Assembly: GCA_024711295.1 (NCBI GenBank)
Contig: JANJTB010000032.1
Coordinates: 62,001 to 126,000 of the forward strand
Source: a bacterium
GTDB lineage: Bacteria > Bacteroidota > Ignavibacteria > Kapaibacteriales > UBA2268
DNA: 64,000 nt
Direction: 5' to 3'
Positions 1 to 64,000 of the stretch are shown here, piece by piece. Under the pieces are notes generated by a model. That model did no database searches. It saw only the letters and a list, made by a program, of their open reading frames with translations, and had not been told where the DNA came from. Each line of letters opens with the position of its first letter. The stretch's first letter is position 1. Made by a program: the position numbers and the translations under genes.

Positions 1-1
1 A

Positions 2-442
2 CATAGGCTCGTTGATGGCAAAAAAATGATATTGGGTGGAGTACTAATATCCGACAATTTCGGTATGATAGCACACAGTGACGGAGATGCGCTTGCTCAT
101 GCCATAATTGACAGTTTACTGGGCGCAGTTGGATTAGGCGATATTGGAGAGCATTTCCCGGATTCCGATGACCAGTATAAAAATGCTGACAGTATGCAAT
201 TATTGGCTCACACAATTTCATTAATATCCAAACATGGTTATAGAATTATCAATATTGACGTACTGATACAGCTCGAAAAACCAAAATTAAAAGATTATAA
301 AAGTCAAATAAGAGACAATGTTGCTAAAATTTGCGGATTAGAAGCATCAAGGGTTAATATCAAAGCCGGTACAAACGAAAAAATGGGATTTGTTGGCAGG
401 TCCGAAGGTATTGGTGTATTTTGTGTTTCTCAGGTTGAATAA
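2..442 (+). CDS. ispF: 2-C-methyl-D-erythritol 2,4-cyclodiphosphate synthase (5' end outside window)
   Basis: This is the MEP-pathway enzyme that cyclises CDP-methylerythritol 2-phosphate to MEcPP, releasing CMP, on the way to isoprenoids. The frame is open from base 2, where the first codon is the His of the DxH metal site (HRLVDGKK), so only about nine residues are missing. The second metal His lies in AHSDGDALAHA, followed by the family segments GLGDIGEHFPDSD and NEKMGFVGRSEGI, the nucleotide-binding end. The 146 visible residues fit a roughly 157-residue family. An in-frame ATG at 26 is internal and is not the true start. The stop codon directly abuts the ATG of the following kinase gene, which suggests translational coupling. 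Confidence 0.95.
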   Translation, partial: HRLVDGKKMILGGVLISDNFGMIAHSDGDALAHAIIDSLLGAVGLGDIGEHFPDSDDQYKNADSMQLLAHTISLISKHGYRIINIDVLIQLEKPKLKDYKSQIRDNVAKICGLEASRVNIKAGTNEKMGFVGRSEGIGVFCVSQVE

Positions 443-2728
443 ATGAAAAGCTTTTTAATCATAACTTTCTTTTTTGTACTATCAATTTCTGTTTTTTCAC
501 AAGAAGTTTACAGATATAAGGTTGAAAATCTAAAGCAACTGCACAGCTCTAATCCTTATATTATCTATGATAAACATAATAATAGTCTTAGAGAGATATA
601 TTTTAATTACATATTTACTGGAAATTACGAAAAAGTAGATATTTTTAAAAACGACTCTTTAACAAAGGGATTTGTTCTCGAAAACTCTAAGTTGGTTTCT
701 TCTGCAAAATTTGGCGACAACATTATCAATATCATTCTTGAATCGAAGAATATATATTTGTTGATAATGACACCTGAAGGTGATATAATAGGCAAAGATT
801 TAATACATACCCTACTAATACCTGAAGCATTGGATAAAATTAAAATTATCCCTTTAGTAGACAAAGAGAAATATTTAGTGAGTATTGGTGAGAGTTTAAT
901 TTCAGTCAGCTACGAAAATAAAAATAAAGTCAGCACAGTTGAAATGCTCACGCAAATAAATGGAGCATTACTTGAGCTTGACAATGAATCCGGATTGAAC
1001 TTATCTCATTATGCAACTGTCCAGGAAAGTGATAATAGTATAACAGTAAATTTCTACAATCATAAAAATGAGTTCTTGTTTCTAACTAACTTGCCCCTCC
1101 AAAAAAAGTATAAGTGGGTAGATATCGGGACTGAATTGGTATATGTTACTTCACCTGCTCCAGGCCAATCGTTTATACAAATTATTGATAAAAATTCTGG
1201 CACAATAAGTCACAGCTTTTGGATTGATTCAGATATCAACTTGATTACTTTTTATAAGACCAATACCGAAATATTTGTAAAATATATTAATTACATGGAA
1301 GATACATATTTTTTGAATGTTATTAAATTAATTGGTGAAGGCAAAAAAGAACAGATATTTGAGTCACCATTATCAAACAGCACTTCGGAGCCATTTTACT
1401 TATTAAATAACGACGGACTTTCAATTTTGCTGTTAACAAATGCTATTGCAGTATTTGACAAAGAACACAATTTAATAGCCAATGTCATAACAAAGTTGCC
1501 AAAGAGAATTTTCTCAGATGAGCCAACCAATAAGATAAAATGCACTAATTTTGACGAAACTTTTATAGTATATAATGACTTAGGTGGCATTAAGTTCACA
1601 ATGGCTGAGAATTCAAATTGGATTTTGGATAAGTTTGTTTATGAATTTCGCAATTATGCAATTATTATTTTGTTAATTCTGCTATTGATGGTGTTTATTC
1701 AGCTTTATCGTCATCAGCGCAGGGTTGCTAAAGAAATTTTGGAGTTACCAACTGTAGGACTACTTTTTGTTGTTGACTCTAATGGTAGAGTTACACAATT
1801 AAATGGATTAGCCAAAGAATTTCTTGAGATAAACGAAAGTACTCCAAAACGCAAATTCTTCAGATTTTATGCCAGAAGTGAAAAAACTATGCAATTTGCA
1901 GACTTAATTGATAGAGGAGTCGAAAGTAGAGAAAATTTTACAAAAAAAATTTCTATTAAAATAAACGACTCCGAAACTGAATGGTTTTGTAAAGTAATTG
2001 CACTAAGAAACCTTACCGGTATGTTCAGAGGTGTTGTGTTGTCAGCAATTGATATTACCGAACAATTAGAAAGAAAGAGACTCTCGAACTGGGCACAGTT
2101 AGCACACGATATGCAGACTAATTTATCAACAATAAAACTCAATGCCGAACATTTAGATATTGCAATCAGTGAAAATAACAAATCCAGACAAAAAAGAATA
2201 ATATTTCAAGTAAGTTTACTCATGCAAAGGGTTCGGGATATTGTTACTGTTGGAAGAAATGAAAATCTAAACCTCGAACAAACTTCATTATTCGAATTAT
2301 TCACATCAGTTCGTAATGAATTTGATGAGCTCATGTTTCCTAATATAACTTTTGAAATCGAAAAAACAAATTTAATAATCAATTGCGATAAAGCCAAATT
2401 AATCAGAGCAGTGAGGAATGCTGCTGAGAATGGCATTAAAGCAATAAAAGAAAAAGATGGCAAAATTACATTGAGAGCTAAATCTAATGTTGACTTTGTA
2501 ATAATAACTATTGAAGATAATGGACCTGGAATGGATGATGAAATAAAGAAAAAAATGTTGACTCCTTATTTCACTACAGGAACAAAAACCGGTGGCAGTG
2601 GAATTGGCACTATGATAATGCAACATGTTGCAGAATTGCATAAAGGTAAAATTGTTGTTGAGTCTGAGCTGGGAATCGGTACAAAAGTTAATTTCTTTAT
2701 ACCTCACAAAATTGACCAAAATTCTTAG
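443..2728 (+). CDS. Membrane sensor histidine kinase with large extracytoplasmic domain and PAS domain
   Basis: The protein has 761 residues. Residues 1-19 form a signal peptide ending ...SVFSQ. About 380 beta-rich, probably periplasmic residues follow, and then one membrane segment at about 403-421 (AIIILLILLLMVFIQL). A PAS-like segment lies at about 430-540. The phospho-acceptor is His555 in LAHDMQTN. The ATPase domain has an N box (RNAAENGIKA), DNGPGM at about 692 and GGSGIG at about 717. There is no receiver domain. It would autophosphorylate in response to an envelope signal and pass phosphate to a regulator, but no response regulator lies nearby. The gene starts on the base after the ispF stop. 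The N-terminal domain resembles no family I can name and the signal is unknown. Confidence 0.88.
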   Translation: MKSFLIITFFFVLSISVFSQEVYRYKVENLKQLHSSNPYIIYDKHNNSLREIYFNYIFTGNYEKVDIFKNDSLTKGFVLENSKLVSSAKFGDNIINIILESKNIYLLIMTPEGDIIGKDLIHTLLIPEALDKIKIIPLVDKEKYLVSIGESLISVSYENKNKVSTVEMLTQINGALLELDNESGLNLSHYATVQESDNSITVNFYNHKNEFLFLTNLPLQKKYKWVDIGTELVYVTSPAPGQSFIQIIDKNSGTISHSFWIDSDINLITFYKTNTEIFVKYINYMEDTYFLNVIKLIGEGKKEQIFESPLSNSTSEPFYLLNNDGLSILLLTNAIAVFDKEHNLIANVITKLPKRIFSDEPTNKIKCTNFDETFIVYNDLGGIKFTMAENSNWILDKFVYEFRNYAIIILLILLLMVFIQLYRHQRRVAKEILELPTVGLLFVVDSNGRVTQLNGLAKEFLEINESTPKRKFFRFYARSEKTMQFADLIDRGVESRENFTKKISIKINDSETEWFCKVIALRNLTGMFRGVVLSAIDITEQLERKRLSNWAQLAHDMQTNLSTIKLNAEHLDIAISENNKSRQKRIIFQVSLLMQRVRDIVTVGRNENLNLEQTSLFELFTSVRNEFDELMFPNITFEIEKTNLIINCDKAKLIRAVRNAAENGIKAIKEKDGKITLRAKSNVDFVIITIEDNGPGMDDEIKKKMLTPYFTTGTKTGGSGIGTMIMQHVAELHKGKIVVESELGIGTKVNFFIPHKIDQNS

Positions 2729-2748
2729 AAAATGTGGAAAAATTATTT

Positions 2749-2789
2749 GCACGAATTATACTAAAAATACGTGCTTGTTTTTTATTTTT
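2749..2789 (+). terminator. Possible intrinsic terminator of ispF-kinase unit
   Basis: A short GC arm GCACG (2749-2753) pairs with CGTGC (2770-2774) and is followed by TTGTTTTTTATTTTT. The stem is only 5 bp with a 16-nt loop, so this is a weak call supported mainly by its place between two genes and by the T tract. Confidence 0.4.
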
Positions 2790-2835
2790 AATACAATTAG
2801 TATATATCAATTCATTTTTTTTTGGAGTTACTTAG

Positions 2836-5052
2836 ATGACTGTCAGAATGCGTAGTTTGCAAAGTATTAATACTAAGAAATCTACTGATGTAATGAGCAT
2901 GCCATTGATGGAGAAACCTGTTTCAGACTATTTCAATGAATTTGTTTTTGGTCCCGAAGCCAAGAAAAAATATTTGCCCATAGAAATACTCGAAAAACTC
3001 AATCATTGCATAGAAAATTACATCCCGCTGGACAAAGAAACAGCTGATATCATTGCCCTAGGGCTAAAGAACTGGGCTATTGACCATCAAGTTACTCATT
3101 ATACACATTGGTTCCAACCACTGACAGGTAAAACCTCTGAAAAACATGACACTTTTTTTCAGTTTGACAAGAACTGGAGAGCAATCGAAAAACTTTCCGG
3201 AAGGGAGTTAACTATTCAGGAGCCAGATGGCTCGAGTTTCCCAACCGGTGGATTGCGAACAACGCACGAAGCAAGAAGCTATACTGTGTGGGACCCTACT
3301 TCTCCAATATTTATAAGGAGAACAAGATATGGAAGAACACTCTGCGTACCAGCAATATTGATATCTTACTCCGGCGAATCACTCGACCTCAAAGCCCCAC
3401 TTCTCAAATCTATGAAACTTATCAACGAAATTTCCACTAAAGTATGTAAACTGTTTGATGGCAGCATAAATAAAGTACTGCCTACATTAGGTTGGGAACA
3501 GGAATATTTTGTGGTTGATGAATCATTATTCAATGCCAGGCCTGATTTAGTTTTATGCGGTAGGACACTTTACGGTAATGGCTCAGCAAGAGGGCAACAA
3601 TTGGCAGATCATTATTTTGGTGCTATTCCTGAAAGGGTGTATAATTTTATCATTGAGTTCGAACAAGAGGCATTGAGATTAGGAATACCAATAAAAACAC
3701 GACACAACGAAGTAGCACCTAATCAGTTTGAATGTGCTCCTCATTTTGAATTTGCAAATATTGCCGCTGATCATAACCTGTTATTAATGGATAAAATTGA
3801 TAAGGTTGCCATTCGACATGGTCTGCGAGTATTAATTCATGAAAAACCGTTCCAAGGAATTAACGGTTCAGGCAAGCACAATAATTGGTCGCTTGCTACT
3901 GATACAGGTGTTAACTTATTAGACCCGGGTGACAATCCTCATAAGAATTTGCTTTTCTTGACATTTTTCATTAACACATTGGCAGCAGTGTATAAGAATG
4001 CTGATTTGCTCCGAGCAAGTATCGCCAGTGCAGGTAATGACCATAGGTTAGGTGCCAACGAAGCTCCACCCGCGATTATTTCTGCTTTTATTGGTGATAA
4101 TATGGAAAGAGCACTCGAAGCATTCCTTAATGATACTGACCTTGATGAAATTGACCATTTGGAAGAAAACAGTCTTGATTTCCTTTTAGTTCCCTTCCAA
4201 AAACAACACTCAACAGATAGAAACAGAACATCACCATTTCCATTTACAGGTAATAAATTCGAATTCCGTGCTCCGGGTTCAAGTGTCAATGTATCCCTTC
4301 CGATGACAGTACTCAATGTAATAGTTGCTGACCAATTAAAAGAATTTTATAGTAATATTGAATTAAAACTGCAGGAATTTGAAGGTTCTTCAGATTCTGT
4401 CTTGGTAAATGAACTTAATAATATCATCAAATCTGAACTAAAGAGTATTTACAATGAATTGACACCAATTCTTTTCAATGGTGACAATTACGAAAAAGAA
4501 TGGGTAGAAGAAGCAGAAAAGAGAGGTTTACCTAATCTGAAATCTACACCTGAAGCATTAAAAGCATTTTTGAGTGATAAAAATATTAAGATTTTTGAAA
4601 GAAATAACATATTCAAACCTCATGAAGTAATTGCAAGATACAATGTTGCCATAGAAGAATATGTCAACAAACTTGAAATTGAAGCTATCCTGGTTGATGA
4701 AATTGCTCAAACACTTATCATTCCTGCTGTTGTAAATTATCAAAATGACCTCATCCAGAATGTTCAGGGGCTGAAAGAGCTTGGATTATCAAATGAGTCA
4801 GAGACCCATAAAAATCAATTGTTGAAAATTTCGAGCCACCTCGAAGGTATGATAAAACATCTTGAATTACTTGATGATTACCGTCGTGAGTTATCAAAAA
4901 TTAGTGATTTATCAGAAAAAGCCACAATTTTTGACAGTAAAATCAAGCCCATATTCGAAACCATAAGATTTCACGCTGATAAACTCGAGATGATTGTAGA
5001 TGATAAATTCTGGCAATTGCCTAAGTATCGCGAATTATTATTTTTACACTGA
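2836..5052 (+). CDS. glnN: Type III glutamine synthetase
   Basis: This cytoplasmic enzyme makes glutamine from glutamate, ammonia and ATP. At 738 residues it matches the large GSIII class (about 730 residues) found in Bacteroidetes and cyanobacteria rather than the roughly 450-residue GSI. Visible GS motifs are GWEQEYFVVDE (about 218), NQFECAPHFEF, HEKPFQGINGSGKHNNW (about 334, the ATP and glutamate region) and NRTSPFPFTGNKFEFRAPGSS (from about 462). The C-terminal helical extension typical of GSIII runs from about residue 500. The ATG follows GGAG at 10-nt spacing. The gene stands alone. The repeat-rich non-coding stretch after it may hold its terminator. Confidence 0.97.
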   Translation: MTVRMRSLQSINTKKSTDVMSMPLMEKPVSDYFNEFVFGPEAKKKYLPIEILEKLNHCIENYIPLDKETADIIALGLKNWAIDHQVTHYTHWFQPLTGKTSEKHDTFFQFDKNWRAIEKLSGRELTIQEPDGSSFPTGGLRTTHEARSYTVWDPTSPIFIRRTRYGRTLCVPAILISYSGESLDLKAPLLKSMKLINEISTKVCKLFDGSINKVLPTLGWEQEYFVVDESLFNARPDLVLCGRTLYGNGSARGQQLADHYFGAIPERVYNFIIEFEQEALRLGIPIKTRHNEVAPNQFECAPHFEFANIAADHNLLLMDKIDKVAIRHGLRVLIHEKPFQGINGSGKHNNWSLATDTGVNLLDPGDNPHKNLLFLTFFINTLAAVYKNADLLRASIASAGNDHRLGANEAPPAIISAFIGDNMERALEAFLNDTDLDEIDHLEENSLDFLLVPFQKQHSTDRNRTSPFPFTGNKFEFRAPGSSVNVSLPMTVLNVIVADQLKEFYSNIELKLQEFEGSSDSVLVNELNNIIKSELKSIYNELTPILFNGDNYEKEWVEEAEKRGLPNLKSTPEALKAFLSDKNIKIFERNNIFKPHEVIARYNVAIEEYVNKLEIEAILVDEIAQTLIIPAVVNYQNDLIQNVQGLKELGLSNESETHKNQLLKISSHLEGMIKHLELLDDYRRELSKISDLSEKATIFDSKIKPIFETIRFHADKLEMIVDDKFWQLPKYRELLFLH

Positions 5053-5075
5053 TATATTTATAAACAGATATCATG

Positions 5076-5098
5076 ATGTTGGTGCGGTGCACCAACAT
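5076..5098. repeat. Perfect 10-bp inverted repeat, loop GGT
   Basis: ATGTTGGTGC and GCACCAACAT pair perfectly across a 3-nt loop, starting 24 bases after the glnN stop. No T tract follows, so it is either a U-less terminator, an RNA-stabilising 3' hairpin or an operator. Confidence 0.65.
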
Positions 5099-5178
5099 AA
5101 CAAATATCTAGCCAAATTCATTCATTGCAATGTTATGAATATTGGTTTTATAAAATTTCTAGTGCCTCATATCAGGCA

Positions 5179-5213
5179 ATCCCTTAATTATCATGTGGTG
5201 GTTATTAAGGGAT
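5179..5213. repeat. 10-bp inverted repeat, 15-nt loop
   Basis: ATCCCTTAAT (5179-5188) pairs with ATTAAGGGAT (5204-5213). It sits mid-way between glnN and fliP. Its function is unknown, and a T-rich tail is absent. Confidence 0.55.
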
Positions 5214-5226
5214 CTTATTGTACATG

Positions 5227-5242
5227 TGAACAATATTGTTCA
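5227..5242. promoter_or_regulatory. Perfect 16-bp palindrome, possible operator
   Basis: TGAACAAT followed by ATTGTTCA is a gapless perfect palindrome 147 bases upstream of the fliP start. This form suits a dimeric regulator. No regulator is identified. Confidence 0.4.
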
Positions 5243-5388
5243 TATTATTAGTTAAAAACTAATTTCTTGAGTTACCGACAATTCTATATTTTTCAATGAT
5301 TTAAACGCCTGTTTGTCAAGCAATTAATCTATGGCACATTGCTTGTAATAAACACTATATCATTTATAGGAAAAGAAATACACATTAC

Positions 5389-6150
5389 ATGATTTATAAA
5401 TTTTTAATCTTGATTATTCTATTTGTTTTTGCAGCAGAGCCCACTCTATCGCAATCCGGAACTTCAGTACCTGTACCAAACATTTCAATAAATGTTGACG
5501 GGCTCAATAATGGGGAAAAAGATTTTGTTTTGAGCTTGCAGATACTTGCTGTAATGACTGTTCTTACGCTTGCTCCATCAATTTTGGTAATGATGACAAG
5601 CTTTACAAGAATCATAATAGTGTTCCAGTTCTTAAAGCAAGCAATGGGTACAACAAACCAACCGCCTGCACAATTAATAACAGGGCTTGCGCTATTTTTG
5701 ACATTTTTTGTCATGCAACCTGTATTTAACGAAGCTAATGAGCAAGGTATTCAGCCCTATTTACGCGAAGAAATTACCCAATCACAGGCAGTTGATAATA
5801 TAGTACAACCTTTCAAAAAGTTTATGCTGAAGCACGTCAGAGAAGAAGATTTAGGTTTATTTATCAAATTGAGTGGTGACGAAAAACCAGCTACACCAGA
5901 GGAAGTATCTATTTGGGCATTAATACCTGCATTCTCTCTAAGCGAAATCAGAGTAGCGTTTCAGATTGGATTTATGCTTTTTATTCCATTTTTGGTTTTG
6001 GATATGATAATAGCCAGTACACTTATGTCGCTAGGTATGTTTCTTTTACCGCCACAGCTGATTTCCTTGCCAATCAAGATACTTCTTTTCATATTAGTAG
6101 ATGGTTGGTACTTGATTGTAGATTCATTAATGAAAAGTATTACTAATTAG
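5389..6150 (+). CDS. fliP: Flagellar type III export gate protein FliP
   Basis: FliP forms the core pentamer of the export gate in the flagellar basal body, through which rod, hook and filament subunits pass. The 253-residue length is standard. A signal peptide (ending about TLSQS) is followed by the FliP core: ILVMMTSFTRIIIVFQFLKQ, the conserved TTNQPPAQLITGLALFLTFF, and C-terminal membrane segments including GFMLFIPFLVLDMIIAS and LPPQLISLPIKILLFILVDGW. It leads a four-gene run with fliQ 13 bases downstream. Confidence 0.97.
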   Translation: MIYKFLILIILFVFAAEPTLSQSGTSVPVPNISINVDGLNNGEKDFVLSLQILAVMTVLTLAPSILVMMTSFTRIIIVFQFLKQAMGTTNQPPAQLITGLALFLTFFVMQPVFNEANEQGIQPYLREEITQSQAVDNIVQPFKKFMLKHVREEDLGLFIKLSGDEKPATPEEVSIWALIPAFSLSEIRVAFQIGFMLFIPFLVLDMIIASTLMSLGMFLLPPQLISLPIKILLFILVDGWYLIVDSLMKSITN

Positions 6151-6163
6151 GACATTTAAAAAT

Positions 6164-6427
6164 ATGACAGATCAATTTGTCATTCAAATAGCCAGAGATG
6201 CATTTTATCATGTAATTCTATTAGTAGGCCCATTGCTTTTGGTTTCACTTATTATTGGTCTTCTGATATCGATATTTCAGGCAGCAACATCAATTTCAGA
6301 GCAAACTCTGACTTTCGTACCAAAACTATTGGCTGTGTTTATTGTATTGATACTTATTCTACCCAATATGATAAGTGTTATGAAGAAATTTACAATTGAG
6401 ATAATGAACTATATTGCAGGGATGTAG
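6164..6427 (+). CDS. fliQ: Flagellar export gate protein FliQ
   Basis: This 87-residue, two-helix inner-membrane protein wraps the FliP/FliR gate as its tetrameric component. Helix one is about 17-38 (ILLVGPLLLVSLIIGLLIS), then the conserved IFQAATSISEQTLTFVPK loop, then helix two (LLAVFIVLILILPNMI). Length and motif are canonical. It lies between fliP and fliR with 8 bases to the next start. Confidence 0.96.
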   Translation: MTDQFVIQIARDAFYHVILLVGPLLLVSLIIGLLISIFQAATSISEQTLTFVPKLLAVFIVLILILPNMISVMKKFTIEIMNYIAGM

Positions 6428-6435
6428 AGCAAGTA

Positions 6436-7236
6436 ATGATAGACTCCGGTGCTATAGAATTATACAGTTCAAAATTTCTGATAGGTGCTTTGATATTTAT
6501 CAGGATTTTAGGAATGTTGGCTTCAGCACCAGTTTTTAAATCCACAGTCATAAAACCTCACCTTAAGATTTTTTTTGCCGCACTGATGGCATTAATAATG
6601 ACAACTTCATTTTGGGAATCACAACCAAAGATTGAATTTGAGTTATTAAATATCAGTGTTATTGCTCTCAAAGAATTCTTTTTTGGTGTATTAATCGGGT
6701 ACAGTGCAAGTGCTGTATTTTTTGCTGCCAGATTTGCCGGTGGCGTAATAGACATGGAAATGGGCTATAACACTTCAATGCTCTTTGACCCGAGTTCAAT
6801 GACACCTACACTTGTTGGTGAGATTAAGGATCTAATAGCTCTTATGATTTTCTTTATCATCAATGGTCCAAACCAGTTGATAGAGGCTTTGTATGCTTCA
6901 TTTAGGGCAGTACCACTTAGCACATTTGCCATTAGCGATGCCACAATACAATTATTGATAAAAATGGTGGTTACTGTATTCATATTAGCTCTGAAGTTCG
7001 CTTCACCAGTACTTATTGCACTTTTTTGCACGAACTTTTCATTAGCTCTCCTTGCCAGAGTAGCACCACAAACTAATATATTCATTCTCAGCTTTCAAGT
7101 AAAAATCGCAGTTGGTTTATTGGTATTGTTTTCAATTGTCCCTTTGTTGGTTTACGTTATTAAATGGGCACTTGAGTCATTTCAGAGCAATACATTACAA
7201 ATTATAATGACTCTTTACCCTGGGAGAGTTTTGTAA
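6436..7236 (+). CDS. fliR: Flagellar export gate protein FliR
   Basis: FliR is a single-copy gate subunit that caps the FliP helical assembly. The protein has 266 residues and six or so hydrophobic segments. Recognisable pieces are FIRILGMLASAPVF near the N-terminus, ALKEFFFGVLIGYSASAVFFAARFAGGVIDMEMGY in the middle, and LARVAPQTNIFILSFQVKIAVGL toward the C-terminus. Its TAA stop shares a base with the ATG of flhB (TAATG), so translation is coupled. Confidence 0.96.
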   Translation: MIDSGAIELYSSKFLIGALIFIRILGMLASAPVFKSTVIKPHLKIFFAALMALIMTTSFWESQPKIEFELLNISVIALKEFFFGVLIGYSASAVFFAARFAGGVIDMEMGYNTSMLFDPSSMTPTLVGEIKDLIALMIFFIINGPNQLIEALYASFRAVPLSTFAISDATIQLLIKMVVTVFILALKFASPVLIALFCTNFSLALLARVAPQTNIFILSFQVKIAVGLLVLFSIVPLLVYVIKWALESFQSNTLQIIMTLYPGRVL

Positions 7237-8354
7237 TGGCAGAAAATCAGGATGGACAAGAGAAAACCGAGAAAGCCACCCCGAAAAAGTTAGTTGAATC
7301 CAGAGACAAGGGTCAAGTTTCGAAAAGTATGGATATTACAACTGCCAGTGTTTTATTGGTTGGAGGCTCCTCAACCTTTTTGCTTGGTTCTTACACAATA
7401 GATAATTTTCGAGTCTTTTCAAGAGAAATTTTCTACAACTTACACAAAGTTAATTTAACAGACTCTACCGTGCCACCTTTCTTTTCTCAAATTGTTCAAT
7501 TTATCGGAATATCCGTCATTCCAATTATGTTGATAATAGTTGCAGTAATACTCAGTTCTGAAATTTCACAAGTTGGACTACATTTTGCAAAAAAGAAATT
7601 TACTGAGGGCTTGAATTTTAAGAAAATTTTTAATCCACTACCCGGACTCAGACGAATATTCTTTTCTTCAAACACTATGTTTGAGTTAGTGAAAAACTTT
7701 GCAAAAGTATTTGTACTCGGATTAATTGTATGGTCAGTGCTTGCTACCAAATTGGATATATTGCTCAGTATTATGGAAAAGCCATTTACAGAAATTGGTG
7801 TTTTGATGGGTCAAACAGCATTGGAAATCCTATTAAAAATGGGAGCAGTGTATGTTGTTATAGCAGTAGCAGATTTCATTTATCAAAGATGGAAATTTGG
7901 CGAAGATATGAAAATGACCAAAACAGAGGTAAAAGAGGAAAGCAAACAATCAGAAGGTGACCCAAAGGTAAAGTCAAAAATCAGAAGTCTGATGCTTAGC
8001 AGGATCAGAAAAATTATGCTGCAAAATGTTAAAACCGCAGATGTTGTAATCACTAACCCTACACATTATGCTATTGCGCTAAGCTATCAGCAAGGTCAAA
8101 TGACTGCTCCAAAAGTGGTTGCAAAAGGTGTTGACTATCTAGCACTAAAAATCAGGGAAATAGCAACAGAAAATAATATTCCGATTATTGAAGACCCACC
8201 ACTTGCACGAGCACTATATAAAGCATGCGAAATTGAGCAGGAAATTCCTGAAACACTTTTCAAATCTGTTGCTCAAGTATTGGCATATATTTATACTCTA
8301 CGTACCAAGAGTAATCCTCAGAAAAATGGTTTAAGCAGGATTAGACAATTATAA
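7236..8354 (+). CDS. flhB: Flagellar export switch protein FlhB
   Basis: FlhB controls substrate specificity of flagellar export and switches from hook to filament subunits after self-cleavage. It has 372 residues. The N-terminal charged segment QEKTEKATPKKLVESRDKGQ is typical, four membrane helices follow, and the cytoplasmic domain has the self-cleavage motif NPTH at residues 274-277 within VITNPTHYAIALSY. Downstream IIEDPPLARALYKACEIEQEIP is also conserved. Family placement favours flagellar over virulence type III secretion, because the neighbours are fliP, fliQ and fliR in flagellar order. A bidirectional hairpin ends the unit. Confidence 0.96.
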   Translation: MAENQDGQEKTEKATPKKLVESRDKGQVSKSMDITTASVLLVGGSSTFLLGSYTIDNFRVFSREIFYNLHKVNLTDSTVPPFFSQIVQFIGISVIPIMLIIVAVILSSEISQVGLHFAKKKFTEGLNFKKIFNPLPGLRRIFFSSNTMFELVKNFAKVFVLGLIVWSVLATKLDILLSIMEKPFTEIGVLMGQTALEILLKMGAVYVVIAVADFIYQRWKFGEDMKMTKTEVKEESKQSEGDPKVKSKIRSLMLSRIRKIMLQNVKTADVVITNPTHYAIALSYQQGQMTAPKVVAKGVDYLALKIREIATENNIPIIEDPPLARALYKACEIEQEIPETLFKSVAQVLAYIYTLRTKSNPQKNGLSRIRQL

Positions 8355-8357
8355 AAA

Positions 8358-8383
8358 AAAGCCTTCCCATTAAGAAAGGCTTT
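8358..8383. terminator. Bidirectional terminator between flhB and the M3 peptidase gene
   Basis: AAAGCCTT (8358-8365) pairs with AAGGCTTT (8376-8383) around a 10-nt loop. An A run on the left gives a long U tail for leftward transcripts. Rightward transcripts have a shorter TTTCATT tail. Confidence 0.8.
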
Positions 8384-8407
8384 CATTAAAAAAGTCTATT
8401 GAATTTA

Positions 8408-10291
8408 TTATTCCCTCATCAACTTTTCAAGTTCATCGAGGTATTTGTTGATTCTGGCAATTGTTTGTTCGATTGGTAGTTTGGTACTCATATCAACCCC
8501 TGCTTTTTTCAAAACGTTAATTGGATAGTCTGATGAGCCGGAACTCAAGAATTTAAGATATCTGTCAATTGCAGGTTTGCCTTCTGATTTAATTTGGCTT
8601 GCCAGTGCTTGAGCTGCAGCAAAACCGGTTGCATACTGATAAACATAAAAATTATAATTTACCAGATGGTGAACTCTTGCCCATGACAAACCTTCTTCAT
8701 AATCAGTTACCATTTCAGATCCCCAGTATTTTTGATACCCTTCTGCAAATAATTTTGTGAGAGATTCAGCTGTAAAGACCTCGCCACTCTTACCACGATC
8801 ATGAGTTATCTTTTCAAATTCTGCAAATCTGGTCTGCCGGAAAAATGTAGCTTGTGCACCAATTAGGAATTTCTCAATCAAAGCCATCTTTTCTTCCTTC
8901 GAGGAAGCATTTTCTACTAAATAATCCAGCAAAAGAGCTTCATTTGTGATTGAAGCAACTTCAGCGACAAAGATTGAGTAACCGGTGTATTGATAAGGCT
9001 GATTTTTCTCCGAAAAATATGAATGCATATTATGGCCTATTTCATGAACTAATGTAAATACATCATCAAGTGTATTATTCCAGTTCAACAATATAAATGG
9101 ATGAGGACCTGCCCCCGAACTATTTGAATATGCACCGCTTCGCTTTCCTTTTGTTTCATACACATCTATCCAACGATTTTCGAAGCTGAATTTCAGAGCA
9201 TCAATATAATCTTTGCCCAAAGGTGCAAGAGCTTTCAATGAAATCTCTATTGCTTCATCGTAAGTGTATTCTTTTTGAGTAGCAGGAAACAATGTAACAT
9301 AAGTATCGTAAGGATGAAGCTCATCAAGTTTAAGAGCGCGCTTTTTAATATTTGCCCAGCGATGCAATGTCTTTAAATTTTCATTAACAACATTCACCAA
9401 ATTATCATATACAGATACAGGAATATCGTTTCCATACAAAGATGCTTCGATTGGGCTTGAGTATTTTCTTATTTCTGAGTTAATAATTCTTGTTTTTAAT
9501 CTACCATTATAAAGAGTTGCATAAGTTCCCTTCAGTTTTTCGTAAGGCTCGTATGTACCCTTGTAAACAGCCTTTCTGTATTCTCTGTCCAATGAATATA
9601 ATGCAGCTCTATATCTGCCATGTGACAATTTAACTTCACTCCCGTCAGCAAGTTTAATTGTTGGGAATGGTAATTCTGCATCGTTAAGTATAGAATATGT
9701 TGTATTGGGAATTTGAGAAATAGGAGATAATTTTGCCAGTAGTGACTCTTCTTCTGCGCTTAGAGTATGCTTTTTCATTTTGAATGTTCCACGTAGGTCG
9801 TGTTCAAAATCTTTAAGTTTTGGTTCAGATTTAAGGAACTTTTCAAAATCCCCTTCGCTGATTGTCAATATTTCCGGTGTAGCGAATGATGTAAGTGCAG
9901 AATACTCAGCTGCAAGTTTTTGCATTTTTTCGAACATAACCTGAAATTCACTGTTGTTTAGGTCTGTGTCTTTGCCAAGTGCAGTATATAAATAAGCTCT
10001 TGAAAATCTTTGTCCTATTAAATTTGAATATTCAAGGTAATTAAGAAGTTCTTTTGATGATTTGGATATTTTTCCTCTAAAGTCATTAAATTTCTTAATG
10101 TCTTTTTCCAGTGATTCAAATTCTTTTGCCCAATCTGCATTTGATTTGAAAATATCCTGTAAATTCCATTTGTACTTGTCTGCAATTTTGTCTCTGGTCG
10201 GAAGAGATGTTTGAGATTGAAGCATGGTTTGTGCTGCTATAAATGTAATACAAAACAAAAGTATTACATAAAACGTTTTTAACTGATGCAT
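8408..10291 (-). CDS. pepF: Exported M3B oligoendopeptidase F-type metallopeptidase
   Basis: This zinc endopeptidase degrades short peptides. The 627-residue protein has the M3 signature LVHEIGHNMHSYFS, with HEIGH at about 415-419 as zinc ligands and catalytic Glu, and a third-ligand region EVASITNEALLLDYL about 25 residues later. The N-terminus (MHQLKTFYVILLFCITFIAAQ) looks like a signal peptide, which adds about 25-30 residues to the usual roughly 600-residue cytosolic enzyme. It is therefore probably periplasmic. It is monocistronic and divergent from the permease gene. The symbol follows the family, and the exact subfamily is inferred. Confidence 0.92.
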   Translation of the reverse strand: MHQLKTFYVILLFCITFIAAQTMLQSQTSLPTRDKIADKYKWNLQDIFKSNADWAKEFESLEKDIKKFNDFRGKISKSSKELLNYLEYSNLIGQRFSRAYLYTALGKDTDLNNSEFQVMFEKMQKLAAEYSALTSFATPEILTISEGDFEKFLKSEPKLKDFEHDLRGTFKMKKHTLSAEEESLLAKLSPISQIPNTTYSILNDAELPFPTIKLADGSEVKLSHGRYRAALYSLDREYRKAVYKGTYEPYEKLKGTYATLYNGRLKTRIINSEIRKYSSPIEASLYGNDIPVSVYDNLVNVVNENLKTLHRWANIKKRALKLDELHPYDTYVTLFPATQKEYTYDEAIEISLKALAPLGKDYIDALKFSFENRWIDVYETKGKRSGAYSNSSGAGPHPFILLNWNNTLDDVFTLVHEIGHNMHSYFSEKNQPYQYTGYSIFVAEVASITNEALLLDYLVENASSKEEKMALIEKFLIGAQATFFRQTRFAEFEKITHDRGKSGEVFTAESLTKLFAEGYQKYWGSEMVTDYEEGLSWARVHHLVNYNFYVYQYATGFAAAQALASQIKSEGKPAIDRYLKFLSSGSSDYPINVLKKAGVDMSTKLPIEQTIARINKYLDELEKLMRE

Positions 10292-10441
10292 AATTTGTAT
10301 TATCCTTTTAATTATTGAAATATTATCATTTTTGTGAAAAAAGTTAAACTTTAAAAATAAGAAATCTTTGCTTATTATAAACTAAAATGATAAGATAATT
10401 AAGTAAAAGTATTTATAATTATTTTGTGGAAATTTAGTATC

Positions 10442-11740
10442 ATGATAGATTTTATAATTGGCGTATTTAATGAAACTATTTATATGTTTCTCGAAATGGC
10501 TCCCTATATAATTCTGGGATTGATTTTCGTTGCATTGCTTAACATGTTTGTCAGCAAAGACTTGATAATAAAGCATGTGGGTAAGAATAATTTTGTATCA
10601 TTGCTCAAGGCATCATTGTTTGGAATACCGCTGCCACTATGCTCGTGCGGAGTAGTACCAACAGCAGTTTACATGTCGAAGAATGGTGCATCAAAGGGTG
10701 CTACTGTTTCGTTTCTGATTTCGACTCCACAAACAGGGATTGATTCAATGATCGCCACTTATGGAATGATGGGACCGCTTTTTGCAATATTCAGGCCTCT
10801 GTCTGCTCTGATAACTGGAATTGTTGGCGGAATGGCTGTAAAACTTTTTGATAAATCTGATTCTCAATTAAACAGTAAGCCCAAATTTATAGGACTTAAT
10901 CAATTATCACATAAAACCTCTAATCTAGCAACTAAAGAACCAATTCCTAATAAATTAAAACAAACTCTGAATTACGCTTTTGTAGAATTTTTGGATGATA
11001 TTTCAGCTCAATTCATAGTAGGTGTAATAATAGCAGGTTTGATATCATATTTTATTCCTGATGATTATTTTGCCGATAGCGGTATTAATTCCGGTATATG
11101 GGGAATGTTGCTGATGATTGCAATTGGCATTCCTATGTACGTATGTGCAACTGCTTCGATACCAATAGCAATGTCTCTGATAATGAAAGGATTCAGCCCA
11201 GGTGTTGCATTTGTATTCTTAGCAGTAGGACCTGCTACCAATGCTGCAAGCATTACAATTATCAGCAGGTCTCTGGGGAAGGATATAGTAGTTATTTATT
11301 TGATTTCAATTTCTATACTTTCCATTATTATGGGTTATCTTCTTGATTACTTTTATATGGTTTTTGGTGAAGATTCAATAACACATAATCATTCATCACA
11401 TAATCACGGAGATATGTTTTTAAGTGATGACTTAAAAATGATAATTGGAATTATTTTCGCAATTATGATTGCAGCGTCATTATATAGGAAATATTTTAAA
11501 TCCGTCTCAGATAAATTTCTGAAAAAAGAGGTAACAAATCATGCAGATATTAAAATAAAAATCGAGGGTATGACTTGTAATCATTGCGTGGCAACAGTTG
11601 CTGATGCAGCAAAAAAGATAAATGGTATTGATTCATTTATTGTTAAGCTTGAAGAAAATGCTGCTTATGTAAGCGGCACATTTGATATGGCTAAGCTAAA
11701 AAATGAAATAGAGAGTTCAGGTTATAAGGTTGTTGATTAA
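10442..11740 (+). CDS. SO_0444-type heavy-metal efflux permease with fused HMA domain
   Basis: The protein has 432 residues from the ATG at 10442. A TTG 18 bases earlier is less likely, because MIDFIIGVFNETIYMFLEMAPY already matches the usual family start. The permease half carries IPLPLCSCGVVPTAVYMSKNG at about 62, the Cys-x-Cys signature of the DUF318/ArsP-like family, then about eight membrane segments. A His-rich stretch (HNHSSHNHGD) at about 313 and a C-terminal HMA domain with GMTCNHC at about 375-381 should bind Cu or Zn ions. Role by family: export of copper or zinc across the inner membrane. No metal regulator is adjacent. Confidence 0.85.
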   Translation: MIDFIIGVFNETIYMFLEMAPYIILGLIFVALLNMFVSKDLIIKHVGKNNFVSLLKASLFGIPLPLCSCGVVPTAVYMSKNGASKGATVSFLISTPQTGIDSMIATYGMMGPLFAIFRPLSALITGIVGGMAVKLFDKSDSQLNSKPKFIGLNQLSHKTSNLATKEPIPNKLKQTLNYAFVEFLDDISAQFIVGVIIAGLISYFIPDDYFADSGINSGIWGMLLMIAIGIPMYVCATASIPIAMSLIMKGFSPGVAFVFLAVGPATNAASITIISRSLGKDIVVIYLISISILSIIMGYLLDYFYMVFGEDSITHNHSSHNHGDMFLSDDLKMIIGIIFAIMIAASLYRKYFKSVSDKFLKKEVTNHADIKIKIEGMTCNHCVATVADAAKKINGIDSFIVKLEENAAYVSGTFDMAKLKNEIESSGYKVVD

Positions 11741-11750
11741 CATTATAATA

Positions 11751-11783
11751 AAAAAGGAATTTCATAAATTGAAATCCCTTTTT
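11751..11783. terminator. Bidirectional terminator between permease gene and yidC
   Basis: AAAAAGGAATTTCA (11751-11764) pairs with TGAAATCCCTTTTT (11770-11783) with one mismatch and a 5-nt loop. Its A and T flanks serve both of the convergent genes. Confidence 0.85.
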
Positions 11784-11805
11784 ATTATCATTAATATAAT
11801 TATTT

Positions 11806-13701
11806 TTATCTTGGTTTTTTGTTTTGAGGCTTAGTTTTTTTGTAATTATCGTTTTTAGGATTATTAGAATAATTACCTTGTTTGCCTGGCAAAGAAGTTC
11901 CACGGGCATTTGCAATTTCCTGAGCTTCTTTCATTTTTTTCTGAAGCCAACCTTCTTTTTTGGGTGCTTTTCGTAATGATTCAAGTGTTGGTCGGTTCTT
12001 TGAATATTTATTCATATAAAGCTGCTGCCCAATACTCAAGAGGTTAAACATGAAATAGTACAAATTCAAACCTGATGGGAAGTACGAAAACATAAGAGTA
12101 AACATAACAGGCATCATGTAAATAAGAGTTTTTTGTCTTGGGTCAGTGATTGTCAATTTCTGTTGGAAAAACATTGTAATACCCATTGCAAGAGCTAATC
12201 CTGAAATATGAGTAAGTCCTAATATCGGAAATCCAAAATCAATAATTTTGTCCGGTACAGATAGATCATTAATCCAAAAAATGAAATTTGCTTGACGTAA
12301 ATCAATAGCTGATCTAAGCAACTGCCACAAGGCTATAAGAATAGGCATCTGAAGCAGCATAGGCAAACACCCGCCTGCCGGATTAATACCGTATTCAGAA
12401 TACAAGCCCATAATTGCTTGTTGCTGTTTCATTTGATCATCTTTATGTTTTTCTCTTAGTCTTGTCATTTCAGGAGCTAAAAGCTGCATCTTCTGTGCAG
12501 AACGCATTTGTTGAATAGAAAGCGGGTGCAGCAATATTTTCATTAAAATTGAAAAGAAAATTATTGCTAAACCATAATTAGGCACAAATTTGTGTATAAA
12601 CGATAAAATAGGTCTCATAAAATATTCGGCAATTTGACGAATACCATACTTCCAGCCTAAGTTTACCATTGCTTCAATTTTATATTGGCTTACAACATCA
12701 TAATCAAGAGGTCCGATATAAATTCTGAATTCCTGAACATCACTTCCCTGTTTTACAGGTACTCTGTATGAAACCGAATATCTTTCGATGAGTCCTTGAT
12801 TTCTGACCTTTTTATTCCAACCATACAAATCAGCTGTGCCATCAAATGCTTGCCAGGGTTGAGGTATAATAGCCATACCAAAATACTTTGTTTTTATGCC
12901 GATATAATCAATAATACCTGTTTCTTTAGATTCGACAGGTTCGTCAGCATCAGCATTCAGTTCTGCAACATTGCCATTTAGCTGAGCCACAGCATGAGCA
13001 TCACTCGACTCATCAACACTATTACCTTCCTGATATCTCAAACCATCTTGCCATTCCAAATTATATCCTCTGTTCGAGGGTATAATGTCATCTATATTGC
13101 GAGTTTCGATTTTGTTGTCATAAACATACTGATTACCAAAGAACTTGTAGGTTCTGCGGATATATTTTCCTGGCTGTATTTCGAGTACAAGAGAAAACGA
13201 AACCGAATCCCCTTTTGAAATTTTAATATAATCCTGATTAAAATTATCAAATTCAAAAAATAAATCACGTGAATCAATTCTGACACCTTCGTATGTAGTA
13301 AATGTCATAAATGCTTCACCTTTGTCACTCCAAATTAATTCTGAAGGTTTTCCATCCCACTTTTTGAATTTCTTAAGTTTCCAGTATTTAACTGCACCAC
13401 CTTTGTTAGAAATTTTTGCAACCAACAAGTCATTCTCAACCGTGATAATTTTTTCACTACCTTCTGAGAACTTAGAAAAAGTTGCTCCGTATTTAGGATT
13501 AATCCCTGACGAATCTGCAGGCTTGAGTTCTTTTTTCAAAACTGTCGAAGTATCAACCGAAGCCGTTTGCAAGGTTGTATCTTGCTTTTTAGCTTTAATA
13601 TCTTGTTTTTTAGGAGGTTCAATCGTTGACTGTTGCCAAAGCATCCAGCCCACAACAACAACAAATATCAAGACATAGCCAATTAGTGTACGTTTATCCA
13701 T
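11806..13701 (-). CDS. yidC: Membrane protein insertase YidC
   Basis: YidC inserts proteins into the inner membrane, alone or with SecYEG. It has 631 residues. The N-terminal helix is about 5-22 (LIGYVLIFVVVVGWMLW), a large periplasmic beta domain lies at about 60-350, and the conserved five-helix core begins near YFMRPILSFIHKFVPNYGLA. Other core motifs are LLHPLSIQQMRSAQKMQ, NPAGGCLPMLLQMPILIALW and YFPSGLNLYYFMFN. The basic tail (about 590-631, rich in K, N and Q) is probably a ribosome contact, by analogy with other YidC proteins. It follows yidD by 14 bases in the rpmH-rnpA-yidD-yidC order. Confidence 0.97.
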   Translation of the reverse strand: MDKRTLIGYVLIFVVVVGWMLWQQSTIEPPKKQDIKAKKQDTTLQTASVDTSTVLKKELKPADSSGINPKYGATFSKFSEGSEKIITVENDLLVAKISNKGGAVKYWKLKKFKKWDGKPSELIWSDKGEAFMTFTTYEGVRIDSRDLFFEFDNFNQDYIKISKGDSVSFSLVLEIQPGKYIRRTYKFFGNQYVYDNKIETRNIDDIIPSNRGYNLEWQDGLRYQEGNSVDESSDAHAVAQLNGNVAELNADADEPVESKETGIIDYIGIKTKYFGMAIIPQPWQAFDGTADLYGWNKKVRNQGLIERYSVSYRVPVKQGSDVQEFRIYIGPLDYDVVSQYKIEAMVNLGWKYGIRQIAEYFMRPILSFIHKFVPNYGLAIIFFSILMKILLHPLSIQQMRSAQKMQLLAPEMTRLREKHKDDQMKQQQAIMGLYSEYGINPAGGCLPMLLQMPILIALWQLLRSAIDLRQANFIFWINDLSVPDKIIDFGFPILGLTHISGLALAMGITMFFQQKLTITDPRQKTLIYMMPVMFTLMFSYFPSGLNLYYFMFNLLSIGQQLYMNKYSKNRPTLESLRKAPKKEGWLQKKMKEAQEIANARGTSLPGKQGNYSNNPKNDNYKKTKPQNKKPR

Positions 13702-13715
13702 ATCATTTTTTCAAA

Positions 13716-13946
13716 TTATTGATTATTATCATTTTTTTCAGGTATCGGGTCAAATCCACCGGGATTAAAAGGGTGACACCTGCTTATTCTCTTAATAGCA
13801 AGCCACGAACCTTTGAAAAAACCAAAACGTTCGATAGAGCCGTAAGCGTAATGTGAACAAGTTGGATAAAAGCGACAAGACTGAGGCAAAATTGGCGATA
13901 TCGCCATTTGATAGAATTTTATAATGCCCATGAGTATGTATTTCAT
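13716..13946 (-). CDS. yidD: Membrane protein insertion efficiency factor YidD
   Basis: This 76-residue basic protein of the DUF37/YidD family is associated with the inner membrane and aids YidC-dependent insertion. Family motifs are [26 protein letters not shown], with its conserved Cys residues, then [22 protein letters not shown]. The start overlaps the rnpA stop by 4 bases (ATGA type), and yidC follows, so it belongs to one transcription unit. Confidence 0.95.
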
Positions 13947-14368
13947 TGTGCTTTTATCTTTTTGGATTTATAGAATCTATCTACATTATCAAAAATCTGA
14001 ACAAGGGCAGGATAAACATCAGATAATTTAATCTGTGCGGGGTGACTCACTCCTGCTCTCCATACAATTATCCCAAATCTTAGATGATGTTCACATTGAG
14101 TGTATCTTTCTTGAAATATTTTTTTTACAGCTTCTCTTAGCAATCTTTTGATTCGGTTTCGGACAACTGCTTTTTTTGCGTTCTTTTTACTTACAGATAC
14201 TCCTAAATAAAAAAATTCCGAATCTATTGACTTTGTAAAGTTTGTAGCTTCATACTTGTCAAAATCAAACAGAAAAACACCTAAAGCATTATCTTCATAA
14301 AACTTTTTTCCTGTCTTGAACAAGAAACTGAATGAATTAAATCCTTTAAGTGGCTTTACTTTGCTCAA
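13943..14368 (-). CDS. rnpA: Ribonuclease P protein component
   Basis: RnpA assists the catalytic RNA in 5' tRNA maturation. It has 141 residues, slightly above the usual 110-125. Recognisable parts are [20 protein letters not shown] and the RNR signature region [18 protein letters not shown], which contacts RNA. The start codon is TTG. No in-frame ATG lies near it and the homologous region begins within ten residues. The upstream gap contains a strong hairpin with a T8 tract, so most transcripts from rpmH may end before this gene. Confidence 0.93.
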
Positions 14369-14392
14369 CGATGAAGCCCGTAAATAAAATAC

Positions 14393-14441
14393 AAAAAAAA
14401 CGGGCGGAACACTATCAGTTACCTGATAAAAGTTACCACCC
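14393..14441 (-). terminator. Nested-hairpin attenuator between rpmH and rnpA
   Basis: On the - strand GGGTGGTAAC (14441-14432) pairs with GTTCCGCCC (14410-14402), with one G-T pair and one bulge. Inside it TATCAG-GTAA-CTGATA forms a second perfect stem capped by a GNRA-type loop. A run of eight T bases follows. It lies wholly in the 90-base gap between rpmH and rnpA. Confidence 0.8.
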
Positions 14442-14458
14442 TCAAGACTTAATAAATT

Positions 14459-14602
14459 CTACTGGTCGCTTACTGTAAGTCTGTGTCTGCCCTTAGCACG
14501 ACGACGAGCTAAAACTTTTCTACCGTTCTTTGTAGCCATACGAGCACGAAAGCCGTGCTTATTCGCACGTTTGCGCTTACTTGGCTGATAAGTTCTTTTC
14601 AT
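14459..14602 (-). CDS. rpmH: 50S ribosomal protein L34
   Basis: This 47-residue, very basic protein begins [20 protein letters not shown] and ends [15 protein letters not shown], the full L34 pattern. It is the first gene of the rpmH-rnpA-yidD-yidC unit. In many bacteria dnaA lies upstream of rpmH. Here the upstream neighbour is a LolC/E-type permease gene, so this is not an intact dnaA-rpmH origin region. Confidence 0.97.
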
Positions 14603-14653
14603 TTATACACCTGACAAATAATAAATATTTTAATTTGCATTTTAAATTGACTA

Positions 14654-14661
14654 CAAAGATA
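14654..14661 (-). promoter_or_regulatory. Probable -7 promoter element of rpmH
   Basis: The - strand reads TATCTTTG, matching the Bacteroidetes -7 consensus TAnnTTTG, about 52 bases before the rpmH start. No clear TTG sits 19-21 bases upstream, so only half of the promoter is seen. Confidence 0.55.
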
Positions 14662-14691
14662 ATATTTTTTTTTGAGAAAAAAAAACATTTA

Positions 14692-15918
14692 CTATTTGAA
14701 TTGTATCGCTTTTAGAGGTGCAATTTTTGATGCGGTCATTGCAGGAATAATTGTTGCTATAATTGTTAGTGCCATTGATAGCAAACCAACAATAATATAA
14801 TGCTCAGCTACAATTTCAACAGGTAATACATCAAGAAAATATATTTCTCCCTTTAGACGAATAAATCCATATTTTTGCTGAAAATAACAGAATAAATAAG
14901 CAAGAAATAGACCGCTAAGTGTACCTTTTAGACCAATACTTAGCCCTTTATATAAAAATATTCGAATTATCTTACCCCTATTGAGTCCAAGCGCCCTAAG
15001 AATGCCAATTGTTGAAGTTTTTTCAACTATTGTAATCAATAACGAAGTTATAATATTAAGAACGGCAACAATAGATATCAAGCCAAGCACCAATGGTATG
15101 GGTTTTTTCTGTATTTCTATCCATGAAAAAATTGAGCTGTGATAGTTAAAAACCGTCAATCCAAAATATGGGTATCTAAGAAATGCTTCGATCGAATCAA
15201 CAAGTAAAGGTGATTGGTGCATATCGGAAAGCATTATCTGATAGTTGGATGCTGAATACATAGGCATCTCGAACAATTTAAGTGCCCTGTCGTAAGGAAC
15301 AAAAATCAGGATATCATCGTATTGGACCATACCACTATTGTAAGTAGCAACAATCTTAAACTTATCAATCCGTGGCTCTGGAATATTATTGAAAGTAGAG
15401 CTTTTGATTGTAATTACCACAATTTCATCACCAAGTGCAACTTCCAGTTTTCGTGCAAGTCTATCACTGATAATTATTTCGCGTGCCATGGAATCACTAA
15501 ATTTAAATTCGCCTGTAGTAATGAAATCTTTCAAACCTGACAAATTCAATTCAGGGTAAATACCTCTTACAGATACACCTTCGGTGAGTGACTTAGATTT
15601 AACTAATCCCTCTCTTTCGCAAACTGGTTCAACGGCTTTAATTTGCGGGAACTCATTTTTAAGTTTACTTATTGTTCCGTAAATATCAGGAAGTGGTTCT
15701 CTATTAAGAGAGTTAATGGTAATATGAGAGGTAAATTTTACAGCATTATCGTGAAGACTTTTATCAAAGCCATCAAGAATTGCCAACGACAAAATCAGCG
15801 CCATACAACCGAGCATAACGCTGAACAATGAAACATAGAGAGTAAAATTAAGAAACTTCTTTCTTTTATTCGATTTCGTTAACCTTTCAGAAATAAACTT
15901 GAGTGTAGTAAAATTCAT
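14692..15918 (-). CDS. LolC/LolE-type lipoprotein-releasing ABC permease
   Basis: The protein has 408 residues in the FtsX/MacB permease layout. One N-terminal helix (about 28-48, LYVSLFSVMLGCMALILSLAI) precedes a roughly 200-residue periplasmic domain. Three C-terminal helices follow, with the coupling segment TSTIGILRALGLNRGKIIRIFLYKG between the first two. LolCDE extracts lipoproteins from the inner membrane for delivery to the outer membrane. A matching LolD ATPase is encoded at 27556-28260, not adjacent. Only one permease gene is seen, so the complex may be a homodimer or use a second gene elsewhere. It starts 3 bases after the cheW stop. Confidence 0.85.
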   Translation of the reverse strand: MNFTTLKFISERLTKSNKRKKFLNFTLYVSLFSVMLGCMALILSLAILDGFDKSLHDNAVKFTSHITINSLNREPLPDIYGTISKLKNEFPQIKAVEPVCEREGLVKSKSLTEGVSVRGIYPELNLSGLKDFITTGEFKFSDSMAREIIISDRLARKLEVALGDEIVVITIKSSTFNNIPEPRIDKFKIVATYNSGMVQYDDILIFVPYDRALKLFEMPMYSASNYQIMLSDMHQSPLLVDSIEAFLRYPYFGLTVFNYHSSIFSWIEIQKKPIPLVLGLISIVAVLNIITSLLITIVEKTSTIGILRALGLNRGKIIRIFLYKGLSIGLKGTLSGLFLAYLFCYFQQKYGFIRLKGEIYFLDVLPVEIVAEHYIIVGLLSMALTIIATIIPAMTASKIAPLKAIQFK

Positions 15919-15921
15919 TTT

Positions 15922-16422
15922 TTAAGCAACTTCATCCAGAGAATTTAATTCATTTCTATCTGTTGTAGTAAGAATTTTTTCTAAGTCAAGAAGAATTAAA
16001 ATCCTGTCTTCGAGCTTTCCGATTGCTGTAATATAATCGGCATCAATTCCGGCTATAATTGCCGGAGGAGGCTCTGTAATGCTTTTTGAAATTCTGAGCA
16101 CTTCGTTTACACAATCAACAAGAAAGCCAATTATTTTAGTATCAATCTCTACAACAACGATTCGTGTATCAGAATTTGCGGCAATACTCGAAAGGCCTAA
16201 TCTCTTACGTAAATCAATTACAGGTATAACCTTACCGCGTAAGTTTATTACTCCCTCAACAAAATCTGGAGCATTTGGTACGCGAGTAATCTCAACTAGC
16301 CTAATTATCTCCTGGACTTTAAGAATATCAACACCGAATTCCTCTTCGCCAATATTGAAGCTAACCAATTGAAGAATATCATCTTGCGCATCTTTTTGAA
16401 ACGCATCATGTAAATTTGACAT
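15922..16422 (-). CDS. cheW: Chemotaxis coupling protein CheW
   Basis: CheW links chemoreceptors to the CheA kinase at the inner membrane. This single-domain 166-residue protein contains QLVSFNIGEEEFGVDILKVQEIIR at about 19-42, TRVPNAPDFVEGVINLRGKVIPVIDLRKR at about 50-78 and the closing RILILLDLEKIL. The ATG has a good AGGAG site 6 bases upstream. Together with fliPQR-flhB it indicates chemotactic motility. No cheA or receptor gene lies in the window. Confidence 0.95.
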   Translation of the reverse strand: MSNLHDAFQKDAQDDILQLVSFNIGEEEFGVDILKVQEIIRLVEITRVPNAPDFVEGVINLRGKVIPVIDLRKRLGLSSIAANSDTRIVVVEIDTKIIGFLVDCVNEVLRISKSITEPPPAIIAGIDADYITAIGKLEDRILILLDLEKILTTTDRNELNSLDEVA

Positions 16423-16588
16423 ACTTACTCCTAATGTTTTTTAAACTTTTTTAAAAATATTGAATTTAATTGAATTAAAAAAATAATATTTTTACATATA
16501 TAATTTATTTCATAACTCAATTCTTCTGAAAGGAAATCTTTTTTGTTTCATTGATAATATTTCCTTATTATTCTTAACAATTCATTTT

Positions 16589-16602
16589 ATTATACGTATA
16601 AT
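16589..16602. promoter_or_regulatory. 14-bp perfect palindrome upstream of the S41 protease gene
   Basis: ATTATAC followed by GTATAAT is a perfect palindrome 56 bases before the protease ATG, inside a longer imperfect one. It could be an operator or a promoter-overlapping site. The AT-rich context makes chance more likely. Confidence 0.3.
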
Positions 16603-16658
16603 GAATAAAATTAAACATATCAATTTTTCGTCTATATATTGAATTTACTAAACTTCCT

Positions 16659-18284
16659 ATGCATCGGAATTATCTAAATATAATCTTTTATTTTACTGCT
16701 TATTTTAGCAGTATTGTTGTTTTGTTATCTCAGCAACAGGATGATACAAAATTACAAATTGATAAAATTAATCAGGTAATCAAAGCTGCCAGCGGAAGCC
16801 ATGTGGATAATGTAGAATCAAAAAGATTAGTTGATGCAGCAATTAGGGGATTACTCAAAGAACTTGACCCTTATTCTTATTATTTTACGAACGAGGAACT
16901 CGAAGAAATTTCTAATCGCAGGGCTGGGAGCTACTATGGCGTAGGATTTCATTCAATTTTGTTAAATGACACACTTCAGATTTTTTCTATTGCTCAAAAT
17001 TCTCCTGCCGACATTGGCGGTTTGACTATTGGTGATAAGATTATTAAAATCAATGGTAGCAATGTTGTAGGTGTTGATTTAAAGGTAATTGACAGTTATT
17101 TCAAAGGTGATAAAAATGAAATTATGACATTTGAAATACTCAAGACAAACTCAAAATTAGTAAAGAACTTAAGGCTCAAAAAAGTTAAATTACCAATCCA
17201 GAGTGTAGATGCTTCTTATATCATCGATGGTACTAATATTGGATATCTTGCAGTTAACAGGTTCATGAATTCTACATATTATGAAGTATTAGATTCATTA
17301 ATGATGCTGAACGAACGTGGTATGCAAAGTCTGATAATTGATTTGAGAGGTAATCCCGGAGGATTGGTTGACCAGACATATATGGTTGCTGATGAGTTTA
17401 TTCCCGAAGGTGAAGATATTATTATTACCAAAGGTAAAGACCCTAAGTATAACATCCGGTACAAATCATCTCCTAATGGAAAGTTCGAAAATCTACCAGT
17501 TGTAATTTTGATTGACAGCAGTACTATATCAGCCCCCGAAATTTTTGCAGGAGCAATTCAGGACCTCGACAGAGGGTTGGTGGTCGGTAAAACATCCTAC
17601 GGAAAAGGTGTTGTTCAAAATCCGATAAAGCTTTCTGACGGCTCAGAATTATGGCTGACTGTTGCAAGATATTTCACGCCATCAGGCAGAAGTATCCATA
17701 AAGATACTGTTAAACCTAAACCTATTAAAAATAAGCGACTCGAAGAAAGAATAATATTAAAAGATGGTATGGGGTTCTCTTATAATTCAGAGGTTGCCGA
17801 AGCGGGCCATGGAGATTCAATACCAACATATTACAGTAAATCAGGGCGTCCTATTCGCGGTGGCGGCGGAATCACACCGGATTATTATGTTGATGAAAAT
17901 ACTTTTAACGACTTTTCTCTAAAACTGGTTGAACACAATTTACTAATTAAAGCTGCATTAGATTACCTGATAATTAATGGAGACGAAATCAGATCAAACT
18001 ATTCTGATTATAACGAGTTTTATAAAGGATTCAACCTAAACGACTCTGTTCTAAATAATTTGAAACAGCTTACAAATGCCAGAAAAATTGATTGGAATGA
18101 TGAGAAATTTAATAAAGATAAGGATTTAATATACTTATCAATCAAGTCAATAATTGCAGGAATGATTTGGTCGAATAATGAGAAATATCGAATTTTTAAT
18201 TCAGCATCTAATCAGTTAAAAAAAGCTGTTGAAATAATGCCCGTTGCAGAAAAAATTCTTAAAACCGATAAAGTAACTGAATGA
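16659..18284 (+). CDS. C-terminal processing protease, S41 family
   Basis: This is a periplasmic Ser-Lys protease that trims or degrades proteins from exposed C-termini. It has 541 residues. A signal peptide or anchor is at 1-24, and a PDZ domain at about 85-165 (YYGVGFHSILLNDTLQIFSI, GDKIIKINGSNVVGV). The catalytic Ser is S291 in STISAPEIFAGAIQDL and the Lys is K316 in SYGKGVVQ, with the 25-residue spacing of the Prc/CtpA family. The C-terminal 150 residues are less conserved. It is transcribed alone and ends at a hairpin terminator. Confidence 0.93.
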   Translation: MHRNYLNIIFYFTAYFSSIVVLLSQQQDDTKLQIDKINQVIKAASGSHVDNVESKRLVDAAIRGLLKELDPYSYYFTNEELEEISNRRAGSYYGVGFHSILLNDTLQIFSIAQNSPADIGGLTIGDKIIKINGSNVVGVDLKVIDSYFKGDKNEIMTFEILKTNSKLVKNLRLKKVKLPIQSVDASYIIDGTNIGYLAVNRFMNSTYYEVLDSLMMLNERGMQSLIIDLRGNPGGLVDQTYMVADEFIPEGEDIIITKGKDPKYNIRYKSSPNGKFENLPVVILIDSSTISAPEIFAGAIQDLDRGLVVGKTSYGKGVVQNPIKLSDGSELWLTVARYFTPSGRSIHKDTVKPKPIKNKRLEERIILKDGMGFSYNSEVAEAGHGDSIPTYYSKSGRPIRGGGGITPDYYVDENTFNDFSLKLVEHNLLIKAALDYLIINGDEIRSNYSDYNEFYKGFNLNDSVLNNLKQLTNARKIDWNDEKFNKDKDLIYLSIKSIIAGMIWSNNEKYRIFNSASNQLKKAVEIMPVAEKILKTDKVTE

Positions 18285-18314
18285 CGTTGAAGACCAAAAA
18301 TGAAATTTATTAAG

Positions 18315-18343
18315 AAGCTGCAGGATAACCGTAGCTTTTTTTT
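18315..18343 (+). terminator. Intrinsic terminator after S41 protease gene
   Basis: AAGCTGC pairs with GTAGCTT (7 bp with one G-T pair) around AGGATAACC and is followed by a T8 run, 30 bases after the stop codon. Confidence 0.8.
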
Positions 18344-18345
18344 GT

Positions 18346-18353
18346 TACTTTTG
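18346..18353 (+). promoter_or_regulatory. Possible -7 promoter element of sulP
   Basis: TACTTTTG matches TAnnTTTG 41 bases upstream of the sulP start, directly after the previous terminator. No TTG partner is seen at the expected spacing. Confidence 0.4.
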
Positions 18354-18393
18354 GATTAGAAAATGATTCAATTTCACAAAGATTATTGTAAAT

Positions 18394-20076
18394 ATGGATA
18401 TATCTTATTTCAGCGGAAATCAATTTAAGCCAAAATTATTCACAACTTTACAAGGTTACAACAAGCAAAATTTTTACTCTGATTTAGGTGCTGGTGTAAT
18501 TGTTGGTATTGTAGCCCTACCATTAGCAATAGCTTTCGGGATAGCTTCAGGGGTTGCTCCTGAAAAAGGTCTAATAACTGCTATCATAGCAGGATTTATC
18601 ATTTCTGCTTTAGGGGGTAGTAAAGTACAAATCGGAGGTCCCACAGGAGCATTCGTAGTAATTGTTTATGATATTATTCAAAAGTATGGTCTCGACGGTT
18701 TAATCATTTCTACCGTAATGGCAGGAGTGATAATGATTTTAATGGGCGTTTCCAAATTAGGTTCAATAATAAAATTTATTCCGTATCCTGTAATTGTTGG
18801 CTTTACGTCAGGGATAGCCGTACTGATTTTCATAACTCAATTGAATGATTTCTTTGGGTTTGGAATTGTTGACCTGCCTGCAGATTTCGCTGAGAAATTT
18901 TTGTCTTACTATTCGAATGTTGGTAATTTCAATCCTTCTGCTCTGGTACTTGGTTCAGTAGCACTAATTTTTATGTTGCTTTGGAACAAATATAAGTTCA
19001 AACTACCGGGTTCATTTATTGTGATTGTCGTCAGTACAATATCTGTATTAATTTTCAATATACCTATAGAAACTATAGAATCAAGATTTGGAGAAATTCC
19101 TAACACACTTCCCAAGCCAAGCTTAATGGCAATTAATTTGGACACTATCAAACAACTTATCGCACCTGCTACAACCATTGCACTCCTTGGTGCAATTGAG
19201 TCACTTTTATCTGCGGTAGTAGCTGATGGAATAATTGGTGGTAGGCACCGTTCAAACATGGAACTTGTTGCACAGGGTACAGCCAATATTGCATCAGGAC
19301 TTTTTGGCGGAATACCAGCAACAGGCGCAATAGCAAGAACTATTACAAATATAAAGAATGGTGGACGTACACCAATTTCCGGCATAATCCATTCAATTGT
19401 ATTATTACTGATTATGCTACTGTTCGGCTCATTTGCAAAACTAATACCAATGTCGGTTTTAGCCGCAGTATTAATAGTAGTATCATTTAACATGTTTGAG
19501 TGGAAGGAATTTAAGAGTTTAAGAAAAATTCCAAAAAGTGATGCTGTTGTGATGCTCACTACATTCTTTCTGACCATAGTATTCGACCTTACATTAGCGT
19601 TGCAAATTGGAATGCTGATGGCTGTATTACTATTTATGAGGCGCATGGCTCTTGTTACAAATATTGGTGTTATTACACGAGAAATGAACGAATCCGATGA
19701 ACCTATAGATGAAATGAGCATTGACAAAAGAGATGTCCCAAATGATGTTGATATATATGAAATAAATGGACCATTCTTTTTTGGTGCAGCTACTAAATTT
19801 CGGGAGACTTTGGATAGAGTTTCTAAGCCACCTAGGATAAGAATTATCAGGATGCGAAACGTACCTGCTATAGACGCTACAGGTATACATTTTCTTGAAG
19901 AGATATACGATGAATCACGAAAAAAGGGAATCGAAATAGTATTTTCCGGTATGCATGCCCAACCTTACAGAGCATTGGAACAAAGCGGATTCCTAAATAA
20001 GATAGACGAAAAAAACATCTGCAGTAATATAGATTTTGCACTCGCAAGAGCAAAGGAAATATTAAATATACAATAA
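18394..20076 (+). CDS. SulP-family anion transporter with STAS domain
   Basis: This inner-membrane anion permease has 560 residues, normal for SulP. The first membrane block has VIVGIVALPLAIAFGIASGVAPEKGL at about 35-60 and the conserved GPTGAFVVIVYDI at about 88. In total 10-14 membrane helices run to about 415. The STAS domain (about 445-555) contains VPAIDATGIHFLEEI, the phosphorylatable-loop region. Possible substrates are sulfate, bicarbonate or another small anion. The sequence does not decide. No carbonic anhydrase or sulfate gene is adjacent. Confidence 0.93.
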   Translation: MDISYFSGNQFKPKLFTTLQGYNKQNFYSDLGAGVIVGIVALPLAIAFGIASGVAPEKGLITAIIAGFIISALGGSKVQIGGPTGAFVVIVYDIIQKYGLDGLIISTVMAGVIMILMGVSKLGSIIKFIPYPVIVGFTSGIAVLIFITQLNDFFGFGIVDLPADFAEKFLSYYSNVGNFNPSALVLGSVALIFMLLWNKYKFKLPGSFIVIVVSTISVLIFNIPIETIESRFGEIPNTLPKPSLMAINLDTIKQLIAPATTIALLGAIESLLSAVVADGIIGGRHRSNMELVAQGTANIASGLFGGIPATGAIARTITNIKNGGRTPISGIIHSIVLLLIMLLFGSFAKLIPMSVLAAVLIVVSFNMFEWKEFKSLRKIPKSDAVVMLTTFFLTIVFDLTLALQIGMLMAVLLFMRRMALVTNIGVITREMNESDEPIDEMSIDKRDVPNDVDIYEINGPFFFGAATKFRETLDRVSKPPRIRIIRMRNVPAIDATGIHFLEEIYDESRKKGIEIVFSGMHAQPYRALEQSGFLNKIDEKNICSNIDFALARAKEILNIQ

Positions 20077-20139
20077 AAAAAGAGCTTAATCATCTCTAAT
20101 ATTTATTTTTAAATTATTATTAATATTTTATAGAATTTA

Positions 20140-20703
20140 ATGGGAACTACAGCAGATCTTAGACCGGGCGCATTTATCAGATTTAATAATGAACTTTGTC
20201 AGGTACTCGAGTCACAACACAGAACACCTGGTAATTTGAGAGCATTTTATCAGGTAAAAATGCGAAATACCCGCTCAGGTAAATTGCTTGAGAACAGATT
20301 CAGGTCAGGCGAATCAATAGAGTTTGTAAGAGTTGATAAAAAGCAATTTCAATTCTTATATAGAGATGGAAATACCTTATATTTCATGGATCAGGAAACT
20401 TACGACCAAATTCCTGTAAATGAAGAAACAGTTGGAGAATCTGTGAAGTTTCTTAAAGAAAACCAGGATGTTTTCATCAATTTTGAAGGAGATATAGTAT
20501 TAGGATTAGAAATGCCTCCATCAGTATCTTTAAGAATTGTACATACTGAACCAGGAGTAAAAGGTGATACAGCAACCAATGTTGTAAAACCAGCTACTGT
20601 AGAGACAGGTGCACTGGTTAATGTTCCATTGTTTATCAACGAAGGTGATTTAATCAGGGTTGATACTTCTAATGGTGCATACATGGATAGAGTAAAAGAA
20701 TAA
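20140..20703 (+). CDS. efp: Elongation factor P with Asn at the tip loop
   Basis: EF-P enters the ribosomal E site to relieve stalling at polyproline. The 187-residue, three-domain protein is of normal length. The tip loop reads HRTPGNLRAFYQ, so the residue aligned with the modified Lys34 of E. coli is Asn32. Neither the lysyl (EpmA/B) nor the rhamnosyl-Arg (EarP) modification can occur at this place. I recall the same loop in Chlorobi EF-P. The C-terminal end VPLFINEGDLIRVDTSNGAYMDRVKE is classical. It has its own terminator. Confidence 0.96.
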   Translation: MGTTADLRPGAFIRFNNELCQVLESQHRTPGNLRAFYQVKMRNTRSGKLLENRFRSGESIEFVRVDKKQFQFLYRDGNTLYFMDQETYDQIPVNEETVGESVKFLKENQDVFINFEGDIVLGLEMPPSVSLRIVHTEPGVKGDTATNVVKPATVETGALVNVPLFINEGDLIRVDTSNGAYMDRVKE

Positions 20704-20727
20704 TTAAGTTGTTCAGATATAATAGTT

Positions 20728-20761
20728 TAGGGCTCTTTCAATATTAATTGATAGAGCCCTA
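20728..20761. terminator. Bidirectional terminator between efp and the 459-residue membrane protein gene
   Basis: TAGGGCTCT (20728-20736) pairs with AGAGCCCTA (20753-20761), extended inside by TCAAT-ATTA-ATTGA after a T-T mismatch, and followed by TTTTT. It separates two convergent genes. Confidence 0.88.
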
Positions 20762-20770
20762 TTTTTACAT

Positions 20771-22150
20771 TTAATTTATTCCCAATTCTTTTGATAATCT
20801 CGGAAAAGTATATATTGGGTTTCCTTGAGTATCTATCGTAATTTCACCCTTAAGTTCAATTACTAATTTTTCTAAAACACTTTTTACATATTTGATTTGG
20901 TCATCATTAATATTAGCCATCCTGATGATATCATCAAGTCGTACATTAACAGCATGGTTACGAACAAAGGCACCAATCATTTTTTTTCTTATGATATTCA
21001 AATCTCTTTTCTTATTCTTTTTCTTCACAGTAAAATATCTAACTGCCGGAATAATAAAGAACAGTAAGGAAAAAATTAGAGGAAAATATCCCAGACCTAT
21101 TGATAAAAATGGACTTACCAAAAAATCTGTTGTTACAGGATTACCGAACTCATCTTGCAAACCAATTTGCATCGAACCGCTAAAGATATTTGTAAGTACA
21201 AATGCCATAATTAAGTTAAATATATTCATGGCGACGATACCCACATTTTTACCGGTTGAATTACCAGTAAACTCATAAGGAGCTTCTACTTCATCTTCGT
21301 AGAATACAATTTTGCCACCTTTGAGTAATTCGCTTTGTTTATTGAGCATATCATAAAAATCACCAACAACAATGCCTTCATCATTTACAAAAAGCTCTCC
21401 GTTGAATCTTGATGCATATTCTGCCAACCTAGCTTCAGCTTCATCATAACTAACACCTGTTAGAGCAACGATATGTCCAGCTGTTATTTTCCCATTGTTC
21501 TTTCGTATAAATGCTGCTGCTTCTTTGTGGTCATCGAGTGGGTCGTACTCAGGACGCTCCGGACCAAATACAAAACTATAGACTGACTGAATGAAGCCTC
21601 TACCCTTATTCTCTTCTTTTGGATAATATTTATACCTGTTACCATAGGGGTCTGTAGTGTACGAAAATGATTGCATCCACATGTGCATAGTGAAAGCATC
21701 CATCAATCCTCTGAATAATCCGCCAATAACCGGTCCGATGTCAAAACCTTTGGAGTCGTTATCATTACTCCTTCCGGCAAACATCAAAGCAAGCAAAATC
21801 AGCACAAAAATTACAGTATAGAATACCAAAACAATGCCTATAGAAGCCTTATAAACAACTTTGAATACCTTCCATAAAAACTCAGAAACTATGGCAAAAA
21901 TTTCTTTTGCTGATTTGGAGCCACGCTTCTTTAGTGGGTAATCAAATTTGAATATCAGACGCCCTGTCTCATTATCCATAGATACACGTGCTTTGTATAG
22001 CTCGATTAATCTTCCCAATGCGTCATTAATTTGGCGCAAGGGAAATCCTGTCTCAGCGGATAAATCAGCCGGAGAGACCATACCTTTGGTATCTTTTAGA
22101 ATTGATTCTAATTTAAGGACAATTTTTTGTTCTGACTCTTGTGGATTCAT
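20771..22150 (-). CDS. Uncharacterised membrane protein with winged-helix-like cytoplasmic segments
   Basis: I do not recognise a named family for this 459-residue protein. Residues 1-70 look like a winged-helix fold (KGMVSPADLSAETGFPLRQINDALGRL). A membrane helix lies at about 105-125. A Gly-rich loop and FVFGPERPEYDPL follow, and then a second helix-turn-helix-like part at about 215-260 (NNGKITAGHIVALTGVSYDEAEARLAEY). Two membrane helices (about 300-325 and 345-372) precede a third winged-helix-like end (about 395-455, NHAVNVRLDDIIRMANINDDQIKYVKSVL). Three related DNA- or protein-binding modules on a membrane scaffold are inferred. It ends the run that contains parAB. Confidence 0.6.
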   Translation of the reverse strand: MNPQESEQKIVLKLESILKDTKGMVSPADLSAETGFPLRQINDALGRLIELYKARVSMDNETGRLIFKFDYPLKKRGSKSAKEIFAIVSEFLWKVFKVVYKASIGIVLVFYTVIFVLILLALMFAGRSNDNDSKGFDIGPVIGGLFRGLMDAFTMHMWMQSFSYTTDPYGNRYKYYPKEENKGRGFIQSVYSFVFGPERPEYDPLDDHKEAAAFIRKNNGKITAGHIVALTGVSYDEAEARLAEYASRFNGELFVNDEGIVVGDFYDMLNKQSELLKGGKIVFYEDEVEAPYEFTGNSTGKNVGIVAMNIFNLIMAFVLTNIFSGSMQIGLQDEFGNPVTTDFLVSPFLSIGLGYFPLIFSLLFFIIPAVRYFTVKKKNKKRDLNIIRKKMIGAFVRNHAVNVRLDDIIRMANINDDQIKYVKSVLEKLVIELKGEITIDTQGNPIYTFPRLSKELGIN

Positions 22151-22153
22151 TTT

Positions 22154-22585
22154 TTATTTTTTATTTAATAGTTCTTCCTGAGCTTTTTTAGCTGCCTCAG
22201 TTATTCCATCTTTAAATCTTTTATATTTTTCTGCATCAGCACCCGTAAGTCTTCCACGTTCGAGAAATTGCAATAAATTATATGCCAATGGAGATGATAT
22301 TTCGAATATCACCGGATTTGCCAAAGGAATATTATCTTTCTGAATTTTCTCGATATAGGGCTTTAAAGCTGTCTTTACTTCCAATAAAGCATCTACTTCG
22401 GTTGCCTTAAGCTCGATTGTCGAGAGCATTTGAAATGCAAAAACTAAGTCTGTTGCATATACAGTCGGCTTGATATTTGCCAACTGTTGCTTCTGAGCAT
22501 CAAGATTTTGAGGTTGCTGGCCAATTAGTTGTAAATGACCCAAGCTACATACGAACAAAACAATTAAAACGAGAAATTTATTCAT
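22154..22585 (-). CDS. Small secreted protein of unknown function
   Basis: The protein has 143 residues with a signal peptide (about 1-22, FLVLIVLFVCSLGHLQLIGQ) and a mature part predicted to be all alpha-helical, rich in Q, K, E and A, ending in a charged Lys-rich tail. No motif or family is recognised. It lies 17 bases after the PorV/PorQ-like gene and 3 bases before the 459-residue membrane protein, so it is probably translated from the same message. A periplasmic role is inferred from the signal peptide only. Confidence 0.6.
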   Translation of the reverse strand: MNKFLVLIVLFVCSLGHLQLIGQQPQNLDAQKQQLANIKPTVYATDLVFAFQMLSTIELKATEVDALLEVKTALKPYIEKIQKDNIPLANPVIFEISSPLAYNLLQFLERGRLTGADAEKYKRFKDGITEAAKKAQEELLNKK

Positions 22586-22602
22586 AACAATTCTACAAAA
22601 AA

Positions 22603-23562
22603 TTATTTGATTAGTTTATTAATATTCATACTTAAAGAGAACCTGTGCATGTTTGCATTTGAACCATATCTCGAAAATCCGTAATCAAAATTATAATCTT
22701 CGAACAACAATCCCAATCCACCAGAAAAACCCGACAAACCTTTATCAGATTCAGGTGCGATAAGCGTCCTTATTTGATTATCATAACCAACTCTAAGCTG
22801 GATTATTTTACCTAAATAAAGCTCACCACCGACAGTAAAACTTTTAAATTTATCAAAAAATCCATCTGTTTTATCAGCTAGATGATGGAAGGCAAAATTC
22901 ACCAATAATGGTAACCCCCTCAATCTGTGATTTACACCGATTCTAACATCAAGCGGCAATGATTCATTCTGGTCTGATATCTTAGTAATTTGCGTTCCTG
23001 CATGTAATACTGACACTCCAAGGTTTGTCCTGCCATCTTTCAATTTATATAGAATACCCGCATCTACCGCTATAGCAGAAGTAGATACCTGCTCAATACC
23101 CACAAAAATATACTTAAGTGTTACACCATAGTACAAATTAGAATCGAGCTCATCTGAATAGCTGACACCGAAAGTCAAATCATTAGCTCCGAATGAGCCT
23201 CTGTTTCTATTACCTAAGTAGTCGGCATAATCAAAACTGCCATAACTAGTGAATCCTATATTCGCTGCAAGTGTACCACTACCTTCGAGCTCGTGGATGT
23301 AATTAATATTACCTGAATTGATATCCAAAACGTGCTTAAGGAATGTTACTGATGCCTGTCTGTTTTCGACTGTTGAAATTGTTGCAGGGTTAAAATACAA
23401 TGCTGTCGGGTCGTCAGTAACAGTCATAAATGCATTTGATAATCCTGCAGACCTTGCACTGGATATATACCTGAGGAAACTAAAGGGTGTATCAACTGCA
23501 AATATCATAGTGCTTGATGCAATAAACAATAAGAATGCTATGATAATTTTTTTCATATTCAT
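22603..23562 (-). CDS. PorV/PorQ-like outer-membrane beta-barrel protein
   Basis: The protein has 319 residues. After a signal peptide (1-22) it begins FSFLRYISSARSAGLSNAFMTVTDDPTALYFNPAT, the opening shared by PorV/PorQ and FadL-like barrels. Alternating beta strands follow through to the C-terminal ...MHRFSLSMNINKLIK. In Bacteroidetes PorV and PorQ act in type IX secretion, shuttling or holding cargo at the cell surface. PorQ-like is the better fit by the middle region (SYGSFDYADYLGN), but I cannot exclude a general barrel of the UPF0164 kind. A T9SS sorting domain elsewhere in the window is consistent with this role. Confidence 0.65.
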   Translation of the reverse strand: MNMKKIIIAFLLFIASSTMIFAVDTPFSFLRYISSARSAGLSNAFMTVTDDPTALYFNPATISTVENRQASVTFLKHVLDINSGNINYIHELEGSGTLAANIGFTSYGSFDYADYLGNRNRGSFGANDLTFGVSYSDELDSNLYYGVTLKYIFVGIEQVSTSAIAVDAGILYKLKDGRTNLGVSVLHAGTQITKISDQNESLPLDVRIGVNHRLRGLPLLVNFAFHHLADKTDGFFDKFKSFTVGGELYLGKIIQLRVGYDNQIRTLIAPESDKGLSGFSGGLGLLFEDYNFDYGFSRYGSNANMHRFSLSMNINKLIK

Positions 23563-23574
23563 TTTTATTAATCT

Positions 23575-24000
23575 TTAAGGTAATTCACGATTTGTTTTAG
23601 ACGTTACAGTGTCTAAAAAAATTTTGGGTGGCTTAACCGGACTACGTGAATCTTTTGTTACGAATACATGAGTAGTATAACCTTCCGATATTTTTTCTCC
23701 ATCCCGTAAAATTTCATAATCAAACTTGAGCAAAGCACCACCGGTATAATTTAAAGTAGTTCTGATTTCTAAGTAATCGTCATAATAAGCAGGAGACAAA
23801 TATCTTGCATAGGCATCTCTGAGAGGCAATAAGTACCCTTCATCTTCGAGGTCCTTGTACTTAAGACCATTAGCTCTCATGATTTCTGTTCTACCAACTT
23901 CGAAAAACGCTAAATAATTGCCATTATACAGATACCCCATACGGTCTGTATCTGCATATCTTACTCTTGCGAAACTGGAATGAACAATATGAATTTCCAT
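23575..24000 (-). CDS. Acyl-CoA thioesterase, 4HBT (YbgC/FadM-like) family
   Basis: This 141-residue single hot-dog domain protein should hydrolyse acyl-CoA thioesters in the cytoplasm. Its YbgC-type signature is RVRYADTDRMGYLYNGNYLAFFEVGRTE at about 12-40, in which the Asp of ADTD and the adjacent Tyr and Asn define the active site. The strand YLEIRTTLNYTGGALLKFDYEI is also typical. Substrate chain length is unknown. Its ATG overlaps the parB stop by one base, so it is co-translated with the partition genes. Confidence 0.88.
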   Translation of the reverse strand: MEIHIVHSSFARVRYADTDRMGYLYNGNYLAFFEVGRTEIMRANGLKYKDLEDEGYLLPLRDAYARYLSPAYYDDYLEIRTTLNYTGGALLKFDYEILRDGEKISEGYTTHVFVTKDSRSPVKPPKIFLDTVTSKTNRELP

Positions 24001-24953
24001 TACGATATTCTCTTTTCTATATAAGCAAATAATTCCAATAATCTCTCAAGGTCGTCAGCAGAATAAAACTCAAATTCAATTGTGCCGCTTTCTTTAGTTT
24101 TTGGAGCTATCCTAACCTGTGTTCCAAATGCATGCCGAAGAGTATTTGCCCTGTCTTCCAAAACTGCCTTTACTTCAGAACTAATGATTTCTTTTGGCTT
24201 CTTATTCTGGCTTTTCTTATCGGAAATCGAGCCCTGAGATTCAATCTGTTTAACGAGATTTTCGGTATCACGAACAGACAGTTGCTTCTCGACAATTTCA
24301 TTACCAGCCCAAATAATCTTAGTAACATCATTTAGCGATAATAGAGCTCTGGCATGCCCTACAGTAATTTCTTTCGACCTTAAAGATTCTTGTATAGTAT
24401 CGGGTAACTTAAGCAACCTAAGGAAATTTGTCACAGTAGAACGGTCTTTTCCTATTGTAGCAGCAAGTTGTTCCTGAGTATAATTATGTTCTTCAATAAG
24501 ACGTTTATAACCGTGAGCTGTTTCAATCGGATTAAGATTTTCTCTTTGGATATTTTCAATTAGAGCTAATTCCAACATCTCGTAAGGAGTATCAACATCC
24601 ATTACAAATGCGGGTATCTTTTCCAATCCTGCAGCTGTACTTGCTCTCAGCCTTCTCTCTCCGGCAATAAGTTCATAGCCGTTAATTGATTTACGCACAG
24701 TAATAGGCGATATAACACCATGTCTTAATATAGATTTCTTAAGGCCTTCCAATGCTTCTTCGTCAAAATCCTGACGTGGCTGGTAAGGATTAATTCTGAT
24801 ACTGGAAATTTCTATTTCGGCAACCATCCCTGCAGTTATAGAACCTTCATTTCCACCTACGGTGAAACCTTTCTCAGGAGAGAAATCAACAGATTGAATC
24901 AATGCTCCTAAACCTTTCCCAAGACCTGTTTTTGATTTATTAACTTTCGACAT
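24000..24953 (-). CDS. parB: Chromosome partitioning protein ParB
   Basis: ParB binds parS sites near the origin, spreads as a CTP-dependent clamp, and with ParA segregates the chromosome. It has 317 residues. The N-terminal domain carries the CTP-binding boxes GERRLRA and ENIQRENLNPIE. A helix-turn-helix follows (TQEQLAATIGKDRSTVTNFLRLLKLP), and a C-terminal dimer domain ends ELFAYIEKRIS. parA abuts it with no gap. No perfect parS sequence was found in this window; one weak 12/16 match is noted at 13261. Confidence 0.96.
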   Translation of the reverse strand: MSKVNKSKTGLGKGLGALIQSVDFSPEKGFTVGGNEGSITAGMVAEIEISSIRINPYQPRQDFDEEALEGLKKSILRHGVISPITVRKSINGYELIAGERRLRASTAAGLEKIPAFVMDVDTPYEMLELALIENIQRENLNPIETAHGYKRLIEEHNYTQEQLAATIGKDRSTVTNFLRLLKLPDTIQESLRSKEITVGHARALLSLNDVTKIIWAGNEIVEKQLSVRDTENLVKQIESQGSISDKKSQNKKPKEIISSEVKAVLEDRANTLRHAFGTQVRIAPKTKESGTIEFEFYSADDLERLLELFAYIEKRIS

Positions 24954-25733
24954 TTATTTTCTCAGTATTGAATAATTATTTTCAATCACTTCCTTTGCTA
25001 ATTCCAAGTAGTTTTGTGAGCCCGAGCATAATGCATCATACAGAATAACCGGTTTGCCATGGCTTGGTGCTTCAGATAATCTTACATTCCTTGCAATCAA
25101 GGTTTTGAATACTTTCTTTCCAAAGTGCTTTTTTACCTCTTCAACAACCTGATTCGAAAGCCTAAGTCTTGAATCAAACATCGTAAGAAGCACTCCTTCG
25201 ATATCCAAATCGTGATTTAATTGGTATTGAACAATCGAAATAGTATTCAACAATTGTCCCAATCCTTCCAAAGCATAATACTCGCACTGAACAGGTATCA
25301 GCACAGTGTCTGAGGCAGATAGTGAATTAAGAGTCAACAGACCTAGAGATGGAGGGCAGTCAATAACAACAAAATCATATTCATCACGTACTTCATTCAA
25401 AACTTTTTTAAGAATTAACTCTCTGTGCTTAACACTAACCATCTCAATTTCGGCACCAACAAGATTAATATGTGAAGGTATCAATGAGAGGTTCGGCATC
25501 TCGGTTTTGATAATACAATCACGAATTTCCTCTTTTCCTACCAGTACTTCATATATTGTTTTGTCCGACCTCTTAGCATCAATTCCTACCCCTGCAGATG
25601 AATTCGCCTGGGGGTCTATATCAACCAGCAAAACTTTATACTCAGAAGCAGCCAATGATGCTGCCAAATTAATAGAAGTAGTGGTCTTGCCAACACCACC
25701 TTTTTGATTAGCTATCGAAATTATTTTACCCAT
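24954..25733 (-). CDS. parA: Chromosome partitioning ATPase ParA (Soj type)
   Basis: This 259-residue deviant-Walker ATPase binds the nucleoid when ATP-bound and is stimulated by ParB. It has the deviant Walker A KGGVGKTT at 11-18, a Walker A' region ([17 protein letters not shown]) and Walker B ([13 protein letters not shown]). It has no N-terminal DNA-binding extension, which marks the chromosomal Soj class. It lies 11 bases after a Nudix gene and directly before parB. Confidence 0.96.
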
Positions 25734-25744
25734 TCACTATGCCG

Positions 25745-26293
25745 TTAAATTATTGCTTTATACATAAAATAGAACATAAAGGCATTCAGTATTATTGAAT
25801 GATTGATAATGCCGGAGTCAATCATTTTCTTTATCTCATCAATAGTAAACAATTTAATGTTTATAACTTCATTATGGTCAAGATTTTGTTCATTAAATAG
25901 TTCACAATCATTCCATAAAAAAGTAGTACATTTATTTGTAAGAAATGCAGGGTTTGGCCTGACTTGACCTAATCTAACAGGTAACCCGATACCTTTGTAA
26001 CCGGTTTCTTCAATACACTCACGTACTGCAGCATCTGCATAATCTTCTCCATGCTCTACCATACCCCCCGGTAGTTCAATAGTAACAGAATCTGTACCGT
26101 GTCTGTATTGTTCGACCATTACAATTTTATTATCTTTTGTGACAGGAATAATATTAACCCAATCCTGAGATTCCAAAACAGTGAAGTATGACTCCATGCC
26201 ATTTTTGGGATTGATCCTCTTCCTCGATTTTGCCTCAAAAATTTTCAGGTCAAGTAAATACTTCTCGTCGGTGGTTGTCCATTTTTCTATCAA
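25745..26293 (-). CDS. Nudix hydrolase, ADP-ribose pyrophosphatase-like
   Basis: This 182-residue protein has a complete Nudix box, GMVEHGEDYADAAVRECIEETGY, here cited by its key residues: the Gly at its start, the Glu 6 residues later and the REx2EExG metal-binding core, at about 97-119. The preceding VMVEQYRHGTDSVTIELPGG is the pattern of the ADP-ribose/nucleoside-diphosphate sugar hydrolases. It should cleave a nucleoside diphosphate linked to another group. The actual substrate is not determined. It appears to lead the seven-gene unit that includes parAB, and a -7 promoter element lies upstream. Confidence 0.88.
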   Translation of the reverse strand: MIEKWTTTDEKYLLDLKIFEAKSRKRINPKNGMESYFTVLESQDWVNIIPVTKDNKIVMVEQYRHGTDSVTIELPGGMVEHGEDYADAAVRECIEETGYKGIGLPVRLGQVRPNPAFLTNKCTTFLWNDCELFNEQNLDHNEVINIKLFTIDEIKKMIDSGIINHSIILNAFMFYFMYKAII

Positions 26294-26325
26294 TTCGTTA
26301 ACTTAGTATCAAATTATACAAACTA

Positions 26326-26333
26326 CAAAAATA
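26326..26333 (-). promoter_or_regulatory. Probable -7 promoter element of the Nudix-parAB unit
   Basis: The - strand reads TATTTTTG (TAnnTTTG consensus) about 33 bases before the Nudix start. A TTG at -33 is not evident, since the matching position is A/T-rich. Confidence 0.5.
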
Positions 26334-26396
26334 ACGCTTTTTTTGCTTATAAATTTAAAAATTATAACTATCTTTGGATCAGGAACAAATAAAAAT

Positions 26397-26429
26397 AGTA
26401 GAGACCTCAATTATCAGAGAATCTCTACT
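26397..26429 (-). terminator. Terminator after rplI
   Basis: AGTAGAGA (26397-26404) pairs with TCTCTACT (26422-26429) around 17 nt. Read leftwards it is followed by TATTTTTATTTG, giving a U-rich tail 32 bases after the rplI stop. Confidence 0.75.
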
Positions 26430-26460
26430 ATGATTAATACTTTAAAAAAAATAGAATGAA

Positions 26461-26910
26461 CTATTCTTCTTCGCTAATTACCCAAACTTTGATGTTGGTT
26501 GAAACTTCAGGATGAAGCTTAATTTTGGCATCAAAAACTCCAAGGGTACGAATAGAATCTTCAATAACGATATGTCTTTTATCAATTTCATAACCCTTTG
26601 CAGACAATTCCTGAGCAATCATGGTAGGAGTAACTGAGCCATACAACTTGCCTTCTTCACCTACTTTCATAGCAATACTAACTTGTACTTCAGATAGATT
26701 TGCAGCAATACTTTCAGCAGCAGCTTTTTCTTTGGCAAGTCTTTTATTTCTGTATTGTTTTTCGATTTCGAGTCTTTTTACTGCACTTTCGGATGCATAA
26801 TAAGCATAATCTCTTGGAATTAGGTAGTTACGAGCGTAGCCATCCTTTACATTGACAATCTCACCCATATTACCGAGATTCAATAAATCTTTTCTTAAAA
26901 TTACTTTCAT
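26461..26910 (-). CDS. rplI: 50S ribosomal protein L9
   Basis: L9 is an elongated two-domain protein on the large subunit that limits frame slippage. At 149 residues it is complete. The N-terminal domain is MKVILRKDLLNLGNMGEIVNVKDGYARNYLIP, with the long connecting helix (about 40-75) and the C-terminal domain SAKGYEIDKRHIVIEDSIRTLG. It lies 48 bases after rpsF. The rpsR gene that commonly sits between these two is absent. Confidence 0.97.
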   Translation of the reverse strand: MKVILRKDLLNLGNMGEIVNVKDGYARNYLIPRDYAYYASESAVKRLEIEKQYRNKRLAKEKAAAESIAANLSEVQVSIAMKVGEEGKLYGSVTPTMIAQELSAKGYEIDKRHIVIEDSIRTLGVFDAKIKLHPEVSTNIKVWVISEEE

Positions 26911-26958
26911 AATTATTTATTCCTGTATAATATTCTAATTTGGGTTAACGGCAGCTAA

Positions 26959-27399
26959 TTAATTTTCTTCTGCAACAGCAACTGGCTCTGCAACTGGTGC
27001 AGCTTCCGGCTCTACTTTAGTTACCGTATCAGTACCTGAAATTAAGTTCGTTCCAAACTCTTTACCTTCAGCCATTGCTTTTTCTCTGCGATACTCGCGC
27101 AATTTATCAGGTAATACAAGAGTTAAGTGTCTCAATACAGTATCTTCGAGCACAAAGAATCTTTCGATAACCGGAATATTTACCGGTAATGACTCGAATA
27201 CTATATGAACATAATATCCATTGTACTTTTTGTTGATTGGATAAGCTAATCTTTTGCGTCCCCACTTATCAGTCTCAAGAATTACGCCACCATGGTTTTC
27301 GACATAAGTCGAAATTTTAGCAATTACTGCATCAATGTCATTATCTTCCAAAGCGGCATTAATAATAATGGTTGACTCATAAACACGGCGAACATTCAT
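26959..27399 (-). CDS. rpsF: 30S ribosomal protein S6
   Basis: S6 binds the central domain of 16S rRNA with S18. It has 146 residues. The core matches S6 from RRVYESTIIINAAL through KWGRKRLAYPINKKYNGYYV to DTVLRHLTLVLPDKLREYRR (residues 2-105). The last 35 residues form an acidic Ala/Pro/Val-rich tail (APVAEPVAVAEEN), beyond the typical 95-130 residues. A complete Bacteroidetes-style promoter precedes it. Confidence 0.97.
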   Translation of the reverse strand: MNVRRVYESTIIINAALEDNDIDAVIAKISTYVENHGGVILETDKWGRKRLAYPINKKYNGYYVHIVFESLPVNIPVIERFFVLEDTVLRHLTLVLPDKLREYRREKAMAEGKEFGTNLISGTDTVTKVEPEAAPVAEPVAVAEEN

Positions 27400-27469
27400 T
27401 TAATTTATCTCCTGATTTAATTTCTTTTTTGCCATTACTTATTTTATCAAATGGTCAAATATAGAAATA

Positions 27470-27499
27470 CAAAAATAATAGATTTGTTTAAATTGACAA
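27470..27499 (-). promoter_or_regulatory. Bacteroidetes-type promoter of rpsF-rplI
   Basis: Read leftwards, TTG (27499-27497), 19 nt, then TATTTTTG (27477-27470) matches TTG-N19-21-TAnnTTTG exactly. The implied start of transcription is about 27463, giving a leader of about 64 nt. Confidence 0.75.
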
Positions 27500-27555
27500 A
27501 AATATTTCTTACATATCTTTTAAATTTATTTGATATTTAGAAATTATATTCATTT

Positions 27556-28260
27556 TTAATTCTTTTTTATATCCGTTACAATTTTTCCATCACTCATAGT
27601 ACAGATTCTGTCGGAATAATTTGCTACTTCTGTGCTATGTGTAGCTACTATACAAGTCAAGTTGAATTCATTGCGCAATTCAGAAATGAGTTCTAAAACT
27701 TGTCTTGAATTAGCGGCGTCAAGATTTCCGGTTGGCTCGTCTGCCAGAATAATTTGCGGATTATTTATCAAAGAACGTGCTATTGCTATACGCTGTTGCT
27801 CACCACCTGATAATTCCAAAGGTTTGTGATTTAGTCTGTGTGACATTCCAACACGTTCAACAAGCATTTTAGCTTTTTCAATAGCATCTCTTTTGGGCTT
27901 ACCTTGTATCAAGGCTGGCATTATAACATTTTCGAGAGCAGTAAACTCAGGTAAAAGTTGGTGAAATTGGAAAACAAACCCTAATGCATTATTCCTTATT
28001 TTTGCAAGTTCAGAATCAGGCATTTCAGTTATTCTGTGTATTTTATCATTAGTTTCAATGGTGATATCACCTGAATCCGGTAGATCCAAAGTACCTAATA
28101 AATACAATAACGTGCTTTTTCCAACACCTGATGGCCCAACCAATGAGACAAAATCACCATTTTGAACCTGAAAATCTAAACCTTTCAAAACAAGTGTTTT
28201 CAATTGACCACTTATTTGAAATGATTTAACAATATTATTTGCATTTATTATCATATTCAT
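27556..28260 (-). CDS. lolD: Lipoprotein-releasing ABC transporter ATPase LolD
   Basis: This 234-residue ATPase powers the LolC/E permease that releases lipoproteins from the inner membrane. Walker A is GPSGVGKST at about 42-50, the signature is LSGGEQQR, and Walker B is IILADEPTGNLD with the LolD/MacB-type TGNLDAANS following. TEVANYSDRICTMSDGKI is the usual C-terminal region. A likely partner permease is at 14692-15918. The start lies 6 bases after a large hairpin that follows rplQ, leaving little room for a promoter of its own. Confidence 0.9.
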   Translation of the reverse strand: MNMIINANNIVKSFQISGQLKTLVLKGLDFQVQNGDFVSLVGPSGVGKSTLLYLLGTLDLPDSGDITIETNDKIHRITEMPDSELAKIRNNALGFVFQFHQLLPEFTALENVIMPALIQGKPKRDAIEKAKMLVERVGMSHRLNHKPLELSGGEQQRIAIARSLINNPQIILADEPTGNLDAANSRQVLELISELRNEFNLTCIVATHSTEVANYSDRICTMSDGKIVTDIKKN

Positions 28261-28266
28261 TAAAGA

Positions 28267-28317
28267 AGCCGACCAAAATTATGTCTTTTCAATGAATAAG
28301 AGCATATTTGGTCGGCT
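28267..28317 (-). terminator. Hairpin ending the ribosomal supercluster, immediately before lolD
   Basis: AGCCGACCAAA (28267-28277) pairs perfectly with TTTGGTCGGCT (28307-28317) around 29 nt. The leftward tail TCTTTAATG is only moderately T-rich. It may act as terminator of the rplQ transcript or as an attenuator or processing site before lolD. Confidence 0.65.
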
Positions 28318-28343
28318 CCTGAGATTTTTATATACAAACAAAT

Positions 28344-29045
28344 CTAAGCTTTGTTCTCTTCAGCAGCTTCACTATCATTTGTTGGTGCAGATTCTTCAGC
28401 TACTTCATCATTATTAACTGTTTCTGCAACGGTTTCTTCAACAGTTGAATCAACAATTGTAACTGATTCTTCAGCTACTTCAATAACTTCATCAAAAATT
28501 ACAGGAGTTGCCATTTCTTCAACTGTTTCGACAACTTTTTCTTCTTTTTTCGGGTTTGCCTCTTTTGCTGCTTTAGGTTTTGACTCAGTAGTTTTTACTG
28601 CTTTCTTTTTCTTTTTGATTGCATAGGAGCCATCTTGAGGAGCAGAAAAATCAACTAATTCTATAATAGCAGTTTTAGATGCATCACCTTTTCTAAAGCC
28701 TGTTTTGATAACTCGGGTATAACCACCATTTCTATCAATAACTGCAGGTGCAATAGAATCGAATAATTCTTGCAAAACATCTTTAACTCTGATAACACGT
28801 CCAACAACTCTTCTGCTGTGAACATCCATAGTTTGCTTTTCCGGTAATAAGCCCTGCTTTTCTCTCAGTAAAGCATTTTTAGCTCTTGTAATGATTGCTT
28901 CGACGTAAGGTCTTAATTCTTTAGCCTTCGCTTCAGTAGTTTTAATACTTTTATGTCTGAGAAGTTCGGTAGCCAAATTTGCTAAAAGCGCTTTACGATG
29001 GCTACTTGTCCTTTTTAATTTTCTTCCGGATACTAAGTGTCTCAT
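28344..29045 (-). CDS. rplQ: 50S ribosomal protein L17 with long acidic C-terminal extension
   Basis: L17 lies near the exit tunnel of the large subunit. The normal core is MRHLVSGRKLKRTSSHRKALLANL through GGYTRVIKTGFRKGDASKTAIIELV (residues 1-127). About 100 further residues follow: a Lys-rich stretch (KKKKKAVK) and then a Glu/Val/Thr-rich acidic tail with low complexity ending SEAAEENKA. Usual L17 proteins are 115-165 residues, so 233 is unusually long. It is the last gene of the supercluster, 32 bases after rpoA. Confidence 0.95.
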   Translation of the reverse strand: MRHLVSGRKLKRTSSHRKALLANLATELLRHKSIKTTEAKAKELRPYVEAIITRAKNALLREKQGLLPEKQTMDVHSRRVVGRVIRVKDVLQELFDSIAPAVIDRNGGYTRVIKTGFRKGDASKTAIIELVDFSAPQDGSYAIKKKKKAVKTTESKPKAAKEANPKKEEKVVETVEEMATPVIFDEVIEVAEESVTIVDSTVEETVAETVNNDEVAEESAPTNDSEAAEENKA

Positions 29046-29077
29046 TTTTGGAACTCTTTTTCAATAAAACAATTCAT

Positions 29078-30097
29078 TTAATCAATTAATGCTTCAGGAG
29101 CAGGTTTATCTTCTTTTAGGTACTGTTCAACACTCATACCAAATTCCAATCCATTAAGAAGTACAACTTCAGTAAGCTCAGCTAATGATTTTCTACCAAA
29201 ATTGCGGAATTTAAGTAATTCAGATTCTTGCAACTGGACTAATTCAGATAAAGTTTTAATGTTAGCTGCTTTCAGACAGTTATGAGCTCTTACAGACAAT
29301 TCAAGTTCTTCAACCGGTGTAAGGAGTATTTTTCTCAATCTGTTTCTTTCAGCAACTTTCACTTCTTCTTCAACTACTTCCTGAACAGGTGCTTCTTCTT
29401 CGAATTGCTCAAAATTAATGAAGTACTTAATGTGGTCGTTCATAATTTTAGCAGAAGCATGTACAGCTTCCTGTGCAGATATAGTGCCATCTGTCTTAAC
29501 ATCAAGAACTAGTCTTTCGTAGTCTGTGCGTTGACCAACTCGATATGGTTCAATATTATAAACTACATTCACGATAGGAGTATAAATTGAATCTATTGGA
29601 AGCATACCAATCGGAAAATCGGTTATTACTTGTTCCTCAGCAGGAACATATCCTTTACCTTTTCCAATTCTTAACTCAACATCAAACTCAGCATTATCTG
29701 CCAAAGTAGCTATGTGATGGCTTGGATCCATAACTTCGAGTGATGGAGCAGCATCCTGAATATCTTTAGCTGTCCAGGTACCGGGACCTTTAAGCTGAAT
29801 CATAACTTTAGTAAGTTTTTTGTCAGATGTTTTTATTCTAACACCTTTTAAATTAAGGATAATTTCGGAAGTATCCTCAACTACACCTTGAATAGTTTGG
29901 AATTCGTGCAATACATCAGAAATCTTAACGCCGATGATAGCAGTACCGGGTATCGAAGAAAGCAATATTCTTCTCAGTGTATTACCAATAGTAACACCAA
30001 ATCCGGGTTCCAAAGGTTGCATGATAAACCTACCGTGTGATTCGGCAGAAGTTTCTTCGATTATTACCCTATCGGGCATTTGCATTTGAGTGTTCAT
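29078..30097 (-). CDS. rpoA: RNA polymerase alpha subunit
   Basis: Alpha dimerises to nucleate RNA polymerase, and its C-terminal domain contacts promoters and activators. It has 339 residues. The N-terminal domain includes GRFIMQPLEPGFGVTIGNTLRRILLSSIPG (about 21-50) and VYNIEPYRVGQRTDYERLVLDV. The C-terminal domain has ELSVRAHNCLKAANIKTLSEL and FRNFGRKSLAELTE, separated by an acidic linker (EEEAPVQEVVEEEVK). It directly follows rpsK, where rpsD is usually found. Confidence 0.98.
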   Translation of the reverse strand: MNTQMQMPDRVIIEETSAESHGRFIMQPLEPGFGVTIGNTLRRILLSSIPGTAIIGVKISDVLHEFQTIQGVVEDTSEIILNLKGVRIKTSDKKLTKVMIQLKGPGTWTAKDIQDAAPSLEVMDPSHHIATLADNAEFDVELRIGKGKGYVPAEEQVITDFPIGMLPIDSIYTPIVNVVYNIEPYRVGQRTDYERLVLDVKTDGTISAQEAVHASAKIMNDHIKYFINFEQFEEEAPVQEVVEEEVKVAERNRLRKILLTPVEELELSVRAHNCLKAANIKTLSELVQLQESELLKFRNFGRKSLAELTEVVLLNGLEFGMSVEQYLKEDKPAPEALID

Positions 30098-30149
30098 ATA
30101 TTAATTTCAATCTAAATTTTAGTGAACAATTTAATAAATGCCACCAGAA

Positions 30150-30530
30150 TTATACTCTTCTTCTTTTTGGCGGACGACAACCGTTATGTGGGATAGGTGT
30201 GCGATCAATTATGCTGTGGATTTCAAGGCCAGCCTGTGATAATGCTCTGATAGCAGCTTCACGCCCCGAACCTGGTCCCTTAACCATAACATCAACCTTA
30301 CGCAATCCCATATCGTAAGCTTCTTTTGCAGATTTTTCAGCAGATACCTGAGCTGCATAGGGTGTATTTTTCTTTGAACCCCTAAAACCGTTCTTTCCGG
30401 CTGAAGACCAGCACAAAGTATTACCATACATATCTGTTATCGTGACCTGCACATTATTAAAAGTAGCTCTGATAAAAGCTTTTCCATGAATATCAGAAAC
30501 GACTTTCTTTTTAATTTTCTTCTTTGCCAC
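30150..30530 (-). CDS. rpsK: 30S ribosomal protein S11
   Basis: S11 lies on the platform of the small subunit next to the mRNA exit. The 126-residue protein shows [47 protein letters not shown] and the C-terminal [18 protein letters not shown]. Length is normal. Only 52 bases separate it from rpoA, too short for the rpsD gene that normally lies here. Confidence 0.98.
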
Positions 30531-30572
30531 GCTGTTTTACCTAAATTAAATTTACAAATTATCTCTAAGAGA

Positions 30573-30947
30573 TTATTTAGTTGCTTTTTTCTTTCCTGCA
30601 ACTGTTTTCTTACGACCCTTACGGGTACGGGCATTTGTACGAGTTCTCTGACCTCTGACAGGAAGACCTCTTCTGTGACGAAGTCCACGATAACAACCAA
30701 TATCCATCAATCTCTTAATATTCATCTGAATTTCGCTTCTAAGCTGACCTTCAGTTTTATAATTATCGAGCACTTGACGTATTCTGGCTACTTCATCATC
30801 AGACCATTCGGCTACACGTTTTGATAAATCGATACCTGCTTGGTTGAGAACTTTTTCTGATGTTGTTCTACCAACTCCAAATATATAGGTGAGTCCAATT
30901 ACTCCCCTTTTATTTTTTGGTAAGTCTATACCGGCAATACGAGCCAC
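30573..30947 (-). CDS. rpsM: 30S ribosomal protein S13
   Basis: S13 forms an inter-subunit bridge in the head of the small subunit and contacts P-site tRNA. The 124-residue protein has [25 protein letters not shown] at the start and the tRNA-contacting tail [24 protein letters not shown]. It is 16 bases after rpmJ and 42 before rpsK. Confidence 0.98.
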
Positions 30948-30963
30948 AATTATACTCCTTTAA

Positions 30964-31080
30964 TTAACCTTGTCTCTGTTTGAAACGTGGATTCTTTTTG
31001 TTGATGATATAAACTTTACCCTTGCGGCGTACTATTTTATCATCTGGATTTCTTTTCTTAACAGATGCCTGAACTTTCAT
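30964..31080 (-). CDS. rpmJ: 50S ribosomal protein L36, cysteine-free form
   Basis: This 38-residue gene reads [20 protein letters not shown] at the start and ends [11 protein letters not shown], the L36 pattern. The zinc ligands of the classical form (three Cys and a His) are all missing, so this is the zinc-independent version. It sits 10 bases after infA and 16 before rpsM, its conserved place. Confidence 0.96.
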
Positions 31081-31090
31081 GGCTTACTCA

Positions 31091-31309
31091 CTATTTAAAT
31101 CTGTAAACTATTCTTCCTTTGGTCAGGTCGTAAGGTGACAATTCGACTGTTACCTTATCGCCTTGTAAAATCTTTATGAAGTTCATTCTCATTTTTCCAG
31201 ATATATGGGCTAATATTTTATGCCCATTTTCTAATTTGACAATGAACTGGGTATTAGGCAATGTCTCGTCTATTATTCCATCAACTCTTATTAAATCTTG
31301 CTTTGCCAT
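31091..31309 (-). CDS. infA: Translation initiation factor IF-1
   Basis: IF-1 occupies the A site of the small subunit during initiation. This 72-residue S1/OB-fold protein reads [20 protein letters not shown] at the start, with [22 protein letters not shown] and [20 protein letters not shown] after it. Length and motifs are canonical. It follows secY by 19 bases. The map gene that often lies between the two is absent. Confidence 0.98.
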
Positions 31310-31328
31310 CTACCACTGTATCCTAAAA

Positions 31329-32675
31329 TTAAAAACCACCAATTCCTGCTCTACCTTTAATCTTACCACTTTTCATAAATCCGTCATAATGACGCATCAA
31401 TAAGTGTGACTCAATCTGCTGTAAAGTATCTAAAGCAACACCGACCATAATCAGTAAACTTGTTCCACCGAAGAATGATGCAAAGTTCATGTCAACGTTG
31501 AAGAAGTAAGTCACAAAAGTAGGTAATACTGCTACAATACCTAAGAAAACAGAGCCTGGTAAAGTAATTCTTGTCAAGATTGCTTCAATATATTCAGAGG
31601 TATGACTTCCTGGGCGTATGCCGGGAATAAATCCACCCTGTTTTTTCATATTGTCAGCAATATCTTTCGGATTAAATATGATTGCAGTATAAAAATACGT
31701 GAAGAATACAATCATCAGAAAATATACTGCAGCATAAAAGAATGACTGATAGTCGAATAATCTCGCTACTGTATTAAAAAATGGACTTTCGGGGAAGAAG
31801 GTTGCAATTGTATTTGGAATGAACATTAATGATTGAGCAAAAATGATAGGCATAACCCCTGCAGTATTAACTCTAAGAGGTATATACTGTGTAGTGCCAC
31901 CAAATACTTTATTACCAACTTGGCGTTTTGCATACTGAACGGGTATCCTTCGGGCCCCCTGAGTAACAAGGACAATAGCACCGATAATAACAACAAGTAA
32001 TGCAATAACCACTAATTCGACGGGCCACAATCTTGAGCCTGACATAATTAAGTTCCATTCGTTAAATAATGCGGCAGGAAGTCTGGCGATGATACCAATC
32101 ATGATAATGAGTGATATACCATTTCCAATACCTCGCTCAGTAATTTGTTCGCCTAACCACATCATAAATACTGTACCTGCAGATAATAAAATTATCGCAG
32201 ATGATGTAAACCAAAATCCTGTTTCAGGTACTACAGGTAAACCTCCACCTGTTTGGGCACCAAGTTTGATCGCAATACCCCATCCCTGTAACATAGAGAT
32301 AAACACAGTAAGAATTCTGGTGTATTGATTAATTTTTCTTCTGCCCTCTTCTCCATCCTTTTGGATTTTTTGTATCTCGGGTATTACTACACCGGCGAGC
32401 TGAAAAATGATTGAAGCTGTAATATATGGCATAATGCCCAGAGCAAAAATTGCGGCATTCGAAAATGCACCGCCCACAAACAAGTCAAACAAACCAAAAA
32501 GTGTATTCGAATCTTGTGCAGCTATCGACATTTTTAATACACTCACATCTACACCAGGGAGTGTAATATGCGAACCGATTCGTACGACTATTAATATTCC
32601 AAGGGTAAACAGAATTCGGTCTTTTAATTCTTCAATCTTGAATATGTTCTGAAATGTCTGTAGGAATTTACTCAT
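31329..32675 (-). CDS. secY: Preprotein translocase subunit SecY
   Basis: SecY is the pore of the inner-membrane Sec channel. It has 448 residues with ten membrane helices. Signatures include GSHITLPGVDVSVL, the plug-helix region GLFDLFVGGAFSNAAIFALGIMPYITASI, the cytoplasmic loop RRIPVQYAKRQVG, and NMKKQGGFIPGIRPGSHTSEYI before the C-terminal helices. It overlaps the rplO end by 8 bases. adk and map, frequent neighbours, are absent here. Confidence 0.98.
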   Translation of the reverse strand: MSKFLQTFQNIFKIEELKDRILFTLGILIVVRIGSHITLPGVDVSVLKMSIAAQDSNTLFGLFDLFVGGAFSNAAIFALGIMPYITASIIFQLAGVVIPEIQKIQKDGEEGRRKINQYTRILTVFISMLQGWGIAIKLGAQTGGGLPVVPETGFWFTSSAIILLSAGTVFMMWLGEQITERGIGNGISLIIMIGIIARLPAALFNEWNLIMSGSRLWPVELVVIALLVVIIGAIVLVTQGARRIPVQYAKRQVGNKVFGGTTQYIPLRVNTAGVMPIIFAQSLMFIPNTIATFFPESPFFNTVARLFDYQSFFYAAVYFLMIVFFTYFYTAIIFNPKDIADNMKKQGGFIPGIRPGSHTSEYIEAILTRITLPGSVFLGIVAVLPTFVTYFFNVDMNFASFFGGTSLLIMVGVALDTLQQIESHLLMRHYDGFMKSGKIKGRAGIGGF

Positions 32676-33126
32676 TTATAGTTACGGTCCCTCCGACTGA
32701 CTCAATCTTTTCTTTTGCTGTTGATGAAAAACTGTGTGCTGATATACTTACAGCAGATTTGATTTCACCATTGCCTAATATTTTAAGAGGTAAATCTCTC
32801 TTTTTGATTACGCCAAGATTTAATAATGTATCGAAATCAACATTATTAGTAATTGAATTATTATCAATCAATTCTTGTATTCTTGACAAGTTAACAGTCT
32901 GGTATTCAACTCTGAACCTATTGAAGAAACCAAATTTTGGTAATCTTCTGTTAATAGGCATCTGACCGCCTTCTTTGAATCTAGAGATTTTAGCGCCCGA
33001 ACGTGATTTTTGACCTTTATGTCCACGTGTAGATGTGCCGCCATGACCTGAACCAGGACCGCGACCTATACGTTTTGCTTTTTTCTTTGCACCTTCGGCG
33101 TATGATAAATTACCAATATGCTTCAT
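32668..33126 (-). CDS. rplO: 50S ribosomal protein L15
   Basis: L15 is a late-stage assembly protein of the large subunit. The 152-residue sequence has the Gly/Lys/Arg-rich N-terminal region RIGRGPGSGHGGTSTRGHKG, FEGG-type FKEGGQMPINRRLPKFGF, and a C-terminal domain ending VTINE. Its end overlaps the secY start by 8 bases, suggesting coupling. Confidence 0.97.
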   Translation of the reverse strand: MKHIGNLSYAEGAKKKAKRIGRGPGSGHGGTSTRGHKGQKSRSGAKISRFKEGGQMPINRRLPKFGFFNRFRVEYQTVNLSRIQELIDNNSITNNVDFDTLLNLGVIKKRDLPLKILGNGEIKSAVSISAHSFSSTAKEKIESVGGTVTINE

Positions 33127-33140
33127 TTTATTATCTTAAT

Positions 33141-33326
33141 TTATTCTGAAACTTCTTCAACTGTAACTAAATGCTTAACAACTTCAATCATACCTCTTGT
33201 CTGAGGATTATCAGGCAATACGTTGCTGTAACTTGGTCTTCCCAAGCCGAGAGCCTCGATAGTTTTCTTTTGCTTATGCACTCTTTTAATTACGCTTTTT
33301 GTTTGAGTAATTTTAAGTTTACCCAT
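33141..33326 (-). CDS. rpmD: 50S ribosomal protein L30
   Basis: This 61-residue protein has the short bacterial L30 fold: [20 protein letters not shown], then [22 protein letters not shown] and [10 protein letters not shown]. It lies 35 bases after rpsE and 14 before rplO, the standard spc order. Confidence 0.97.
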
Positions 33327-33361
33327 TTTATTTCACCTTATAGTTTTGCTAATGAATGATT

Positions 33362-33865
33362 TTAGCCGTGTAGTACTTTCTCTACAGTAATTCCTCTTCT
33401 TTCGGCAACACTTGTAGCATCTTCAAGAGCACTTAGTGCAACGACGGTAGCTTTTACAGTGTTATGCGGATTTGATGAACCAAGACTTTTAGTCAAAACG
33501 TCCTGAACACCTGCTAATTCCAATACCGCACGAATACCACCGGATGCAATCACACCGGTACCGGCAGTTGCAGGGCGTACCAATACTTTCGAAGCACCGA
33601 ATTTGCCAACTACATCGTGTGGAATAGTATTATTGCTCAGACGTACTTTTACAATATTTTTCTTTGCAGCTTCGGTTGCTTTTGTAACTGCATCAACAAC
33701 TTCGCTTGCTTTACCTAAACCGTAACCGACATGACCATGACCATCACCGACTACTACAAGAGCAGAGAAATTAAACCTTCTGCCGCCTTTTACAACCTTA
33801 GCTGTTCTACCGACATAAACAAGCTTATCTTTTAGGTCAAGTTCTGATACTTTAAAATTTGCCAC
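33362..33865 (-). CDS. rpsE: 30S ribosomal protein S5
   Basis: S5 contributes to decoding accuracy and the mRNA entrance helicase. The 167-residue sequence contains [20 protein letters not shown] and [19 protein letters not shown] in the N-terminal double-stranded-RNA-binding domain, and [22 protein letters not shown] in the C-terminal domain. Length is normal. Confidence 0.98.
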
Positions 33866-33888
33866 TTTATTATATTCTCCTTAAGTAA

Positions 33889-34260
33889 TTAAAACTCTAA
33901 CCCACCTTGACGAGCGGCATCTGCCAGAGCTTTCACTCTACCATGGTAGATATAACCGTTTCTATCAAAAGCAACTCTTGTAATATTTGCTTCGAGGGCT
34001 CTTTTGGCAATAGTCTTGCCAACTAATTCACTCTTTGCAGTCTTTGTCATACCTTCTTTCAGAGAGTTTCTTAAATCTTTATCTATTGTTGATGCAGAGG
34101 CAATAGTTTTGCCGTCAACATCATTGATAATCTGAACATAAATATGACCTAAGCTTTTAAATACAGTTAGACGTGGACGCTCAGCTGTTCCGTTTATTTT
34201 AGAACGTACATGCAATTTGCGTTTTTCTCTGCGTTTAGCTTTTAAATACTGTACTTTCAT
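33889..34260 (-). CDS. rplR: 50S ribosomal protein L18
   Basis: L18 binds 5S rRNA together with L5. The 123-residue sequence shows [20 protein letters not shown] near the start, [20 protein letters not shown], and the C-terminal [20 protein letters not shown]. Lys/Arg-rich first 20 residues fit the RNA-binding tail. It is 47 bases after rplF. Confidence 0.98.
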
Positions 34261-34307
34261 TTTATATTTCTCACTACTTATTATCTTCTTATTAAGATAT
34301 TTATAAA

Positions 34308-34847
34308 TTACTTAGATGCAGTCTTGCCGGCTTTACGACGAATATACTCGTTTTGATATCTGACACCTTTTCCTTTGTAAGGCTCAGGTGGACGAATTTG
34401 TCGTATCTTAGCAGCAAACAAACCAACTAACTGTTTGTCTATACCTTTGATTTTGATAGTTGTAGCAGTAGGTACTTCGAATTCTATACCCTGTGGTGGA
34501 ATAATCAGCACCGGATGTGAAAATCCAAGTGACATAAACAATCTTCCGTTACGTAATTCTGCTCTGTAACCTACACCTTCTATAATAAGATTCTTCTCGA
34601 AACCTTTTGAAACACCTTCAATTATATTAGCTGTCAGAGCTCTCGACAATCCGTGCAAAGCTCGGATATGTCTTTCTTCGCTGCCTCGGCTGAATGTTAT
34701 TGTATTATTTTCCATAACTACAGTTATTGCTTCAGGTACTTTGTATTGCAATTCGCCCAATGGACCTTTTGCTACCACAACACCATCATTTAAACTGACT
34801 TTAACCTTGTCAGGAACTGTTATAGGTTTTTTACCAATCCTAGACAC
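34308..34847 (-). CDS. rplF: 50S ribosomal protein L6
   Basis: L6 stabilises the base of the L7/L12 stalk and the sarcin-ricin loop. The 179-residue protein has two related domains. The start is [20 protein letters not shown], the second domain has [26 protein letters not shown], and the C-terminal signature is [22 protein letters not shown]. Confidence 0.98.
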
Positions 34848-34865
34848 TTTTAAGCTCCTTTGAAA

Positions 34866-35261
34866 TTACCAAACTGTACATAAAACTTCACCACCAACGT
34901 TGTATTTGCGAGCTTGCTTAGCAGTCATTACACCCTTAGATGTAGAAATAATAGCAATACCCAAGCCGTTATATACGCGAGGCAATCCTTCTACTGTAGA
35001 GTAAACCCTTCTACCTGGCTTACTCACCCTGACAATCTTCTTAATCGCAGGTTTCCTTTTGTAATATCTCAAGGTAACTCTTATGATTCCTTGAGGTCCT
35101 TCATCAATTTTTTCGACATCAGTAATAAAACCCTGGTCTTTCAAAATTTCACCGATATGGTGTTGAATTTTTGAATAAGGAGAATCAACTGTTTTGTGCC
35201 CTGCCTTGCCGGCATTGCGAACTCTGGTCAAAAAGTCTGATATTTGATCTGTTACTGGCAT
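34866..35261 (-). CDS. rpsH: 30S ribosomal protein S8
   Basis: S8 is a primary 16S rRNA binder and, in E. coli, represses the spc operon. The 131-residue sequence has TDQISDFLTRVRNAGKAGH, YYKRKPAIKKIVRVSKPGRRVY and the C-terminal GLGIAIISTSKGVMTAKQAR ending GGEVLCTVW. Both S8 domains are complete. Confidence 0.98.
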   Translation of the reverse strand: MPVTDQISDFLTRVRNAGKAGHKTVDSPYSKIQHHIGEILKDQGFITDVEKIDEGPQGIIRVTLRYYKRKPAIKKIVRVSKPGRRVYSTVEGLPRVYNGLGIAIISTSKGVMTAKQARKYNVGGEVLCTVW

Positions 35262-35286
35262 AATTTAGCTTACCATTATTAATTAT

Positions 35287-35556
35287 TTACCAACTAGCCT
35301 TACGAACGCCGGGAATTTTACCTTCCAACGCCATCTGACGAAAAACATTTCTGCACAAACCGAATTTCTTGTACACGCCTTTACCTTTGCCTGTTAGTGT
35401 ACATCTGCTTCTCAATCTTGTTGGAGCACTATTACGCGGCAACTTTTGCAAGTTTTCGTAATCTCCGATTGATTTCAGATATTCACGTTTTTCGGCATAC
35501 TTTGCTGCCAATCTTCTACGCTTCTCGTTACGTGCAGTTACTGATGTTTTAGACAT
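35287..35556 (-). CDS. rpsN: 30S ribosomal protein S14, long zinc-free form
   Basis: The 89-residue length and absence of the CxxC pair of the short 61-residue form mark the zinc-independent S14. Motifs are [42 protein letters not shown] and [24 protein letters not shown]. It lies between rplE and rpsH, as expected for the spc operon. Confidence 0.98.
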
Positions 35557-35578
35557 AAATTTTTCTCTACTACTTTAT

Positions 35579-36235
35579 TTAACTTTTTTTGCGGAATGGA
35601 AAACCAAATTCTGACAACATTGCATATGAATGCTCATCAGATTCAGATTTCATTACAAAAGTAATATCAAGTCCGGTTATTCTGTTTACTTTATCAACAT
35701 CTATTTCCGGGAAAATAATCTGCTCTTTAATACCTACTGTGTAGTTTCCTCTACCGTCAAAACTTTTGTCGGGAAATCCACGGAAGTCACGGATACGAGG
35801 TGATGCAATGTTAATGAATCTATCTAGAAATTCATACATTCTTGCACCGCGTAAAGTAACCATACAGCCGATAGGCATACCCTGGCGAAGTTTAAAGTTA
35901 GAAATCGCTTTCTTTGCTTTTCTGATAACAGGTCTTTGACCGCTAATCAACTCTAATTCGTTGACTGCATTTTGTAAGGTCTTTAAGTCCTGTGTAGCCA
36001 TACCAACGCCCATATTAAGGCAAATTTTCTGTAACTTAGGCACCTGCATTACTGATTTGAATTGGAATTTGTCCATCATAGCAGGTACAACAGTACTTTT
36101 ATAGTATTCTGCAAGTCTCGGGACGGGTGGTTTTCCTGCATCTTTAACTTCTTCAAGACGCTTACCCTCCGGAGCAAATTCTCCTTTTTTCGAACCTGCT
36201 TTACCTGTTTGTTGCTGTACTTTTTGTTTTGCCAT
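35579..36235 (-). CDS. rplE: 50S ribosomal protein L5 with N-terminal extension
   Basis: L5 binds 5S rRNA and touches P-site tRNA. The core begins at [29 protein letters not shown] (about residue 40) and continues with [23 protein letters not shown] and [22 protein letters not shown]. The 38 residues before it are Lys/Gln/Gly-rich and not part of usual L5 (about 180 residues, 218 here). The ATG at 36235 is 24 bases from rplX, so the extension appears translated. An ATG nearer the core is lacking. Confidence 0.96.
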
Positions 36236-36259
36236 TTTTAAATATCACTAAAAATATTT

Positions 36260-36580
36260 TTAAATTACTTTATTATTGTTTTTTGAATATCTTACTGTAA
36301 CTGTATCATTGCCTTTTTTCTCTTTTTTAAAGCCAACTCTCGTAGCTTTTTTGTCAGAGTCAACAAGTAATACATTAGAGTAATGAATAGGGAATTCTTT
36401 TGATATACGGCCGCCTTCCTGATTCCTTTGATTTGGCTTTTCGTGCTTAACATGAATATTAACACCTTCAACCAAAACTGTCATCTTTTTGGGGTCAACA
36501 AGCAACACTCTTCCGGATTTACCTTTGTCGTCACCTGATAAAACTTCGACTATATCATTTTTTTTAATTTTTAATTTCAT
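36260..36580 (-). CDS. rplX: 50S ribosomal protein L24
   Basis: L24 is an assembly initiator of the large subunit with a KOW fold. The ATG at 36580 is chosen because AAGGAG lies 7 bases upstream and the sequence MKLKIKKNDIVEVLSGDDKG is the family start. A frame extending 39 bases further upstream would run into rplN. The 106-residue sequence has the KOW motif at about 7-30 and VEGVNIHVKHEKPNQRNQEGG. Confidence 0.96.
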   Translation of the reverse strand: MKLKIKKNDIVEVLSGDDKGKSGRVLLVDPKKMTVLVEGVNIHVKHEKPNQRNQEGGRISKEFPIHYSNVLLVDSDKKATRVGFKKEKKGNDTVTVRYSKNNNKVI

Positions 36581-36590
36581 GATAATCTCC

Positions 36591-36959
36591 TTAAATAACT
36601 TCCGGAGCAAGTGAAACAATCTTCATGTAATTCTTTTCGCGTAATTCACGGGCAACCGGTCCGAATATACGCGTACCTCTTGGTTCACCTTTATCATTAA
36701 GGATTACCGCAGCATTATCATCAAATCGGATATACGAACCATCACGGCGACCAACTTCTTTCGCTGTGCGAACAATAACTGCTTTAACAACCTGACCTTT
36801 CTTAACAGCTCCATTCGGAATAGCAGCTTTTACTGTTACAACGACTAAATCACCCAATGATGCATATTTTTTACCATGACCGCCAAGCACTCGGATAACT
36901 CTTACTCTTTTAGCACCTGAATTGTCGGCAACTGTCAAATTAGATTCTTCTTGTACCAT
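36591..36959 (-). CDS. rplN: 50S ribosomal protein L14
   Basis: L14 forms bridges to the small subunit. The sequence, at the standard length of 122 residues, has [46 protein letters not shown] and [20 protein letters not shown]. It lies 18 bases after rpsQ. Confidence 0.98.
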
Positions 36960-36977
36960 TTTATTAATCTCCTATGA

Positions 36978-37283
36978 TTACTTGGCTCGTTCTAAAACTT
37001 CTACCAAATTCCAACGCTTACGGGCGCTCAAAGGTCTGGATTCAATGATTTTAACTAAATCACCGATTTTGCAGGTGTTTTCTTCATCGTGAGCCATAAC
37101 CTTTTTGGTTCTCTTAAAATATTTCTTATAAAGAGGGTGAATAACCTGTCTTTCGGAAGCAACAATTATTGTTTTGTCAGCTTTGTTGGAGACAACTTTA
37201 CCAACCATAACTCTTTTCTTGGTTGTTTTTGCTGATTTGGCAACTTCTGCCTGGTTATTCAAAATTTCTGTATTATTATCCAT
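36978..37283 (-). CDS. rpsQ: 30S ribosomal protein S17
   Basis: S17 is an OB-fold primary 16S rRNA binder. The core is [40 protein letters not shown], then [28 protein letters not shown]. The ATG at 37283 overlaps the rpmC stop (ATGGATAA), giving 101 residues. Another ATG at 37307 would add 8 residues and a larger overlap. Either way a roughly 20-residue non-conserved N-terminus ([20 protein letters not shown]) precedes the core. Confidence 0.93.
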
Positions 37284-37488
37284 TTTGCTTTGCTCTTGAA
37301 CGTTCATTTAAAATGGTATTAATTCTTGCAATATCTTGTTTAAGAATACTCAAATAAGATGTATCATGTAACTGTTTCAAAGCATGTTGAAATGTCTGCT
37401 TGGAAAGTGTTTCGACTGACTCGTTGAGCAAAATGTTCAGCTCTTCATCAGTAAGTTCTCTTAAATCTTTTGCTTTACGTGGTTTCAT
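37276..37488 (-). CDS. rpmC: 50S ribosomal protein L29
   Basis: L29 lies at the tunnel exit and helps to bind trigger factor and SRP. The 70-residue helical hairpin has [20 protein letters not shown] and [20 protein letters not shown]. It overlaps rplP by 14 bases at its start and rpsQ by 8 at its end, a very compact three-gene junction. Confidence 0.96.
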
Positions 37489-37906
37489 TATAAACCAAAT
37501 CTATACGTGATACAAATTTTGTTTTTATTGGTAATTTGTGAGAAGCTAATCTTAATGCTTCTTCTGCCAATTCTCTGCTAACACCGTCAACTTCAAATAA
37601 AATTCTACCTGGACGAACTACAGCAACCCAACCTTCAGGGCTACCTTTACCTTTACCCATACGAGTTTCCAAAGGCTTTTTGGTATATGGTTTATCAGGG
37701 AAAATTCTTATCCATACTTTACCGTCACGTTTGAGGTATCTGTTGATAGCAATACGGGCAGCTTCTATTTGACGATTAGTAATCCAGTGTGGCTCTAATG
37801 CCTTAAGAGCATACGAACCAAAGGATACAGTTGATCCTCTGAATGCCTTTCCGGTCATTCTGCCACGAAACGTTTTGCGTCTTTTGACTCTTTTAGGAGA
37901 TAACAT
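37475..37906 (-). CDS. rplP: 50S ribosomal protein L16
   Basis: L16 organises the A-site region of the large subunit. The 143-residue protein begins [21 protein letters not shown] and has [24 protein letters not shown], the loop [19 protein letters not shown] and a C-terminal end [11 protein letters not shown]. Length is normal. Confidence 0.98.
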
Positions 37907-37942
37907 AACTTAACTTCCGTTTTCTTTTAATTCTTTTCTAAA

Positions 37943-38578
37943 TTACTGTTGCTTACCGATTACTTCACCTTTGCATATCCACACTTTAATTCCGATAATA
38001 CCGTAAATTGTAAGTGCTTCAGCTGTACCATAATCGATGTCAGCTCTTAAAGTATGCAATGGAATACGACCTTCTTTATATTGTTCAGTTCTTGCCATTT
38101 CAGCACCACCGAGACGTCCTGAGCACATAATACGAATACCTTGTGCACCCATTCTCATTGTAGATGACACTGCCATTTTCATTGCTCTTCTGAATGAAAT
38201 TCTACCTTCGAGCTGTTGAGCAATATTTTCAGCAACTAATAATGCATCTAATTCAGGTCTTTTAATTTCGCTGATAAGAATTTTGACATCCTTACCGGTA
38301 AGTTTCTTTAATTCTTCTTCAAGTTGAGTAATATCTTTTCCGGAACGTCCAATAATTACACCGGGACGAGAAGTATTGATGGTAATTCTCATTTGCTTCG
38401 CAGTTCTTTCGATAAGAATGCGGGCAATACCGGCTTTTTTCTTTCTGTTACGGATGTAATTGCGGACTTTGAAGTCTTCGGCTAATTTTTCAGCTACATT
38501 TCTTTCGTCAAACCAATTAGCATCCCAACTACGGTTAATACCTAATCTTAGACCAATAGGATTAGTTTTTTGTCCCAC
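37943..38578 (-). CDS. rpsC: 30S ribosomal protein S3
   Basis: S3 is part of the mRNA entry channel. The 211-residue sequence has the N-terminal [22 protein letters not shown], the KH-domain core [21 protein letters not shown] at about 69-89 and the C-terminal domain [32 protein letters not shown]. It starts 2 bases after rplV. Confidence 0.98.
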
Positions 38579-38580
38579 TT

Positions 38581-38973
38581 TTATTGCTCCTTGCTTGAAT
38601 TATCGTTATCAATTACTGCACCCTCTTCAGGAGTTGCTACAACTATAGTTAAGTGGTTTGAGCGTTTTTTGATTCTATATGCTCTACCCATAGGTGCAGG
38701 TAAAATTCTTTTAGCTGCAGGTCCACCGTCAACAAAAGCTGTTTTTACGTAAATCTCATCTTCGTTGAATGACAATTCTTGTTGTTCAGCTTTCACATTT
38801 AGATTAGCAATTGCAGAACGCAATACCATTTCAGCTACTTTCGATGCGTGCTTAGGTGAAAATCTAAGCATGTTAAGCGCTTCGGCAGCATTTTTGCCAC
38901 GAATCATATCAATTACCAGTCTCATTTTGACAGGTGATGATGGTATATATCTTTTTAAAGCTTTAGCTTCCAT
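38581..38973 (-). CDS. rplV: 50S ribosomal protein L22
   Basis: L22 lines the polypeptide exit tunnel with its beta hairpin. The 130-residue sequence has [30 protein letters not shown], then [34 protein letters not shown] covering the tunnel loop. The tail after VVATPEEG is acidic and variable. Confidence 0.97.
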
Positions 38974-38996
38974 TTATCTTAATTCTCCACTAATTA

Positions 38997-39284
38997 TCAC
39001 TTTTTCGCTGAACGCTGTTCTTTTCTGTGACCTGCATGACCTCTGTAAACTCTGGTCGGTGCAAATTCACCAAACTTATGACCAACCATATTTTCGGTTA
39101 CGTATACAGGAATAAAATTCTTACCGTTATGTACGGCTATTGTATGGCCTACGAAATCAGGAGTAATTGTGCAAGCACGAGCCCAAGTTTTTACAACCTG
39201 TTTTTTCTTTGCTTCATTAAGCGCTTCGATTTTTCTTATTAACTTAAAATTTACAAAGATGCCTTTTTTTAACGAACGAGACAT
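38997..39284 (-). CDS. rpsS: 30S ribosomal protein S19
   Basis: S19 bridges the head of the small subunit to the large subunit. The 95-residue sequence has [18 protein letters not shown], the conserved [30 protein letters not shown] and [21 protein letters not shown]. Canonical length. Confidence 0.98.
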
Positions 39285-39301
39285 TCTATTTTATTCCTTG
39301 A

Positions 39302-40138
39302 CTATTTTGACTTTCTGTTTCTAATAATTAATCTGTCTGATTCTTTTTTCTTACGTGTCTTCAAGCCTTTTGCATACTTGCCCCATGGTGATCTTGGATG
39401 TTGACGGCCACCACCGGATTTTGACGCACCTTCACCACCACCCATCGGGTGATCTATCGGGTTCATCGCCATACCACGTGTTTGTGGACGAATACCAAAC
39501 CAGCGCAAACGTCCGGCTTTACCCCAGAGTATATTTTCGTAGTCAGCGTTACCTACAGTACCTAATGTTGCATAGCAAATATTTGGAACCATTCTGATTT
39601 CACCTGATGGTAACTTCAAAGTAGCAAATTTTCCTTCATTAGCAACCAACTGTACTGATGCGCCTGCTGAACGAGCCATTTGGCCGCCCTTTCCGGGCTT
39701 AAGTTCAACATTGTGTACGAACAAACCTACTGGAATATTTTTTAATGGTAATGCGTTACCATCTTTGTATTCTGAATCAGGTCCGGATATTACTACTTCA
39801 CCAACTTTGATTTTAGCAGGAGCAAGAATATATCTGTATTCACCATCCTGATACTCAACAAGAGCAATACGGGCATTACGGTTAGGATCGTATTCAATTG
39901 TCTTTACAGTAGCAGGGATTCCATGCTTATCGCGTTTGAAATCTATAACCCTGTAACGACGCTTGTGTCCGCCACCTCTATGTCTTGAAGTAATTCTTCC
40001 GGTATTGTTTCTGCCACCAGACTTTTTGAGTGGTGCAGTTAATTTCTTGTATGGTTTATCAGTAGTGATTTCGTTGAATTCACTTACTGAGTAAAACCTT
40101 GTACCGGGTGTAATCGGTTTTAATGTTCTTATAGCCAT
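39302..40138 (-). CDS. rplB: 50S ribosomal protein L2
   Basis: L2 supports subunit association and the peptidyl-transferase centre. It has 278 residues. Motifs are [43 protein letters not shown] and the C-terminal [12 protein letters not shown]. In that loop the catalysis-linked His (DHP) is present, and Met replaces the second His of the usual DHPHGGGEG, a change I recall from other Bacteroidetes. Confidence 0.98.
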
Positions 40139-40170
40139 TTTCTAAAACTTATTCAAAATTGATAATAAAT

Positions 40171-40485
40171 TTATTCTGTGTCTCCACCGACACCTGATAC
40201 TATCTCAATTTGTTGACCTTCTTTCAAAGTTACGTAAGCTTTCTTTTTAGAAGCTGTTTTGCCACGCATTAGTCCGCGTCTGGTCATACGTATTTTGTTC
40301 TTACCTTTAATATTTACAGTACGCACACTTGTTACATCCACATCAAACATTTCTTGAATTGCCTGTTTGATTTGAATTTTATTAGCATCCGGATGCACTT
40401 CAAAGACATATTGTCTTTGCTGTGCAAGATTCATTGCTTTTTCTGTAATAATAGGTTTTTTGATTAACTGTATCATTTTATCCAA
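40171..40485 (-). CDS. rplW: 50S ribosomal protein L23
   Basis: L23 is the docking site for trigger factor and SRP at the tunnel exit. The 104-residue sequence has IQLIKKPIITEKAMNLAQQRQYVFEVHPDANKIQIKQAIQEMFDVDV and RRGLMRGKTASKKKAYVTL. The start is 8 bases from rplD. Confidence 0.97.
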   Translation of the reverse strand: MDKMIQLIKKPIITEKAMNLAQQRQYVFEVHPDANKIQIKQAIQEMFDVDVTSVRTVNIKGKNKIRMTRRGLMRGKTASKKKAYVTLKEGQQIEIVSGVGGDTE

Positions 40486-40493
40486 ACCGTTTT

Positions 40494-41120
40494 TTAATTG
40501 CCAAACGTATTTTGTATTTTATTAATAGCACCCTTCAGGATAACAATTTTTCTATGATTTAAAATATCATAAGTAGATATTTTATCTGCAGGTTGAATTG
40601 TTAAGTTTTTAATATTTCTTCCTGACATAAAAACGTTATTGTCAACATCAGGTAATAATACTAAAGTCTTGAATTGGTTAAGTGCTAAATTGCTAAGTAC
40701 ACCTGCCATTTGTTTTGTTTTGATGGCATCGAACGTAAAATCGTCAATAACAACCAGGTTGTTTTCGGATACTCTCATAGAGTATGCAGATTTTCTGGCT
40801 AAACGACTTACTTTCTTTGGCAACTTGTAAATGTAATCATGTGGTTTAGGACCGTGAACAGTACCGCCACCAACCCAAACAGGTGAACGTGACGAACCTG
40901 CTCTAGCAGTACCTCTGCCCTTTTGTCTCCATGGTTTTTTACCACCGCCGGATACTTCTGAGCGGATTTTTGTTTTTGCATTACCTTGTCTTCTGTGAGC
41001 AAGGTAGGCAACCACTGCTTGATGCATAGCATGTTCATTTGGCTCAATACCGAAAATATCATCCGGTAAATCTGTAGTGCCAATCACTTTGCCATCTTTT
41101 GAATATAAATCTACTTGCAT
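40494..41120 (-). CDS. rplD: 50S ribosomal protein L4
   Basis: L4 has a globular domain and a long loop reaching the exit tunnel, and in E. coli it represses the S10 operon. The 208-residue sequence includes the tunnel loop GGGKKPWRQKGRGTARAGSSRSPVWVGGGTVHGP, then YKLPKKVSRLARKSAYSMRV. A leader for L4 feedback upstream of rpsJ was not detected by eye. Confidence 0.97.
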   Translation of the reverse strand: MQVDLYSKDGKVIGTTDLPDDIFGIEPNEHAMHQAVVAYLAHRRQGNAKTKIRSEVSGGGKKPWRQKGRGTARAGSSRSPVWVGGGTVHGPKPHDYIYKLPKKVSRLARKSAYSMRVSENNLVVIDDFTFDAIKTKQMAGVLSNLALNQFKTLVLLPDVDNNVFMSGRNIKNLTIQPADKISTYDILNHRKIVILKGAINKIQNTFGN

Positions 41121-41129
41121 GTTACTGTC

Positions 41130-41753
41130 CTATACCTTAACAATTTCCAACAAAGTATTCTTTGGTCCCGGAACACTACCTTTCAGTAATATTAAATTTC
41201 TTTCCGGAATAATGTCAAATATTTGAATGTTTCTTACGGAAGTTCTTTTTCCGCCCATACGACCTGCCATTCTTAAACCTTTAAATACTCTTGAAGGATA
41301 AGAAGAAGAACCGACTGAACCAGGGTGACGTTGACGATCGCTCTGACCATGTGTCTGCATACCGACTCCGCCAAAGTGGTGACGTTTAATAACGCCCTGG
41401 AAGCCACGCCCTTTGCTTGTTGTACTAACCTTTACTTTATCACCTGTTGTAAATTCTGCAACAGTCACTTCAGATCCAATCTCGTAGCTTTTAGCCAAAT
41501 TTCTGAATTCTTTGAGGTGTCTGCACGGAGCGATACCTACTTTCTTAAATTGACCTGCTACAGGTTTGATAACTTTATTTTCGCGAATAGTTTCGAAACC
41601 TAACTGGATAGCGCTATAACCGTCTTTTTCCATTGTTCTTATGTTGACTACAGGACAAGGTCCTGCTTCAACTATAGTAACAGGAACAGCTACACCTTTA
41701 TCATCATAGATGCTGGTCATTCCGACCTTTTTACCTAAAATTGCTTTTTCCAT
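41130..41753 (-). CDS. rplC: 50S ribosomal protein L3
   Basis: L3 reaches the peptidyl-transferase centre. The 207-residue sequence starts MEKAILGKKVGMTSIYDDKG and contains GRGFQGVIKRHHFGG and HPGSVGSSSYPSRVFKGLRMAGRMG. In E. coli a Gln in the GSIGQNQ loop is methylated by PrmB. Here that site is Ser (GSVGSSS), so the modification is not expected. I recall the same change in Bacteroidetes. Confidence 0.98.
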   Translation of the reverse strand: MEKAILGKKVGMTSIYDDKGVAVPVTIVEAGPCPVVNIRTMEKDGYSAIQLGFETIRENKVIKPVAGQFKKVGIAPCRHLKEFRNLAKSYEIGSEVTVAEFTTGDKVKVSTTSKGRGFQGVIKRHHFGGVGMQTHGQSDRQRHPGSVGSSSYPSRVFKGLRMAGRMGGKRTSVRNIQIFDIIPERNLILLKGSVPGPKNTLLEIVKV

Positions 41754-41764
41754 TGTTAGTCTCC

Positions 41765-42073
41765 TTAAACCTTCACTTCAACATCTACACCAGCAGGTAA
41801 TTCAAGACGCATTAATGCATCAATAGTCTTCTGAGTAGAGCTGAAAATATCAATTAATCTTTTGTGAACTCTTGTTTCGAACTGCTCACGTGATTTCTTG
41901 TCAACGTGTGGAGAACGGTTAACAGTGTAAACCGATCTTCTGGTTGGCAAAGGGACCGGTCCTGAAACTACCGCTCCCGTTTGCTTAACAGTTCTGACAA
42001 TTCTTTCAGATGATTTGTCAATAAGGTTATGATCGTATGATTTTAATTTTATTCGTATTCTTTGTGTTGCCAC
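41765..42073 (-). CDS. rpsJ: 30S ribosomal protein S10
   Basis: S10 assembles late in the head of the small subunit and also serves antitermination as NusE. The 102-residue sequence has [56 protein letters not shown] and [16 protein letters not shown]. It is 36 bases after tuf, so the S10 operon seems read through from str. Confidence 0.98.
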
Positions 42074-42109
42074 TTTATTTTCCTTGAGATTTATACGATC
42101 CCGAATTTC

Positions 42110-43315
42110 TTATTCAACAATTTTAACTACTACACCGGCGCCTACTGTACGGCCACCTTCACGAATAGCGAATCTCAAACCTTCTTCCATAGCGACTGGA
42201 GTGATAAGTTCAATTTCGATTGCATCAAGGTTGTCACCGGGCATAACCATTTCTACACCACCAGGTAATGTCATCGAACCGGTTACGTCAGTTGTTCTGA
42301 AATAGAACTGTGGACGGTAGCCGTTAAAGAATGGAGTATGACGTCCGCCTTCTTCTTTCTTCAATACGTAAACCTGAGCTGTAAATTTGTAGTGAGGTTT
42401 GATAGAACCTGGTTTGGAAATAACCATACCGCGTTCCAATTCATTTTTATCTACACCGCGTAATAACAAACCAACGTTGTCACCAGCCTGACCTTCGTCA
42501 AGTAACTTACGGAACATTTCAACGCCTGTACAAGTTGTTTTCTTTTGTAAGCCAAAACCTACGATTTCAACTTCTTCGTTAACTTTAATGATACCGCGTT
42601 CGATTCTACCAGTACCTACTGTACCACGACCTGTGATTGAGAATACGTCTTCAACTGGCATTAAGAATGGTTTGTCAACTTCACGAACAGGAGTTGGGAT
42701 ATAAGTATCAACTGCAGACATTAAGTCCCAAATACACTGATATCTTTCATCATCAATAGGAGCATCTGCAGCACCTGCATCTAATGCATGTAAAGCAGAT
42801 CCTTTGATTATCGGAATTTCGTCGCCTGGGAAGTTATATGATGATAATAAATCACGTAATTCCATTTCAACTAATTCTAATAATTCAGGGTCAGCGATGT
42901 CAACTTTGTTCATAAACACAACGATTCTAGGTACACCAACTTGGCGTGCAAGAAGAATGTGTTCACGAGTTTGTGGCATTGGTCCGTCAGTTGCAGCACA
43001 TACGAGGATAGCACCATCCATCTGAGCAGCACCAGTAATCATATTTTTAATATAGTCAGCGTGACCGGGGCAATCAACGTGAGCATAGTGACGATTTTCA
43101 GTCTGATACTCTACGTGAGCTGTAGCAATCGTGATTCCTCTTGCTTTTTCTTCCGGTGCATTGTCAATTGAGTCAAATGTTCTCTTTTCACCGCCTAATT
43201 TTTTTGACAAAGCCATTGTAATTGCGGCAGTTAAAGTAGTTTTACCATGATCCACGTGACCAATTGTACCAACGTTCACGTGCGGCTTACTGCGATCAAA
43301 TTTTTCTTTAGCCAT
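42110..43315 (-). CDS. tuf: Elongation factor Tu
   Basis: EF-Tu carries aminoacyl-tRNA to the ribosome as a GTP complex. It has 401 residues. G1 is GHVDHGKTT at 19-27, the switch region is [16 protein letters not shown]3 is DCPGHADY and G4 is NKVD. The tRNA-binding and third domains run to the end [15 protein letters not shown]. It is the only tuf in the window. The codons are GC-richer than its neighbours, which fits high expression. Confidence 0.98.
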
Positions 43316-43370
43316 TAGTACATCGCTCCTATTTAATAACTAGTTTTAAATAAAAAAATAATTTAATTTC

Positions 43371-45425
43371 TTAATAATAACTTTTAATGACAGCAGGTTC
43401 GTAGTGTGAAAACGTCATCGTATAAACAGCACGTCCCTGACTTTTACTTCTTAACTGTGTAACATAACCAAACAATTCTGATAATGGAGCCATAGCTTTT
43501 ATGACCTGCATGGTAAGTACACTTTCAATTCCTTCAACCCTACCTCTTCTCGAGTTAATATCGGCAATGATATCACCGACATATTCTTCGGGGGAAGTGA
43601 TATCAACTCTGAAAATTGGCTCAAGCATTATTGGTTCAGCTTTTCTACAGGCATCTTTGACTGCTGTCGAAGCTGCAATTTTACATCCAATTTCCGTTGT
43701 TGTATCCTGAATATAGTTTGTTTCGAGTATCCTGACTTTAACATCTATCATCGGATAGCCATTTGGTCCGATATTCAAAGCTTCTCGAACACCTTGCTCC
43801 AAAGCAGTAACAAAATTTTCGGGAATCTTAGATTTCTTAACAAGATTTTCAACTATAAGTCCTTCATTTCTCTCTGAAGGCATTACTTCAATCTTGATAT
43901 GACCATATTGATTCTTGTTTGCTAACTGTCTTTCGAATATGCTTTCTTCTATTACCGAGCTGCTGACAGATTCTCTGTACGAAACTTGGGGCTTACCTAC
44001 TCTTGCAGGTACCTTAAATTCACGATTAAGTCTGTCAACGATAATTTCTAAATGAAGCTCACCCACTCCGCTTATAATTGTTTGGCCACTTTCACTATCT
44101 GCACTGAACCTAAAAGTAGGATCTTCATCAGAAATTTTTTGTAACGCTTCATTCAATTTATCCTGATCTGCAATTGTTTTAGCTTCGATAGCCTGATTAA
44201 TTACAGGTTCAAGAAAATTAATCTTTTCATATAAGAGAGGATTATTGGTATCGCAAAGAGTATCTCCTGTTCGGGTAAACTTCAATCCGGGTATTGTAAC
44301 AATATCGCCGGCAAAAGCTTCTTGAATTTCATCTCTTTTATTAGCATAAATCTTCATAATTTTAAGAATTTTTTCTTTCTTGTCGGCAGTAGAATTTTGG
44401 ATTGATTGTCCAACTTTCAAACTACCAGAATAAATTCTGACAAATGTTAATTTACCGATAAAAGGATCAGTAATCAATTTGAATGCAAGTCCGGAAAATG
44501 GCTCAGTGTCGCTTGGTTGGCGTTCAATGAGTTTTTCACTGTCCTTAACATCAAATCCGGGGAAATACTTTATTTCGAGGGGTGAGGGTAGATAGTCAAT
44601 CACAGCATTCATCAACGGTTGTACGCCAATGTTTCTGAGTGATGAACCACATAGAACGGGAACAAATTTATTTTCCACAGTTCCTTTACGCAGGGCTGCT
44701 TTAATTTCAGATTCGGATATATCGTCGCCAGCAAGGAACTTTTCGAATATACTATCATCAATATCAGCTAAATTTTCGAGCATAATATTGCGATATTCCT
44801 GCGCTTTTTCAACAAAAGCAGCAGGTATTTCAGATTCAGTGTATTCCAAGCCGAGTGTTTCGATATCAAAGCGTAAGGATTTCATTCTTATCAAATCCAC
44901 CACACCTTCGAATCTGTCTTCAGCGCCCATTGGGAATTCTACAGCCACAGGTTTGGCATTCAAACGTGTTCTCATCATACCGAGAACTCTTTCGAAGTCA
45001 GCACCAATTCGGTCCATCTTATTGACAAATGCAATTCTTGGAACATGATATTGGTCTGCCTGATGCCATACCGTTTCTGACTGTGGTTCGACGCCGCCCA
45101 CTCCGCAAAACAATGCGATAGCTCCATCAAGTACTCTAAGAGATCTTTGCACTTCGGCAGTGAAATCAACGTGTCCGGGAGTATCTATCAAATTAATCTG
45201 ATAATCTTTCCACATACATGTTGTTGCCGCCGACATGATCGTAATTCCGCGCTCTTTCTCCTGATCCATGTAATCCATGAAAGCAGTTCCATCATCAACA
45301 GCACCCATTTTGTGCAAGTATCCGGAATAAAACAAGATTCTTTCAGTAGTCGTTGTTTTACCGGCATCTATGTGAGCCATAATTCCGATGTTGCGAAATT
45401 TCGATATTTCTACTTGACGAGTCAT
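43371..45425 (-). CDS. fusA: Elongation factor G
   Basis: EF-G drives translocation and, in some bacteria, ribosome recycling. It has 684 residues. G1 is [15 protein letters not shown] at 17-31, the switch region is [14 protein letters not shown]3 is DTPGHVDF and G4 NKMDR. Domain IV shows [12 protein letters not shown] and the tip region [20 protein letters not shown], and domain V ends [28 protein letters not shown]. It is in the str-operon position, 46 bases after rpsG. Confidence 0.97.
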
Positions 45426-45471
45426 CTCAAGTCAGGTTTACAAATTTCAAAGAACATAATAAAAACAATTT

Positions 45472-45939
45472 TTACCATTTAAAATGAGCAAAAGCTTTGT
45501 TAGCTTCAGCCATTTTGTGTGTATCTTCACGTTTCTTAACAGCAGAACCTTCGCCTTTAGAAGCAGCTAAGATTTCAGCAGCTAATTTAGTTGACATGTT
45601 TTTGTCACGACGTGATTTAGCATAATTCTTAATCCAACGAATAGCAAGAGCAAGACGGCGTTCTTCACGAACATCCACAGGCACCTGATATGTTGCACCA
45701 CCAACACGACGTGAGCGTACTTCCACGAGTGGAGCTACATTCGACATCGCTTTTTTGAAAATTTCTAATGGCTCTTCGTTAGTTTTTTCTTTAATGATAT
45801 CGAAGGCATCATATATAATTTTACGGGCAGTATTCTTTTTGCCTTCGTACATAATGTTGTTTACAAATTTCGCTACAACATAATCATTGTAAATCGGATC
45901 TAAAACAACTGGTCTTTTTTCTGCTCTTCTTTTTCTCAT
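45472..45939 (-). CDS. rpsG: 30S ribosomal protein S7
   Basis: S7 initiates assembly of the head and contacts tRNA and mRNA at the E site. The 155-residue sequence has MRKRRAEKRPVVLDPIYNDYVVAKFVNNIM, RRVGGATYQVPVDVREERR and the closing KREDTHKMAEANKAFAHFKW. Length is normal. It lies 19 bases after rpsL. Confidence 0.98.
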   Translation of the reverse strand: MRKRRAEKRPVVLDPIYNDYVVAKFVNNIMYEGKKNTARKIIYDAFDIIKEKTNEEPLEIFKKAMSNVAPLVEVRSRRVGGATYQVPVDVREERRLALAIRWIKNYAKSRRDKNMSTKLAAEILAASKGEGSAVKKREDTHKMAEANKAFAHFKW

Positions 45940-45958
45940 TTCTATCTAATTATTATGA

Positions 45959-46372
45959 TTATTTTTTCTTACCTTTAGCTGCAGGTCCTGTTGCCTGTCC
46001 GGGCTTTGGACGCTTAGAACCGTATTTTGAACGGCCCTGTTTTCTGCCATCTACACCTTGAGTATCAGCAGTTCCGCGTACGATATGATATCTTACACCC
46101 GGCAAGTCTTTCACTCTTCCGCCTCTTACGAATACGATTGAGTGCTCTTGCAGGTTGTGACCTTCGCCAGGGATATATGCTGTTACCTCAAATCCTGATG
46201 TAAGTCTTACACGAGCCACTTTTCTCAATGCTGAGTTTGGTTTTTTAGGTGTAGTGGTATATACTCTGGTACATACACCTCTTCTCTGAGGGCATGAATC
46301 GAGTGCAGCCGACTTACTTTTATATTCTAATTTTTTTCTGCCTTTACGAACTAACTGACTTATAGTTGGCAC
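45959..46372 (-). CDS. rpsL: 30S ribosomal protein S12
   Basis: S12 sits at the decoding centre. It has 137 residues. [21 protein letters not shown] contains Lys43 and GGRVKDLPG contains Lys88, both in the unmutated state linked with streptomycin sensitivity in other bacteria. Asp89, the site of methylthiolation, is present. The C-terminal Lys/Gly-rich tail is longer than in E. coli. It leads the supercluster behind a complete promoter. Confidence 0.98.
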
Positions 46373-46425
46373 GCTTACATCTCCAAAATTTAATACTTTC
46401 GTACACTTTACTGTGATAGAGCTTA

Positions 46426-46456
46426 CAAAAGTAACAAAAACTCAATTATTTACCAA
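46426..46456 (-). promoter_or_regulatory. Bacteroidetes-type promoter of the rpsL supercluster
   Basis: Read leftwards, TTG (46456-46454), 20 nt, then TACTTTTG (46433-46426). Both elements and the spacing match the Bacteroidetes primary-sigma consensus. The implied start of transcription is near 46419, giving a leader of about 47 nt to rpsL. Confidence 0.75.
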
Positions 46457-46597
46457 ATTTTTTTTCTATTTATATATTTTTTTCTCAAAATTATTTTTAT
46501 CACAGTATATAATTTTGATTATTCTCTCCTTTTTTTTATTCTATTATTCATTTGGAATACTTTTCGATTTGATTTTAGATTTAATTAATTATTTTTG

Positions 46598-47362
46598 ATG
46601 CTTATATTTTTCAATACATATATTATAAATAAATTGAACTCTATTAAATTTTATTACAAATCATTTAATTCAAGGATATTTGCATTAACAATATTTTGTT
46701 TTGTACTTATGACAATAATTGGTACTGTCACTCATGAACTGGGGCATTATGCAGCTGCATGTTATTTTAATTTAGAACCTAAATTATACCATGACAGAAT
46801 TACATATAATATAGATAATCTTTATGATAGAATTGATGAAATATACAAAAACAATAAATTTGAAATCCAAAATAATTTGAATTATCCTTCAAAGGAATTA
46901 TATTCAAAACTTTATGATGAACTCGATTTTGCTCCAATGATAATATCTGTCTGTGGTCCACTTCAAACTATCGCATTTGGCACATTAGCATTTATTATAC
47001 TTGTAATACGTAAGAAAATTAACACAGATACGTTTAGCAAATTTGATTATTTATTAGCTTATTTTTCCCTTTTTTGGTCAAGGGAAGTAATGATTTTATT
47101 CTTACCGCTCGCCGAGGGGTTTCTTTTTAATACATCATACTTTGGAGGTGATGAAGTTAGAATTTCAAGGCATTTTGGCTTGTGGGAAGGTACAGTGCCA
47201 ATTTTAACAGGATTAGTTGGTTTATATGTTTGCAGCAAAGTTGTGTTTTATTATATACCTGCAAGTCACCGCTCATCCTTTTTCACAGGAGGCATTACAG
47301 GGTCGGTTATCGGATATGCATTTTGGATGGAATTTCTCGGTCCGATACTATTTGTGAGATAG
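46598..47362 (+). CDS. Membrane metalloprotease-like protein with HELGH motif (M50-like)
   Basis: The protein has 254 residues from the ATG at 46598; a TTG 3 bases before is possible. A membrane helix at about 28-44 leads into THELGHYAAACYF at 45-57, whose HExxH would bind zinc within or at the membrane, as in site-2 proteases. Another helix follows at about 110-135, and SYFGGDEVRISRHFG (about 192) could supply a third ligand. C-terminal helices end GYAFWMEFLGPILFVR. A 55-residue insert after HELGH is rich in Tyr, Asn and Asp. Family is M50B-like at best, and the substrate is unknown. A lipoprotein gene follows by 5 bases. Confidence 0.6.
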   Translation: MLIFFNTYIINKLNSIKFYYKSFNSRIFALTIFCFVLMTIIGTVTHELGHYAAACYFNLEPKLYHDRITYNIDNLYDRIDEIYKNNKFEIQNNLNYPSKELYSKLYDELDFAPMIISVCGPLQTIAFGTLAFIILVIRKKINTDTFSKFDYLLAYFSLFWSREVMILFLPLAEGFLFNTSYFGGDEVRISRHFGLWEGTVPILTGLVGLYVCSKVVFYYIPASHRSSFFTGGITGSVIGYAFWMEFLGPILFVR

Positions 47363-47367
47363 TCATC

Positions 47368-48024
47368 ATGATAAAAATCTTATATATAGTTACAGCTATT
47401 GTAATTCTGTTATCTTGTAATAACAGGAAGGAGTATCATACCAAACAAAATGTGCTAATGAAATACGACACAGTTAATGTTTCAATAAAATTCTCAGACT
47501 CAATAATATCAAAAGGTCTTCCATTGACTTATTATGACAAAGAAAGTAACATTCAGTCATTCAATTACGACCTGAGCAAAAGGGAATTTCTTTTAGTTAA
47601 TATGTTTGTTTCAGAATATTTATGTTTAAATTCAAAATTATGGTTGCTAACCATATATTACAACAGACACTTTAAAGATAATGACTTAATTAGTTTTAAG
47701 GATATTTCAGCTTTGCAGTTATATACTATTAAACCAAACGGGAAATTATATCATAATTTTTATCTGAAAAAAGACAATTCGTTTCATGAACTATCGGATT
47801 TTGATTGCGAAACAAGTGGAATTTATTACAACTCAGTACGGTATTTTATACAAAATGAAATACATAATACAGACACAATTAGAAGTTCACTTATTAATTT
47901 CTATAACTCAGATTTGCTAAAGAATGACTCTGAATATAAAAACGTTAATAAAAAAAGCAAAGATTTTTTGATTTACAAAATTCGAAAGTATGGGAAGAAG
48001 AGATTTTTAAATTTAAAATCGTAA
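47368..48024 (+). CDS. Hypothetical lipoprotein
   Basis: The protein has 218 residues from the ATG at 47368. It begins MIKILYIVTAIVILLSCNN, a lipoprotein signal with Cys at about 17. An open frame extends far upstream in the overlapping frame of the previous gene but has no signal sequence, so the internal start is preferred. The mature part is rich in Tyr, Asn, Ser, Asp and Lys, with no domain I recognise. Spacing to the HELGH protein suggests one transcript. The next gene is convergent. Confidence 0.6.
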   Translation: MIKILYIVTAIVILLSCNNRKEYHTKQNVLMKYDTVNVSIKFSDSIISKGLPLTYYDKESNIQSFNYDLSKREFLLVNMFVSEYLCLNSKLWLLTIYYNRHFKDNDLISFKDISALQLYTIKPNGKLYHNFYLKKDNSFHELSDFDCETSGIYYNSVRYFIQNEIHNTDTIRSSLINFYNSDLLKNDSEYKNVNKKSKDFLIYKIRKYGKKRFLNLKS

Positions 48025-48038
48025 ACTTAACATAATTA

Positions 48039-48851
48039 TCAGTAAGAAAAGTGAAATCTGATAAATGGTAATATAATTAATGTATTATCTAAGTAGGGCT
48101 TAGCAAATGTATAATTACAATTAATTCCGACTACGGAATAAACAACATCATTTAATTCAATAACCGTACCTGCTCCAAGCATAAATCCATGATTTCTGGC
48201 ACTAATACTTTCAATATTGAATGAATCATCGCTTACACCAACATAAAACAGATTTTTGTTAATATAGCCTAATCTGATAAATGGATTAAAATTTTTGTAA
48301 TTAATAAAATTACACACTACTCCTGCGAAATAATTATATGATACAGCTTTTTTGTCAATATTCTCTGAAACCCGATATTTTGTTCCATTAAACCCAGTAT
48401 AATCATAAGAAACTAATGCTTTTGAATGATTACCACTCAGACTAATTCCGACATCAAACCTTAATCCATAATCTCCATTTTTTTTAATGTAGCCAAGTCC
48501 AAGTATCCCAGATAGTAAATAAGATTCATATAATGCTGATTCTAAACCAGTAAAAATCGAATATTTGTTATCAACCAAATAATCCAGTGTAATATTGACA
48601 TTGCTATTAATAAAATTCATTTCAGCTTGTTGAACATAATTATCAGTATTTAGGTTAATTGATTTATCCTTATTATAGGATAACCCAATAGCTAAGTCCA
48701 CTCTATTTGAGTCACCGGGTCTAACTACATTAACTGGCAAGCTGGCAGTTGGTGTAGTAAATTCTGCTTGATGAATAACCAATTTATCTGCTATACAGGA
48801 ATTTAGCAAAAACACAATTGATAAATATATTAGTATGAAAATGAGTTTCAT
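48039..48851 (-). CDS. Outer-membrane-type lipoprotein, member of a tandem pair
   Basis: The protein has 270 residues. The signal ends LLNSC at about 15-19, giving a probable acylated Cys. The mature part alternates hydrophobic and polar residues with many aromatic ends (YIKKNGDYGLRFDVGISLSG, FNPFIRLGYINKNLFYVG) and closes in IILPFIRFHFSY, a C-terminal pattern of outer-membrane beta barrels. No function is known. The gene upstream on the same strand (48878-49723) is a paralog broken by a stop codon, so the pair arose by tandem duplication. Confidence 0.6.
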   Translation of the reverse strand: MKLIFILIYLSIVFLLNSCIADKLVIHQAEFTTPTASLPVNVVRPGDSNRVDLAIGLSYNKDKSINLNTDNYVQQAEMNFINSNVNITLDYLVDNKYSIFTGLESALYESYLLSGILGLGYIKKNGDYGLRFDVGISLSGNHSKALVSYDYTGFNGTKYRVSENIDKKAVSYNYFAGVVCNFINYKNFNPFIRLGYINKNLFYVGVSDDSFNIESISARNHGFMLGAGTVIELNDVVYSVVGINCNYTFAKPYLDNTLIILPFIRFHFSY

Positions 48852-48877
48852 TGCTTTACTTTTTTTAAAATTTTATA

Positions 48878-49723
48878 TCATCTAGGAAATATTTTTGGAG
48901 TACTCATAGCATAATGCAACCTTATAAATGGTAAAAATATGTTTTGTTCGGCGAACTCTCTACCTGGAGGAACATAATTATAGTGTAATCCTAAAATAGC
49001 ATATATTCCTGGCAAAATATCTAATGTAACCCCACCTGAAAGGTTGAAATTGTGCATAACAACACCGGGATAAACATATTGGTTGTTTATATCATCTTTA
49101 ATTGTTAGCAAAGTGTTTGTGGAGTAAGCTGCTCTTAGAAAAAAATTGTAAAATCTGTCCTGATTAAGTGTATTTATTGTAAATGAACCGAACAAGCCTC
49201 TGGAGAACTGATAACCATTAATATAATCACGTACTAAGTAATCTGAAATTATTCCGCCGTAATGATAAGAGTAATCAGCTTCTATGTGATTGAAGTGTAG
49301 TCTGTAGCCAACATCAAATCTACCGGCTAATTTATTTACCCTTTTTATCAATCCAATTCCCACAATTCCTCCGAACAATCCGGATCTATCCCCTATTGCA
49401 GCATCTGCAGCAAGAAATACAGCGTATTAATTAGCTAAAACATAGTCAATCTGAGCATCAACTATGGTATTATTCAATGTTAGTCGTGTGTTATTGACAT
49501 CATTTGTCTGTTTGGCAATCAAAGTGAGGTTATTGCTTGTTGAGACAGAGGCAGAAAAGTCAATTCTGCTTGAATCATCTGCTCTTACAACATGTACCGG
49601 CAATATCGGCAAATATGATTCTAAATTTGCCATGTGAATTTTAGGTTCCCTGATACTCGTGCACGAAGTAAAGTAAAATGCTGAAATAGCAATCAGCAAA
49701 AATGAAAGAAATTTTGGAAGCAT
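48878..49723 (-). pseudogene. Paralog of the 48039-48851 lipoprotein interrupted by one in-frame TAA
   Basis: The reading frame from the ATG at 49723 encodes a lipoprotein signal (FYFTSCTS) and proceeds to ...IDYVLAN, stops at TAA (49427-49429, codon 99), and continues in the same frame YAVFLAADAAIGDRSGL to the end ...FIRLHYAMSTPKIFPR. Aligned with the intact neighbour (LDYLVDNKYSIF, Lys96 = AAA) the stop replaces one Lys codon, so a single A-to-T change explains it. No frameshift is seen. It could be a recent nonsense mutation, a phase-varying or read-through gene, or a sequencing error. Confidence 0.75.
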
Positions 49724-49814
49724 GCTTTTAGCCCTCAAAGAGATTTCAAATATTTATTTACAAATATAATAAATTATTTAATTATTCAACGTAAATTATT
49801 TACTTAATAAGTTA

Positions 49815-52800
49815 TTACATCTGCTTCATCTCCTCTATATATTTACTTAGTAAATTCTCAAAATCATTAATATCATCTTTCGACATTTTGATTTCAACAT
49901 CAGCATCTTCTGTATCGGCAAGCTTTGTAAAGAATAATCTTCCTGAATAATTATCTTTTGTGGGGTACATCAACGATACAATATAGAGGTAAAACTTAAT
50001 TTGAGGCAAATAATGCAGAACAAGTTTATCTCTGTCATCTAAACTCGTGATATGGTTTGTTTTCCAATCCCAAACTTCGATAATTTTCTCGTCTTCACTT
50101 TTGAGTAGCATATCTATACTACCAGTCAGAAGTGAGCCATTAAATGGAATATTAACGCTTTTTTCGAATTCAGAATATTTGAAATATTTTGAGTATTCGC
50201 TGAACCGCTTATTAGTAACAACATTTCTACATTCTTCAAGAATTTGTATAAGCAATTCATCATTTAGATTAATGCTCATTTCGAACAGAGTCTTCTCAAT
50301 GAAGTTCTTTAATTCACTCTCATCACCTGCAACAAAACTATCCAACCAAATATTGACATTCTCGAATAAGCGATGGACAACGCTTCCATACTCAGCCCCA
50401 GAAAATTCAAAATCAAGGGTTTCATCAGAGGAAGTTCCATCAAGATGATTTTTCTCGAAATCAGGCATACCTAAAACATATCTGTCAATAAATACATCAA
50501 GGTTTGACTTATATGTACTAACTTTTGAAGCAGAAACAACATCAAATTTATTACCAGCCGAAACAACACTATCAATAATTTGCTTAGGCATGTCGGTTGA
50601 TTCGGATGAAGGTTTTGGAACTTTCGAATCTACAACTTTTTCGAAAATACTATGATTTTGTGTATAAATTTCACAATTCTGAGTTAATTTCAGAGATGGT
50701 TTTTGAGTAAACTTTAGATTACTGTTATATTGATAATTTTCTGTGCTTTCAGTTAGATGATTAAATAAAGCATCATCAAATAAATCCAAGAAACAACCTG
50801 ACTTAATAGTTCTCTTTAAATTATTAGGATTAACATCAATAGTACCGCCAATTATTAGGTGATCTTTTGCTCTTGTCATGGCAACGTATAAAAGTCGAAT
50901 TTCTTCTTGTAGATTTTTTAAAACTATTGAATTTCTTATTATTATCTCGGGTAATGTTTTTACTGATTTATATGTGTAACTCCCCTCCTCTTCTTTCAGA
51001 GTTTTGTAATTAAAAGCAATCCCCATGTCCTTTGTCTTTAATAAATGATTTGGGGTTTTGGCTTTATAATTTGTATCAAATAAAATGACAATAGGAAATT
51101 CTAACCCTTTCGATGCATGAATTGTCATCAGCTTAACTACATTATCACCTGTAACGAACGCTGCTTCTGCCTCATTTGAATCTTCAGACAAGATTTTTAC
51201 ACGTTCCAAGAAATCACTAAGACTGTTATATCCTTTACTTTCAAATTCAGATGCATGATTAATAAGCTGTTTGATGTTGGATTTAATTTGTTCTTTTGCT
51301 TCAAATTGATTTATAACTGCATAATAATCAGTAATTTCGATGATTCTGACAATCAATTCTGATATTGAAAAACGGTTCGATAATTTAATTATCTCAGTTA
51401 ACAGAGATTTAGCCCTTTCGAGCAAAACTAAGGATTCTGGGATCTCCGGTTGGTAATTTAAGAACTTTTCAAATAAATAATTACCAGCACACAAAGAAAT
51501 CTCCAGTAATTCAGAGTCGTTAAAACCAAAGAATGGAGATTTTAGAACACCTGCAAAATTGATATCATCTGCTTGGTTAAGACATACTGAGAGTAATGAA
51601 ATAAAATCAATAACCTCCTGTGTTTTAAAAAATCCTGATCCCGATACTACAGAGTATGGTATTTGATGTTGAATTAAGTGCTTAGTAATCTTATTGATTG
51701 AATCTTTTCTTCTGACAAGAATTGCAACGTCCTTATAATTCGGAATTCTTTCTATACCATCATTAATGATTTTAATCTCAGTTTTACCAACAAAAAGTAA
51801 GTTCAGATAATTTGCAACAAGCTCGGCTTCGGTTTTTGGATTATCTTCAACATTGTTACTTTCAACCTGTTCAACAGTATTTCCATTTTTTTTAGATTTT
51901 GATTTCTTTTCTGCTAAAATAAAACTTATACTTCCATTAATATTATCTACTGAGCTACCATCATAAAGCTCTGAAATTGGATTTCTTCCACAAATCAAGC
52001 TCTCATATTTAATTTCTTTTGAAATTTTATTAAATAATCTGTTACAAACATAATTTGTGAATAAAGCAACTCCGGGCAGTAATCTGAAAGTGTCAGCCAA
52101 AGAAACCTGACCTAAAGTTTCATCACCATCAAGAGTTATTTTATTACCGGAAATCTCAACATTATTACTTAATTTACCATGATTGAATAACTTTCCGTTC
52201 GAGTTTTTGATATCCTCTTCTGCCTGAAGAAAAACACTAACATCAGCAGAACGAAATCCATATATAGACTGCTTGGCATCACCTACAATAAATAATTTGG
52301 GAGATGCTGAACCTGTGTTATCAGTGAATAAATTTGGACAAAGTTTTGATATTAAGTCATATTGGATTTGATTAGTATCCTGGAATTCATCAACCAACAG
52401 AAAATCAATATCTTTTAAAATTTTATCACGTACTTCATTATTCTCAAGTAAGTTATTTGTTAAAATCAACAAGTCATCAAAACTATATGCAGATAATTCA
52501 TGTTTTTCTTCCCAAAACTTTTCATTTATCCTATTGACAAGGGCAATAAATTTTCTGGAAGTATCTATAAATTCCTTAGTATAATTTAATCCAAAGAAAG
52601 TTAATTCGCTTTTCTTTATAAATTCTTTCAGAGATTCAGCAATATCAGGCATATTTGGATAGTCTTTTGCGATCTTGTTAAGCAGAAAAGGTTTGGAATC
52701 CTTGATAGCCCTCAAATTTGTTAATTTATCTAAGATACTGTTTATAGAAGACTTTTCCTTATTTTTCGCTTCCAGTTTTATCTCATTTAAACTATTTCGG

Positions 52801-53540
52801 GCTTTTTCTAAATTCTTGTAATCACCATCAACACTGTAAATCTGCATCAGATCATCTAGGAATTTACCAAGCTCATCAAAAAAGCTGGTTATAAATTGAT
52901 TTTCAAAGAAGTTTATTATTTCAGTATCTGTTTTTGAATAGAATTGATTAATATTGCCTAAGTTTACAGGCTCTTTGATTAATTCCGATATATACTCCCG
53001 TAATGTATTTATTGGCAAAACTCTGATTAGCTGATCAAAGTCTCTTGCATTTTCATCAATCAATTCATCATTATCTTCGTTTATTAAAAGTTCGGCAAGC
53101 CTTTCAAATTCAGTTTCAATTACAAAACTCGAAATAGTCTTTGATTCGAATTCATCCATTTCTCTAAATAAGGGAGAAATACCGGCTTCGATTGGATAAT
53201 CACGAAGTAAGCTGTTACAAAAGCTGTGAATTGTTGATACTTTTGCAGATGAAATATACTCACGCAATTTTTTAAATTTTAACAGATTTTTGCCTAAGTC
53301 AGATTGTATCATCATATTAATTTTCTTGATTATCTTAACTTTCATGTCAGCAGCAGCTTGCCTGGTAAAAGTAAGTGCAACAATAGAGCGAATAGAATCT
53401 GATGGATTTCTTTTTGACTTAACTAAAATATCAATATATTTTTCAACTAAAACACTTGTTTTACCACTTCCGGCATTAGCAGTAACAGAAATATGTCTGT
53501 CATTAAGGAGTGCAATTGATTGTTCTCTGGTAAGATTCAT
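49815..53540 (-). CDS. addA: AddA-like UvrD-family helicase with C-terminal PD-(D/E)xK nuclease
   Basis: The protein has 1241 residues. Motif I is ANAGSGKTS at 21-29, motif II is LLVDEFQDTNQIQYDL, and other helicase motifs are DAKQSIYGFRSADVSVF and MTIHASKGLEFPIVILFD followed by RLLYVAMTRAKDHLIIGG. The C-terminal nuclease has GSVVHRLFENV and IEVWDWKTNH (about 1157) for metal binding. Such enzymes process double-strand breaks for RecA with an AddB partner. No addB is adjacent, so the pair may be split or the protein may work alone. It starts with ATG 95 bases from the divergently placed tRNA gene. Confidence 0.85.
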   Translation of the reverse strand: MNLTREQSIALLNDRHISVTANAGSGKTSVLVEKYIDILVKSKRNPSDSIRSIVALTFTRQAAADMKVKIIKKINMMIQSDLGKNLLKFKKLREYISSAKVSTIHSFCNSLLRDYPIEAGISPLFREMDEFESKTISSFVIETEFERLAELLINEDNDELIDENARDFDQLIRVLPINTLREYISELIKEPVNLGNINQFYSKTDTEIINFFENQFITSFFDELGKFLDDLMQIYSVDGDYKNLEKARNSLNEIKLEAKNKEKSSINSILDKLTNLRAIKDSKPFLLNKIAKDYPNMPDIAESLKEFIKKSELTFFGLNYTKEFIDTSRKFIALVNRINEKFWEEKHELSAYSFDDLLILTNNLLENNEVRDKILKDIDFLLVDEFQDTNQIQYDLISKLCPNLFTDNTGSASPKLFIVGDAKQSIYGFRSADVSVFLQAEEDIKNSNGKLFNHGKLSNNVEISGNKITLDGDETLGQVSLADTFRLLPGVALFTNYVCNRLFNKISKEIKYESLICGRNPISELYDGSSVDNINGSISFILAEKKSKSKKNGNTVEQVESNNVEDNPKTEAELVANYLNLLFVGKTEIKIINDGIERIPNYKDVAILVRRKDSINKITKHLIQHQIPYSVVSGSGFFKTQEVIDFISLLSVCLNQADDINFAGVLKSPFFGFNDSELLEISLCAGNYLFEKFLNYQPEIPESLVLLERAKSLLTEIIKLSNRFSISELIVRIIEITDYYAVINQFEAKEQIKSNIKQLINHASEFESKGYNSLSDFLERVKILSEDSNEAEAAFVTGDNVVKLMTIHASKGLEFPIVILFDTNYKAKTPNHLLKTKDMGIAFNYKTLKEEEGSYTYKSVKTLPEIIIRNSIVLKNLQEEIRLLYVAMTRAKDHLIIGGTIDVNPNNLKRTIKSGCFLDLFDDALFNHLTESTENYQYNSNLKFTQKPSLKLTQNCEIYTQNHSIFEKVVDSKVPKPSSESTDMPKQIIDSVVSAGNKFDVVSASKVSTYKSNLDVFIDRYVLGMPDFEKNHLDGTSSDETLDFEFSGAEYGSVVHRLFENVNIWLDSFVAGDESELKNFIEKTLFEMSINLNDELLIQILEECRNVVTNKRFSEYSKYFKYSEFEKSVNIPFNGSLLTGSIDMLLKSEDEKIIEVWDWKTNHITSLDDRDKLVLHYLPQIKFYLYIVSLMYPTKDNYSGRLFFTKLADTEDADVEIKMSKDDINDFENLLSKYIEEMKQM

Positions 53541-53592
53541 AATAAAAATTTGAAATTTGTCAAATAACTTAACAACAAATTAATAAATTGTT

Positions 53593-53622
53593 TTGTCAAT
53601 TCAAAAAAAATGCTTATTTTTG
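53593..53622 (+). promoter_or_regulatory. Bacteroidetes-type promoter of tRNA-fMet
   Basis: TTG (53593-53595), 19 nt, then TATTTTTG (53615-53622) agree with TTG-N19-21-TAnnTTTG. Transcription would start about 53629, 6 bases before the mature tRNA. Confidence 0.75.
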
Positions 53623-53634
53623 TAATCCAAACAT

Positions 53635-53707
<73 letters not shown>

Positions 53708-53720
53708 CAAACATAAAAGT

Positions 53721-53749
53721 AAGTGCTAAGAGATCTTAGCACTTTTTTT
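53721..53749 (+). terminator. Terminator of tRNA-fMet gene
   Basis: AAGTGCTAAG (53721-53730) pairs perfectly with CTTAGCACTT (53735-53744) around AGAT, and a T7 run overlaps the end of the stem. Confidence 0.92.
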
Positions 53750-53773
53750 ATAAATATCAGCTCATTATCAAAG

Positions 53774-54094
53774 ATGAAAAGCACAACAGGTACAGATTTT
53801 TTTAAATCAGTTTATGATGTAGTAGCAAGAATCCCTTACGGAAGGGTTACCACTTATGGTGCAATTGCTGAGCATTTGGGTATGAAATCATCAGCCAGAA
53901 TGGTAGGTTGGGCTTTAAATGCAGACAGATACAATCTAAACATGCCTTATCATCGAGTGGTAAATCGCAATGGTGAGTTATCAGGTAGCAGATATTTTCC
54001 CCAGCCGGGAATGATGCGACAATTACTTGAGAGCGAAGGTGTCACTTTTGTAGGTGATGCTGTTGATATAAAAAAATTTATTTGGATACCATAA
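53774..54094 (+). CDS. Alkyltransferase-like protein (ATL) lacking the catalytic Cys
   Basis: The 106-residue protein is the C-terminal DNA-binding domain of the O6-alkylguanine-DNA alkyltransferase family. Residues are FFKSVYDVVARIPYGRVTTYG at 9-29, the Arg-finger helix SSARMVGWALNA at 39-50 and MPYHRVVNRNGELSG at 57-71. In true MGMT the active site is PCHRV; here it is P58-Y59-H60-R61-V62, so no alkyl transfer is possible. ATLs usually have Trp there and flag O6-alkylguanine for nucleotide excision repair. The ATG at 53774 is used because the upstream open frame runs through the tRNA terminator. Confidence 0.88.
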   Translation: MKSTTGTDFFKSVYDVVARIPYGRVTTYGAIAEHLGMKSSARMVGWALNADRYNLNMPYHRVVNRNGELSGSRYFPQPGMMRQLLESEGVTFVGDAVDIKKFIWIP

Positions 54095-54182
54095 AAAATT
54101 AATTAAACTATAATTTCTTTGCTATTATTAGTTTATAAATTATTATTTTGCATACTTGCATTTTGCTAATTTTCTTTTTTTA

Positions 54183-54196
54183 TGTGAAATTTCACA
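54183..54196. promoter_or_regulatory. 14-bp perfect palindrome upstream of the SPT-like gene, possible operator
   Basis: TGTGAAA followed by TTTCACA is a perfect palindrome 27 bases before the GTG start. It resembles CRP/FNR-family half sites (TGTGA/TCACA) but with a 4-nt rather than a 6-nt gap. Binding here would block the leader or a promoter. Confidence 0.45.
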
Positions 54197-54223
54197 ACAT
54201 ACATTGAATTGATGGAGATTTAA

Positions 54224-55417
54224 GTGGATTTATTCGAAAAGTGTTATTCATTTACAAGAGCCGATGAAGTTAAAGAGGCAGGATTGTATCCTTATTTTCA
54301 TCCAATAGAAGAAAATGAGGGTCCTGTAGTTGTTGTAGAGGGCAAAGAAATGATAATGGCGGGCTCAAACAATTATCTTGGTCTAACTGCTCACCCACTT
54401 GTAAAAGAAGCCGCATTCAAAGCTATTGAGAAGTATGGAACCGGATGCTCAGGATCGAGATACCTCACAGGTACACTGGATTTGCATATCGAACTCGAAC
54501 ACAGACTTGCCAAGTTTTTGGGTGTTGAGTCTGTTTTATTATTTAGCACAGGTTATCAGACAGCTTTAGGGGTAATTTCTGCATTAGTTTTGCGGGGTGA
54601 TTATATTATCTCCGACAAGGAAAATCATGCCTGTATCATGAATGGTGCTATGCTTGCAAAAGGTGGATTTGCCGAATTCAAGCGTTACAAACATAATGAT
54701 ATGGAAGATTTAGAAAATGTATTGAAAAGCATACCCGATAAAGCAGGAAAGCTAGTCGTTTCTGATGGCGTATTTTCTGTTTCGGGAGAAATTGTAAATT
54801 TACCTGATTTAGTAAAAGTTGCCAAGAAGTATGGCGCTAGAGTATTAATTGATGACGCGCACTCAACAGGAGTAATAGGTGTTGGTGGAAGAGGTACTGC
54901 AAGCCACTGGAATATGACTAGTGAAGTGGACCTTACTATGGGAACTTTTTCAAAAACATTTGCATCTCTTGGTGGATTTGTTGCTGGTCCTGAAAGAGTA
55001 ATTAATTTCTTGAAACATAATTCACCCGCCATAATTTTTTCGGCTTCTCCAACTCCAGCTTCGTGTGCCTCTGCACTCGCAGCCTTGGATATATTGGAAA
55101 AAGAACCTGAACTTGTTGATAAATTGATTGCAAACGCCGACTATATGCGCAAGGGATTCTCTGATTTGGGATTCAATGTTTTGGATAGCAGAACTGCTAT
55201 TGTTGGTGTTGTGGTTGGTCAGGTAGAAGCTGCTTTTATGACATGGCGAAAACTTTTCGACAGAGGAATTTTTGTTAATGCATTTATTCCACCCGGAGTT
55301 CCTCCAAATATGAGTATGATGCGTACCAGCTACATGTCTTCACATCAAAAAATACATCTTGATAAAATCCTTGATGCTTTTCTTGTCACAGGTAAAGAAC
55401 TTGGTTTGTTAAAATAG
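54224..55417 (+). CDS. Serine palmitoyltransferase-like alpha-oxoamine synthase
   Basis: This PLP enzyme joins an amino acid and an acyl-CoA with decarboxylation. It has 397 residues from a GTG start preceded by GGAG. Motifs are [20 protein letters not shown] (about 45), [19 protein letters not shown], a [15 protein letters not shown] loop at about 213-227 and the PLP lysine K244 in [13 protein letters not shown]. The N-terminal [12 protein letters not shown] and the HNDMEDLE region resemble Bacteroides SPT, which starts sphingolipid synthesis. KBL (glycine C-acetyltransferase) or BioF are alternatives, but no tdh or bio genes are near. A terminator follows. Confidence 0.82.
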
Positions 55418-55449
55418 ATATTACTTTTTTATTGATGTTTTTTTTCTGG

Positions 55450-55476
55450 AACTGCCCTTTTTTTAAAAGGGCAGTT
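55450..55476 (+). terminator. Terminator of the SPT-like gene
   Basis: AACTGCCCTTTT (55450-55461) pairs perfectly with AAAAGGGCAGTT (55465-55476) around TTT, and TTGTTTTAATTTT follows. Confidence 0.92.
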
Positions 55477-55540
55477 TTGTTTTAATTTTAAGTTGAATCA
55501 TCCGTCAATACTGCTGAATAAAGACAAATTGGAATAATGA

Positions 55541-56311
55541 ATGAAAGCTTTAATTACAGGTGCAACATCCGGAATTGGCAAAGAGATTGCAATAAATTTG
55601 AGTAAAAAAGGTATTGATCTGGTCTTAGCAAGCCGTAACTTACAAAAAATGAATGACATCAAAAATGAACTTTCGAAATATGTAAATGTTGATATTTTCG
55701 AAGTTGATTTATCAATAGCCGGCACAGCAGCTAAACTTTACCGTGATGTCAGTGATGCAGGTCATATTATTGATATATTAGTAAATAATGCAGGATTTGG
55801 ACTTTTTGGCCGAACAGACGAGTTCGATCATAATTTACTTGAAGAGATGCTGGTTTTAAACTCTGTTTCACTTACTACTTTATGCAGATTATTTGCCAAA
55901 GACATGATTGACAGGCAAAATGGATTTATTCTAAATGTATCATCTACGGCAGCTTTTCAACCAATACCATTTTTTGGTGCTTATTCAGCATCCAAATCTT
56001 ACGTACTTAATTTTTCGAAAGCGTTACATCATGAACTTAAACATTATGGTGTAGTTGTAACAAGTCTGCATCCCGGGCCAACGGATACCAATTTCTTCGA
56101 AGTTGCGTTATCCGGAAAACGGTTTCCTGCATTTAAAGGGAAACCTATGATGACTGCCGCTGAGGTAGCAGAAACAGGTATTAATGCTATGTTTGAAAGA
56201 AGATCGGTTGTAATTGCCGGGGTTACAAATATCATTTTCAGAAGAATTTTGCCGATTATTCCACTATCAATAGTTGGTTGGTTTTTGAGAAGTGTTAAAG
56301 CTAAGATATAA
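55541..56311 (+). CDS. Short-chain dehydrogenase/reductase
   Basis: This classical SDR has 256 residues. The cofactor motif is TGATSGIG at 6-13, NNAG is at 82-85, the catalytic Ser is near 134-135 (VSST), and the dyad is Tyr148/Lys152 in YSASK. SRNLQKM after strand 2 favours NADPH. A hydrophobic C-terminus (about 228-250, ILPIIPLSIVGWFL) suggests membrane association, as in ketosphinganine reductases and DltE-like enzymes. A 3-ketosphinganine reductase role next to the SPT-like gene is only an inference, since a terminator separates the two. Confidence 0.85.
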   Translation: MKALITGATSGIGKEIAINLSKKGIDLVLASRNLQKMNDIKNELSKYVNVDIFEVDLSIAGTAAKLYRDVSDAGHIIDILVNNAGFGLFGRTDEFDHNLLEEMLVLNSVSLTTLCRLFAKDMIDRQNGFILNVSSTAAFQPIPFFGAYSASKSYVLNFSKALHHELKHYGVVVTSLHPGPTDTNFFEVALSGKRFPAFKGKPMMTAAEVAETGINAMFERRSVVIAGVTNIIFRRILPIIPLSIVGWFLRSVKAKI

Positions 56312-56316
56312 TTTTA

Positions 56317-57156
56317 TCAAGATGTGACATAGTCCTGATGTTTATCTAAAATATTTTTTAATAAAGATTTGTTTCTTTCAATTACCTGATCAGTTAGTTT
56401 GATTTCTTTTGCAAGCATATTACGCTTGTACTTAATCCAGTTGTTATCATCAAGCAGTCCCTCGTAACAGAAAGGCTCTTCAGCTTTAACTCGCGACAAA
56501 ATTAACTTTTCCATTCTGATAGATTTTTCAAATTCGCGTATTTCCATTTTTAAAAAATTCTCTTCAATTTTGTTGTCAATGAAATTATCAGGAATTTCTT
56601 CACATATCAATTTATGAAATAATCTGAGCCGAGTGAGATTCGAAGTTTGGTATGAGTCAAGAATATTATTCCAATATTTGTTAAAAGTTTCATTTTCTCC
56701 ATTCAAGTCTGGATGAACTTTTTTTACAATCTGTCTGTATAACTGAGCAGTTTCATATTCATTATTTACCGTACAATCATATTTGGAGTTTGCACTAAAC
56801 TCCTTTGAAACAGCATCAAACAAATCAAAATCATCTGAAATGACATTTATTTCAGAACTCTTGAAGCTCATATTATAAGTATTTACAACATAACTTTTGG
56901 AAATTTTCCTGTGTGAGTTCAAAGAATGAATAATATCTCTTACCCTTGTATTCATCTGGTTTGCAGTGATTTTCTTCTCATCAAGCTCAAGTATTAAATC
57001 ACCAAAAATATTCCTATATTTATGCTTAACTTCAGGATAAACTACACTTTTTAGAACATACCATTGATTCAACAGGAATAATAATTCAATGCGAAGCTTG
57101 CGAAGTTGCTCACGCAAAGAAATCATATAACCTGAAATATGGTAATTATTTGTCAT
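56317..57156 (-). CDS. Uncharacterised J-domain-like protein
   Basis: The protein has 279 residues. A J-domain-like segment at about 135-180 (ETAQLYRQIVKKVHPDLNG) has the HPD motif at 148-150, needed to stimulate DnaK ATPase. The N-terminal 130 residues are predicted helical and include basic, coiled-coil-prone parts (LREQLRKLRIELLFLLNQW). The C-terminal 85 residues are charged helices. It has no G/F or zinc domain, so it is not a general DnaJ. The start overlaps the end of the CMD gene by 4 bases (ATGA), so they are co-translated. Its target is unknown. Confidence 0.6.
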   Translation of the reverse strand: MTNNYHISGYMISLREQLRKLRIELLFLLNQWYVLKSVVYPEVKHKYRNIFGDLILELDEKKITANQMNTRVRDIIHSLNSHRKISKSYVVNTYNMSFKSSEINVISDDFDLFDAVSKEFSANSKYDCTVNNEYETAQLYRQIVKKVHPDLNGENETFNKYWNNILDSYQTSNLTRLRLFHKLICEEIPDNFIDNKIEENFLKMEIREFEKSIRMEKLILSRVKAEEPFCYEGLLDDNNWIKYKRNMLAKEIKLTDQVIERNKSLLKNILDKHQDYVTS

Positions 57157-57497
57157 GATTTTGATACCAATTCATTGTAAGCTTCTAATGCAAACCTAAG
57201 ATGAGGAATAACTATAGAACCACCTATAACCATTGCGATATTCATGGATTCGTTGATTTCATTTTTTGTGGCACCTGCTTGATGAGATTTTTCAACATGG
57301 TAGAGAATACAATCATTGCATCTTAGAACCATAGAGCCTACCAAACCCATTAATTCTTTATACTTTATGGGAACTTCACCTTCGGAATATGCATTTGTAT
57401 CTAAGTTAAAAAAACGCTTATATGGTAAATAATCCTGATTATTTACAGCTTCATTACCGCTATTGCGTCTTTTATGAAAATCTTCGAAAATTGACAT
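57153..57497 (-). CDS. Carboxymuconolactone decarboxylase/AhpD-like protein
   Basis: The 114-residue protein is a single CMD domain. The core has GSMVLRCNDCILYHVEKSHQAGATKNEINE at about 53-82, with CNDC as a CxxC pair and the nearby His of AhpD-type peroxidase reductases. IAMVIGGSIVIPHLRFALEAY completes the fold. The ATG at 57497 is preferred, because AAAGGT lies upstream and family members begin close to this residue; an ATG 27 bases earlier lacks a ribosome site. Activity is probably thiol redox or ring chemistry, not assigned. Confidence 0.82.
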   Translation of the reverse strand: MSIFEDFHKRRNSGNEAVNNQDYLPYKRFFNLDTNAYSEGEVPIKYKELMGLVGSMVLRCNDCILYHVEKSHQAGATKNEINESMNIAMVIGGSIVIPHLRFALEAYNELVSKS

Positions 57498-57591
57498 TTT
57501 TTTTGTACCTTTTACAATCTGCAAACATAATAATAAAAGACTGATAAAGTTGTTAATTTTTTAATTTTGCATTAAAAAAACAAATTATATA

Positions 57592-58062
57592 TCAGTAAAT
57601 TACCGGCAAAAGTCCACCCATCGAAACGTAACTGTTGTAAGTGTTATATAGTCTGAACTTTCCCTTTTCATTGATAACATCTACAATAATTCTTTGGTGT
57701 TTTTTACTGCCGATGTAGGCAAATGTTGCCTTAAAAATTATTTTATTACCTGTGGCTGTCTCTTTCAAAAAAACTCCCGAAACTGGTTTCAAATCATCCA
57801 GACTACCATAAATAGCAAAATTCGAATCCTGTGCATTAAGGTATTGCTCCAATGTAAATTTGCTTTTGTAATCGTTTGAAGTAAATTCGTTGTAAGCTTT
57901 AGTATAATCACGTGCTGAAATTGCTCTTTGGTAAGGAATAATTAATTGTTCCATAATTTGAGGAGTAATTTTTGCTCTTGCATTTGTCTGTATCCAATAA
58001 GCTGCTCCACTCATCAACATTATAACAGCAATAATGATATAAACTATGTATTTTCCTTTCAT
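57592..58062 (-). CDS. Hypothetical membrane-anchored protein
   Basis: The protein has 156 residues from the ATG at 58062 (MKGKYIVYIIIAVIMLMSGAAYW). An upstream ATG at 58119 would place 19 extra residues in front of the membrane segment and invade the next leader. Residues 5-22 are an inner-membrane anchor. The rest resembles small NTF2-like or DUF4878-type extracytoplasmic domains (IIPYQRAISARDYTKAYNEFTSNDYK, then VFLKETATGNKIIFKATFAY). I cannot name the family with confidence. It is divergent from the M48 gene. Confidence 0.6.
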   Translation of the reverse strand: MKGKYIVYIIIAVIMLMSGAAYWIQTNARAKITPQIMEQLIIPYQRAISARDYTKAYNEFTSNDYKSKFTLEQYLNAQDSNFAIYGSLDDLKPVSGVFLKETATGNKIIFKATFAYIGSKKHQRIIVDVINEKGKFRLYNTYNSYVSMGGLLPVIY

Positions 58063-58191
58063 TTCAGGTATTTCGTCTAAATATTTCTTAAAAAAGATTA
58101 TGACGTTCAAGTGCTCCAATTAATAAAATATTTCAAATTGTTTAACAAAAATAATACTCAACCGTCAAGAATTAAGTTGTTTTATCAAACT

Positions 58192-59037
58192 ATGAGTAAA
58201 GTTATGTTAACTTTTAAAAGCATAAAGTCAAAAATAATCCTGTTTTTTATAATTTTGGGTGTTAGTTTTAGTAGTGGATGCAGTGACGGAGCAAGTATTG
58301 GAGATTTAAATCTTTTTAGCATTTCCGACGATGTCCAATTAGGTCAGCAAGTTGTAACTGAAATGCGAAAAGACCAGCAGAACTATCCAGTTTATAATAA
58401 TCAGCAGGCAACTGCATACGTCCAGCAAATTATGGATGAGATTATTCAGTCGCCTCTTGTAAAATACCGGAATGAATTTAACTATAAAATTACTCTAATT
58501 AATACCGAAACTATCAATGCTTTTGCATTACCTGGCGGATATATACATGTATACAAAGGTCTTTTGAAATACATAGATAATGAAGCTACACTTGCAGCAA
58601 TACTGGCTCATGAAGTTGCTCATGCAGAAAGAAGACATGCCACCAAACGTATGACTAAAGCTTATGGAGCACAATTCCTGCTAGGATTATTACTCGGTCA
58701 GAACCCATCACAGATTGAAGAAATTGCAGCTAATTTAGCTTCAGGCTTGGGTTTTCTTTATAATAGCCGTGAAGATGAATACGAAGCTGATGAATTTTCT
58801 TTCAAATATTTACAGGCTACCAGATGGTATCCGGGTGCAGGAAAATTCTTTTTCGAAAAAATCCAAGGACAACAAGGCAGTAACAGCTCACTTGAAGAAT
58901 TATTCTCAACCCATCCGCTAGACCAAAAAAGAATTGATGCTTTGGATAAGCTCATTCAGGATGCTAAACTCGGGAATCCTTCAGAAAGTAACGTATTTAC
59001 AACCCGATATAATGATTTCAAAAAAACTTTAAACTAA
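58192..59037 (+). CDS. M48-family lipoprotein metalloprotease (BepA/LoiP-like)
   Basis: The protein has 281 residues from the ATG at 58192; an ATG at 58204 is also possible. The signal has ILGVSFSSGC, an acylated Cys. The M48 zinc motif HEVAHAERRHA begins at His140 and the third ligand is in REDEYEADEFS. ALPGGYIHVYKGLL lies before it and FSTHPLDQKRIDALDKL after. Such proteases degrade misassembled outer-membrane proteins in the periplasm. It starts an operon with the dipeptidase 3 bases downstream. Confidence 0.9.
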   Translation: MSKVMLTFKSIKSKIILFFIILGVSFSSGCSDGASIGDLNLFSISDDVQLGQQVVTEMRKDQQNYPVYNNQQATAYVQQIMDEIIQSPLVKYRNEFNYKITLINTETINAFALPGGYIHVYKGLLKYIDNEATLAAILAHEVAHAERRHATKRMTKAYGAQFLLGLLLGQNPSQIEEIAANLASGLGFLYNSREDEYEADEFSFKYLQATRWYPGAGKFFFEKIQGQQGSNSSLEELFSTHPLDQKRIDALDKLIQDAKLGNPSESNVFTTRYNDFKKTLN

Positions 59038-59040
59038 AAG

Positions 59041-59751
59041 ATGATTAAGAGAAGATTCCTATTTGGTCTGATATTTTTTGCTTTTACTTACATTTCTTTC
59101 TCAGAGAATAAGTTTAATGAGAAAAGTAACCCTTACAATCTAGAGATTGTATCAAATCTTACAGATTATTATAATAGTATTATAACAAGTCATAATAACT
59201 TTCTAATTGACTTGGAAGAGATTATTGAAGGCATAAAATTAGATATAAGATATGCCACAAAGGATAATTTTACTGGAGAAGTAATATATTCATCTCCTAA
59301 AGCATATCTTAGGAAACCTGCAGCAGAAGCATTATTGAAAGTACAGGATTCACTGAATAAAATCGGATATGAGCTCTTAATTTATGATGCCTATAGACCT
59401 TATTCAGCATCTCTTAAGTTTTTTGAGGTTTATCCTGACTCTAATTTTGTAGCATCACCAAGGACAGGCTCTCGTCATAACAGAGCTTGTGCAGTTGATC
59501 TGACACTTATCGACAAAAAAACAGGGAATATTGTAGACATGCCTACGCCTTTTGATGACTTTAGCGAAAAGGCAAATCCTTATTATTCAGATATTCCACC
59601 GATTGCAAAATACAACAGAGATTTGTTAATAAATGTGATGTCACACTTCGGTTTTACTGTTTATCCCTATGAATGGTGGCATTTTGACTATAAAGAATGG
59701 AATAATTATTTACTAATGGATATTAGTTTCGAAGAATTAAATGACTTATAA
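59041..59751 (+). CDS. D-alanyl-D-alanine dipeptidase (VanX-type, M15D)
   Basis: This zinc enzyme cleaves D-Ala-D-Ala, recycling peptidoglycan pieces. It has 236 residues with a signal peptide at 1-20. VanX-type residues are Arg119 in YDAYRPYSAS, the zinc ligands His146 and Asp153 in SRHNRACAVD, and Glu211 and His214 in EWWHFDY. An Ala replaces the usual Gly of SxHxxGxAxD. There are no vanH, vanA or sensor genes, so this is a cell-wall metabolism enzyme, not a vancomycin resistance cassette. Confidence 0.92.
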   Translation: MIKRRFLFGLIFFAFTYISFSENKFNEKSNPYNLEIVSNLTDYYNSIITSHNNFLIDLEEIIEGIKLDIRYATKDNFTGEVIYSSPKAYLRKPAAEALLKVQDSLNKIGYELLIYDAYRPYSASLKFFEVYPDSNFVASPRTGSRHNRACAVDLTLIDKKTGNIVDMPTPFDDFSEKANPYYSDIPPIAKYNRDLLINVMSHFGFTVYPYEWWHFDYKEWNNYLLMDISFEELNDL

Positions 59752-59768
59752 TTTATGGAGGTAAATAG

Positions 59769-61106
59769 ATGGTTTATAATAGATATATTGGGATAATTTT
59801 CAGCATGGCTCTGATTCTGCTTATTACCGGCGGGTGCAGTGAGGATAGCACTCCTGTAAATCAGGAAAACAAGCTGAATTTTAAGATTTCCGTTTTTAGC
59901 GACCCACACTACTTCGCTCCGGAATTATTTGCGGAAGGTGACGCATTAGAGAATAATCTGCGTGGATCCAGAAAAATGCTTATGGAAAGCGAAGCCATTC
60001 TCAAATCAGCAATAAGTAGAGTTAAATCAATTAATTCGCAAATTGTATTAATACCGGGCGATTTAACAAAAGATGGAGAAAAGTTATCACACCAAAAGTT
60101 CGCTGACAATATTCGTGAATTGAAAAATTCAGGGAAAAAAGTGTATGTTATTCCTGGGAATCATGATGTTGCCAATCCTGAAAGCAAATCTTATATTGGT
60201 GTTAATGTCGAAAATGTTGAATCAGTTACTCCTGCAGAATTTAGACAGATTTATGCCGACTTTGGATATAATGAAGCTCTGTATAAAGATGAAAATTCTC
60301 TTAGTTATGTTGCCGAGCCTATCGAAGGATTATGGATTATTGCGATGGATGCATGCAGATATAATGAGAATACAGATAGACATACTGTTGGAGGAAAGTT
60401 TAACAACGCTACTCTTAATTGGATTTACGACAGAATCAAAGAGGGAAAGTCTAAAGGAAAGTTGATGATTGGAATGAATCATCATGGGGTATTAGAGCAT
60501 TTTACCGGACAAAAAAGTAATCCCGTAACTACTGATTATGTGATTGACGATTATCGTTCCATCTCAGAGGAATTTGCTAAAAATGGTCTAAATTTCGTCT
60601 TTACAGGTCATTTCCATGCTAATGATATTGTATCTGCCAATTACGATAAAAATTTCATTTATGATATCGAAACCGGCTCACTTGTTACATACCCTGTTCC
60701 GATTCGAACAGTAGAAGTAATAAACAGCGAACAAATGAATATAAGCACCGAGTTGATTGACAATGTTGATTACCAGTCAATTGGGTCAGATTTTCAGGTA
60801 TATGCCTATAACTATTTAAAGAATGACTTGTCTGATTTCGTCGAAGATATACTTGTAAGTCAGTTCAGTTTGCAGGAGTCTGTAGCGGCTCAGTTTGCAC
60901 CAATCGGTATTAATGCATTTGTGGCACACTATGCAGGTGATGAAGTAATTTCGAAAGAAGCTGTGGATTTAATCAACGAGTATAAAGGCAATAATAATAT
61001 TACCATTCAGTTACTTTCTGCCACTATCCAAACTCTATATACTGATATGAATCCTGAAGATAATAATCTTAGAATTAATATGATGACCGGAGCAGTAATC
61101 AGGTAA
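59769..61106 (+). CDS. Lipoprotein calcineurin-like metallophosphoesterase
   Basis: The protein has 445 residues. The signal (SMALILLITGGCSED) has a lipobox Cys at about 23. The metallophosphoesterase motifs are FSDPHYF at about 43, PGDLTKDGE at about 97, PGNHDV at about 128, NHHG at about 237 and GHFHAND at about 281, which bind a dimetal centre. The C-terminal 130 residues are unassigned. The substrate is unknown; it may be a phosphodiester at the cell envelope. The end overlaps the convergent tsaE by 8 bases. It is third in the M48-dipeptidase unit. Confidence 0.88.
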   Translation: MVYNRYIGIIFSMALILLITGGCSEDSTPVNQENKLNFKISVFSDPHYFAPELFAEGDALENNLRGSRKMLMESEAILKSAISRVKSINSQIVLIPGDLTKDGEKLSHQKFADNIRELKNSGKKVYVIPGNHDVANPESKSYIGVNVENVESVTPAEFRQIYADFGYNEALYKDENSLSYVAEPIEGLWIIAMDACRYNENTDRHTVGGKFNNATLNWIYDRIKEGKSKGKLMIGMNHHGVLEHFTGQKSNPVTTDYVIDDYRSISEEFAKNGLNFVFTGHFHANDIVSANYDKNFIYDIETGSLVTYPVPIRTVEVINSEQMNISTELIDNVDYQSIGSDFQVYAYNYLKNDLSDFVEDILVSQFSLQESVAAQFAPIGINAFVAHYAGDEVISKEAVDLINEYKGNNNITIQLLSATIQTLYTDMNPEDNNLRINMMTGAVIR

Positions 61107-61548
61107 TAATTTCAACATATCTCACATTTTCGTCAGAATCATCTGTGGTGATTCTGACTTTTATTTTTGGAATAATTCTACCGTCACCTGCTTTATCAGG
61201 CCACTCAATAAGCTTAATTGCTTCATTATCAGCCATAACTTCATCAAATCCAATATTTATAAGCTCTTTTGGATCTTCAATTCGGTATAGGTCTATATGA
61301 TAAATGCCAAATTCATTACCATCAAATTTTCCATAATAACTGTTTTGAAGAGTAAAAGTAGGGCTCGTAACAATTTCTTCAACATCAAAAAAATTACATA
61401 TACCTTTAATCAATTCAGTTTTTCCGGTACCCAAATCTCCCTCAAATGTTACTATATCTCCTAAATCCATAAGCGAAGCTAAGTATTCACCAATCTTTCT
61501 TGTATCTTCCGGGCTAATACTTCTGAAGTTCTTTTCCATCTTTTTCAC
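61099..61548 (-). CDS. tsaE: tRNA threonylcarbamoyladenosine biosynthesis ATPase TsaE
   Basis: TsaE is the ATPase that works with TsaB and TsaD to make t6A37 on tRNAs decoding ANN codons. It has 149 residues. Walker A is EGDLGTGKTELIKGI at about 38-52, SPTFTLQNSYYG is the switch region, and the closing core is YHIDLYRIEDPKELINIGFDEV with LIEWPDK. Its start is 13 bases after the expected transcription start of a TACTTTTG promoter. It is convergent with the phosphoesterase gene. Confidence 0.95.
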   Translation of the reverse strand: MKKMEKNFRSISPEDTRKIGEYLASLMDLGDIVTFEGDLGTGKTELIKGICNFFDVEEIVTSPTFTLQNSYYGKFDGNEFGIYHIDLYRIEDPKELINIGFDEVMADNEAIKLIEWPDKAGDGRIIPKIKVRITTDDSDENVRYVEIIT

Positions 61549-61567
61549 AATTACTTTATAAAGCTTA

Positions 61568-61575
61568 CAAAAGTA
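61568..61575 (-). promoter_or_regulatory. Probable -7 promoter element of tsaE
   Basis: The - strand reads TACTTTTG (TAnnTTTG), followed by TAAGCT exactly as at the rpsL promoter. GTG stands at the expected TTG position 19 nt upstream, so the match is partial. Confidence 0.5.
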
Positions 61576-61684
61576 TGATTAATAATTGAAATAACACTTA
61601 AATTATTTGCTTAATAATAATATTAATTAACGCTTATCGTTAGATTAGTTACAGCAAATTTCTATTCCTTTTTTTGAGGTCATC

Positions 61685-63067
61685 ATGATTATGTTTCGCA
61701 ATTCGATAATATATACATTATTATTAATAGCAGTTGTCAGCAGTTCAAACGCCATAGAGTTCGAATCAAAAATCGTAGCAGATAATCTGCGCACAGTTTG
61801 GGAAGTCTTGTGGGGACCGGATAACCATTTGTGGATTACCGAAAGAGGAGGCACAATTAGCAGGATAAATCCTGAAAATGGCGACATAATTAATTTGATA
61901 ACAATTAGTGAAGTATTTGAAGATGGTGAACGTGGGTTGATGGGATTGGCTTTACACCCTAATTTTGATAGTAATCCATATGCCTATGTTGTTTATAATA
62001 CCGGCAGTAATAATGAAAATACCAGAATCAAAATCGTCAGATTTACTTATGATGGCAATAGACTTATTAGCCCTACTACAATAATTGACAATATGAAAGG
62101 TTGGTGGAATCATAACGGATCAAGACTTCATATCGATAATAACCTTAAGCTTTGGTTCACAATTGGAGATGCAGCTATTAAAGAATTGGCCCAAGACCTC
62201 AGGAATGTAAACGGAAAACTTTGTAGAGCCGAGCTTGACGGTTCTATCCCGCTGGATAATCCATTCGAGGATTCATATATTTGGAGTTACGGTCACCGAA
62301 ATCAACAAGGCTTAGTCTTTGTAGGTGACAAAATTTACACCAGTGAGCATGGAGCTTCGACCAACGACGAGATTAATCTAATCTACAAAGGTCGAAATTA
62401 TGGCTGGCCTTTTGTCGAAGGCATGTGTAACACTGCTCAGGAAATTGATTTTTGCCAAAAGAATAGTGTTGTTGAACCTATCATTCCAATTAATCCGACA
62501 TCAACAATGGCAATTGCAGGAATTGATTATTACAATCATAATTTATTTCCTGAGTGGAATAATTCATTGTTAATTACATCTCTAAAATCAGAAACATTAA
62601 TTGTTACAAAACTTAATGAAAATGGAGATTCTGTTATTCAGAGAAATGAGTATTTTCAAAATGAGTATGGTCGATTACGTGATGTATGTGTTTCTCCCGA
62701 TGGTAGAGTTTTTTTGGGTACTAGCAACAGAGATGGCAGAGGTTCATCAAAGTTTGCTAATTCTATGGATAAAATAATAATGTTAAAACCCAAATTATCT
62801 AACATAATTGATGATACCAAAGAATTTATTATATCACCAAATCCGGCAAGCGACGTCTTGACAATTCAATTTAATTCCTTATTTGATAAAACAGAGATAA
62901 ATCAGGAAAGTATCAGAATTTTTAATACTCTGGGTACCGATGTGAGCGGACTTGCCAGTACGACCAATATTCTAGATGATACATTAAATTTAAACATCAC
63001 AGATTTACCTAACGGTTTTTACTTTATAACAATTGGGAATCAAATTTCAAAATTTGTCAAGATTTAA
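61685..63067 (+). CDS. Secreted PQQ-type sugar dehydrogenase with T9SS sorting domain
   Basis: The protein has 460 residues. A signal peptide is at about 1-22. A six-bladed propeller of the glucose/sorbosone dehydrogenase family covers about 25-370, with GLMGLALHPNFDSNPYAYVVY, the His region WNHNGSRLHI, HRNQQGLVF and NYGWPFVEG. The C-terminal 80 residues (from about 380, ISPNPASDVLTIQF to NGFYFITIGNQISKFVKI) are a type A T9SS sorting domain, so the enzyme is exported to the cell surface by type IX secretion. It oxidises a sugar or other carbohydrate; the substrate is unknown. Confidence 0.88.
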   Translation: MIMFRNSIIYTLLLIAVVSSSNAIEFESKIVADNLRTVWEVLWGPDNHLWITERGGTISRINPENGDIINLITISEVFEDGERGLMGLALHPNFDSNPYAYVVYNTGSNNENTRIKIVRFTYDGNRLISPTTIIDNMKGWWNHNGSRLHIDNNLKLWFTIGDAAIKELAQDLRNVNGKLCRAELDGSIPLDNPFEDSYIWSYGHRNQQGLVFVGDKIYTSEHGASTNDEINLIYKGRNYGWPFVEGMCNTAQEIDFCQKNSVVEPIIPINPTSTMAIAGIDYYNHNLFPEWNNSLLITSLKSETLIVTKLNENGDSVIQRNEYFQNEYGRLRDVCVSPDGRVFLGTSNRDGRGSSKFANSMDKIIMLKPKLSNIIDDTKEFIISPNPASDVLTIQFNSLFDKTEINQESIRIFNTLGTDVSGLASTTNILDDTLNLNITDLPNGFYFITIGNQISKFVKI

Positions 63068-63212
63068 AACTATCATTTTAAGATTAATAAATTATGTTGA
63101 TTCAGTTAGATAACTTTATGATAATATGTCATTAAGAAATTTGATTTGTTATTGGATTAAAAATCAATTAAATTTGTATTTTGCCTTAGATATGTAATGA
63201 AAAGAGATATTT

Positions 63213-64000
63213 ATGAAATTAAAACTTTTAGTATCTGTTTTAGTATTTACTTTTTTCCAATTTTTGAGCTCATGCAGTGATGACGGGATTTCTACCCCAT
63301 TAAACGACATAAAACTTGAGCAGGAAATTGACAGAATTTGTGACTCTGTTATTTCAAATACAAAACTACCGGGTATGCTTGTTGGTGTTTGGGACAAAAA
63401 ACATAGATTGAACTACCTTAAAGGTCATGGTTTGGCTAATAAAGAAAACTCGACACCAATGACTTCTGATTTGCTTTTTAGAATTGGCAGCAATACTAAA
63501 TCATTTGTTATCACAAGAATTCTTCAACTTGTTGATGAGAAAAAAATATCTTTGTATGATAAACTGAGCAAGTATTATCCTGATTTCCCGAAATCAGATT
63601 TGATAACTGTAAAAATGCTCTGCGACATGAGCAGCGGTATTTACAATTATACAGAAAGCTCTGAATTTGCAAATATTATTGAAAATAACCCCCTACACAA
63701 ATGGACAATAGAAGAATATCTTGATATTGCAAAAAAATATAACTTTTACTTCGAGCCCGGTAGTGGTATCAAATACAGTAACACGAATACAGTTTTACTT
63801 GAAGGGATAGTTGAGAAATTAGATAATGACAAGCTCAGGAATGTGCTAAAAAACAAGATTTTCGATAAATATGGTTTGAGCAACACTTATTTCCCATCTG
63901 ATAACAAGATGCCATCACAACATTATGTGCATGGTTATGCTAACTATACTGATACATTGAAATTCGATGATGATGTTTCTGAATCATTTGATTTATCATG
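63213..64000 (+). CDS. Serine hydrolase / beta-lactamase-like lipoprotein (3' end outside window)
   Basis: The frame opens at ATG 63213 and stays open to the window end (262 codons). It begins with a lipoprotein signal (VFTFFQFLSSC). The class C beta-lactamase/DD-peptidase pattern follows: MLVGVWDKKHRLNYLKGHG, the catalytic SxxK in SNTKSFVITRIL, and MSSGIYNYTESS with the second motif YSN in IKYSNTNTVLLEG. This is the PBP4*-like or esterase class common in Bacteroidetes. It is periplasmic or outer-membrane-bound. The third motif lies beyond the window. Confidence 0.85.
   Translation, partial: MKLKLLVSVLVFTFFQFLSSCSDDGISTPLNDIKLEQEIDRICDSVISNTKLPGMLVGVWDKKHRLNYLKGHGLANKENSTPMTSDLLFRIGSNTKSFVITRILQLVDEKKISLYDKLSKYYPDFPKSDLITVKMLCDMSSGIYNYTESSEFANIIENNPLHKWTIEEYLDIAKKYNFYFEPGSGIKYSNTNTVLLEGIVEKLDNDKLRNVLKNKIFDKYGLSNTYFPSDNKMPSQHYVHGYANYTDTLKFDDDVSESFDLS

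What the first reader, a model, noticed from the sequence alone, without database searches (positions are those of the whole stretch)
48878..49738. Tandem lipoprotein paralog broken by one TAA at a Lys codon
The frame is intact on both sides of TAA at 49427-49429, and the stop lines up with Lys96 (AAA) of the neighbour at 48039-48851. One base change therefore separates gene and pseudogene. The remainder shows no further damage, which suggests a recent event, a population polymorphism, read-through, or an assembly error.
Basis: seen in the sequence. Interest (0 to 1): 0.55.

Follow-up and report, generated by a model that had tools for sequence, protein, structure and literature searches.

The report
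Recently broken duplicate membrane-protein gene
One of two neighbouring copies of a gene for a predicted outer-membrane barrel protein is cut short by a single stop signal in an otherwise undamaged reading frame; this is most likely an ordinary, young loss-of-function mutation, unless it is a sequencing error.

Summary
On the minus strand, 49738-48878 is one reading frame interrupted only by TAA at 49427-49429. The stop sits in the column where both intact relatives, the neighbour at 48039-48851 and a gene in a same-genus genome (G001), have lysine. The halves before and after the stop each match the G001 protein separately (two-sequence E 7e-12 and 4e-33), without a frameshift. So the full-length frame is most simply the ancestral state. 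The pair is 31% identical: old, diverged paralogues; only the break looks young. The family is narrow: 2 of 123 genomes of the order, the window's own included. The neighbour is predicted to be an outer-membrane beta-barrel with a lipoprotein-like signal. The stop falls in a turn after the first strands, so the 98-residue product should be non-functional. Read-through or restart has no support: 33 of 48 ORFs examined end in TAA, no UAA-reading tRNA was seen among 39 (incomplete set), and the first ATG after the stop is 124 codons on. Best reading: an ordinary young pseudogene. Assembly error or strain polymorphism cannot be excluded without reads.

The parts
49427..49723 (-). 5' part of the broken gene: ATG at 49723, signal peptide with a lipobox-like FTSC (by eye), up to the in-frame TAA (98 residues).
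   Evidence: the stretch 49738-49430 matches the G001 homologue, two-sequence E 7e-12, 33% over 91 residues
49427..49429 (-). the single in-frame TAA, at a column where both intact relatives have Lys
48878..49426 (-). 3' part of the broken gene, 182 open codons, ends at TGA 48878-48880
   Evidence: matches the G001 homologue, two-sequence E 4e-33, 35% over 171 residues, no gaps
48039..48851 (-). intact downstream paralogue (270 aa), 26 bases after the broken gene; predicted barrel with N-terminal signal helix and a C-terminal strand ending in an aromatic residue

Best explanation
This is a young pseudogene. The genome carries two old, diverged tandem paralogues of a lineage-restricted predicted outer-membrane beta-barrel with a lipoprotein-like signal. 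The first of the pair has acquired one nonsense substitution at codon 99 (counted from ATG 49723), in the turn after the first strands. Translation should stop there, giving a 98-residue fragment with the signal, the linker and the first strands but without the remaining strands or the C-terminal strand; such a fragment should not fold or insert, so the copy has lost its function. The neighbour is intact. Shown: the stop, the intact frame on both sides, and an intact full-length relative in the same genus. Inferred: that the base is real, that the event is recent, and that function is lost.
For: Single stop, no frameshift. Each half matches the intact G001 protein separately. Lys in both intact relatives at the stop column. 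The G001 gene is the next listed ORF upstream of rpsL, a similar neighbourhood. The post-stop part shows no acceleration against the intact paralogue: 28 broken-copy-only changes against 30 neighbour-only changes. If neutral since the break, finding no second disablement bounds the divergence at roughly 1.4-7.4% per site (95%; indel-to-substitution ratio 0.2 to 0). Barrel model of the neighbour, mean pLDDT 78.7, with Lys96 between strands 83-93 and 97-106. UAA is an ordinary stop here: it ends 28 of the 39 ORFs I first chose and 33 of 48 with the nine left out.
Against: No reads, so the base itself is unverified. Before the stop the broken copy has more own changes than the neighbour (22 against 12), which could mean some earlier relaxation. 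The age bound assumes a simple Poisson model with every indel disabling. Loss of function is inferred from sequence; there are no expression data. The barrel model rests on 3 sequences, one of them the broken copy, and the five models vary (mean pLDDT 54.1 to 78.7). Only one intact homologue outside the window's genome was found.
Confidence: 0.78

Rival explanations
1. Consensus or assembly error: the true genome has a sense codon and both copies are functional.
For: A single substitution-type difference in an otherwise undamaged gene, not accelerated after the stop, is what an isolated error would look like. The assembly is a draft in 40 contigs. In a published check of one genome, 47 of 54 stop-bearing pseudogenes with traces were validated (PMC522871, passage seen), so errors are a minority but real.
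Against: The difference is a substitution, not the homopolymer indel that is the commonest error type (own knowledge). A scan of the window for similar interrupted frames gave no second clear case (mostly judged from coordinates).
Confidence: 0.16
2. The stop is read through (suppression or recoding), giving some full-length barrel.
For: The sequence after the stop still looks like the intact relatives and is not accelerated.
Against: TAA followed by T is, from general knowledge, an efficient terminator. No suppressor-type anticodon among 39 tRNAs, with the caveat that tRNA-His and tRNA-Thr(tgt) were not seen either and only 150 of 209 candidates were scored. RNA around and after the stop folds little better than shuffles (z -1.03; 31 of 200 shuffles at least as good). 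Both intact relatives have no stop there.
Confidence: 0.03
3. Split gene: the 3' part is translated separately by restart and the two pieces assemble.
For: An open 166-codon ORF with a TTG start follows the stop.
Against: The first start-type codon is a TTG 17 codons after the stop and the first ATG is 124 codons after it. The second piece begins inside the barrel and shows no export signal (by eye), so it should not reach the outer membrane.
Confidence: 0.02

Closest known systems
Young bacterial pseudogenes with a single inactivating mutation (Salmonella study, PMC2916853; listing, part of the abstract and passages seen)
   Same: One disablement in an otherwise intact frame; intact relative elsewhere.
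   Different: Here no strain comparison is available, so strain-specificity is untested. The genome is an unnamed species; the one named hit for a window protein was a MAG titled Bacteroidota bacterium (74% identity).
Monomeric outer-membrane beta-barrels (OpcA, OmpT/Pla, autotransporter translocator domains, Legionella porin I) by fold
   Same: Overall barrel fold of the intact neighbour: OpcA Z 15.9, rmsd 3.9 over 198; 9nh1_B Z 15.2, rmsd 5.8 over 202; a designed barrel (8uzl_B) Z 14.3, rmsd 2.1 over 137; OmpT (1i78_A) Z 12.9, rmsd 7.3 over 222.
   Different: Identity 14% or less in the rows cited; that a designed barrel ranks among them shows that the match is to the general architecture. 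No sequence match in PDB at E<=1, none above cut-off in Pfam or NCBIfam. No function is implied.

Membership tests
Single-disablement bacterial pseudogene | Frame disrupted relative to an intact homologue | tested here: met
Single-disablement bacterial pseudogene | Only one disabling lesion in the coding frame | tested here: met
   one internal TAA, no frameshift
Single-disablement bacterial pseudogene | No functional product | not testable with these tools
   needs expression or proteomics
Single-disablement bacterial pseudogene | Lesion present in the real DNA of the organism | not testable with these tools
   no reads; one genome per species
Programmed stop-codon read-through or reassigned UAA | Stop conserved at the position in homologues | tested here: not met
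   Lys in 2 of 2 intact relatives; only two relatives exist in what was searched
Programmed stop-codon read-through or reassigned UAA | UAA not used as an ordinary stop | tested here: not met
   33 of 48 window ORFs examined end in TAA
Programmed stop-codon read-through or reassigned UAA | A tRNA able to read UAA | tested here: inconclusive
   none among 39 tRNAs read, but the set is incomplete and 59 of 209 candidates were not scored
Outer-membrane beta-barrel (the intact neighbour) | Antiparallel barrel predicted | tested here: met
   prediction only, shallow alignment, varying models
Outer-membrane beta-barrel (the intact neighbour) | Sequence membership in a named barrel family | tested here: inconclusive
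   no match above cut-off
Lipoprotein | Lipobox before an N-terminal Cys | tested here: inconclusive
   LNSC, FTSC and LVSC by eye in the neighbour, the broken copy and G001; no signal-peptide predictor was run; weak match of the neighbour's N terminus to an NCBIfam lipoprotein model, E 0.11, below cut-off

The most novel reading that the evidence does not exclude
The stop is a tolerated or switchable polymorphism in a surface barrel pair: populations keep both intact and stopped forms of the first copy, so that one of two diverged barrels is off in part of the population.
Probability: 0.05. Interest if true: 0.4.

Novelty: new member of a known kind. Interest (0 to 1): 0.12.

Why it matters
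It matters little by itself: pseudogenes with a single lesion are well known in bacteria. It is a clear case for annotation (two ORF fragments that are one broken gene), and it points to a predicted barrel family found here in only two genomes of one genus, of which one paralogue may be expendable.

Tried and rejected
Genetic-code change: rejected. TAA ends 28 of 39 ORFs chosen. These were 38 of the 47 ORFs plus one; with the nine that I had left out (among them one antisense ORF and the 3' fragment of the broken gene) it is 33 of 48.

Chance open frame after the stop: rejected by homology and by about 1e-6 for composition alone.

Other same-frame runs separated by one stop in the window: 12 places passed the length (60 codons each side) and codon-usage limits. 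Five fall at stops of ORFs listed (15922, 24954, 41130, 42110, 59035). Four lie just before a listed ORF (22154, 23575, 34866, 46586). Two are minus-strand runs opposite plus-strand ORFs (5961, 6765). The twelfth is the finding. Of the eleven others I looked further at two: 23575 ends a thioesterase-like gene; 22154 ends a 143-residue ORF with its own ATG and no Pfam match. The other nine were judged from coordinates only.

Homologues elsewhere: no relative confirmed in genome contigs or viral contigs. 2 of 60 relatives, 2 of 54 family genomes and 2 of 123 order genomes, the window's own genome counted each time and the sets overlapping. G002, same genus, has no match there, nor by tblastn in its stretches around rpsL and addA (best E 0.63).

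Promoter-like sites: 33 against a mean of 26.5 (sd 4.6) in shuffles; terminator-like sites: 2 against 1.2; not informative. RNA around the stop is not special. Third-position differences between copies are 0.59-0.73, close to saturation, so no dN/dS was attempted. Dating against a closer relative was not possible: none was found.

Full report
Observation. On the minus strand the frame 49738-48878 is open except for TAA at 49427-49429 and its natural end TGA at 48878-48880. The likely start is ATG at 49723, so the product up to the stop is 98 residues with a signal peptide and a lipobox-like FTSC (by eye). After the stop 182 codons are open; at the same base composition the chance of this is about 1e-6. 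Codon usage favours this frame over the two others of its strand in both halves. One opposite-strand frame also scores well, above the true frame in the N half and below it in the C half, as it does for the intact relatives, so composition alone does not settle the strand.

The full-length frame is most simply the ancestral state. A same-genus genome, G001, has one intact homologue (291 aa), the next listed ORF upstream of rpsL. In the window the pair also lies upstream of rpsL, with two plus-strand ORFs (46595-47362 and 47182-48024) between. The part before the stop and the part after it each match the G001 protein separately: 33% over 91 residues, E 7e-12, and 35% over 171 residues without gaps, E 4e-33; these E-values are for single two-sequence comparisons. 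At the stop column both the G001 protein and the window neighbour have lysine. They use different lysine codons, so a single substitution is the simplest account but not proven.

Age of duplication and of the break. The two window copies are 31% identical, and they are 34% and 35% identical to the G001 protein. The three are nearly equidistant, so I infer that the duplication is about as old as the split from G001 or older; with three sequences the tree cannot be rooted, and transfer of one copy from elsewhere is not excluded. The break is younger: there is no second lesion, and the post-stop part has 28 changes of its own against 30 in the intact neighbour (gap columns left out). Before the stop the broken copy has more own changes (22 against 12), a result that leans the other way. 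If the copy evolved neutrally after the break, absence of a second stop or indel bounds the divergence at about 1.4-7.4% per site, depending on the indel rate assumed.

What the protein is. The neighbour, modelled from a three-row alignment, is a beta-barrel with an N-terminal signal helix (best mean pLDDT 78.7, pTM 0.68; the five models range from 54.1 to 78.7). The best fold matches are outer-membrane barrels and one designed barrel: OpcA Z 15.9 (rmsd 3.9 over 198 residues), Legionella porin I Z 15.2 (5.8 over 202), the designed 8uzl_B Z 14.3 (2.1 over 137), OmpT/Pla around Z 13. No sequence family matches above cut-off. Lys96 of the neighbour, the column of the stop, lies in the turn between strands 83-93 and 97-106. 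The truncated product therefore lacks most of the barrel and its last strand, which in outer-membrane proteins carries the assembly signal (general knowledge).

Alternatives. UAA is the commonest stop in the window: 28 of 39 chosen ORFs, 33 of 48 with those left out. No UAA-reading tRNA was seen among 39 tRNAs, but the set lacks His and one Thr tRNA and 59 of 209 candidates were not scored. The RNA around and after the stop folds little better than shuffles (z -1.03). Restart is unlikely: the first start-type codon is TTG, 17 codons on, the first ATG 124 codons on, and the second piece shows no export signal. The consequence for the downstream neighbour is open: it starts 26 bases after the broken gene, so if the two share a transcript, premature termination could reduce its expression (inference).

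Known context. In a Salmonella study pseudogenes with one inactivating mutation are taken as the youngest, and most pseudogenes are strain-specific (PMC2916853, abstract passage and text passages). In one genome, 47 of 54 stop-bearing pseudogenes with traces were validated by base quality (PMC522871, passage). Nothing found here departs from this.

Verdict. The remaining uncertainty, real mutation against error or polymorphism, needs reads or further strains.

Noticed in passing
48039-49738: The barrel-like family is very narrow: 2 of 123 genomes of the order have a match, both in one genus, the window's own included; the third held genome of that genus (G002) has none.
   Followed up: yes
46595-48024: Two plus-strand ORFs stand between the barrel pair and rpsL; the first has a weak Peptidase M50 match (E 0.006, below cut-off) and holds HELGH. 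G001 has its homologue beside rpsL without them. The M50-like protein has matches in 6 of 40 genomes searched, the own genome included, and none in G001 or G002.
   Followed up: partly
47182-48024: The listed ORF start is probably too early: an internal Met begins a lipoprotein-like signal (MIKILYIVTAIVILLSC), and the ORF overlaps the end of the M50-like ORF.
   Followed up: no
22603-23562: PorV-like protein (Pfam PF19572, 29.2 bits against cut-off 27), a type IX secretion component by name.
   Followed up: no
whole genome G000: Among 39 tRNAs read, none for His and none with Thr anticodon tgt; an assembly gap or one of the 59 unscored candidates may explain it.
   Followed up: no
49679-49698: A terminator-like hairpin on the minus strand near the 5' end of the broken gene; the scan finds about as many in shuffled sequence (2 against 1.2).
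   Followed up: no
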